Shown here in pieces: positions 1 to 38,803 of a stretch of 38,803 nucleotides of DNA (position 1 is the first letter of the stretch; the number at the start of each line of letters is the position of its first letter). Location of the stretch: assembly GCA_030147925.1 (NCBI GenBank), contig JASBUK010000143.1, positions 1 to 38,803 on the forward strand. Reading direction: 5' to 3'. The translations under genes and the position numbers were made by a program. Under the pieces are notes generated by a model, which worked only from the letters and a program-made list of their open reading frames with translations, did no database searches and was not told the DNA's origin. The DNA is from Trueperaceae bacterium. GTDB taxonomy: Bacteria; Deinococcota; Deinococci; Deinococcales; Trueperaceae.

Positions 1-1
1 C

Positions 2-118
2 GAACAAGGTGCTGCCGGTATGGCAGCCTTGAGAGCGCAAACCTGTGCTAAACACCCTCTTGTTACCTTTGACACCCTACGCTTCGACGCCTTTTCGCTT
101 CCAGCTTCATCCCCGTAG
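2..118 (+). CDS. possible 3' end of an unidentified gene (partial)
   Basis: Frame 2 stays open from the window edge to a TAG at 116-118, giving about 38 residues that end in FSLPASSP. The piece is too short to assign to a family. It could be the C-terminus of a gene that starts outside the window, or chance. A hairpin (GCTGCC, 5-nt loop, GGCAGC at 11-27) lies inside it, which would be unusual for coding sequence and argues for caution. The stretch 119-264 contains no convincing gene; it holds a GCCAAAA/TTTTGGC inverted repeat near 139-170. Confidence 0.2.
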   Translation, partial: EQGAAGMAALRAQTCAKHPLVTFDTLRFDAFSLPASSP

Positions 119-264
119 GCAATGTTGCACCCTTTAGCCAAAATCAAAAATGTCCTTTTGGCATAAGCTGGCAGTCTTAGATTTACCCCTTTCTCAGCGC
201 CGATATAGCAATTATAAGCGGCGCGCGGCACTTACGCGCCCGAGCAAAAAAACTCAGCATCAGC

Positions 265-293
265 TTGTACCCGGGCGGCACCCGGGTTAGGCT
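265..293 (+). promoter_or_regulatory. promoter of the Nif3-like gene, leaderless type
   Basis: TTGTAC at 265-270 and TAGGCT at 288-293 are separated by exactly 17 bp, and the ATG follows 6 bp after the -10 hexamer. No Shine-Dalgarno sequence precedes the ATG. The transcript would therefore start at or next to the start codon. The 17-bp spacer holds two CCCGGG palindromes. Confidence 0.55.
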
Positions 294-299
294 TTAGGC

Positions 300-1052
300 A
301 TGAAATTGAACGACTTGGTTCGCTGGTTGGACGACTATTTAATGATTGGCGATTATGAGGACACCTCGCTTAACGGTCTTCAGGTAGAAGGGGCCGCAGA
401 AGTCAGGAAGATTGCCGTTGCGGTTGACGCAAGCCTCAATACCTTTGAGCAAGCCGCCGAACTGGGCACGGACATGCTCATTGTGCATCATGGCCTGTTC
501 TGGGGCAAGCCGTTGGCGCTCAGCGGCATGCACGGCAAACGTGTTCGTTATTTATTGGAAAACAATATCAGTTTATATGCCGCTCATATTCCGCTTGACG
601 CTCATAAGGAAGTAGGCAACAACTGGGGTCTGGCACGCATCCTCGGTTTGAGTGCGCTCGAGCCCTTTGGGATGTGGCGGGGTAAATCCATTGGGGTAAA
701 AGGGGTCTTTCCCAACAGCATCTCACTACGCGACTTAGCCAACCTTATCGAAAAAGAGTTGGGCGAGGCCGTGCTGGTTCACGCAGGTGGCAAGCTGGAA
801 GTCAGCAGCCTGGGCATCATCACCGGCGGCGCAGCCTGGGATGTAGTGACAGCCGCCAATGAAGGGCTTGATGCTTTTCTAACCGGAGAGCCCAAGCATG
901 AAGTTTTCTATGAAGCCTTCGAGCGCAACATAAATGCCATGTATGCCGGCCACTATATGACGGAAACGGTGGGTGTGAATCTGCTGGCCGATAAACTGCG
1001 CCACGAGTTTGGCTTAGAAGCAGAGTTTATCCTGCTGCCGACAGGTCTCTAA
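300..1052 (+). CDS. Nif3-like dinuclear metal centre protein (YbgI/DUF34 family)
   Basis: The 250-aa protein matches the short bacterial Nif3/YbgI family, hexameric proteins with a dinuclear metal site, often annotated as GTP cyclohydrolase I type 2 although the physiological substrate is unsettled. The expected metal ligands are visible: the His pair at 63-64 (IVHHGLFWG), His96 and Asp100 (AAHIPLD), and His218 with Glu222 (GHYMTE). The ATG at 300 is supported by a promoter with correct spacing that ends 6 bp upstream and not by a ribosome binding site. The gene is followed by a heptamer-repeat cassette and tmk, and it is probably cotranscribed with tmk and the cyclase gene. Length and all key residues look intact. 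Confidence 0.9.
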   Translation: MKLNDLVRWLDDYLMIGDYEDTSLNGLQVEGAAEVRKIAVAVDASLNTFEQAAELGTDMLIVHHGLFWGKPLALSGMHGKRVRYLLENNISLYAAHIPLDAHKEVGNNWGLARILGLSALEPFGMWRGKSIGVKGVFPNSISLRDLANLIEKELGEAVLVHAGGKLEVSSLGIITGGAAWDVVTAANEGLDAFLTGEPKHEVFYEAFERNINAMYAGHYMTETVGVNLLADKLRHEFGLEAEFILLPTGL

Positions 1053-1057
1053 TGGCA

Positions 1058-1133
1058 GTTAGTAGTTTGTGGTTGGTGGTAAGTGGTTGGAGGGAAAAAT
1101 CTCCACTTTCCACTTTTTACTTTCCCCTAATCC
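1058..1133. repeat. inverted heptamer-repeat cassette without an ORF
   Basis: On the plus strand, 1058-1092 reads as five tandem heptamers close to GTTNGTG. From 1133 back to about 1100 the minus strand reads as heptamers close to TGGAAAG. The two half-arrays face each other across a short A-rich centre and are partly complementary (GTGG/CCAC blocks). The cassette fills nearly the whole gap between the Nif3-like gene and tmk and ends 3 bp before the tmk ATG. It has no coding capacity. Confidence 0.5.
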
Positions 1134-1136
1134 ATC

Positions 1137-1763
1137 ATGAATAAATTCCTTGTCTTTGAAGGTCCCGAGGGCGCGGGCAAAACCACGCAGATACAGCTTC
1201 TTAAGGCCAGGCTGATTCAGCGCGGCATCACACCCATCATTACCAAAGAACCCGGAGGCACACCCGCAGCAGACGCTATTCGCGCCGTGATTCTCGACCC
1301 CAAGCTGGAGATAAACCCACTGACGGAATTTTTGCTCTATTGTGCCAGCCGGGCTCAACATGTCAACGAGGTCATTAAACCTGCTCTTGAAAAGAACAAG
1401 CTTGTCATCAGTGATCGTTTTTATGCCGCCTCTATTGCTTATCAGGGTTATGGGCGCGGGCTCGAGCTTAGTTTTATCAACGACTTAACCGCCCGCGTTA
1501 CCCAAGGGCTTAGCCCCAATCTAACCATTTTGCTCGATATCGACCCCGAAAAAGGGCTAAAACGCGTTGCCAATCGGGGGCAAAAGGACCGGCTCGAGCT
1601 GGCGGATTTGAGTTTTCACCGGCGGGTCCGCCAGGGTTTTCTCACCCAGGCCGGCAATAATCCCAACTGGGTAGTCATTGACGCTGCCCAAACAGAAACA
1701 GAAATTGCTAATGCTGTCTGGCAAAGTGTTAAAAAAGCCCTTATGGAGGTAAACGATGTCTGA
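1137..1763 (+). CDS. tmk: thymidylate kinase (dTMP kinase)
   Basis: The 208-aa protein phosphorylates dTMP to dTDP with ATP, in the cytoplasm, for DNA synthesis. The P-loop GPEGAGKT lies at residues 9-16, the DRF dTMP-binding motif at 93-95 (ISDRFYAASIAYQG), and an arginine-rich lid near 150-165. Length is typical of bacterial Tmk. The ATG follows only 3 bp after a heptamer-repeat cassette and has no Shine-Dalgarno sequence, so initiation may depend on coupling or on the cassette itself. The 3' end overlaps the next gene by 8 bp. Confidence 0.95.
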   Translation: MNKFLVFEGPEGAGKTTQIQLLKARLIQRGITPIITKEPGGTPAADAIRAVILDPKLEINPLTEFLLYCASRAQHVNEVIKPALEKNKLVISDRFYAASIAYQGYGRGLELSFINDLTARVTQGLSPNLTILLDIDPEKGLKRVANRGQKDRLELADLSFHRRVRQGFLTQAGNNPNWVVIDAAQTETEIANAVWQSVKKALMEVNDV

Positions 1764-2544
1764 GCGCTTCTGGCCAAAAGCTCCGTTGCTAATGCTATTT
1801 TTTGTCCTCAGTTTTGTCCTCGCCGCCTGTCAGCAGCAGGTGGCAACCGCCACACCCGAAGTTATCTCGGTTCGTCCCCACGATCCGGAAGCCTTTACCC
1901 AGGGGTTGCTGTTTTATAACGGCTTGCTCTATGAAAGCACCGGCCTTTTTGATGGCCGCTCTTCGCTACGTGAGGTCAACCCGCAGACCGGTGAGGTCAT
2001 TCGGATGCTCAACCTGGGCAATGAGTATTTTGGCGAGGGTTTAGCCCGGGTGGATAGTCAGCTCTTTCAGCTGACCTGGCGCAATGGCCGCGCTTTTGTC
2101 TATGACTTAGAAAGCTTTAACAGTACCGGGCGCTTTAGCTATGCGGGCGAAGGTTGGGGGCTTTGCTATGATGGAAACGCGCTCTTTATGAGCGATGGCT
2201 CTGCTACTATCTTTAGACGCAGCCCGGATAGTTTTGAAGTTGACAAGGAGATAAAAGTCAGCCTTAGGGGCAAAGCGCTAAACATGCTCAACGAACTGGA
2301 ATGCGTTGACAACTATATTTATGCCAACATCTGGCAAACAGATACCATCGTAAAAATTGACAAGAGCAGTGGCCGGGTGCTCAGCGAAATCGACGCTGCC
2401 GGGCTGCTCAGCCCCGAAGAACGCGCAAGTTTAAGCCCTGACGCAGTGCTAAATGGCATTGCCTACAACCCGCAAAGCGACAGCTTTTTTATTACCGGCA
2501 AGCTCTGGCCCAAACTTTTTGAAGTGCGCTTTGTAGAGAACTAA
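1756..2544 (+). CDS. glutaminyl-peptide cyclotransferase, lipoprotein
   Basis: The 262-aa protein belongs to the beta-propeller glutamine cyclotransferase family (plant/bacterial type), which forms N-terminal pyroglutamate on peptides. The family start RPHDPEAFTQGLLF and the block GNEYFGEGLA are present. Residues 1-25 form a lipoprotein signal peptide ending in the lipobox LAAC, with Cys25 as the predicted lipidated residue, so the enzyme should act outside the cytoplasm, anchored in a membrane. A GGAGGT ribosome binding site lies inside the end of tmk at correct spacing, which decides the start. The gene overlaps tmk by 8 bp and is therefore in its operon. A hairpin with a T-run follows the stop. 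Confidence 0.88.
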   Translation: MSERFWPKAPLLMLFFVLSFVLAACQQQVATATPEVISVRPHDPEAFTQGLLFYNGLLYESTGLFDGRSSLREVNPQTGEVIRMLNLGNEYFGEGLARVDSQLFQLTWRNGRAFVYDLESFNSTGRFSYAGEGWGLCYDGNALFMSDGSATIFRRSPDSFEVDKEIKVSLRGKALNMLNELECVDNYIYANIWQTDTIVKIDKSSGRVLSEIDAAGLLSPEERASLSPDAVLNGIAYNPQSDSFFITGKLWPKLFEVRFVEN

Positions 2545-2546
2545 AA

Positions 2547-2578
2547 ACTGCGCTTTATTCAAGAGCAGTAACTTTTTT
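2547..2578 (+). terminator. rho-independent terminator after the cyclase gene
   Basis: A stem ACTGC/GCAGT, extended by CTT/AAG after one mismatch, is followed within 4 bases by six T. It lies between two convergent genes and ends the tmk-cyclase transcript. The stem is short, so strength is uncertain. Confidence 0.5.
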
Positions 2579-2590
2579 GTGTCTCTACTT

Positions 2591-2818
2591 TTATTTACTG
2601 CTGGAAGATGACTCTGAGGGCTTAGCAGCCGGGCTCGAGCCTTTCTTTGAGTCGTTTACATAAAACCCGGAGCCCTTAAAAGCAATACCGACAGGCTGAA
2701 TGAGGCGTTTAACCGGGTCGCCAGTCTTGGGGTGAGCAGTAAGCGCAGGGTCAGCAATCGACTGCTGCCATTCAAAGATTTCCTCGGTGTTTAGGTTTTT
2801 GTAGACATAAACAGGCAT
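2591..2818 (-). CDS. FmdB-family small protein lacking the zinc-ribbon cysteines
   Basis: The 75-aa protein starts MPVYVYKN and contains IAFKGSGFYVND, the characteristic order of the FmdB/CxxC zinc-ribbon family (putative regulatory proteins of about 60-110 aa). Normal members carry two CxxC-type pairs, one after the N-terminal Tyr-rich strand and one before the central LI.P segment. Here both are replaced (YKNLNTEE and AHPKTGDP), and the whole protein has no cysteine. The C-terminus is a low-complexity Ser/Lys/Pro tail. GGAGG lies 10 bases before the ATG. The function of the family is unclear; zinc binding by the usual ligands is excluded here. Convergent with the cyclase gene. Confidence 0.8.
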   Translation of the reverse strand: MPVYVYKNLNTEEIFEWQQSIADPALTAHPKTGDPVKRLIQPVGIAFKGSGFYVNDSKKGSSPAAKPSESSSSSK

Positions 2819-2885
2819 ACTTGCTTTTGTCCTCCAACAGGGTTTTTCGCCACTAGCGACAAAACACGAAGGTAAATATATCAGC

Positions 2886-2891
2886 TAAGCT
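2886..2891 (+). promoter_or_regulatory. -10-like hexamer of gpsA (leaderless)
   Basis: TAAGCT lies exactly 6 bp before the gpsA ATG, and no Shine-Dalgarno sequence is present. This is the same spacing as at the Nif3-like gene and the nucleotidyltransferase gene. No good -35 hexamer is visible. Confidence 0.4.
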
Positions 2892-2897
2892 TTATTT

Positions 2898-3905
2898 ATG
2901 CCAAAAGCTACACGACATCATCAAAGCCCCGTCAAGCTTGCGGTAATAGGCGCGGGTGCCTGGGGTACTATGCTCGCCTGCTTGCTGACTCGCCAGCAAC
3001 AAGACGTAACGCTCTGGACGAGGCGGCCTAAGCAAGCAACACAGCTTCTAACAACGCGGGAAAACACCCGTTATTTGCCGGGGCTGAAATTGCCACCACA
3101 GCTAAAAGTCACGGCTAAGCTAAGCGAAGCTGTAAATAACGTACAGGCCGTGTTCATGGTCGTGCCCAGCAGAGGTCTTAGAGAAGTTTTGGAGCAGCTC
3201 CCTGAAGTTCCAGCACTTATTTCCTGTGCCAAGGGTCTGGAAAGAGGCAGTTTCAAGTGCCTGAGCGAAGTCATCGCCGAATATCAGCCCCAGGCTAAGC
3301 TCGCCGCACTTTCCGGCCCCAATCTAGCTCAGGAAATTGCCTCGGGACTACCCGCCGCCACCACCATCGCCTCTAACGACCAGGAGCTGGCCAAAGCAGC
3401 GCAACGCTGGCTTAACCAGGCCCAGTTCCGCGTTTACACCAGCCAGGATATTATCGGTGTCGAGGTAGGCGGAGCACTAAAAAACATCATTGCTTTAGCT
3501 GCCGGTATGAGTGACGGGCTTAAATTAGGTGATAATGCCAAAGCGGGCATAATCACCCGGGGTCTGGCCGAAATCGTGCGCTTAGGCACGCATTTGGGCG
3601 GCCAGCAACAGACCTTTTATGGACTGGCCGGTTTGGGCGACATGATTGCTACTTGTAGCAGCACCGGATCACGCAATCACCGCGCCGGAGAACTTATTGC
3701 CAAAGGCTCGAGCTTAGCCGAATTAGAGGCAAGCCAAATCACGGCTGAGGGCATCCCTACTGTGCGTGCAGTCTATGACTACGCCCTAGGGCAAAACCTC
3801 GACCTACCTATTGCTAAAGAGGTCTATCAGGTCATTTATCAGACCAAACGCCCAGAAGATGCCGTTGCCGCTTTGATGAGTAGGGAAATAAAAGCGGAAT
3901 GGTGA
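2898..3905 (+). CDS. gpsA: NAD(P)H-dependent glycerol-3-phosphate dehydrogenase
   Basis: The 335-aa enzyme reduces dihydroxyacetone phosphate to sn-glycerol 3-phosphate for phospholipid synthesis. The Rossmann motif GAGAWG is at 18-23, the substrate-site block LSGPNLAQEIA at 139-149, and the catalytic lysine in GGALKNIIALAAG at about residue 195. Length is typical. The ATG has no ribosome binding site; a TAAGCT hexamer 6 bp upstream suggests a leaderless transcript. The N-terminal ten residues are polar and precede the canonical start of homologs, so a shorter protein is possible but no better start is visible. Divergent from the FmdB-like gene. Confidence 0.93.
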   Translation: MPKATRHHQSPVKLAVIGAGAWGTMLACLLTRQQQDVTLWTRRPKQATQLLTTRENTRYLPGLKLPPQLKVTAKLSEAVNNVQAVFMVVPSRGLREVLEQLPEVPALISCAKGLERGSFKCLSEVIAEYQPQAKLAALSGPNLAQEIASGLPAATTIASNDQELAKAAQRWLNQAQFRVYTSQDIIGVEVGGALKNIIALAAGMSDGLKLGDNAKAGIITRGLAEIVRLGTHLGGQQQTFYGLAGLGDMIATCSSTGSRNHRAGELIAKGSSLAELEASQITAEGIPTVRAVYDYALGQNLDLPIAKEVYQVIYQTKRPEDAVAALMSREIKAEW

Positions 3906-3921
3906 GTGGCTGGTAGGAGGT
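3901..3921 (+). repeat. short degenerate heptamer array, left of the unknown 542-aa gene
   Basis: Three heptamers, GGTGAGT, GGCTGGT and AGGAGGT, run from the last codon of gpsA into the intergenic region. They resemble the minus-strand reading of the heptamers at 5634-5661. Similarity is partial, so this is only a candidate. Confidence 0.25.
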
Positions 3922-3972
3922 TTCATTATGAGCTAAATATTAACTGCAAAATATCTCAGAGAGGAGTGAATC

Positions 3973-5601
3973 GTGGCAGTAGCAAGCAAAGCAAAGATAG
4001 CGTACAAAATTCCAGCAGAAGTCGATATCACCCAACTGCTTAAGCAGGCCCAAGAGGAATTTTACGACGATCCCAACGTCATTGGCGTGGGCATAGGCCA
4101 TCGCCGCAAAGGCGGTGAAACTCAACCCAAGGATATCGCCCTCATTGTTTATGTAGAGAGCAAACTAGCAAAAAATAAGGTGGCAAAAAACTATCTTATT
4201 CCTAAATCATTTGAGGGTATCGGCACAGATGTCGTCGCCCCCTTTGGCCCGGATGCACCCAAGGAAAGCACGGGCTTTATCGAGGGGCGGCAACACTCGG
4301 ATGACATGAGCTTTATCGACTGGCCACGCCTGCATCAAAAATGGGCGCTTGAGGCAGGCGGAGGAGTCGCCTTTCAGGGTAGTGTGCAAGATTTTGGCGA
4401 CATATGCGTAATTGAAGATGACGGCACGCTGATCCAAACCATTAACGGCCAACCGGTAGTGGACTTTGTCAGGGCTTACCAGCTCTTTCGCAGCCAGCAT
4501 CCGGACATTTACGATTTCGTGACCTTTTTTACCGACTCTGCCAATGGCATGCCACCACAGGGCGGTTCGTCATGGTATCGCTTTGTGTTTAACGACACCC
4601 AGGGTATAGGCTTTGGCCCCTTTAATCAACGTGCTGCCTATGGCTCAAACAAGCTGCAAGGCATCATGTTCTTAAATCAGGGGCACTTCTCTGCCTGGCG
4701 TTATGTCATGCTGCAAGAACAAGGACACCGCTGGGGAGCCTTTGCCCGTTATCGGGATAGTGCCGCCGGGCCTTTGCAAAACGACCACATGCTGGCCGGT
4801 TGGGGCCACTGGGCGCTTAACTTTGATGATAATAAGTCCCCTATGGACTACGACATTTACGACTGGGTCGAGAGCGGTAATAACTTTGAGCGAGTCACGC
4901 TTTCCTCTGACGAGCGCAGCTATGCCAACCTCGATCTTTATCTGATGGGTCTCCTGGGCCAGGAAGAAGTCGGTGACTTTTATCTCCTGTCAAATGTCAG
5001 CCCCGTTTCCGGCAATACCTTCTCGGCCAATAAAAAACTCTTGAACATGCAAAACATTCTGTGGGCGGAAGGAGTCCGCGACCCTAGTGTTGCCACATCA
5101 CAAAAGCTGTTTAAAAACGCCTTTGTGGTCTTAACAGGCGACATGGGCAATGTACACGACCTGGTTGATCGCGTAGATTTTTTGCGCTTGGATTTTGAAC
5201 AGGACTTTTATGAGGCCACCAAAACACTGGGCCGTATCGATACGACCATTGGGCCACTGCGCCTGGACCTAACGCCCTCACAAATTCAGCAGCTCACCTC
5301 GGGAGGATATGCTTCACTGCATCGGCACCTTATCAGCTTTAATGATTTGCGCATCACCGGCAGGCAATTCGGAGGCACACTCGCTCCAAATCAGACGCAA
5401 AGATGGTTCACTTATGGCTGGCCGCCACAGTGGCAGGTACACTGGTCCGTGCTGCCCACCACCGTCGCTTCGGGCGGCCCCAAGATTGCCTGGGATGTAG
5501 AAACGGAACTCGCATCTAGCGGCATCACTTACTGGCTGACAATCAAGAATTTGAGCAATCAGCCTATTTCTTTTGAGGCTAAGTACAGCATCACCCGTTA
5601 A
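3973..5601 (+). CDS. unknown protein with a degenerate HExxH-like motif
   Basis: I do not recognise this 542-aa protein as a named family. It starts with GTG 6 bases after a strong GAGGAGTGA-type ribosome binding site. There is no signal peptide. Residues about 36-90 (NVIGVGIGHR, then IALIVYVESK and GIGTDVV) resemble the small N-terminal domain seen before some trypsin-like proteins, but no GDSG serine motif follows. Residues 246-256 read VMLQEQGHRWG, the context expected for a zinc metallopeptidase HExxH helix, but with Gln248 where the first His should be. A block typical of that type, YLMGLLGQEEV, follows near 325. The C-terminal third is beta-rich and Trp-rich. It could be an inactive metalloprotease relative or a binding protein. 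The gene is flanked by faint inverted heptamer arrays. Confidence 0.75.
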   Translation: MAVASKAKIAYKIPAEVDITQLLKQAQEEFYDDPNVIGVGIGHRRKGGETQPKDIALIVYVESKLAKNKVAKNYLIPKSFEGIGTDVVAPFGPDAPKESTGFIEGRQHSDDMSFIDWPRLHQKWALEAGGGVAFQGSVQDFGDICVIEDDGTLIQTINGQPVVDFVRAYQLFRSQHPDIYDFVTFFTDSANGMPPQGGSSWYRFVFNDTQGIGFGPFNQRAAYGSNKLQGIMFLNQGHFSAWRYVMLQEQGHRWGAFARYRDSAAGPLQNDHMLAGWGHWALNFDDNKSPMDYDIYDWVESGNNFERVTLSSDERSYANLDLYLMGLLGQEEVGDFYLLSNVSPVSGNTFSANKKLLNMQNILWAEGVRDPSVATSQKLFKNAFVVLTGDMGNVHDLVDRVDFLRLDFEQDFYEATKTLGRIDTTIGPLRLDLTPSQIQQLTSGGYASLHRHLISFNDLRITGRQFGGTLAPNQTQRWFTYGWPPQWQVHWSVLPTTVASGGPKIAWDVETELASSGITYWLTIKNLSNQPISFEAKYSITR

Positions 5602-5633
5602 GCGCAAACTGTCGTTTTCCGCATTATTGGAAG

Positions 5634-5661
5634 ACCTTCTACTTTCCCCTAACATCCAACC
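5634..5661 (-). repeat. short degenerate heptamer array, right of the unknown 542-aa gene
   Basis: Read on the minus strand, four heptamers follow each other: GGTTGGA, TGTTAGG, GGAAAGT, AGAAGGT. They share a 13-nt block (TACTTTCCCCTAA) with the cassette before tmk. A 13-nt match alone is expected by chance in a window of this size; the shared 7-base period makes it worth noting. Confidence 0.3.
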
Positions 5662-5715
5662 CCCCTGTGTAGGAGTGAGTTTTAGAAGCGCTAAGAATTG
5701 TTATTAGGAGTTGCC

Positions 5716-5928
5716 ATGAGAATCATTATTGACATTTCCAGCGATGAAGGCTCGAGCCCTAAAGTGAGCGTCATCCCTTCTAAAACGGAGCTAAGTGACG
5801 TTACCGCGCAAACGGCACAGGACGCAGGTAGCGCACCTTCATTAAGCTCCCAGGACGATGTTATAGCCCCCGGCCCAAGCAGCACCGAAGAGGTATACGA
5901 CGGGGGCAAGGCTTCCCCTTTACGATAA
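5716..5928 (+). CDS. small acidic Ser/Pro-rich protein of unknown function
   Basis: The ATG at 5716 follows TTAGGAG with 6 bases spacing, so this start is preferred over the in-frame TTG at 5698. The product is 70 aa: a hydrophobic MRIIIDIS start, then a Ser-, Asp-, Glu-, Ala- and Pro-rich, probably disordered chain with no cysteine and no membrane segment. It matches no family I know. It contains one GCTCGAGC octamer (codons for Gly-Ser-Ser). It stands alone between the unknown 542-aa gene and a palindromic terminator. It could be a real small protein; the good ribosome binding site is the main support. Confidence 0.5.
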   Translation: MRIIIDISSDEGSSPKVSVIPSKTELSDVTAQTAQDAGSAPSLSSQDDVIAPGPSSTEEVYDGGKASPLR

Positions 5929-5946
5929 TCCCAGCAATAATCAGCA

Positions 5947-5970
5947 GAGCCGGTCTGTACAGACCGGCTC
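5947..5970. terminator. 24-bp perfect palindrome between convergent genes
   Basis: GAGCCGGTCTGT is followed directly by its exact reverse complement. It can fold into a strong GC-rich hairpin on either strand and lies between the small acidic gene (+) and nuoN (-), so a bidirectional terminator is the simplest reading. No T-run follows on either side. A GGCTCGAGCC palindrome overlaps its right end. Confidence 0.55.
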
Positions 5971-6004
5971 GAGCCCTAAACCAGACCTAAAACACCCGTG
6001 CCAT

Positions 6005-7471
6005 TTAAAGACCTGCCAGCAAGCTCTGCCCCAAATCCAGGAGGCTGTACCACCAACCGGGGAAAATGCCTAAGAGCACGGTCCCGAACACAGCAATACC
6101 AATGGCAATATGCGTGCTGCGGCTGTTCGTTTGCAGCGGTTCGTACTCGGGTTCACGAAAGTACATATACATAACAGGTCGCAAGTAGTAGACCATTGCC
6201 ACCACGCTGGTAATAATGGCAATCACCGTCAGACTTACATAACCCGCTTCAATAGCAGCGCTAAAGACCAGAATCTTGCCCACAAAGCCCGCCAGTAGCG
6301 GTATGCCCGCTAAGCTCAACAAGAAGACCGTCATGGCCGCGGCCAGATAGGGTCGGCTGCGGGCCAAACCCGCGAAACGCTCAAGGTCATCACCGTGATC
6401 GTTGCGGTCACTCAAAAGGGTGAGTACGGCAAAAGCTCCGGCGTTCATCAGGGTGTAGGCGGTTAGATACCAGATAGCCGCACGCATCCCTAAATTACCG
6501 GCGGCCAGCACCGCTAGCGCCAGATAACCGGCGTGAGCCACCGCCGAGTAAGCCAGCATGCGCTTTATACCCCGCTGCACTAAGGCTGTGAAGTTGCCGA
6601 CAATCAGAGTCAGCGCAATCAGGACGACAAGGCTCTGCACCGCCAAGACTCCAAGCTCCGGGTAGATAAAAGCAAAAATACGCAGCAAAGCGGCAAAAGC
6701 CGCCGTCTTGACCACGACGCTCATAAAAGCCGTCACCGGGGTGGGTGCCCCCGTATAGACATCCGGCGCCCACTGGTGAAAAGGCACCAGGGCCACTTTA
6801 AAGCCCAAGCCGGCCAAGATCATGATGCCGCCCAAAGTAGCCAAAAAGATTTGCTCAAAACCTTCGGCCAAGAGACCCGCGACAATCTGAGGATAGCTAA
6901 AGAAACCTGTCGCCCCGTAGATCAGGGCAATGCCATAAATCAAAAATGCTGAGGCAAAAGCGCCTAAGAGGAAGTACTTCATGCCGGCTTCTGCCGACTC
7001 TCTGGCCTGCTGCCGCCAGGCGGAAAGCACATAGACGGCCAGCGACATGATCTCCAGACCCAGCAACAGGATGATAAGGTCACCGGCGGCGGCCATCACC
7101 ATAGCTCCGCTCGCGCTCAACAACATCAGCGGATAGTATTCTGGTTGCTCGAGCTCGGCGCGTTTGAGGTAGTCATAGCTAATCAAAATAGCTAAAGCAG
7201 CGCCCAGCAAAATCACAAAGTTAAAGGCCAGCGCCCCTTGATCGGCTAAGTAACGCAGGCCGAAACTGCTGCGCAATTCACCGGCGCGGCTGGCCACAAA
7301 GAGTTGCAAATTAAAAATGGCCGCCACCGCCAAACCCAACAGGGCCAGCAGGGCCACAGCCTTGCTGCTGCGGTTGTAAAGCGCATATAGCGCAGCAAGC
7401 GAGGCCGTGCTTAGCAGCACCAACAGGGGGGCCAGCGTCAACCAGTCGATATCGGGTAAGACCAGCGGCAT
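6005..7471 (-). CDS. nuoN: NADH-quinone oxidoreductase subunit N
   Basis: The 488-aa antiporter-like membrane subunit of complex I has about 14 predicted transmembrane helices. The conserved glutamate of the proton channel is in LLLGLEIMSLAVYVLSAW (TM5), and the TM7 lysine/TM8 region is in KVALVPFHQWAPDVYTGAPTPVTAFMSVVVKTAAF. It is the last gene of the 14-gene operon. Its start overlaps the nuoM stop by one base. The operon ends at a perfect palindrome about 35 bp after its stop. Confidence 0.95.
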   Translation of the reverse strand: MPLVLPDIDWLTLAPLLVLLSTASLAALYALYNRSSKAVALLALLGLAVAAIFNLQLFVASRAGELRSSFGLRYLADQGALAFNFVILLGAALAILISYDYLKRAELEQPEYYPLMLLSASGAMVMAAAGDLIILLLGLEIMSLAVYVLSAWRQQARESAEAGMKYFLLGAFASAFLIYGIALIYGATGFFSYPQIVAGLLAEGFEQIFLATLGGIMILAGLGFKVALVPFHQWAPDVYTGAPTPVTAFMSVVVKTAAFAALLRIFAFIYPELGVLAVQSLVVLIALTLIVGNFTALVQRGIKRMLAYSAVAHAGYLALAVLAAGNLGMRAAIWYLTAYTLMNAGAFAVLTLLSDRNDHGDDLERFAGLARSRPYLAAAMTVFLLSLAGIPLLAGFVGKILVFSAAIEAGYVSLTVIAIITSVVAMVYYLRPVMYMYFREPEYEPLQTNSRSTHIAIGIAVFGTVLLGIFPGWWYSLLDLGQSLLAGL

Positions 7472-8927
7472 TAGCGCTCAGCTCCTTTAAGCAGCACAGT
7501 CTCGGTCATCTGCACCTCCAGTTGCGTGCTTAGCAGTTGTGATTGTTCTTCTATTCGTTCCAGTTGGGGTTGGGGGGCAAGCCCGAGCCAGAGAATGCCG
7601 ACGACAATCGGCACCAGCACCAAGAGCTCGAGCCCTGCTAATTCACGCACCGCCCCGTGTTCCTCACGGCCCTGGTAAAGTCGCTGGTAGAGATTGACAC
7701 CATAAACACCAGCGGCAATAACCGCTAGAGTGGCAAAGGCCGCCAGATAAGGATTGTTTTGATACGCACCCAAAAGACTCATGAATTCACCAGGAAAGTT
7801 AGCCAAACCGGGCACACCAATGCTGGCAAAAAGCACAAACAAAGTCAGTGCGGCCATAGCAGGAGCGCTCTTGGCCAAACCGCCAAAATTCGAGAGGTCG
7901 AAACTGCCCTTGCGGTCAAAGAGCATCCCGCTTATCAAGAACATGCCCCCGGTGGAAACCATCTGGGCGGCAAGCAAATAAATCGCTCCGTTAAGCCCGG
8001 CCAGATGCAGGCCAAAGAGACCCACCCCCACTATCCCCATGTGCGAGAGCGAAGCATAGGCCAAGAGGCGCTTAAAGTGGCTTTGTGAGGTGGCTATCAG
8101 CGCGGCGTAGACCGCAGTAAAGGCCGCCAGCGCCAGCAAGATAGGCGCAATCAGCGTAGCGGCAGCCGGCAAGAGTGGTAATGCCCAGGCAAAAAAGCCC
8201 CAAGCGCCGACTTTATAAAGCGTCCCCGCTACATCAGCAGCACCGGAACTATGATTCTGCTCGTGGAAATCAGGTAACCAGGCATGAAGCGGCCACAAGG
8301 GCAACTTAACGGCGAAAGCCAGCGTAAAACCAATAAACAACCAGACTTGAGTCCGCAGGGCCAACTGTGGTGTCACCGCCAGCAAGTCAGCCAGCTGATA
8401 GCTGGCCGCACCCGAAAGCGGTTTGATGGCTAAAATAGCCAGCAGCATGAGCAGCGAGCCGGTCATGGCGTAGATCATGTATTTCATTACCGCCGCGCGA
8501 CGTTCGCCACCACCCCAAATACCTAGCATAAAGAGGCTGGGGATAAGCGTTGCCTCCCAAAAGAGGTAAAAAAGCACCAGGTCTTTGGCCAAAAAGATGC
8601 CGTTTAGACCCGTCTGCATAGCCAGCAGCAAAGCGATAAAAGCCCCGCCGCGCCGCTCGACCTTTAGACCGGCATAAAGCACCGTAGGAATCATGACCAG
8701 GGCGGCTACGGGAACCAGCACGGCTGCCGCTCCTGCAGGATTAAGCGCAAAATAAACGCCAAAACCAGGAATCCAGGGTACTGCCACCCCACTGTCACCG
8801 GGCAAAAAGAGCGCTACAACAAAGGTCAGGATGGTTCCGGCCAGTGCCAGCGCACGCTTAGCCTGCGCCTGAGCCGTGAAAGACAGCAGTAGCGCCGTCA
8901 CTAAGGGTAAGAAAAGTGCTGCTAAGG

Positions 8928-8931
<4 letters not shown>
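7471..8931 (-). CDS. nuoM: NADH-quinone oxidoreductase subunit M
   Basis: This antiporter-like proton-pumping subunit of complex I has 486 aa from the ATG at 8931. The open frame extends further upstream to 9024, but that extension is a polar shadow of nuoL; the ATG at 8931 forms an ATGA overlap with the nuoL stop and begins a proper hydrophobic helix (MTLAALFLPLVTALLLSF). The channel glutamate is in FYLFWEATLIPSLFMLG, and the TM7/8 segment is in VKLPLWPLHAWLPDFHEQNHS. About 14 transmembrane helices. Confidence 0.95.
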
Positions 8932-10861
<1,930 letters not shown>

Positions 10862-10865
<4 letters not shown>

Positions 10866-11182
10866 AGGCGCACCTCATGAAGAGTATCGACATCGGTACT
10901 GCTGCGGTAGCGGAAAATGGCCACCAAAATTCCTAAGCCCACCGCCACTTCGGCGGCGGCAATCGCCAGGATGATAAAGACCGCTGCCTGACCGGAAAGC
11001 GCCACAGCCGCACCAGCCGCCGCCCACTGTCGCGCAAAGGCAACCAGGGCCAAATTGGCGGCATTGAGCATCAACTCAACCGATAAAAAGATCATTATGG
11101 CGCTGCGGCGTGTCAGCACGCCTACCGCACCAATAGCAAAAATAATAGCGCTTAGCGCTACGTAATACTCAGTGGCAACCAT
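10862..11182 (-). CDS. nuoK: NADH-quinone oxidoreductase subunit K
   Basis: The 106-aa subunit has three transmembrane helices. The two conserved membrane glutamates are visible, in [14 protein letters not shown] and [15 protein letters not shown]; they lie in the central hydrophilic axis of complex I. AAGGAAG lies 5 bases before the ATG. The gene is separated from nuoJ by 74 bp, one of the few non-overlapping junctions of the operon, and it overlaps nuoL by 4 bp. Confidence 0.95.
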
Positions 11183-11256
11183 ATTCGGCTTCCTTTAACA
11201 GGGCTACTAAAAGTTGACGAGCCTCAATAACTTGCATTACTAAGTTCAGATTAGTT

Positions 11257-11793
11257 CTAGACACCACTTAACTCCCGCTCGTCTTTGGCTGTTTGAGTAG
11301 CTTTACGCTGCACCAAACTCACCGCGCCAATAATGCCCGTTAAAAGCAGCACTCCGACCAGTTGAAAGGCTAAGACGAAGTCGTTAAACAGCGCCTCGCC
11401 TATAGCGGCTGCCCCGCCACCGGCCAAAGCCTCGCTCATTAGTTCGGCATTGGGCAGTTCGCGTGGGCTTAAAAAAGCCGTAGCGGCTATGGCCCCCGCT
11501 GCTAACAGCGCCGTCAGATAGGCGACAATTTGCATCCAGCGGAAGTGGGGCTGCGGCTGATCACCCTGAATATTGAGCAGCATGATGACAAAGAGGAAAA
11601 GCACCATGATTGCCCCGGCATAAACTATGACCTGAATGGCGGCCAAAAAGTGCGCCTGTAGCGTCACATAGGTTACCGCTAAGGTCAGCAGGGTGGCTAC
11701 CAGCGACAAGGCCGCGTGCACCGGCTGTTTGAGGGTAATAACGCCCACGGCCCCCACAATCATCAAGACCGATAAGACTACAAAGGTCAGCAT
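11257..11793 (-). CDS. nuoJ: NADH-quinone oxidoreductase subunit J
   Basis: This 178-aa, five-helix membrane subunit carries the characteristic TM3 segment VIVYAGAIMVLFLFVIMLLN, which forms the pi-bulge region linked to coupling in complex I. The start codon shares one base with the nuoI stop (TGATG), so translation is coupled. A 74-bp gap follows before nuoK. Helices 4 and 5 are separated by an Ala/Gly-rich loop (about 115-135). Confidence 0.94.
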   Translation of the reverse strand: MLTFVVLSVLMIVGAVGVITLKQPVHAALSLVATLLTLAVTYVTLQAHFLAAIQVIVYAGAIMVLFLFVIMLLNIQGDQPQPHFRWMQIVAYLTALLAAGAIAATAFLSPRELPNAELMSEALAGGGAAAIGEALFNDFVLAFQLVGVLLLTGIIGAVSLVQRKATQTAKDERELSGV

Positions 11794-12317
11794 CAGTAAT
11801 CGACCCCCTCTAATTCGGGGCGAGGGCCAGCCTTAAAACCCAGCTTGACATCTTCGTTTTTAGCCTGGGCCTCGCGGCGCTGCCACTTGCTGCCCTTAGT
11901 GCCTACTAACATGTCCTCTTTACCGTAGACAAAGTCCGGATATCTAAAATCGGCTAATTCAAACTCGTGACCAAGCACAATAGCACCTGTGGGACAGGCT
12001 TCTTCACACATGCCGCAAAAGATGCAGCGCAGCATGTTGATTTCGTAAATCTTGGCGTAGCGCTCACCCGGCGAAGTTGGATCGTTCGGATCGTTTTCAG
12101 CGGCCTCGACATAAATGGCATAAGCCGGACAGGCCGCCGCGCAGAGGCTACAGCCAATGCATTTTTCTAAGCCACTCGGGTGACGCAGCAAGTGATGACG
12201 CCCTCTAAAACGCGGCTTTATATCCACAGGCTCATCGGGGTAGCGCACCGTCACCGGTTTTTTGAACAGGTGACCAAGCGTAACCCCCATGCCCTTGGCG
12301 ATATCCAGCACACTCAT
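11793..12317 (-). CDS. nuoI: NADH-quinone oxidoreductase subunit I (two [4Fe-4S] clusters)
   Basis: The 174-aa ferredoxin-like subunit passes electrons from NuoG to NuoB through clusters N6a and N6b. Both CxxCxxCxxxCP motifs are complete: Cys53, 56, 59, 63 ([12 protein letters not shown]) and Cys98, 101, 104, 108 ([12 protein letters not shown]). An extra hydrophilic C-terminal tail of about 55 residues follows the second motif. It lies 78 bp after nuoH, and its ATG is preceded by GGAGGTGC. Confidence 0.96.
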
Positions 12318-12395
12318 AAAGCACCTCCGCTGCGGTTATAAGCTGTGATTCTGAGCTTAAAACTAAAGCTTAAATCTTTAATTAACTTGTAGCCC

Positions 12396-13406
12396 TTAAA
12401 GAACAAAGGCGATCACCGCCCCGGTCACGATGGCGCTGAGCATGGCCAATTCAAAGAGCCAAATCCAGCCAAAACGCATCAGCTGGTCATAGCGCAAACG
12501 TGGCAAAGTCGCCCGCAGCCAGATAAAGAGGAACATAAAAATCGCCATCTTTAAAATCAGCCAGATAAAAGGCCATTCGGAAATGCCGGGCACGACTGCG
12601 TCTAAAAAACGTGGCCCGCGCCAACCACCTAAAAACAGCGTGCTGATAAAGGCCGCGCCGGTCATCATGTTGACGTACTCGGCCATCTGAAACAGCGCCC
12701 ATTTGATGCTCGAGTACTCGGTGAGGTAACCCGCAACGATTTCCTGCTCGGCTTCGGGTAGGTCAAAGGGCGTGCGGTTGACCTCGGCAATGGCCGAGAT
12801 CAGAAAGGTGACAAAGGCCACCGGCTGCAACAAGATCAGCAGGTAAGCGCCGGACTGATAATCGACAATTTCGCGCAGGTTCAAAGTGCCGGTGATCATG
12901 ATGAGGCCCAGCACCGACAAACCCAAGCCCATCTCATAGCTGATCATCTGGGCCGAGGAGCGCAGACTGCCCAGAAGCGAATACTTGCTGTTGCTGGCCC
13001 AGCCCGCCAAAAAGACACCGTAAACCCCCATGCTGGTAGCGGCAAAGACATAGAGCAGGCCGATGTCTAGGTCTACGATCCAGGGGTTGAAGCCAAAAAA
13101 GCTCCCCGCCGGACCAGCAGGAATGGCCCCAAAGGCACTCAGGGCAAAGGTGATGCTGATAAAGGGCGCCAGAAAGTAGACAAATTTATCCGCCGCCGAT
13201 ACCACGATATCCTCTTTAAAAACTGACTTAATAGCATCAGCAATGGGTTGCAGCAAGCCAAAAGGCCCCACGCGATTAGGGCCGAAGCGGTGCTGCATAC
13301 GTCCCAGCAGACGGCGTTCAATCAAAGTCATGTAGGCAAAGGCCCCCAGCAACACCAGCACTAAAAGCAGGGCTTTTAAGAAGGTGATGAGCAGCGAGTC
13401 TATCAT
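12396..13406 (-). CDS. nuoH: NADH-quinone oxidoreductase subunit H
   Basis: The 336-aa membrane subunit lines the quinone chamber at the junction of the two arms. The conserved N-terminal block [15 protein letters not shown] and the acidic loop [18 protein letters not shown] (quinone-site carboxylates) are present. Eight transmembrane helices are predicted. The start shares one base with the nuoG stop (TGATG). Confidence 0.95.
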
Positions 13407-15868
13407 CAGGCCAGCACCTCCGCTACAGCAGCTTTGATCAGTTTAGTAGGCTCGAGCCAAAGCAAAGCCGCAGGCTGTTCGGGTAAAGCGGGCAAGAGCA
13501 TAAGACCAACAGGAACCGCTTCGCTACGCTTGATTACGGCCTGACGCTCGATCCCTTGCAACTCGAAAGCAACCACATCACCGTCATTTAAGTCTTGAGC
13601 TACCGCGTCTGCTGGGTTTAGGCGCAAAGCAGCGTCACCATAAACCGCATGAAGGTGGGCATTACGGCTTAGTTGCTCGTGCCTGATCATGCTTGGGGTG
13701 AGCAGCAGATTACCCTCTAGTTCATAACTTTCCTTGAGCTTGAACTTACTGGCGGCTTTGGCCTTGGCTGGCGAGAGATAACCTTCTTCAGATAGTTCGC
13801 TTAAATCAAGCTGCAAGCGTTTTTTCAGCAGTCGGCGGGCACTGCGCACGCTGCGGCCTTCTAAGCGTGTACCCATGGTCTCACCCAAAAACTTGACCAA
13901 TCCGCAAAAGTCCTCGGACTGGCCGTTTTCTACCGGGGCGGGTTTTAGCGGCAGGTAACGCCCTTCTAAGTTGACCACCGTACCTTCTTTTTCATAAGCG
14001 GTTTTTGCGGGCAAAACCACGTGGGCCAGCTCAGTCGTGGCGTTGGCAAAGCTGTCATGGACGACTAATAGCTCGAGCTCTTTTAACGCCTTAGCTGCCT
14101 CGGCATCTTTAGCGACATCTAGACCGGAAACAATCAGCGCCTTGGCGCTGCCGCGCAGCATCTCTTGAACGCTGTAACGCGCGTGGCTGGGCAAGACAGC
14201 AAGCGCTTCTAAACCATAGGAATTGGCCATGGGGCCAATAGCCAGCAGCTTCGCCCCGACGGCCTTGGCCAGGGCCTGGACGGCATTGCTGGCTTCTGAT
14301 GCGGCCAGCACAAAAGCGCCATAGATAATCACCGGGTTTTTAGCTCCACTCAGCCGCTTCAGCAAGTCATTGAGTTGCTCAGGGCTCGAGCCCAAGCGCA
14401 TCGCAGCTTCTTCGCTTATTTCCCCCTCGCCGTTAGCGGCTTGCAGCAATGATGCCAATAACTCCACTTCGGTACCGGCGGGATAAGTCAGCGTGCTACC
14501 GGCATGTTTCATGAGGTCACAGCGATAGGGCGAAGCCACCGTGAGAATCTCACGCTGTCTGGGCATACGTTCTTTTAGCCGCAGATCGGCCAAGGGCACT
14601 CCGTGCGGCATGAGTTCCGGCGGAGTCACGCCTTTTAGTGCCTCTTTGATACGCAGATCGACTATGGGCGCTTCCTCGCTGACATCGCCCAGTACCAAGA
14701 TAGCGTCGCTGGTAGCAACGTCATTGAGCGTAGCCCGTACACCCTGCGGGATGACTGAGGCCGCCAGACGCGGGAAGTGGTCAAGCTGCCCGGTCTCAAG
14801 TTGCGCGGCCAGTGCCTTGGCGGCAACGCCTTCTTCCAAAGTCGCATCGGCGCGCAGGATAATGCCCGTTTCTTTGGCCCCCAAGTCGGCTAGTTTGTCA
14901 TTGATAAAAGCCGCTGCCTCTTCCCAGGTGCTGGGCGTTAATTTACCGTCACGACGAATCAGCGGCGTTTTTAGGCGTTCGTCGGCATCAACATATTCGT
15001 GACCAAAACGCCCGCCGTCGCAAATCCAGTCGTTGTTGACCTGGGTGTTGCGCGCGGCTTTGATGCGTTCGATGCGCCCGGTGCGGGCGTCTATGGTAAT
15101 GGCGCAGCCCACCGCACAATCTAAACAACTGCTGCGGGTGTGGTCGTACTCCCAGTTGCGTCCTCTGAAACGGCTGGTGCTGTCCAAAAGCGCTCCCACC
15201 GGGCAAAAGTCGGTGATGTTGCCGGTAAAATTGCTCGGCAAACCATCTTCGAGCGTACCGATATAACTGTGAACGCCCCGCTCGATAAAGTCCAGCACCT
15301 CGTCACCGGGGATTTCTTCAAAATAACGTACACAGCGCTTGCAGTGGATACAGCGTTCGCGGTCTAAGGTAATGAGTTCAGAGAGCGCATGGTGTTTTTC
15401 CTGATGTCGCTTGTCAAAGACAAAGCGCGACTGACCGGCACCGTATTCATAAGCGCGGTCTTGCAATTCACAGGCGCCACCCTTGTCACAAGTGGGGCAA
15501 TCCAGCGGGTGGTTTACCAGGGTGAACTCGATCATGCCGTTCTGGGCGTCTTTCACCTCTTTGGAGAGGGTGTCTATGACCATTCCCTCCATGATGGCGG
15601 TAGTGCAACTGGCCATTAAATTAGGGAAGAAAAATATCTTGGGCTCGCCCGTCTGCTCGTCTATGATCCACTCGCCACTGTCACGGTCTTTACGCGGCGC
15701 ACCAATTTTGGCTAAACACATGCGACAAGCCCCAATAGGCGACATATATTCCTGTGAGCAGAAATAAGGCACATCGTAGCCAGCGGCAAAGATCGCATCG
15801 ATGGCCGAGGTGCCTGCTTTCAGCTCGAGCTCAGCATCGTTTACTTTTACTTTCATAGCCTTATTCAC
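13406..15868 (-). CDS. nuoG: NADH-quinone oxidoreductase subunit G (Nqo3 type, with N7 ligands)
   Basis: The 820-aa peripheral subunit holds the iron-sulfur relay. From the GTG start, ligands for the [2Fe-2S] cluster are Cys37, 48, 51 and 88; for the His-coordinated cluster N5, His120 and Cys124, 127, 133; for N4, Cys173, 176, 179 and 222. A fourth set, Cys248, 251, 255 and 283, matches the extra off-pathway cluster N7 known from Thermus and E. coli. The rest is a degenerate molybdopterin oxidoreductase domain. The start is uncertain: the GTG at 15868 overlaps the end of nuoF in an 8-base GTGAATAA junction identical to that of nuoC/nuoD, while an ATG four codons later lies just after the nuoF stop. 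Confidence 0.93.
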
Positions 15869-17201
15869 TCCACCAATCCGACTTGCTGTACATCGGCTTG
15901 CCGTTTTTTATCAAATACTCGTATTCACCGCGGAAGTGCTCGATGCTCGACTGAACCGGCCCCAAGCAGGCATCTGCCAGCGGACAGAAGGCCTTGCCCC
16001 TGATCTTATCGGCCATATCCTCAATCAGTTCGATATCACCCTCCTGACCAAAGCCCTTAACCAGCTTCTGATAAATCTTGACCATCCAGCCGGCTATACC
16101 CTCGCGGCAGGGCGTGCACTTGCCGCAAGACTCATGGGCGTAAAAACGCACCAGATTCCAGGTGGCGTTGACAATGCACTTTTCCGTAGGGATGAGGATC
16201 ACGCCGCCGGTACCCAACATCGAGCCTTTTGTAGCGATTGAACCGTAGTCCATGGGGGTATCTAAGTGTTCGTCGTCAAAGGGCAGCATGGGCGTGCTCG
16301 AGCCCCCCGGGATAATTGCCTTTATAGCCATGGTGGGGCCACCGGCCAAATCGTAAATCAGTTCGCGAAAGCTAGCGCCCATGGGCATTTCGTAGACTCC
16401 CGGGCGCTCGACCGAGCCGCTGATCTGATAGAGCTTATTGCCCTTAGAGTCATCGGTGCCCATCGAAGAAAACCAGTCGGCGCCGTTGTTGATGATATGC
16501 ACCACGCTGGCTAAGCTGGTCACGTTGTTGATGGTGGTGGGCAGACCGTAAACACCCGCCTGTGCCGGAAAGGGCGGTTTTAAACGCGGGTTGGCCCGCA
16601 GCCCTTCAAAGGAGTTCATCAGGGCGGTCTCCTCGCCGCAGATATAGGCCCCGGCGCCCCGGTGCAAGATTACGTCAAAGTCAAAGCCGGACTCAAAGAT
16701 ATTACTGCCCAGATAACCGGCTTGCCGCGCTTCTGCAACAGCTTGCTTTAGCCGCTGATAGCCCTGATAATACTCCCCGCGAATGTAAATCACGCCCTTG
16801 CTGGCGCCAATGGCGTAGCCACCAATTAAAAGACCTTCGATTAGCTGATGCGGGTCGTCTTCGAGGATGTAGCGATCTTTAAACGAACCCGGCTCAGACT
16901 CATCAGCATTGCAGACCAAAAAGCGCTGGCGACCATCCACCGGCGGCATAAACGACCACTTTACACCGGTGGGAAAACCCGCCCCACCGCGGCCACGCAG
17001 CCCCGAAGCCTTGACCTCGTTAATGATCTCACTTGGCTGCATAGTCAGAGCCTTTTGCGCCGCCTGGTAGCCACCATGACCCAGGTAGTAAGAAAGTGTC
17101 CAGGAGTTTTTTACCCCCACATGCTCGTACATGCTGACCTTAAAACGCGGGTCTTTGCGGCTGGTAATTTGCTGGGGCGCCTCCATCACGACTTCGCTCA
17201 C
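15861..17201 (-). CDS. nuoF: NADH-quinone oxidoreductase subunit F (FMN and NADH site)
   Basis: The 446-aa catalytic subunit oxidises NADH via FMN. The FMN/NADH-binding glycine motif [10 protein letters not shown] is at 70-79, and [13 protein letters not shown] lies at 183-195. The ligands of cluster N3 are Cys359, 362, 365 (CGKCTPC) and Cys406. The start is GTG, preceded by GGGGGTG at suitable spacing. It pairs with NuoE to form the NADH dehydrogenase module; a 61-bp gap separates it from nuoE. Confidence 0.96.
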
Positions 17202-17262
17202 CGTTCACCCCCTAAAACAGGCAAATAAGTATTTATGGAGCGAAGCCCATGTCTTAATATCT

Positions 17263-17838
17263 TCATGATTCGCTCTCTATCTGAGCTTTTTCTGCACTGA
17301 CATTATCGCCGCCGCGCTCGAGCCATGGCTCGGGCAGTTCATCGCGGCGCAGCGCCGCTAAGACTTCTTTGCAACGCGAACGCGTCATGCGCTCGTAATA
17401 GACATCATTTACCTGCAGGACCGGTGCGGTGCCACAAGAGCCCAAACACTCCACCTTCTGCAGGCTAAAAAGCCCGTCGCGGTCGGTTTCACCATTGACG
17501 ATACCTAACTCTTCGACTAACCAGTCATACATTTGATCCGAACCAGCTAAAGAGCAAGACAGCGTCGAGCAAACCTGCAAATGATACTTGCCCAACGGCT
17601 GCTCGTGATAGGTCGAATAAAAGCTCATCACGCCTTTCACTTCGGTGGCATGCAGACCTAAAATCCCGGCAATCTCCTCGACGCGGGCTTCGCTGACATG
17701 GCGCTCGGAGCGCTGCACTTCCCAGAGCAGCGGCATCACAGCGCTGCGGCGACCATAGTCTGGGTAGCGGTTTAAGATTTCCGCTAACAGCTCTTTTTTA
17801 TCTTCAAAAAAGGGTCTAATCGTTTCAAGTTCAATCAT
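17263..17838 (-). CDS. nuoE: NADH-quinone oxidoreductase subunit E ([2Fe-2S] N1a)
   Basis: The 191-aa thioredoxin-fold subunit binds cluster N1a with Cys90, Cys95 (CSTLSC) and Cys131, Cys135 (CLGSC), the family's Cx4C...Cx3C pattern. The ATG at 17838 is preferred over an in-frame TTG one codon upstream. The last 20-25 residues form an acidic, probably flexible tail beyond the family core. It lies 24 bp after nuoD. Confidence 0.95.
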   Translation of the reverse strand: MIELETIRPFFEDKKELLAEILNRYPDYGRRSAVMPLLWEVQRSERHVSEARVEEIAGILGLHATEVKGVMSFYSTYHEQPLGKYHLQVCSTLSCSLAGSDQMYDWLVEELGIVNGETDRDGLFSLQKVECLGSCGTAPVLQVNDVYYERMTRSRCKEVLAALRRDELPEPWLERGGDNVSAEKAQIESES

Positions 17839-17862
17839 CAAAATATCCCTCAGTTGTCAAGC

Positions 17863-19086
17863 TTACTTATCCACGTCTCCCAAAACCGGGTCTAGGCTGG
17901 CGATATTCACCACCATGTCGGCAAATAAGCCCCCAACACAGGCGGGCTCGAGCGATTGTAAGTTAATCAAGCTGGGCACTCGCACCTTGACGCGGTAAGG
18001 CATGCTGCCGCCGTCACTGATAAGGTAGTAACCCAACTCACCACGAGCGCTTTCGGTGGGCACATAGACTTCGCCCCGGGGTGGGTGGAAGCCTTCGGTA
18101 ACCAGTTTGAAATGAAAGATAACCGCCTCCATCGAGTTTTCTAACTCACTTCTGGGCGGCAAGCTGATGCGGCGATCCGGGTCTTTGACCGGGCCGGGCT
18201 CGAGCCTATCTAAAGCCTGCTCGATGATTCTTAAGCTTTCGCTCATCTCCTCGAAACGCACCATAAAGCGGGCGTAGGCGTCCCCCTGCTTAGAAGCGGG
18301 CACCTCAAAGTCATATTGCTCATAACCGCTGTAGGGTTGCGCCTTGCGAAAGTCCAGCGGCACGCCACTGGCGCGCAAAGATGGTCCGGTTAAACCGTGT
18401 TCGAGCGCTTGCTCTTTGCTAATTACCCCGACGCCCTGAGTACGACTCAAAAAGATATCGTTTTTGGCAAACATAGTTGCGTACTGCTGAAGCATCCTGG
18501 GAAACTCGGCGATAAACTTGCGGGTAGCCGCTACGAATTCCTCGGGGATATCCCGGTACAAACCCCCGACCCGGAAGTAACCGTAGTTCATACGCACGCC
18601 GCTGACCATCTCAAAGAGGTCGAGGATGGTCTCACGCTCACGGAAGGTGTAAAAAAGCAACGTCAGCGCGCCCATGTCTAAAATGCCGGTGCCGATAAAG
18701 ACCAGATGGCTGGCAATGCGGTTTAGCTCGGTAAGAATCACCCTTATCTGCTGGGCTCGAGCCGGTACCTTGGCGTCAATCAGCTTCTCAGCAGAGAGCA
18801 CATAAGCCAGATCATGACCAAAACCATGTACATAATCCATGCGGTTGGAGTAGGTCACACACTGCTGATAGGTGCGATTTTCCATGGTCTTTTCAAAACC
18901 GGTATGCAGATAGCCAACTTGTGGCACGATGCGGGCAATGCGTTCGCCGTCAAGATCGACTACCAGCCGCAAGACGCCGTGAGTGCTCGGATGCTGCGGC
19001 CCGACATTGATGCGCATGTGTTTGGTTTCAAATTCGCCTCGTGGAGTGGTAGCGGAACCGGCATTGGCAGTCTTGTGATTATTCAC
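17863..19086 (-). CDS. nuoD: NADH-quinone oxidoreductase subunit D (49-kDa, quinone site)
   Basis: The 407-aa subunit forms the quinone pocket with NuoB. The N-terminal quinone-site loop [13 protein letters not shown] is intact, as is the C-terminal [16 protein letters not shown] block of the hydrogenase-like fold. NuoC and NuoD are separate genes here, unlike the fused form of enterobacteria. GTG is the likely start, preceded by a GGGGGTGACC ribosome binding site; the 8-base overlap with nuoC is GTGAATAA. Confidence 0.95.
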
Positions 19087-19651
19087 CGCTGGTCACCCCC
19101 TTGCGCACGCCACCTTTCCAACCGGTCAGCCCTTTATCCTGCCCGGTCATGCCGGCGCGAAACGCTGCCGGGTCGAGAAATCTACCGTCGTCAAACAACG
19201 TCGGCGTCTCGCCAAGTGGGAAGTCCTTGCGGTGCGGGTGGCCGTCCAAATCTTCGGGGGTAAGCAGTTTGCGCAGGTCGGGATGTCCGGCAAATTCAAT
19301 GCCGAACATGTCATAGACTTCCCGCTCCATGAAACTAGCACCCCGCCATAAGTGGGTAATGGTGGGCAGCGTTTCTTTGTCGGCTAAGTTCACCCGGATA
19401 AAGAGCCGCTCATTGCTCAGAGTGCTGTAAAGATTGTAGGCCACCGTAAAACGCTTGCCCTGATGCCCGGGATAGCTGAGATAATCGATGCCAAAGATAT
19501 CGGAGAGCATGTCAAAACCGGCAGCCTTGGCCTGCGCCACGGCCTCGACGATATGACCGCGATCTACGCTGACGCTGATCATATCCTTAAATTCGGCGGG
19601 CTTGCCGGAAAGCTTTTTAAGGGACCTAAGCACTGTTTCAACAAGGCTCAT
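19079..19651 (-). CDS. nuoC: NADH-quinone oxidoreductase subunit C (30-kDa)
   Basis: This 190-aa structural subunit carries the family signature [20 protein letters not shown] followed by [20 protein letters not shown]. The frame is open back to a TTG at 19687, but the ATG at 19651, with AGAGG 6 bases upstream, gives the usual N-terminus ([11 protein letters not shown]). With this start, it begins 16 bp after the nuoB stop. Confidence 0.93.
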
Positions 19652-19667
19652 ATCTTGCCTCTTTCTT

Positions 19668-20204
19668 TCATCTCGACCACCCCTCAATCACCGGCAGCTT
19701 GATGCCCCGTTCGTCAAAGGCTTCGCCGCGCACTTTTTTCTGTAACTGCAAAACGGCGTAAACCAGCGCCTCAGGACGAGGCGGACAACCGGGCACAAAG
19801 ATATCCACCGGCACGACCGAGTCTACATTTTGCACGATGGCGTAGTTGTTGAACATACCCCCAGAAGAAGCGCAAGCACCCATGGAAATCACCCACTTGG
19901 GGTCGGGCATCTGGTCATAAACGCGCCGCATTACCGGGGCCATCTTCTTGCTCAAGCGTCCGGCCACGATCAAGACGTCGGCCTGACGCGGCGAGGCCCG
20001 AAAGACCTCCGAACCAAAACGCGCCAAATCATTGCGGGCGTTAGTCGACTGCATCATTTCGATAGCACAGCAGGCCAAGCCGAAGGTAGCTGGCCACAAA
20101 CTGTTGCTGCGTCCCCAGGCCACCAGCTTCTCCAGCGAACTGAACAGGATGCCTTCGTTCTCAAGTTCTTGGACATCTTTGGTAAACAGATCGGTTAGTG
20201 CCAT
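19668..20204 (-). CDS. nuoB: NADH-quinone oxidoreductase subunit B (cluster N2)
   Basis: The 178-aa subunit binds the terminal [4Fe-4S] cluster N2 next to the quinone site. The tandem cysteines Cys45-Cys46 (GLACCAIEM), Cys111 (MGACASSGG) and Cys140 (VPGCPPRPE) are all present. No Shine-Dalgarno sequence precedes the ATG; the 137 bp before it contain a 28-bp tandem duplication, so nuoB may have its own promoter or leader. Confidence 0.96.
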
Positions 20205-20253
20205 AATTTTGAAAGTTTTTAGTCCTTGCTAAGCAGGTTAATCAATATTGGTT

Positions 20254-20309
20254 TTTAGTAATTAGAAGGTTATAACCAATATTTAGTAATTAGAAGGTTA
20301 TAACCAATA
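20254..20309. repeat. 28-bp perfect tandem duplication between nuoA and nuoB
   Basis: Two identical 28-bp units, 20254-20281 and 20282-20309, abut exactly. Each contains the 10-bp palindrome GGTTATAACC and ends in CCAATA; an AATATTGG segment just upstream is its inverse. The region is much AT-richer than the surrounding nuo genes. It may be a regulator or attenuation site, or a neutral duplication. Confidence 0.85.
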
Positions 20310-20341
20310 TAGAGCCGCTAAGCAAAGGCCAATTACTCCTT

Positions 20342-20701
20342 TCATTTCCAGTTAAGAACACCCTTTTTAAGGATATAGAAGTAGCCAACGGCCAGGATAA
20401 TTACAAAGATAATAGCCTGGACAAATAAAAACTGTGGAGCCGCCTTGAATTTTATGGCCAGCGGATAAAAGAAAGCGGCCTCGATGTCAAAAATGATAAA
20501 CATCATCGCCACCAAATAAAAATGCACCGGAAAGCGCTCTCTGGCCGTGCCGATAGCCGGATTACCCGACTCATAAGCCGCCAGCTTTGCCTCGCTGGCC
20601 TTTTTGGGGCCAAGCAAACCACCGGCTATCAGAGCTAAAGCGCCAATTAGGCCAGCGGCAAGAAACATCATCAACAGATTTGCGTACAAGGGCTCGGACA
20701 A
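20342..20701 (-). CDS. nuoA: NADH-quinone oxidoreductase subunit A
   Basis: This 119-aa subunit with three transmembrane helices is the first gene of the nuo operon. The conserved loop is LAAYESGNPAIGTARERFPVHFY, followed by FDIEAAFFYPLA. Many homologs have Glu-Cys-Gly in the loop (the cysteine that reports the active/deactive state); here it is Glu-Ser-Gly. AAAGGAG lies 5 bases before the ATG. It is divergent from ctaA. Confidence 0.95.
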   Translation of the reverse strand: MSEPLYANLLMMFLAAGLIGALALIAGGLLGPKKASEAKLAAYESGNPAIGTARERFPVHFYLVAMMFIIFDIEAAFFYPLAIKFKAAPQFLFVQAIIFVIILAVGYFYILKKGVLNWK

Positions 20702-20736
20702 CTCCTTTCGGTTTTGTTTGTTCGCCTTGAAAGCAC

Positions 20737-20805
20737 AAGCCGCTTAGTGCGGCTTTTCACAACTTATGCCTAGGCATTTTATCATCTGCGCCAGCTGGCA
20801 AACAA
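20737..20805 (-). promoter_or_regulatory. putative nuo operon promoter with palindrome and leader hairpin
   Basis: On the minus strand, TTGTTT (20805-20800) and TAAAAT (20781-20776) are 18 bp apart, with an extended -10 TG before the second. The 12-bp palindrome ATGCCTAGGCAT (20766-20777) overlaps the start side of the -10 element, a usual operator position. A hairpin (AAGCCGC/GCGGCTT, 20737-20755) lies in the predicted leader. The rest of the 316-bp gap between nuoA and ctaA (to 21017) shows no gene. Confidence 0.4.
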
Positions 20806-21017
20806 GGGTCAAAAGTTACGTTGCACGCAGCCATTTGCTAACCGAGCTGGGTAAATTACCGTGAGGCAAGAAAATTTAAGCACTCAGTAAAGCCCGATAT
20901 CTCGGGGAGTGATATATTTAGCCAACCACTCGGGCTAAGCGCTAGCGCCACAGTAAAAACGAAGTAAAAATAAACAGGCCCCCAAAGCTAGCAAAACTCG
21001 TTAGTATTACTATCGTT

Positions 21018-22055
21018 ATGACAGATACTGGACTAAAAAATTCCTGGTTCCACCGCCTTGCCCTCTTAGCCACCGCGCTGACCCTGATAGTGGTGGTGCT
21101 AGGCGCCTGGGTGCGTTTATCCGATGCTGGTCTGGGTTGTCCTGATTGGCCCGGCTGCTATGGCCAGTTAGTAGTGCCCGAAGACAGCGACGGCATAGCT
21201 GCGGCCAACGCAGCTTTCCCCGATAGGCCGCTCGAGCCCGTCAAAGCCTGGCGGGAAATGATTCACCGCTACGCTGCGGGTACCTTGGGCCTGCTCGTCT
21301 TAGCACTGGCCGTGATTGCCTGGCGCCAGCGACGCCGTCCGGGTCAACCGGTTGTGTTGCCGCTCGTCTTATTAGCTTTGGTGATATTTCAGGCACTGCT
21401 GGGCATGTGGACGGTAACCTTGCTGCTAAAGCCACTCATTGTCTTGTTGCATTTATTAGCAGGTTTGTCAACGCTGGGTTTGTTGTGGTGGCTGGTGCTG
21501 CGCACCGGTGGCTACTGGCAAACAGGCGTGGCGCTTGGCCGTTGGGCAAGCCGTCTGGCAGTTATTGCCCTAATCGTGCTGGTGGCGCAAATCGCCCTGG
21601 GCGGTTGGACCAGCAGCAATTATGCGGCCTTATCCTGCCCGGACTTTCCCACCTGTCAAAACCAGTGGTGGCCAAGCATGGACTTTCAGGAGGCCTTTAC
21701 CCTGTGGCGTGGCTTAGGCGTCAATTACGAGGGGGGTGTGCTGGGTAACGCCGCCCGCGTCGCCATTCATGTGACGCATCGCCTAGGAGCCCTAGTGACT
21801 TTTCTGCTGTTGAGCGCTCTTAGCATTGCCGTTTTACTGCGTAGCCAGCACCGGGCAAGCAAAGTGATAAGCCTGACGATAATCGTGCTGCTCATCTTGC
21901 AAGTCGGCATCGGCGTCAGCATGAGTATGCTGGCTTTACCCATGTCGCTGGCGGTGGCGCATAACGGCGTGGCGGCGCTGCTGCTCTTGGCGGTGGTGGC
22001 GCTAAACCATGTGCTGCGTGCTAAAAAGCAGGGAGCGTCACCGGCTCTGCTGTGA
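21018..22055 (+). CDS. ctaA: heme A synthase (CtaA/Cox15)
   Basis: The 345-aa membrane enzyme oxidises the heme O methyl group to make heme A for aa3/caa3-type cytochrome oxidases. Eight transmembrane helices form two related halves. Heme-ligand histidines are seen in REMIHRYAAG (His83), LLHLLAGLS, AIHVTHRLGA and VAHNGVAAL. The cysteine pairs of the two external loops are both present: CPDWPGC (41-47) and CPDFPTC. The second loop, SNYAALSCPDFPTCQNQWWPSMDF, resembles proteobacterial CtaA from memory, which may mean transfer. No Shine-Dalgarno sequence is seen before the ATG. The gene stands alone; its product serves the same respiratory chain as the divergent nuo operon. Confidence 0.92.
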   Translation: MTDTGLKNSWFHRLALLATALTLIVVVLGAWVRLSDAGLGCPDWPGCYGQLVVPEDSDGIAAANAAFPDRPLEPVKAWREMIHRYAAGTLGLLVLALAVIAWRQRRRPGQPVVLPLVLLALVIFQALLGMWTVTLLLKPLIVLLHLLAGLSTLGLLWWLVLRTGGYWQTGVALGRWASRLAVIALIVLVAQIALGGWTSSNYAALSCPDFPTCQNQWWPSMDFQEAFTLWRGLGVNYEGGVLGNAARVAIHVTHRLGALVTFLLLSALSIAVLLRSQHRASKVISLTIIVLLILQVGIGVSMSMLALPMSLAVAHNGVAALLLLAVVALNHVLRAKKQGASPALL

Positions 22056-22073
22056 GCAGAGAACTGGAACCTG

Positions 22074-23039
22074 TTAGAACGTTGCCACCTTACTACCACC
22101 AGTCTCTAACTCTAGAGACACCTCGGTTAAATCGGAGAGTTCGCGCCGCAGTGCTTCTTGCTGATTATCGGGGCAGCAAACGATTACAAAAGCGCTTATC
22201 TTGCCCCCAGGCAACTGCGCATAAGCCCCATGTTTGCGCACGCGTTTGGTCACGTCTAAGACGTAATCATCAATAAACTTGCCGGGTAAGCGCTGCTTTA
22301 GGTCTTGCTGACGGCCAATAATCCGGGCGATCTGATGCAAATCACCGCCTAGAAAGGCTTGCTCGAGCTCGTAGCCCAGTTGCTTGATCTCGTGCAAAAC
22401 CTCATAGGCTTCAGCCAGGTGACTGCTGAGCAAATCTAAAGAGGGTTTGCTCTTGGCGTGGTGACCACTGTAAAAAAACAGCAGCGAATCGGCAAAAGCC
22501 TGGCGTGTTTCTAAGCTCATGGCAATATCCCGGGCAAAAATATCAGCCCCTTTATACTCGATCAGTTTAAGGCCGCCCAGGGCACAAATTGTTGGATCGT
22601 GATAACCCGAAGCCCCCTCTAAGACATCTACTTCTATGTGTGAGGCCTCGTGCAAAAGTTGCTGAGAACTCACGCTCTCACCCTTAAAGGCGTGCATGGC
22701 ATGGAGCAAACCCACCGTCACCGCACCGGAAGTGCCCAGGCCGCTTTCTCCGGCCAAATCAGCCATGATGACAATATCTAGTGGCGTTTCACTAAGACCT
22801 GTGAGCCTTATCGACTCCCGGATCAGATCGTGTTTGATGTGCTCTAACTCGCCCACTTTTTCTTGCGAGTCTTTGTACTTCAGTCGAAAATAGCCGCCCA
22901 GATTTTCTTTAAGAGCGACATAGACATATTTGTCGATAGTAGAACTTACTGTGACGCCGCCAAATTGATCAGCATAGGACTTTATGTCGGTAAGACCACC
23001 AGCCAGCGGGATTCTGAGCGGGGTTTTAGAGATAATCAT
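22074..23039 (-). CDS. GHMP-family sugar kinase (heptose-7-phosphate kinase-like)
   Basis: The 321-aa protein starts with the GHMP substrate motif MIISKTPLRIPLAGGLTD, has the ATP-binding motif AGESGLGTSGAVTVG at 97-110, and a C-terminal glycine motif LPGGKISAFV. The order fits the D-glycero-D-manno-heptose 7-phosphate kinase (HddA-like) branch. It overlaps the upstream nucleotidyltransferase gene in ATGA, so the two products probably phosphorylate and then nucleotide-activate the same sugar for a surface glycan or lipopolysaccharide-like polymer. The exact sugar cannot be read from the sequence. Its stop lies 18 bp from the convergent ctaA stop. Confidence 0.82.
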   Translation of the reverse strand: MIISKTPLRIPLAGGLTDIKSYADQFGGVTVSSTIDKYVYVALKENLGGYFRLKYKDSQEKVGELEHIKHDLIRESIRLTGLSETPLDIVIMADLAGESGLGTSGAVTVGLLHAMHAFKGESVSSQQLLHEASHIEVDVLEGASGYHDPTICALGGLKLIEYKGADIFARDIAMSLETRQAFADSLLFFYSGHHAKSKPSLDLLSSHLAEAYEVLHEIKQLGYELEQAFLGGDLHQIARIIGRQQDLKQRLPGKFIDDYVLDVTKRVRKHGAYAQLPGGKISAFVIVCCPDNQQEALRRELSDLTEVSLELETGGSKVATF

Positions 23040-23758
23040 CTTTGTTTCTCCAGCTCGAGCACTCTGCTCACCACCGCCTGCACGTTTTCTTCAGGGCTTG
23101 GTTCGGTACCGCCTAAATGCAGCCACTCCTCAGCGCCGACATAGCCAATATTTATCCCCTGCTCGATGGCGTTTTGCAAATTTGGCAGCACGCGATATTC
23201 CTTTTCGCGTCGGCTTAGCATAAGCTGCAAGACTTGCGGTGAGAGCTTCCACAAACCAATATCGAAAAATTCGCTCGAGCCACACCAGGCCTCGCTTATC
23301 CGCTCTCCGGCAATGCTGACCCGCACGTTGTCGTTCTTTTCTATGGGGTTTGGCGCAATGGTCAAAACGTTTGCTTGTTCGTGTTTATAAACCCGTTCAA
23401 AGAGCGTAGTCGGCACATAAAGATCGGCCAACCAGACCATCACCGCAGAGGTAGGTTGCTGCTGCTGACAAACCAAATGCAGAGCGTGACCGGTGCCGCG
23501 CTGCTCTTTTTGCTCCACGTAGTCTATGCGCAAACCCTGATAGCTCGAGCCAAAGTAGTTTTTAAGCTGCTCGGCATGATGGCCCACAACGATAATCAAG
23601 CGATCCCGCTCTAAGTTGACATAGCGGCTACGCACTAAATTTTGCAGCGAATACTCAAGAAAAGGCCGCAGCGCAACCGGATACATGCACTTTTGCAGAT
23701 AGCGCCCCAAGTTTCCAAAACGTGTCCCCTTACCGGCGGCCAGACAGATATAATCCAT
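23036..23758 (-). CDS. sugar-1-phosphate nucleotidyltransferase
   Basis: The 240-aa single-domain protein of the NTP_transferase family has the signature LAAGKGTRFG at 6-15, a following lysine in LQKCMYPVAL, and the metal-binding aspartate context VMVWLADLYV. It lacks the C-terminal left-handed beta-helix of GlmU-type enzymes. It likely makes an NDP-sugar from the product of the coupled GHMP kinase. The ATG has no ribosome binding site; TAGATT lies 6 bp upstream, a leaderless arrangement. Confidence 0.85.
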   Translation of the reverse strand: MDYICLAAGKGTRFGNLGRYLQKCMYPVALRPFLEYSLQNLVRSRYVNLERDRLIIVVGHHAEQLKNYFGSSYQGLRIDYVEQKEQRGTGHALHLVCQQQQPTSAVMVWLADLYVPTTLFERVYKHEQANVLTIAPNPIEKNDNVRVSIAGERISEAWCGSSEFFDIGLWKLSPQVLQLMLSRREKEYRVLPNLQNAIEQGINIGYVGAEEWLHLGGTEPSPEENVQAVVSRVLELEKQR

Positions 23759-23764
23759 GCGGGA

Positions 23765-23770
23765 AATCTA
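23765..23770 (-). promoter_or_regulatory. -10-like hexamer of the nucleotidyltransferase gene (leaderless)
   Basis: TAGATT on the minus strand ends exactly 6 bp before the ATG. No Shine-Dalgarno sequence and no clear -35 hexamer are visible. Confidence 0.4.
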
Positions 23771-23894
23771 CCACACCCAGACAAAATCCCCCTGGGATGA
23801 TTTGTCTTAGTGTCAATAAGGTGCCAGAAGCAAAACAAGAGGCACACAGTAATGATAACCATGTGCCTTTTCGCGTCTCTGACGCATTTTATCT

Positions 23895-23970
23895 TGGTGG
23901 GCGATGACGGGCTCGAACCGCCGACCCTCCGCTTGTAAGGCGGATGCTCTTCCAGCTGAGCTAATCGCCC
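23895..23970 (-). tRNA. tRNA-Val (anticodon TAC)
   Basis: A 76-nt cloverleaf with encoded CCA. The acceptor stem GGGCGAT/ATCGCCC is perfect, the D-arm is AGCTCAGCTGGAAGAGC, the anticodon loop is CTTACAA (TAC at 34-36), and the T-loop is GGTTCGAGCC. It is the last of three tRNA genes transcribed together. Confidence 0.95.
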
Positions 23971-24018
23971 CAGTGTTAAAGAGGAGGAGGAGCTTAAAGG
24001 CTCCTCCCTCCGGCTGCT

Positions 24019-24093
24019 TGGTGACCCCTACGAGATTCGAACTCGTGCCGCCACCTTGAAAGGGTGGTGACCTAACCGCTAGTCGAAGGGGCC
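24019..24093 (-). tRNA. tRNA-Glu (anticodon TTC)
   Basis: A 75-nt cloverleaf with encoded CCA. The acceptor stem is GGCCCCT/AGGGGTC with one G-T pair, the anticodon stem is CCACC/GGTGG with loop CTTTCAA (TTC), and the T-loop is AGTTCGAATC. It lies 3 bp after tRNA-Lys and 48 bp before tRNA-Val. Confidence 0.95.
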
Positions 24094-24096
24094 CTG

Positions 24097-24172
24097 TGGT
24101 GGGTCGTATAGGACTCGAACCTATGACCCGCTGATTAAAAGTCAGCTGCTCTGCCAACTGAGCTAACGACCC
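24097..24172 (-). tRNA. tRNA-Lys (anticodon TTT)
   Basis: A 76-nt cloverleaf with encoded CCA. The acceptor stem GGGTCGT/ACGACCC is perfect, the anticodon stem is GCTGA/TCAGC with loop CTTTTAA (TTT), and the T-loop is GGTTCGAGTC. It is the first gene of the tRNA cluster, directly behind a strong promoter. Confidence 0.95.
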
Positions 24173-24184
24173 AGCAGCTTTGAC

Positions 24185-24213
24185 AGTATATGGAGCTAAC
24201 CGAAGACTGTCAA
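24185..24213 (-). promoter_or_regulatory. near-consensus promoter of the tRNA cluster
   Basis: On the minus strand, TTGACA (24213-24208) and TATACT (24190-24185) are separated by exactly 17 bp, and tRNA-Lys starts 12 bp after the -10 hexamer. This is the best sigma-70-type promoter in the window, as expected for stable RNA genes. Confidence 0.85.
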
Positions 24214-24291
24214 GTGTCGCAAGACCGCGCCGCAAAAATCTCCACAACATTATATATCGATACTGTTAAGTACAAGCTAGCTCCAGCCTTT

Positions 24292-25053
24292 TTATTGGTC
24301 TTGGTAAAAGCTGATCTTGCGTATTACCGTTTCTATGGGCTCGAGCTTATCAGCTTCTAATTGCTCTGTGACCCGGATATTCCAGTTGCCGTATTCATCA
24401 AAAGCCTCATAGCGGTAAAGAAGTCTTAAAACCAGCACTCCAGCAGCGTCGTATAAGAGTTCTTCAAGCAGTCTGCCCTGCTCGTCATAAAAGTAGACCC
24501 GACTGTCCTGTGCCTTACCCTGCTCGTCATAGCGAATGGAAGCGACCCGCCGCCCCGCTGGGTCATAGCGGTAGACAAATTCAAGCGCTGACTCTCCCTG
24601 GTAAATGGTCTTCTCAGTCAGGTCCGGGGGTGCATTGGGGTCGAGAAACCGCCGAGCAAGCAGTGAACCATCGGGCCGGTAGGCCGCTTCTTCGAGTTTT
24701 TGACCCTGTTCATTATAAAAGTACAGCCATTTGAGCTCGAGCTTATCAGCAGCATCAAAACGCGAGGCTGCAGTTCTGTAACCCTGTTCGTTATAGGTGT
24801 AACGCCAGCTAAAGAGCAGCGTGCCATCGCTGCGGTAATGAGAAAGCTCGAGCCGCTTGGTCTGCCTGTCAAAACGACTACTACGCCACAGGAAAAATTC
24901 GCCAGGCCTATATCCCGCGCTTTTTATCATGGGCGCGCGAAATTCTTCTATGAGCTGCACCGGCCCCCTTAGCCCCAAAGCCGCCAGATCACTGGCAACC
25001 CCGGTAGTAGCTAAAAGCAAGACGAGTGAGAAAAAGATGGCGGTCAACTTCAT
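24292..25053 (-). CDS. secreted repeat protein (YD/RHS-like short repeats), unknown function
   Basis: The 253-aa protein begins with a signal peptide (MKLTAIFFSLVLLLATTGVAS, cleavage probably near residue 20) and so is exported. About six degenerate repeats of roughly 20-25 residues follow, each with a Tyr-rich strand and a D/E-x-x-G turn (YTYNEQG, YFYNEQG, YRYDPAG, YFYDEQG and others), reminiscent of RHS/YD or MORN-like beta repeats. There is no toxin domain and no membrane anchor. A periplasmic or cell-surface binding role is possible, but function cannot be assigned. Three GCTCGAGC octamers lie inside this gene. It stands alone between the tRNA cluster and fadJ. Confidence 0.75.
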   Translation of the reverse strand: MKLTAIFFSLVLLLATTGVASDLAALGLRGPVQLIEEFRAPMIKSAGYRPGEFFLWRSSRFDRQTKRLELSHYRSDGTLLFSWRYTYNEQGYRTAASRFDAADKLELKWLYFYNEQGQKLEEAAYRPDGSLLARRFLDPNAPPDLTEKTIYQGESALEFVYRYDPAGRRVASIRYDEQGKAQDSRVYFYDEQGRLLEELLYDAAGVLVLRLLYRYEAFDEYGNWNIRVTEQLEADKLEPIETVIRKISFYQDQ

Positions 25054-25086
25054 GACGTCATAGTTATTTTAGGAGGCTAAAGGGGA

Positions 25087-25113
25087 GCAGGGCGCATAAC
25101 TATCACGCCCTGC
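25087..25113 (-). terminator. hairpin after fadJ
   Basis: The stem GCAGGGCG/CGCCCTGC (8 bp, 11-nt loop) lies 24 bp past the fadJ stop and before the next minus-strand gene. No long T-run follows, so termination is inferred from position and stem strength. Confidence 0.5.
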
Positions 25114-25136
25114 CCAACAGTTTTGTATAAGGGCTG

Positions 25137-27245
25137 CTAGTGCTCGTAAAAAGTCGTGCCCGCTTCAGCATGTTGGCGCAGCAAATCCGCAGGCGTAAAG
25201 CGTGCGCCATAGGCTTCACTGAGTTGCACAAGCCGACCCAAAACCATGCGGATACCCTTGCTGTCCAAGTACCAGAAAGGGCCGCCTAAAAAGGGCGGGA
25301 AACCCAGGCCAAAGACCGCGCCGACATCACCGTCGCGCGGCGAAGCCAAGACGCCTTCTTCTAAACAGCGCACGGCCTCGTTGATCATCATCAGCGCCAA
25401 ACGATCCTGAATCTCCTTCTCGCCGATATCTTTACGGGTCTTGCCGCCAAAGAAGCGGTAAACTTCCTCGTTGACCTCTTTTGACTTCTTGCCTTTTGCA
25501 TATTTATAAAAACCCCGGCCATTCTTGCGGCCTTTAAAACCAGCCTCCACCAGTTTCTGCCCGGCCTCGCTAGGGCTTAGACCTCGCTCGGCAAAAAAGT
25601 CTTTTAGCACGATGTTGATCTTAGCACCTACGTCTATGCCCACTTCGTCAAAAAGCACAAAGGGACCCACGGGAAAGCCAAAGTCGCGCATGGCCTTATC
25701 TACCCGGGCGATATCCGCACCTTCTTCTAAAAGTGCTATGGCCTCGTTCATAAACAGCGCCAGAATACGGGTAGTGTAAAAACCAGGACTGTCATTGACC
25801 ACAATAACGGTCTTGCCCTGTTTAAGACCCAGCTCAAAGGCGGTGGCCAAGACCCAGTCGGGGGTTTTAGCAGTCTTGATTATCTCTAAAAGCGGCATCT
25901 TTTGCGCGGGCGAAAAGTAGTGCATGCCGATGACATTTTCTGGACGCCGTGAGCCTGCGGCAATCTGGCTGATGGGAATAGCCGAGGTATTGCTGGCAAA
26001 GATAACGCTGTCATTAACGGCTTCGATTTCGGCTAAGACGCTGCGTTTTAGCTCTAAGTCTTCTACGACCGCCTCAATCACTACATCTGCTTTGTCAAAA
26101 TGACTGTATTCACCAAGCGGAACCACGCGTTCGGCTACCGTATCGCGCTCAAAGGCCGACATGCCCCGGCCCACCCGCTTGCTCAAGTCTCGCCAGATCG
26201 CCCCCTTGCCCTTGGCTGCCAAGGTGAGGTCACGGTCCTTGAGCAGCACGTTATAACCGCCCTGGGCACTTACCTGGGCAATGCCTGAGCCCATCAAACC
26301 TGCCCCCAGCACCCCAACGGTGCCAAGCGGCTCAGCCTCGGCATAAGGGTTTTTCTCGGCGCCGCCCTTGCTAAAAAACAGATGGATGAGCGCCTTGGAT
26401 TGGGGCGTAAAGAGAAGCTGGCTAAAATTTTTGGCCTCGGCCTCAAAACCGGCTTGCCTGCCACTGCTCAGGCCGGTTTTGACACAGTCGATGATTTTAA
26501 GCGGCGCGGGATAGTTGCCGTGTGTGCGCTTGCGCACGCTCTCTTCGGCTTTTTGATAAACCATGCGGTTTAGTGGCGCGCTCTCCAAAAGTTTATCTCT
26601 GGCCGAGAGCTTGTTGCGTTTTGGTTTTAGGCTGCCCTCGCTAAGGCCTGTGGCCGCCCGTTTGGCTGCTTCCAGCAAACCGTGGTGATGAATCAGGGCA
26701 TCGACCAGGCCTATCCTGCGAGCCTGTCGCGGGTAAACGTTCTTACCGCTTAGCATCAGCTCGAGCCCGCGCTGCAAACCAACGAGCCGGGGCAAGCGTT
26801 GTGTGCCCCCCGCCCCCGGCAAGAGACCCAGATTGACTTCCGGCAGTGCCAGCTTGGTTTTGACATGGTCGCTGGCCAAGCGATAATGACAGGCCAGAAC
26901 CAGTTCGGTACCGCCGCCCATAGCCGCCCCGTGAATAGCCGCCACTACCGGCTTGGCGAGATTTTCTAGGCGTCCAAACAAACGGTGTGCCTCAGCTACC
27001 AGCGTCCGGGCTTCCTCGGGAGTCTTTAGCGCGCGCAATTCGTTTATATCCGCGCCGACTATAAAGCTGTCCGCTTTGCCGCTAATAAGCACTGCCGCTT
27101 TAATCTCGCTGTCTTGCTCGAGCCTATCCAACAAGCCCTCAAATTCCCCCATCATCTTGCTGGAAAGCTTATTTACCTTATCAGTCGGATCGTTTAGCCA
27201 AATGATGGCGATACCGTTATCTATCTCGATATTAAACTGTGTCAT
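25137..27245 (-). CDS. fadJ: fatty acid oxidation enzyme: enoyl-CoA hydratase / 3-hydroxyacyl-CoA dehydrogenase
   Basis: The 702-aa bifunctional beta-oxidation enzyme hydrates 2-enoyl-CoA and oxidises the 3-hydroxyacyl-CoA with NAD+. The N-terminal crotonase domain (about 1-190) has the oxyanion-hole loop GADINEL and both catalytic glutamates, Glu114 (GGGTELVLACH) and Glu136 (LPEVNLGLLPGAGG). The dehydrogenase half starts with the Rossmann motif GAGLMGSG (314-321), has catalytic His442 (GMHYFSPAQKMPLLEII), and ends with two C-terminal HCDH domains. The gene overlaps the thiolase gene in ATGA, the two forming a complete beta-oxidation module; the fadJ rather than fadB name follows from the gene order and the separate alpha subunit and is partly convention. 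Confidence 0.92.
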   Translation of the reverse strand: MTQFNIEIDNGIAIIWLNDPTDKVNKLSSKMMGEFEGLLDRLEQDSEIKAAVLISGKADSFIVGADINELRALKTPEEARTLVAEAHRLFGRLENLAKPVVAAIHGAAMGGGTELVLACHYRLASDHVKTKLALPEVNLGLLPGAGGTQRLPRLVGLQRGLELMLSGKNVYPRQARRIGLVDALIHHHGLLEAAKRAATGLSEGSLKPKRNKLSARDKLLESAPLNRMVYQKAEESVRKRTHGNYPAPLKIIDCVKTGLSSGRQAGFEAEAKNFSQLLFTPQSKALIHLFFSKGGAEKNPYAEAEPLGTVGVLGAGLMGSGIAQVSAQGGYNVLLKDRDLTLAAKGKGAIWRDLSKRVGRGMSAFERDTVAERVVPLGEYSHFDKADVVIEAVVEDLELKRSVLAEIEAVNDSVIFASNTSAIPISQIAAGSRRPENVIGMHYFSPAQKMPLLEIIKTAKTPDWVLATAFELGLKQGKTVIVVNDSPGFYTTRILALFMNEAIALLEEGADIARVDKAMRDFGFPVGPFVLFDEVGIDVGAKINIVLKDFFAERGLSPSEAGQKLVEAGFKGRKNGRGFYKYAKGKKSKEVNEEVYRFFGGKTRKDIGEKEIQDRLALMMINEAVRCLEEGVLASPRDGDVGAVFGLGFPPFLGGPFWYLDSKGIRMVLGRLVQLSEAYGARFTPADLLRQHAEAGTTFYEH

Positions 27246-28552
27246 GCCTGTCCCTCATAACGTTCTAACAGCATGGCGTGACCAAGTCCTCCGGCTGCGC
27301 AAGCGGTCACCAGCGCAAACTGGCCGTCCTCGGCCCACAGGCGGTTGGCCGCCGTAGTCACCAGCCTTGCTCCGGTTGCCCCAAAGGGATGGCCCAGCGA
27401 TATAGAGCCACCCCAGGGATTGATCTTAGCCATGTCTATGTTGCCAACCCGCTGCGATCTGCTTAGCTTGCTCTGGGCAAATTGATCGGACTCAATGGCC
27501 GCTAAAACCGCCAGCACCTGCCCGGCAAAGGCCTCATGAAACTCGACCACATCAAGATCGGCAAAGCTCAACCCGGCGCGGTCCAAAAGCCGTGGCGTGG
27601 CGTAAGCCGGTCCCAGCAAAAGCTCGTCTTTGGGGTCCTGCCCGACAAAGCAGTAGTCACGCAAGATCGCTTTGGGACGATAACCAAGCTCCAGCGCCTT
27701 TTCCTCGGACATCAAAAGCGTAGCCGAGGCGCCATCGGTCAGCGGCGAGGAATTGCCGGCGGTAACCGTGCCAAAGGGCTTTACAAAAACCGGCTTGAGT
27801 CGGCTTAGCTTCTCTAAGCTGCTGTCCTCGCGGAAGGTATTGTCTTTAGTTAAGGCCTCAAAACCCGGTGGAAAAACAGCCGGGGTCAGCTCTGGCTCTA
27901 GCTTGCCCTCCTGGGTTGCTTTGGCCGCCAATTGATGCGAACGCAAGGCGTACTCATCACTCGCTTCACGCGATATACCAAACATCGCCGCAAGTTTATC
28001 AGCACTCTCACCCATCGTCTCACCGGTGGAATACTCAGAGATAGACGGCGCTTTGGGCAAGAGGTCACTAGCCTGGACGCCTTGTAAAAACTTGCGGTAG
28101 TCCAGTGGTCCTTTGAATTTGCGCGACTCAAAAAACTTTTTGCGCATTTGTTTATTAAAGGTCACCGGCACGTCACTTAGGCTCTCGGCGCCTCCAGCAA
28201 TGACCACCTCGGCTTGACCGCTACGAATCAGGTCTGCTCCATTGCTAATAGCCATATTGCTGGAAATACAGGCCATCGTCACCGAATAAGCCGGTACCGT
28301 ATTGGGCAAACCTGCCGCTAAGGCTGCCTCACGGGCGACATTGCTCGTCTCGACATTTTGAATGACCGTGCCCATGATGACGCGGTCTACCAATTCTGGT
28401 AAAAGCCCGGTCTTAGTCAGCAGACCCTTGATAGCGGCTCGAGCCAGATCATAGGAAATCAGATCATTATAGTCTGTCCCTGAGCGCATAAAGGGAATGC
28501 GACCGCCCTCGACCAAGACCACCGCATGTTTTTTTGTACTTGGTTCAGTCAT
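27242..28552 (-). CDS. fadI: acetyl-CoA C-acyltransferase (3-ketoacyl-CoA thiolase)
   Basis: The 436-aa thiolase cleaves 3-ketoacyl-CoA with CoA. The nucleophilic Cys95 is in VTMACISSNM, the active-site histidines are in VVEFHEAFAGQ and SLGHPFGATGARL, and the second catalytic cysteine is in TACAAGGLGHAM. The length, longer than the usual 390-400 aa, fits the FadI/trifunctional-beta branch. It is the first gene of the fadI-fadJ pair, with an ATGA overlap. No ribosome binding site is seen; TACACT lies 5 bp before the ATG. Confidence 0.93.
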   Translation of the reverse strand: MTEPSTKKHAVVLVEGGRIPFMRSGTDYNDLISYDLARAAIKGLLTKTGLLPELVDRVIMGTVIQNVETSNVAREAALAAGLPNTVPAYSVTMACISSNMAISNGADLIRSGQAEVVIAGGAESLSDVPVTFNKQMRKKFFESRKFKGPLDYRKFLQGVQASDLLPKAPSISEYSTGETMGESADKLAAMFGISREASDEYALRSHQLAAKATQEGKLEPELTPAVFPPGFEALTKDNTFREDSSLEKLSRLKPVFVKPFGTVTAGNSSPLTDGASATLLMSEEKALELGYRPKAILRDYCFVGQDPKDELLLGPAYATPRLLDRAGLSFADLDVVEFHEAFAGQVLAVLAAIESDQFAQSKLSRSQRVGNIDMAKINPWGGSISLGHPFGATGARLVTTAANRLWAEDGQFALVTACAAGGLGHAMLLERYEGQA

Positions 28553-28557
28553 GCTCT

Positions 28558-28563
28558 AGTGTA
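28558..28563 (-). promoter_or_regulatory. -10-like hexamer of fadI (leaderless)
   Basis: TACACT on the minus strand ends 5 bp before the fadI ATG, with no Shine-Dalgarno sequence. The divergent region up to cas6 (to 28703) contains no gene; I see no clear operator in it. Confidence 0.4.
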
Positions 28564-28724
28564 AACCACGGCCTATAAACCAAACGATAAACGTGCTTGG
28601 CAAAACGACACAGCAAAAGAGCAACTAAACCCTGGAGACTCTCAGTGCACATATTCACATCAAGCCTTGGCAACCTTTGCGATAATCAGCTTACAAAATT
28701 TACATGCCTACAAGGGGGCAAACC

Positions 28725-29477
28725 TTGCGCATCAAGATCACATTGGAACCAGCAGGCAAACTAAATTTAGCTATCCACCACAACGCCAGCATTCAAGGAC
28801 TCATCTACAGCTTGCTTGACCGCACCCTGGCCGACTGGCTGCACAACGAAGCCTATCAATTTGGAAAACGCCGCTATCCTATGTTTACCTTCTCCCGGCT
28901 GGCGGGCGTTTATCAGCTCGATAAAAAAACAAAGCGCATCAGCTTTGACGGCCCGGTTAGCTTCAAGCTTGCTTCTTACAACACCGACATACTTGCTTCG
29001 CTGGCCGAAAACCTGCTAAAAGCGCCGCAGGTGCGCCTGGGTCAATACAACTGCGAGGTACGCGGCGTAGAAATATTAAAAAAACCCACGCCGGACTTTA
29101 GCAAGCCCATAAGAGTCAGGGCGCTCTCCCCCATCACTATCCATCAGACGGCCACGCTGGCCGATGGGCGCAAAAAGACTATTTATCCTGACCCGCAACA
29201 AAGCGATTGGAGTGAGATGCTACTGAGCAATCTCTGCCGTAAGGCCAAGGCGCTTAACTGGGAAGAAAACACCCTAAAAGCCCTTGAAAACAGCTATATT
29301 CGCCCCTTAAAAGTAAGTAGCAAAGACCGCAAACCCTTAAAGTACAAGGACTTTTGGATTATCGGCTGGCTGGGGCTTTATGAGCTGAAGCTGCTCGAGC
29401 CTTACTTCTGGCTGGCCTATGACACCGGCTTGGGGGCGAGAGGGTCGCAGGGGTTTGGGATGGTGGAGGTGGTATGA
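28725..29477 (+). CDS. cas6: CRISPR repeat endoribonuclease Cas6
   Basis: The 250-aa protein cuts the CRISPR transcript within each repeat. It ends in the Cas6 glycine-rich signature GLGARGSQGFGMVEV. The N-terminal segment MRIKITLEPAGKLNLAIHH aligns with the usual Cas6 start, and His18/His19 are candidates for the general-base histidine. I prefer the TTG at 28725 because AAGGGGG lies 6 bases upstream; an in-frame ATG at 28704 would add seven residues and would lack a ribosome binding site. Base composition and one GCTCGAGC copy look like the host. It is first in the locus and is separated from cas8 by a hairpin. The expected product has an 8-nt ATTGAAAC handle. Confidence 0.88.
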   Translation: MRIKITLEPAGKLNLAIHHNASIQGLIYSLLDRTLADWLHNEAYQFGKRRYPMFTFSRLAGVYQLDKKTKRISFDGPVSFKLASYNTDILASLAENLLKAPQVRLGQYNCEVRGVEILKKPTPDFSKPIRVRALSPITIHQTATLADGRKKTIYPDPQQSDWSEMLLSNLCRKAKALNWEENTLKALENSYIRPLKVSSKDRKPLKYKDFWIIGWLGLYELKLLEPYFWLAYDTGLGARGSQGFGMVEVV

Positions 29478-29489
29478 CCAGTTTTAATC

Positions 29490-29508
29490 AGCCCCAATTC
29501 TTGGGGCT
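29490..29508 (+). terminator. strong hairpin between cas6 and cas8
   Basis: AGCCCCAA and TTGGGGCT form a perfect 8-bp stem with a 3-nt loop, 13 bp after the cas6 stop. No T-run follows. It may be a terminator or attenuator, or a stability element that separates the cas6 message from the effector genes. Confidence 0.45.
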
Positions 29509-29563
29509 TCGATCCCTAGGTGGGAATTTGAAGATCGAGTTCAACAGGGAGTGAGGTGAAATA

Positions 29564-31621
29564 GTGATTGAAAGTATCTTAAAAATTGGACAATCTGTTC
29601 TCGAGTCAGGGTCAGGCGGAGAACTTGAGTTCTTAAAAGCACAAGCTGAAACCATTAAAGGTTACAACGCAGCTAAAAAACAATACATCGCCGTTTTGGA
29701 ACTAACGACCTCAACTAAGAATATTAATGTCCAACACCGCGAAATTGATGATGATACTCCTTCTGAGTTTTTATGGTTAGAGAATGCACCAAGAGCTAGT
29801 TTTCAAGACCGATTGACAACCAATAACTTAAAGTATCTGGTAAGCCAATCTATACCCATGTTAGCAAACCTATTGCCTAAAGGTTCGGAACTCAAGAAGT
29901 GTTTAATGTATATTCGAAGAAACTTTTTTCTAGATTTGGGTTCTGATCGAGAGAGATATCGCTATATTGTCAATCCCGAACTTATCTTTTCAGGGAAGCA
30001 ATTTCAAAGTGGTAAGTCAAAAGGTAAAGATATTTGGAAGGAGATAAAAGGAGATTGGGAAACTACACAGACAAATGCTCAACCAAAAGACTTACCCGAT
30101 AAATTAGCCAAGCTCATTCAAAAACGCTTGTTGCCAAGGGATGTACTTCTGTTTACTATTTCCTTGGATGGAGAAATACTTGTACACCATCCTGACTATC
30201 AAGCACATCTATATAAAGTTAAGGCGAAGGCTCCCTTTGAAGATGTAAAGCAAGGTGTTTGTCATCTAACTGGGAATTTTGGCAAAGTCACAGCGAATAC
30301 AAAAAACTTTAAGTTTAAATACTACATCACCGACAAGTTAGGATTTTCAAGTGGCTTTAAAAAGCTCGAACAAGGTGGCTTCGACTCCACATTTGCCATT
30401 GGTGAAGGTGCTTATAGGGCTCTTCTATGTGGTGAGCGTTTCATTCGTCGTGAAATGAGATTAAATGGTTTGGGACGGTGTAGTGTTTATCTAATCCCCG
30501 ATTTCCACACCAGTTTTGTTAAGGGTTTTTCTCAAACTCTTGTGGATATTACTGATTCAATTAACTGGGTAGGTAAAAAACTTAGGGCGGTTGAAGAGGA
30601 ACTTGAAGAACAACTTGAAGATAACCCTCTAAGTACCTACCTGTTAAATTTTCTCTTCTTCTTTGATGATGGTCAGAAATTTAAAGTTACACGCCTAATT
30701 CAAGATGTTCCGACAACTCGCCTTACACATATCACCCGAGCAGGAATAAAAGCAGGTGAAGTTGGCAAACGTTACTTTACTGAAACCAATCAGTGGAAAA
30801 TTAGTCTGAATAAGATGTACTTTCTCATTCCTGTTCGCAAAAAACAAGAGCAGAGGATACTCACACTTTATGAATCGCTCTTTACATCACAAAATGTTCA
30901 GTCATCAATTCTAATAAAAGACTTCATCGAACTTGCTAAAGTTTACAGTTTTCCAAACCTACTTGAGCATGGAGGGTATCAGATTTCTGATCCAACAAAA
31001 GACGTCAATAGAGATCAGAGCAAATCAAATCATCAATTACTTGATAATGCATTGGTAGATTATATCGCCAACACTCAACTTTTACTCTGGACAATCAGGG
31101 AGTTAAAACTCTTGAAGGAGGGCAAAATGGACAATGATGATTGGATCGCACATTTGGAAGTTGGAGATAATTACAAAGACTATATACGTGAGATGAAGTT
31201 TAACGAACCCCAAGCCGCCTTGTTTTTTCTCGGTAGTTTAATCGGCTCAATTGGCAGTGTCCAGGCCTCAAGGGCTGATGACGGTCAAGGTAAAAAAGTA
31301 ATTTTGAATAAACTGAATTATCAGGGTATGAGTTTTCACAGGATTCAACGCCTTGCCACAGAACTCTTTGAAAAACTCATACAATACAAAGTCCTTCCAT
31401 ATAACGAAGCATTTCATGCCGAAGCGAAGCGGCTACTTGAGCCATTCGCAAATAAACCTGAGGAATGGAAACTTACCCCCTACGAAAATGTTTATTACAT
31501 TTTGTCAGGTTATTCTTATTCAGTTCTTCAAAGCCGTAGACAAGCCCGTAAAAAAGCACAGGCAAAAAATCAAACTAATAATCAAAGAAATGAAACTCTG
31601 GGAGGAAATGATGACAACTGA
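29564..31621 (+). CDS. cas8b: type I-B Cascade large subunit Cas8b (Csh1/TM1802-like)
   Basis: The 685-aa protein is in the position and has the general look of the Csh1/TM1802 family, the large subunit that recognises the PAM and helps recruit Cas3. Sequence motifs in this family are weak, so the call rests mainly on position between cas6 and cas7, on length, and on the start ESILKIGQSVLE. Only four scattered cysteines are present, so the CxxC zinc finger found in many Cas8b proteins is missing. The start is GTG with GAGGTG 5 bases upstream. The gene is much AT-richer than cas6, cas4 or cas1. It overlaps cas7 by 11 bp. Confidence 0.82.
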   Translation: MIESILKIGQSVLESGSGGELEFLKAQAETIKGYNAAKKQYIAVLELTTSTKNINVQHREIDDDTPSEFLWLENAPRASFQDRLTTNNLKYLVSQSIPMLANLLPKGSELKKCLMYIRRNFFLDLGSDRERYRYIVNPELIFSGKQFQSGKSKGKDIWKEIKGDWETTQTNAQPKDLPDKLAKLIQKRLLPRDVLLFTISLDGEILVHHPDYQAHLYKVKAKAPFEDVKQGVCHLTGNFGKVTANTKNFKFKYYITDKLGFSSGFKKLEQGGFDSTFAIGEGAYRALLCGERFIRREMRLNGLGRCSVYLIPDFHTSFVKGFSQTLVDITDSINWVGKKLRAVEEELEEQLEDNPLSTYLLNFLFFFDDGQKFKVTRLIQDVPTTRLTHITRAGIKAGEVGKRYFTETNQWKISLNKMYFLIPVRKKQEQRILTLYESLFTSQNVQSSILIKDFIELAKVYSFPNLLEHGGYQISDPTKDVNRDQSKSNHQLLDNALVDYIANTQLLLWTIRELKLLKEGKMDNDDWIAHLEVGDNYKDYIREMKFNEPQAALFFLGSLIGSIGSVQASRADDGQGKKVILNKLNYQGMSFHRIQRLATELFEKLIQYKVLPYNEAFHAEAKRLLEPFANKPEEWKLTPYENVYYILSGYSYSVLQSRRQARKKAQAKNQTNNQRNETLGGNDDN

Positions 31622-32645
31622 GGCGACTCTTAAAAACAGCGATATTCTTTTTATTTATGATGCCACTTTGTGTAATCCCAATGGTGATCCAGACGAGGAG
31701 AATAGACCTCGAATGGACGATGCAACAGGGCGAAACCTTGTTAGTGATGTCCGCCTAAAACGGTACTTACGGGATTACTGGGCAGAAAGAAAGCCAAATG
31801 ATCCGCCCGTTTGGGTATCACGTGTCAATGGACAACCTGTTAAGGCAGATACTCGATATAGCCAGCTCAAAGAAACTTTCACTGAAAAAAATGCACAGCC
31901 AGATAAAGATGTAGAAGCATATCAAGAGGAGTTAAAAACCTGGGAATCAAATCTTGAAACCTGGCTTCTTCAAAAACTCAAGGATATTCGATATTTTGGT
32001 GCAACGATAACAACAGAAAAACCCAGGCAATATACTGGGCCTGTTCAGTTCACATGGGCTCACTCTCTTAATCGGGTTGAAATCGTACCTTCTTCAACCA
32101 TCTCAAGCACGTTTTCTGGTGCAAAAGAGGGCGAGCCTAATTTAGGTAAAGACTGGCGTGTATATTATTCCCTCATCGCTTTTCATGGAATAGTTAGTGG
32201 TAGACGCGCTAAACATACCCAATTAACAGAACAAGATATTGAAGCTTTGGACAACGATATATTGAAAGCTGTTTGCGATGGAGCGAGTACTCGAAGCAAA
32301 ATCGGGCAAATGCCTAGGCTTTACATGCGTGTAGAGTATAAAAACAACTCCCAAAGGTGCATCAGAGATATGAGACCTTATCTGAGACTTACACCAGTGG
32401 GCTCCACAAATTTGGATACACTCAGAAATGTTTCAGACTATGTTTTGAACATTTCAGCATTACTCGACAAGATTAAATCTGTTAAGGAAAATGTACATAA
32501 AATTGTTGTTTTCCAAGATGACGAGTTGCGTACTGGAAAAGTAGGAGAGTCATCTGATGGTAATAAAATGCTTGAAGTCGCTAATTTAAGCGAAGCTTTG
32601 AACACACTGGGGTTTGATGAAAAAATCCTTACTATACTCGAATAA
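31611..32645 (+). CDS. cas7: type I-B Cascade backbone subunit Cas7 (Csh2)
   Basis: The 344-aa RAMP protein forms the crRNA-binding backbone of Cascade. The N-terminal family block is clear: ILFIYDATLCNPNGDPDEEN and then RNLVSDVRLKRYLRDYW. An ORF reaching further upstream is a frame-shifted reading of cas8; the true start is the ATG at 31611, with GGGAGG 5 bases upstream inside the cas8 end. The C-terminal half carries VEVANLSEAL-type beta strands. The gene overlaps cas8 by 11 bp and precedes cas5 by 2 bp, so subunit ratios are set in one message. It is AT-rich like its neighbours. Confidence 0.92.
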   Translation: MTTEATLKNSDILFIYDATLCNPNGDPDEENRPRMDDATGRNLVSDVRLKRYLRDYWAERKPNDPPVWVSRVNGQPVKADTRYSQLKETFTEKNAQPDKDVEAYQEELKTWESNLETWLLQKLKDIRYFGATITTEKPRQYTGPVQFTWAHSLNRVEIVPSSTISSTFSGAKEGEPNLGKDWRVYYSLIAFHGIVSGRRAKHTQLTEQDIEALDNDILKAVCDGASTRSKIGQMPRLYMRVEYKNNSQRCIRDMRPYLRLTPVGSTNLDTLRNVSDYVLNISALLDKIKSVKENVHKIVVFQDDELRTGKVGESSDGNKMLEVANLSEALNTLGFDEKILTILE

Positions 32646-32647
32646 CT

Positions 32648-33412
32648 ATGGGGGCTACACCTTTACTCATTTTTGACTTAATTGGCACAATTGGGCATTT
32701 CAGAAAGTTTTACACAAACTCTTCTTCGCTATCTTATGCTTTCCCAACTCGCACCACGGTAACAGGCATATTGGCGGGGATTTTGGGATTAGAAAAAGAC
32801 AGTTACTATGAGACTTTTAGTCTTGAGTCCTGTTCTATTGCTATTTCTATCCGTTCACCCATCCGCAAGCTTATCCAGTCCGTTAATTATATCCAAACAG
32901 AAAAAACAACCGAAAATTTCATAGGATTTAAGGGTGGAACGCAAATTCCGATTGAATGGATTGTACCAATTCCAGAATCGGACTTACTTCGCTATCGGGT
33001 TTACGTTACTCATAGTGAAAAACTTGAAGAAATAAGTCGTGCTGTAGAACAGCCTTATTATCCTCCATACTTAGGGCTAACGGAATGCCCAGGTTATATA
33101 GATTTGGTAGGCTGGCTCGAGCCAGATGATTGGCAATTAATTAGTCAGGGTAAGCCACAGGATTTTGTAACACTCATCCCCACAGACAAGATAAACGGAG
33201 CTTTAGAGCTTAGTGAGGATACTCAAGTTCTTAAAGAAAAAATACCCCTAGACTTTTTTGCAAATAGGCGCATTAAGGCAGTAAAGGACATAATATACGA
33301 ATGCCACGGAAAGTCTATCAAGCTTTCTGTAAACGGCGAATGCTTTAATGCTAGCTACTTTGACAATCTAACTCAATCAGTTGTAAGCGAATGGGGGACA
33401 TTTTTAGATTGA
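32648..33412 (+). CDS. cas5b: type I-B Cascade subunit Cas5
   Basis: This 254-aa RAMP protein caps the 5' handle of the crRNA. The N-terminal block IFDLIGTIGHFRKFYTNSSS followed by YAFPTRTTVTGILAGILGLEKD is typical of Cas5 (the PTRT..G..AxxLG element). It starts 2 bp after cas7 and overlaps the start of cas3 by up to 22 bp. It carries the only GCTCGAGC copy within the AT-rich effector block. Confidence 0.9.
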   Translation: MGATPLLIFDLIGTIGHFRKFYTNSSSLSYAFPTRTTVTGILAGILGLEKDSYYETFSLESCSIAISIRSPIRKLIQSVNYIQTEKTTENFIGFKGGTQIPIEWIVPIPESDLLRYRVYVTHSEKLEEISRAVEQPYYPPYLGLTECPGYIDLVGWLEPDDWQLISQGKPQDFVTLIPTDKINGALELSEDTQVLKEKIPLDFFANRRIKAVKDIIYECHGKSIKLSVNGECFNASYFDNLTQSVVSEWGTFLD

Positions 33413-35964
33413 AGTTTTATGCGAGAATCCGCAAGGGTTACAAAGAACCTCTATGCGACCATTTAAGTCAAGTGAGTGACCGCGCTGCTCGTTTTATTAG
33501 CACCGCGCCCATTTCAGAAGCGAAGCGCCTATCTCGACTTACCAGGGTTATGGGTTTGACTCATGACTTTGGTAAATACACCTCCTTTTTTCAAAGTTAT
33601 CTTTTAACTCGTCAGCCAAATGACACTAGAAGCCATCACTCATTCATTTCGGCGCTACTGTATGCTTATATTGCTCAACAGCGTTACCCCCAGGACGAAG
33701 AAGGAATGGTTCTGGGATTCCTCGCCATTGCTCGACACCACTTACAACTGATCAACCCCCAACTTACTTTACTTAGCTCGAGTGAAAAAGTTAGCTGGCC
33801 AGAGCTTCTCAACCTTGACAAAAGTGGCTTGAGGACAGAACTGTTGGCCTGTCGAGAGCAGTTTAAAGACTTAACTCAAATGCCCCGTTATTCTAAAGTT
33901 CTCTCTGAACAAAAACTGTTAGGACTTCCAGAGGTAGAGTCTTTTTTGAAAAATGTCGATGTGTTACCAAAATTATTAAACGATATGTTCAAAATATTAC
34001 GAAAATGGCGAAACAGTGACGAAGCTTCTTTTAGTCGTCGATACTGGCACACATTACTACTTTTTTCTGCTCTGATTGATGCCGATAAACATGCTTCTGC
34101 AGCCACCTCAACAGTAAGTCGTATCAAAGAGCATAATTCATTAATCAAAGCTGTTGACGATTATGTTGCGAGTAAGTCAAGAGGTACGGGAACGATGCAG
34201 AACATTAGAGATGCTTTGCGCCAGGCTGCATTGCGTGCTAGTGAACATCCCCTAAACGAACTTTATCCTGCCGCTCTATCGGTTACTGCACCCACAGGTT
34301 CAGGCAAAACGCTTGCAGTTATGGCATTTGCAACCAGACTAAGAAAACGCATAGCTAATGAAAAGGGAGTCGCCCCGAGAATTATCTATGCCTTACCCTT
34401 TGTCAACATCATTGAGCAAAATTACAATGTCATTGAAGAAGCCTTGCTGCAACTTCCTGAGTACGCAAAGAACCCTTCAGGATTTTTGCTTAAACACCAT
34501 TACCTTACTGATCTTGCTTATCAAAAGGGTGACGAGAAAAAAAGCCTAGATGAAGCACTCCTTTTGACTGATTCTTGGGAAAGCGAGATTATTGTTTCTA
34601 CTTTCGTTCAGCTATTTCATACACTTGTTGGTTACCAAAATAAGGCACTCAAGAAAATTCATAACATCGCGGGTAGCATCATTATTCTAGATGAAATTCA
34701 GAGTGTTCCTTTTGAGTATTGGCATTTAATTAGATTCATTTTGTCTACTTTGACAGGAGAGCTTGGTTGTACTGTCTTGCTAATGACCGCTACACAGCCT
34801 CGCATCCTTCCCTACGCCAAATCACTCGTTTCAGATGAAGTAAAGGACCAGATGTTTTCGAATTTAGATAGAACTCAAATCGAGCCTAACCTAAACCCAA
34901 TTACCGTTAAAGAGTTTGCTAAGAATATTGCCGAAACCCATGATTTAAAACAGTCGTTACTTATCGTTGTGAACACCATTAGAACAGCTGTAGAACTTTA
35001 TCAAGAACTAAAAAAAATTCAGTTTAAAGAAAGGGAAATTAAACTCAAGGGATTTCATGAGTTGCTAGATGAAAAGGATTTTGATAACAACGATTGGTCT
35101 AGCCAACCCTTTCTCGTTCATTTATCAACAAACATTACACCTTGGCAAAGGCGCAAACGTATCGAGTTTCTAAATCAAACCTTAAAATCCGACAAAGGTA
35201 ATGTAAAACCAATAGTTATCTCTACCCAGGTTATTGAAGCAGGCGTTGACCTGGATTTTGATTTAGTAATTCGTGATCTAGGGCCCCTTGATTCAATTGT
35301 TCAGGTTGCGGGCAGGTGTAATAGAAATGGGCTTCTTGGCACTCAAAAAGTTCGCATTGTCAATTTGATAAGAGAAAATAGTAAAAAAAGTGATGCTCGG
35401 CTAGTCTATGGCGAAATTCTTCCTCAAGAAACCGAGAGGCTCTTAACTAAATCGTTTTCCGAAAACGAAATTTACTCGCTTGTTGAGATGTATTTTGAGG
35501 GAGTAGAAAATAGGGGGTCTCAAAAAAAATCAAAAGACCTTTTGAAAGCTATAAAGAATCTGAACTTTTATGATTCTAGTTTAATAAATTCTAAAGGGCT
35601 TGATACCATTTCAAAGTTTAGGTTAATTGACGAAACGAACTCAGAACCAGTGTTCATTGAGTTGAACCCACGAGCCAAACGACTTAAACGCTTACTTGAG
35701 ACTTCTCTATACCACCTGAAACGATTGCCTTTTAATGATCCAAAACAAGGAAAACTCCGCTTCAAAGTCAAATCGCTTTTCAGAAGGCTAGGCGCATTCA
35801 CAATCACACCGACTTGGCACCGCCTCTCTAAAAATTTACCTCCAGGGAACAAGATTTTTGAAGAATACTTTTATGTAACATATGGCGATGTGATAGCTAA
35901 ATATCCCGCTTACTACGACATGGAAACAGGTTTCAAGTGGGAATCGGAAACACTTATCTTCTAA
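33391..35964 (+). CDS. cas3: Cas3 nuclease-helicase (HD plus SF2 helicase)
   Basis: The 857-aa protein degrades target DNA recruited by Cascade. The HD nuclease domain has His24, the His58-Asp59 doublet (LTHDFGK), His82-His83 and His116-His117. The helicase has PTGSGKT (301-307), DEIQ (434-437), the TAT motif (MTATQP, 465-470), QVIEAGVDLDFD and the arginine finger motif QVAGRCNR (638-645). All active residues look intact. The start could be the ATG at 33391 or a TTG at 33409, which overlaps the cas5 stop (TTGA) and gives MKFYARIRKGYKEP, the more usual Cas3 start. The gene is AT-rich compared with cas4 and cas1 downstream. Confidence 0.95.
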   Translation: MGDIFRLKFYARIRKGYKEPLCDHLSQVSDRAARFISTAPISEAKRLSRLTRVMGLTHDFGKYTSFFQSYLLTRQPNDTRSHHSFISALLYAYIAQQRYPQDEEGMVLGFLAIARHHLQLINPQLTLLSSSEKVSWPELLNLDKSGLRTELLACREQFKDLTQMPRYSKVLSEQKLLGLPEVESFLKNVDVLPKLLNDMFKILRKWRNSDEASFSRRYWHTLLLFSALIDADKHASAATSTVSRIKEHNSLIKAVDDYVASKSRGTGTMQNIRDALRQAALRASEHPLNELYPAALSVTAPTGSGKTLAVMAFATRLRKRIANEKGVAPRIIYALPFVNIIEQNYNVIEEALLQLPEYAKNPSGFLLKHHYLTDLAYQKGDEKKSLDEALLLTDSWESEIIVSTFVQLFHTLVGYQNKALKKIHNIAGSIIILDEIQSVPFEYWHLIRFILSTLTGELGCTVLLMTATQPRILPYAKSLVSDEVKDQMFSNLDRTQIEPNLNPITVKEFAKNIAETHDLKQSLLIVVNTIRTAVELYQELKKIQFKEREIKLKGFHELLDEKDFDNNDWSSQPFLVHLSTNITPWQRRKRIEFLNQTLKSDKGNVKPIVISTQVIEAGVDLDFDLVIRDLGPLDSIVQVAGRCNRNGLLGTQKVRIVNLIRENSKKSDARLVYGEILPQETERLLTKSFSENEIYSLVEMYFEGVENRGSQKKSKDLLKAIKNLNFYDSSLINSKGLDTISKFRLIDETNSEPVFIELNPRAKRLKRLLETSLYHLKRLPFNDPKQGKLRFKVKSLFRRLGAFTITPTWHRLSKNLPPGNKIFEEYFYVTYGDVIAKYPAYYDMETGFKWESETLIF

Positions 35965-36470
35965 TGGAAGAGTCGTCCATAACTGGCACTCTCGTCTGGT
36001 ACTACGCCATCTGCCCCCGTGAATGCTGGCTTATAGCTCATCAGATCGAAGCCAATCAAGACGATGACCTTTTGGACCAAGGTCGCCTCAACACCGAAGC
36101 CCACTACGAACGCGAAGGTAAAGAAATCACCCTACCCGGCGGTGTTCGCGTTGACAAGGTGCGCCGTGAAAATGGCCAACTTATCATTAGCGAGATCAAG
36201 AAAAGCAGTAAATTCTTGCCCGCGGCCAAATTACAGCTTGCTTATTATCTGTGGATTTTGGAGCAAGAGAGCGTTCTGGCGAGTGGTGAAGTGCTGGTGC
36301 CCGAAGAGCACAAACGGGAAGTGGTGCTTTTAGAAGAAATGCGCGAGGAGCTTAAGCGCGCCATGCAAAACATAAAAGACATCGTTAACAAGACTAAACC
36401 GCCAGAGGCCAGCTGGATTCGTTATTGCAAGACCTGCGCCTATGCTGAATTCTGCTGGAGCGGAGAATGA
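35964..36470 (+). CDS. cas4: Cas4 exonuclease (PAM processing in adaptation)
   Basis: The 168-aa RecB-like nuclease trims prespacers and selects PAM-containing ends. The [4Fe-4S] cysteines are all present: Cys17 (or Cys21) near the start and Cys155, Cys158 and Cys164 (CKTCAYAEFC). The nuclease motif is seen as Asp64 (GGVRVDKV) and Glu77-x-Lys79 (ISEIKKS). The ATG at 35964 shares one base with the cas3 stop (TAATG); a GTG 27 bp upstream lies inside cas3 and adds nothing conserved. GC content rises sharply from here. It overlaps cas1 in ATGA. Confidence 0.93.
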   Translation: MEESSITGTLVWYYAICPRECWLIAHQIEANQDDDLLDQGRLNTEAHYEREGKEITLPGGVRVDKVRRENGQLIISEIKKSSKFLPAAKLQLAYYLWILEQESVLASGEVLVPEEHKREVVLLEEMREELKRAMQNIKDIVNKTKPPEASWIRYCKTCAYAEFCWSGE

Positions 36471-37459
36471 AAAAACCCCTCTACATAGTCAACAACGGCA
36501 CGCTTAAACGCTACCAAAACACCTTGCGCTTCGAATCCGCCAAAGGCAAACGCCCCGTGCCCATAGAAAGCACCAGCGAAATTCATGTCTTTGGCGAGGT
36601 GGATATAAACACCAAGGCACTAAACTTCCTTACCCAAAATCACGTCCCCTTGCATGTTTACAACTACTATGGCTACTACGCTGGCTCGTATATGCCTCGT
36701 GAGCAATATGTGAGCGGTTATCTGACGCTGCAACAAGCCACGCACTACAACCTTGCCAGCAAAAGGCTCGAGCTTGCTAAATCATTCATACTAGGAGCCC
36801 TGCGCAACATAGAAAAAGTGCTGATGTACTACCAGCGGCGCAGCACCAACCTAAACAAAATCTTAGAAGGCGTCCGCGAAGCAATCAGTCTTATTCCTAA
36901 CCAAGACAGTATTGAAACCCTGATGGCCCTAGAGGGCAACGCAAGACAAGTCTATTACCAGGCCTGGGACCAAATTTTGAACAATGCCGATTTCCAGTTT
37001 GAAGGTCGTAGCAAACGCCCACCCCTAAACCGCATCAATGCCCTGATAAGCTTTGGCAACAGCCTGATGTATGTCAGTTGCCTATCCGAAATTTACAAAA
37101 CACATCTAGACCCTCGCATCGCCTTTTTGCACACCACCAACTACCGCCGCTACAGCTTAAACCTAGACCTAGCCGAAATTTTCAAACCCATAGTGGTTGA
37201 CCGGGTAATCTTCAGCCTCATCAATAAAGGAATGCTAACAGCCAAGAGCTTCCAAAAAGACTCGGGAGGAATTTTCCTCAAAGACAGCGCCCGCCAAACC
37301 TTTCTAAAAGCCTACGACACCCGCCTAAAAGACACCTTGCACATTCCCAGACTAAAACGTAACGTCTCATACAAACGCCTCATAAGGATGGAATGCTACA
37401 AACTGGAAAAACACTTAATTGATGATGAAGCCTATATCCCCTACGTGGCCAGATGGTAA
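36467..37459 (+). CDS. cas1: Cas1 spacer integrase
   Basis: The 330-aa type I-B Cas1 integrates new spacers with Cas2. The catalytic metal ligands are Glu156 (LEGNARQVYY), His222 (FLHTTNYRRYSL) and Glu237 (DLAEIFKP). Length is normal and no domain is fused. It overlaps cas4 by 4 bp. Composition is host-like and a GCTCGAGC copy is present at 36766. Cas2 normally follows directly; here an S23-type gene lies between them. Confidence 0.96.
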   Translation: MKKPLYIVNNGTLKRYQNTLRFESAKGKRPVPIESTSEIHVFGEVDINTKALNFLTQNHVPLHVYNYYGYYAGSYMPREQYVSGYLTLQQATHYNLASKRLELAKSFILGALRNIEKVLMYYQRRSTNLNKILEGVREAISLIPNQDSIETLMALEGNARQVYYQAWDQILNNADFQFEGRSKRPPLNRINALISFGNSLMYVSCLSEIYKTHLDPRIAFLHTTNYRRYSLNLDLAEIFKPIVVDRVIFSLINKGMLTAKSFQKDSGGIFLKDSARQTFLKAYDTRLKDTLHIPRLKRNVSYKRLIRMECYKLEKHLIDDEAYIPYVARW

Positions 37460-37464
37460 AGAAT

Positions 37465-37499
37465 GAGAAGCTATGAGCAATGAGGGAAAAGCAATGAGT
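37465..37499 (+). repeat. left heptamer array of the S23 cassette
   Basis: Five tandem heptamers in phase: GAGAAGC, TATGAGC, AATGAGG, GAAAAGC, AATGAGT. The array starts 6 bp after the cas1 stop and provides both the ribosome binding site (GAGGG) and the start codon of the S23-type gene. It is the inverse of the array at 37871-37898. Confidence 0.75.
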
Positions 37500-37865
37500 G
37501 GGGGTGTGCAGCGCTTTGAAGATTTGATAGCCTGGCAAAAGTCAAAAGAGCTATGCAAGAATATATATCGCGTGACACACATAGGCAAATTTGCTAAAGA
37601 CCTTGGTCTGTCAAGACAAATTCAACGGGCATCGGTGTCAGTGATGTCAAATATTGCCGAAGGTTTCGAACGCGGCAGCACCCCAGAATTTCACCGTTTT
37701 GTGACGATGGCCAAAGCATCTTGTGCGGAAGTTCGCTCGCAATTATACATTGCTTATGAAATCGACTATTTGGATAAAACGATGTTTAAGCAACTCATAA
37801 ACCAGGCCGAAGAAGTCTCAAGAATCCTAGGTGGTCTAAAGGCCTCTCTAGCAAAAAAACTATGA
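37494..37865 (+). CDS. four-helix-bundle protein (23S rRNA intervening-sequence S23/Avd family)
   Basis: The 123-aa protein has the family marks [19 protein letters not shown] near the start and SNIAEGFER at 52-60, and it is predicted all-helical. Relatives are encoded inside 23S rRNA intervening sequences or as the Avd accessory protein of diversity-generating retroelements; most stand-alone copies have no known role. The ATG at 37494 has GAGGG 7 bases upstream; an earlier in-frame ATG at 37473 would translate part of the repeat array. It interrupts the usual cas1-cas2 junction and is bracketed by inverted heptamer arrays, like an inserted cassette. A role in spacer acquisition is possible but nothing in the sequence shows it. 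Confidence 0.88.
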
Positions 37866-37870
37866 CCCTA

Positions 37871-37898
37871 GCTCATCACTCATTGCTCAAGACTCATT
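37871..37898 (-). repeat. right heptamer array of the S23 cassette
   Basis: Read on the minus strand, four heptamers follow in phase: AATGAGT, CTTGAGC, AATGAGT, GATGAGC. Positions 37878-37901 are complementary to 37476-37499 at 19 of 24 bases (two perfect blocks of 10 and 9 with a 5-base mismatch between). It starts 5 bp after the S23 stop and ends 7 bp before the cas2 ATG. Confidence 0.75.
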
Positions 37899-37905
37899 GC
37901 TGATT

Positions 37906-38169
37906 ATGTACATCATCATGGTTTATGACGTTGGCGTTGACCGGGTTGTCAAAGTCCTCAAAAAAGGTAGGCAATACCTCACCCACGTGCAAAACTCTTT
38001 GCTAGAAGGCGAATTGTCTCCTGGTCAATTCAAACGCCTTAAGCACGAAGTTGCTAAAATAATTGACGACACACATGACACCGTGATGTTCTATGTTCTA
38101 CGCTCAGAGAACTATCTTGATAAACAGCGCTTAGGCGTCGCCACCAACGAACCCGATGATTTCTTGTAG
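37906..38169 (+). CDS. cas2: Cas2 adaptation protein
   Basis: The 87-aa ferredoxin-fold protein is the structural partner of Cas1 in spacer integration. The start MYIIMVYDVGVDRVVKVLK has the conserved Asp8 after the first strand, and the second half has HDTVMFYVLRSE. I choose the ATG at 37906; the frame is open 9 bp further to a TTG, but that lies inside the heptamer array. No Shine-Dalgarno sequence is present because the array occupies the region directly upstream, so cas2 translation may be weak or depend on termination in the S23-type gene. The CRISPR leader follows. Confidence 0.94.
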   Translation: MYIIMVYDVGVDRVVKVLKKGRQYLTHVQNSLLEGELSPGQFKRLKHEVAKIIDDTHDTVMFYVLRSENYLDKQRLGVATNEPDDFL

Positions 38170-38348
38170 ACAGTAATTTGCCTGTGTCGACCCCCAATGC
38201 TGTAAAAACGCTGGGAGATCGACACGCCTTGCGAGATAAAGGCTTTACAAGTCACCAACGAGATTCTTAACCCAAAGCGAATTTATCCACGCACAGCAAA
38301 GCAAAATATTTGGTAAACTACATTTGTGTCTGCGACACCCCCTAACGG
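38170..38348 (+). promoter_or_regulatory. CRISPR leader
   Basis: This 179-bp AT-rich non-coding region runs from cas2 to the first repeat. It holds a long inverted repeat, GTGTCGA at 38184-38190 and TCGACAC at 38219-38225, with CCCA/TGGG inside, and a second small palindrome, GTGTC-TGC-GACAC at 38326-38338, directly followed by CCCCCTAACGG and the first repeat. Both palindromes run into a C5 tract then AA or TAA. Such elements could anchor transcription or polarised spacer integration. Confidence 0.7.
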
Positions 38349-38803
38349 GTTTTTAGCTTTCCTATGAGGAATTGAAACGATGTTCTCGAGCAGCAAATGG
38401 CACGAATTGCCGAGTTTTTAGCTTTCCTATGAGGAATTGAAACCGGACATCGTTTTTCCCTGCGATGGTCCACCCAAGAGTTTTTAGCTTTCCTATGAGG
38501 AATTGAAACTTGCCGGAACATCAACTTGATAACGCTCGAGTTGCAGTTTTTAGCTTTCCTATGAGGAATTGAAACTTGGCAGCTAACCATTGCTCCAGTC
38601 CAGCGATCTTGCGTTTTTAGCTTTCCTATGAGGAATTGAAACGGTAGCTCTTGAGGATCAAAAAGTCTAAAGCTCTCAGGTTTTTAGCTTTCCTATGAGG
38701 AATTGAAACACGGCATTTTCGGATTGAGTACCGGTGGCGACGCTGAGTTTTTAGCTTTCCTATGAGGAATTGAAACCTGGCCAGCCGAAGGAAGGCTGAG
38801 CCA
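38349..38803 (+). CRISPR. CRISPR array, type I-B repeat, 7 repeats, cut by the window end
   Basis: Seven identical 30-bp repeats begin with GTTTTTAGC and end with ATTGAAAC, at 38349, 38414, 38480, 38546, 38613, 38680 and 38747. The centre holds a small stem, TTCCT/AGGAA with a 3-nt loop. Six complete spacers are 35, 36, 36, 37, 37 and 37 bp, and a seventh is cut at 38803. The ATTGAAAC end matches the usual 8-nt crRNA handle of type I-B (and many type III) systems. The leader and cas2 lie to the left, so transcription runs rightwards and the newest spacer is the first. The perfect repeats suggest recent activity. The minus-strand ORF over this region is only the repeat read as protein. Confidence 0.98.

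Follow-up and report, generated by a model that had tools for sequence, protein, structure and literature searches.

The window, meaning here the whole 38,803-nt stretch of Trueperaceae DNA that was analysed, contains adjacent cas1 and cas2 genes that are separated by an S23-type gene, itself flanked by inverted heptamer arrays. The preliminary description of this DNA had reported this arrangement, and profile matches and coordinates now bear it out. The features of the locus are as follows.

36467..37459, + strand: cas1 (type I-B), the upstream host gene
37460..37905, + strand: the whole cassette, 446 bp, which separates the stop codon of cas1 from the start codon of cas2, bounded on the basis of the empty site in the relative G024 (L089)
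37469..37499, + strand: left arm, 31 nt, five units at 7-nt spacing, by direct reading
37473..37865, + strand: S23/four-helix-bundle gene (PF05635, TIGR02436), 130 aa from the first ATG
37871..37901, − strand: right arm, 31 nt, five inverted units, reverse complement AGCAATGAGTCTTGAGCAATGAGTGATGAGC
37906..38169, + strand: cas2, the downstream host gene, with its start aligned to cas2 of L089

The ORF between the arms scores 125.5 bits against PF05635 (E 1.3e-36, cut-off 33.8) and 117 bits against TIGR02436 (4e-34, cut-off 24), which places it in the S23 family. It is the sole ORF between the arms, and no transposase, reverse transcriptase or nuclease is present in the cassette. It is also the only S23 gene in the window's genome, and no further copies of the window's own heptamer were found elsewhere in that genome with the exact pattern used. 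The left array at 37469-37499 (AGCTATGAGCAATGAGGGAAAAGCAATGAGT) comprises five in-phase units, as had been described, which read AGC TATG AGC AATG AGG GAAA AGC AATG AGT. A GAGGG Shine-Dalgarno sequence and the ATG at 37494 both lie within this arm, in agreement with the earlier proposal that the array provides the ribosome binding site and start codon, and this ATG is more likely to be the start of the S23 gene than the first ATG. In the right array, previously counted as four units, one unit had been missed, and the distance from its end to the ATG at 37906, the likely start of cas2, is 4 bp and not 7 bp. The two arms are complementary at 20 of 31 positions in the unshifted register, and the figure of 19 of 24 complementary bases given earlier is reproduced at one register. 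Among 3000 random pairs taken from the window at equal spacing, 2 (about 0.07%) show complementarity as good as this, and none of 1000 shuffles does.

Two other repeats were observed in the window. A CRISPR array of at least seven repeats (38349-38776) lies directly 3' of cas2 and matches Rfam CRISPR-DR2 on the minus strand; CRISPR repeats were the only matches in the Rfam scan. A 28-bp tandem pair with perfect copies, TTTAGTAATTAGAAGGTTATAACCAATA, is located at 20254-20310.

In a set of 39 genomes from the window's family, G024 has a Cas1 78% identical to that of the window and shows the cas1-cas2 junction without the cassette, for which the preliminary description had proposed a search. Here, the start codon GTG of cas2 directly follows the cas1 stop codon TAG, with no spacer (L089: ...gaggtggTAG, then GTGtacgtcatcatgg...). 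Because cas1 directly abuts cas2 in a relative with so similar a Cas1, the cassette can be bounded at 37460-37905, and the difference between the two junctions is a 446-bp segment holding both arms and the gene. Three S23 genes are present in G024, all of them away from cas1-cas2. We infer that the difference at cas1-cas2 represents a gain rather than a loss, a direction read from only two such systems.

The S23/four-helix-bundle family, frequently encoded in bacterial genomes, is known mainly as an rRNA curiosity. The nearest known relative of the window cassette is the S23-coding intervening sequence (IVS) of 23S rRNA. In Coxiella burnetii, this IVS of 428 nt has an S23 ORF and complementary ends, is described as selfish, and has three to four heptameric repeats ahead of the ORF (PMC4990558). 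The cassette and the IVS share a protein family, a similar size and complementary ends around one ORF. However, the window copy lies between cas1 and cas2 and not inside a 23S rRNA gene, and the examined S23 loci with neighbouring genes sit behind or between protein genes rather than in rRNA helices. The arms of the cassettes also differ, as they are arrays of about five heptamer units that change in sequence and carry no sign of RNA-stem selection. The earlier idea of a small cassette akin to the IVS stands to the extent that the cassette is discrete, contains a gene of the same family and is inserted between protein genes, but support is lacking for the part that has the arms serving as an RNase III-type RNA stem.

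The flanks of S23 genes were examined for arms more broadly: for each gene, 150-180 nt of preceding sequence was compared to the following 150-185 nt taken in reverse complement. In a first set of 80 relatives from many phyla, obtained in a scan of public genomes and picked by similarity to the window protein, 67% scored above the 99th percentile of control positions, compared to 7.7% when flanks were cross-paired between different loci. Because this set had been chosen by similarity to the window protein, an unselected subset was also taken, consisting of S23 genes identified by family profile, some from the window's phylum and others from three S23-rich genomes; arms were detected in 38 of these 55 genes, whereas control positions passed in 1.2% and cross-pairs in 2.6%. 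Over all distinct S23 loci, matched inverted arms are present in 70% of 138, from many phyla; of 738 control genes drawn from this DNA, 2.7% have them, which amounts to a 26-fold enrichment over control genes in the same loci. Similar flanks at further S23 genes, which the preliminary description had proposed to look for in the host genome, are thus found in other genomes. The approximately 30% of S23 loci that lack arms by this flank comparison count against reading the cassette as a mobile element.

The match between left and right arms is specific to each locus, since cross-pairings match in just 2.6-7.7%. The heptamers themselves vary almost completely among loci (AGTGCTG, AGGACTG, AGTTCCG, GTCCAAA, GTCTTAC, GCTGATA, GAAATTT and others), and in G039 the S23 copies of a single genome differ in heptamer while both arms of each copy agree. 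With such variety, it is difficult to see how one protein family could bind the heptamers sequence-specifically, which also counts against a mobile element. Arm similarity exceeds 0.5 in 41% of locus pairs with at least 65% amino acid identity and in 0% of pairs below 50%, so that arms are alike between unrelated sites only where the proteins are related, as is expected if gene and arms travel together. Among plasmids, 25 records contain S23, most of them cyanobacterial; phage records gave no S23 match. L054, L060, L061, L063 and L075, which are labelled as different bacterial groups, have one S23 cassette in common, in a gene context that they also share and that is probably (as judged by eye) a restriction-modification locus; this sharing may reflect either recent transfer or bin contamination.

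In 98 cassettes, five is the modal number of units at 7-nt spacing in both left arms (46) and right arms (38), and five-five is the commonest left-right pair; this count permits one mismatch in the 3-nt core, and the mode is four when exact cores are demanded. A period of 8 nt in place of 7 was observed in the arms of L212, L038, L069 and L207, the first three by eye. The median arm-to-arm length of the cassettes is 485 bp. The gene-strand face of both arms is C-poor (0.15, versus 0.29 upstream), and the orientation of the arms is therefore fixed. Unit variants follow a mirrored order in the two arms, with a mean score of 23.0 versus 18.0 after unit shuffling (p = 3.5e-12, a statistic inflated by the choice of arms for high score). 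The nearest solved structures to the window S23 protein, 2gsc (3e-17) and 2rld (4e-4), have five chains each, and a Xanthomonas S23 structure is a homopentamer as cited in the Coxiella paper (PMC4990558). Five units and five subunits together suggest that one arm unit may correspond to one S23 subunit.

Two known systems invite comparison on these grounds. TRAP, the trp RNA-binding attenuation protein, is a ring protein whose subunits each bind one of a series of short, evenly spaced repeats; the likeness is one of analogy only, between five units and the five subunits of S23, and the TRAP fold is unrelated to that of S23. Avd, the accessory protein of diversity-generating retroelements, is a pentameric four-helix-bundle protein that has the same fold as S23 and binds nucleic acid, but the S23 cassette contains neither a reverse transcriptase nor a template repeat. 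Movement driven by a reverse transcriptase was rejected, PF00078 being absent from 19 of 27 S23-positive genomes.

With neighbouring genes taken from simple ORF calls, the nearest upstream gene is codirectional in 86 of 95 cassettes (p = 7e-17). In 76 of those 86 cases its stop codon lies no more than 40 bp from the left arm, and in 31 it falls inside this arm. No preference was detected in the orientation of the downstream neighbour (52 of 91). Across S23 loci, the left arm overlaps the S23 start or precedes it by a few tens of nucleotides. Sense insertion behind a stop codon would mean that transcription of the upstream gene extends to the cassette. No target-site duplication was found above control, the best direct repeat across the ends being 3.35 nt versus 3.20 nt in cross-paired ends.

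Filled, empty and swapped sites were compared in 18 genomes of Meiothermus, a genus name deduced from those relatives in the group that carry names (Calidithermus, Thermaceae). The junction between acyl-CoA dehydrogenase and etfB, genes named by eye from sequence, contains an S23 cassette in 6 genomes, a decayed cassette with intact arms in 1 and no S23 in 10, and was not found in the remaining genome. At a second junction, an S23 cassette is present in 2 of the 18 genomes. To either side of their cassettes, the genomes G092 and G100 share about 98% identity, whereas the S23 genes are 59% identical at the nucleotide level and the heptamers differ; identity falls and recovers exactly at the outer arm ends. 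The G092 S23 gene is nearest to that of G099 (76% nucleotide identity), whereas the G092 flanks are nearest to those of G100. This swap could have arisen by recombination in the near-identical flanks if the breakpoints were very tight, a consideration that counts against a mobile element. In Nitrosomonadales, orthologous S23 genes are found between rfbB and rfbA in four species, and both arms have shifted jointly from the AGTGCTG to the AGGACTG type. The arms thus also evolve in concert in place, and such a joint change needs no movement, which again counts against mobility. Of the hallmarks of a transposon, the cassettes possess filled and empty sites with precise boundaries as well as terminal inverted repeats, in the form of inverted arms with mirrored unit order at the ends, but they have no transposase of their own.

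Smaller versions of the cassette are also present. In six genomes without S23 at the second Meiothermus junction, a short palindrome of two inverted heptamer arms occupies the site. A mini-element is likewise found at the first junction in G084, similar mini-elements of 50-100 bp occur at other places in G092, and a further junction has mini-elements in most of Meiothermus. Decayed mini-elements are found in some S23-negative genomes too, and are counted against the mobile-element reading. The S23-less mini-elements resemble REP/BIME and MITE-type elements in being 50-100 bp long, palindromic, intergenic, located by stop codons and multicopy in some genomes, but differ in that they are built of heptamer units, which in the best cases match those of resident S23 cassettes. 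In G095 (L397), a heptamer mini-element is interrupted by a 625-bp insert that carries other repeats and has no S23 frame recognisable by eye.

Arrays of AGCNNAT were counted in whole genomes. There are 69 in G092 and 89 in G099, the two genomes with GCTGATA-type arms at the first-junction S23 cassette, versus 0-31 in other S23-positive and 0-7 in S23-negative Meiothermus (p = 0.005, a value that ignores phylogeny, which may confound it). When arrays were counted de novo in four Meiothermus genomes, over 400 kb of each, the two with S23 did not differ clearly from the two without it, so the link between S23 and arrays rests on the one-heptamer whole-genome count. Heptameric intergenic repeats have been described before, including TAACTGA in Beggiatoaceae (PMC4679880) and GGGAATC in Xanthomonas, where there are 70-75 inverted convergent pairs (PMC4692102). 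These simple repeats share period 7 and an intergenic position with the arms, but S23/four-helix-bundle genes are unmentioned in the text of either paper, whereas the arrays considered here are linked to S23. Long solo heptamer arrays of 4-20 units were also observed dispersed at gene 3' ends in G057, G049 and G041 (L161-L180), often between convergent genes and mostly with no adjacent S23 gene.

The probable explanation of the locus, with the action of S23 on the arms included, is a minimal mobile S23 cassette whose arms are terminal inverted repeats at the DNA level. The anatomy of the cassette, its recurrence, the empty and swapped sites, the S23-less mini-versions and the arms that travel with the gene are matters of observation. 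One S23 gene between two inverted arms would form a widespread mobile cassette of about 430-560 bp that settles directly behind a stop codon in sense orientation, and would often bring its own stop and start signals; the window copy would have landed exactly between cas1 and cas2. By analogy with the solved relatives, an S23 homopentamer may act on the arms with one subunit per unit, either holding or moving the element, while a host enzyme would carry out the cutting and joining. The mini-elements without S23 could then be moved in trans.

A more far-reaching proposal can be offered only tentatively, as something short of probable. S23 could be the protein that binds the ends of very small mobile elements forming a new class, in which a pentameric ring reads the five units of each arm, the protein and its arms are transferred jointly to sites close to stop codons across phyla, mini-elements are moved in trans, and the 23S rRNA IVS is a special case that resides in rRNA.

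Alternatively, the arms might serve an autoregulatory function like that of TRAP, in which an S23 pentamer wraps the five left-arm units in its own mRNA, where they overlap the Shine-Dalgarno sequence and start codon, and so blocks translation, with the right arm acting as an antisense switch. The modal unit number, the five chains of the solved relatives, the location of the left arm at or shortly before the S23 start and the C-poor transcribed strand of that arm (0.15 versus 0.29 in flanks) are all consistent with such a mechanism. It is nevertheless unlikely, as the right arm, which is the complement in RNA, is kept as well as the left, and the S23-less mini-elements and swapped cassettes are left unexplained.

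Less likely again is an RNA cassette of the IVS type, whose arms would pair in the transcript and be cut by an RNase III-type enzyme. Such a cassette would be tolerated because the host mRNA is uncoupled or processed, and S23 would be an RNA-binding partner. The ends of 23S rRNA IVSs with an S23 gene do pair into a 28-bp stem that RNase III cuts, and heptameric repeats precede the Coxiella S23 ORF (PMC4990558); the sense orientation behind a gene also fits. The predicted RNA of the window pairs the arms, so that processing is possible, though it is not indicated, and the fold is only weakly better than that of shuffles (z −1.9). Pairing in sense RNA should tolerate G-U but not A-C mismatches, yet the arms of 98 cassettes have 101 mismatches of the G-U type and 154 of the A-C type, a ratio similar to that of arms compared out of register (290 and 384). 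Selection for a sense-RNA stem is accordingly unsupported, as is the earlier claim that the arms exist to form an RNase III-type stem.

It is very improbable that the arrays are by-products that polymerase slippage and template switching leave in intergenic DNA, with S23 genes among them by chance: of the long simple repeats in many bacteria, those with a heptamer unit are the most frequent (reviewed in PMC4679880) and many arrays in some genomes do not adjoin S23 genes, but the 26-fold enrichment at S23 genes, the fixed orientation, the number of about five units and the exact cassette boundaries speak against this.

The widespread heptamer-armed S23 cassette, read as a mobile element, is apparently an undescribed kind of small element. 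Among open-licence PMC articles, neither a description of such cassettes outside rRNA nor a paper linking heptamer arrays to S23 genes was found. The cassette in the window parts two genes that abut in a close relative, cas1 and cas2, and it may therefore alter CRISPR adaptation. If the rule holds, approximately 70% of S23 members would be the gene of one recognisable mobile cassette, and the family would gain a role that can be put to the test. The surplus of 7-nt repeats long noted in bacterial genomes would also be explained in part, and rRNA intervening sequences would be recast as one niche of a larger class of elements.
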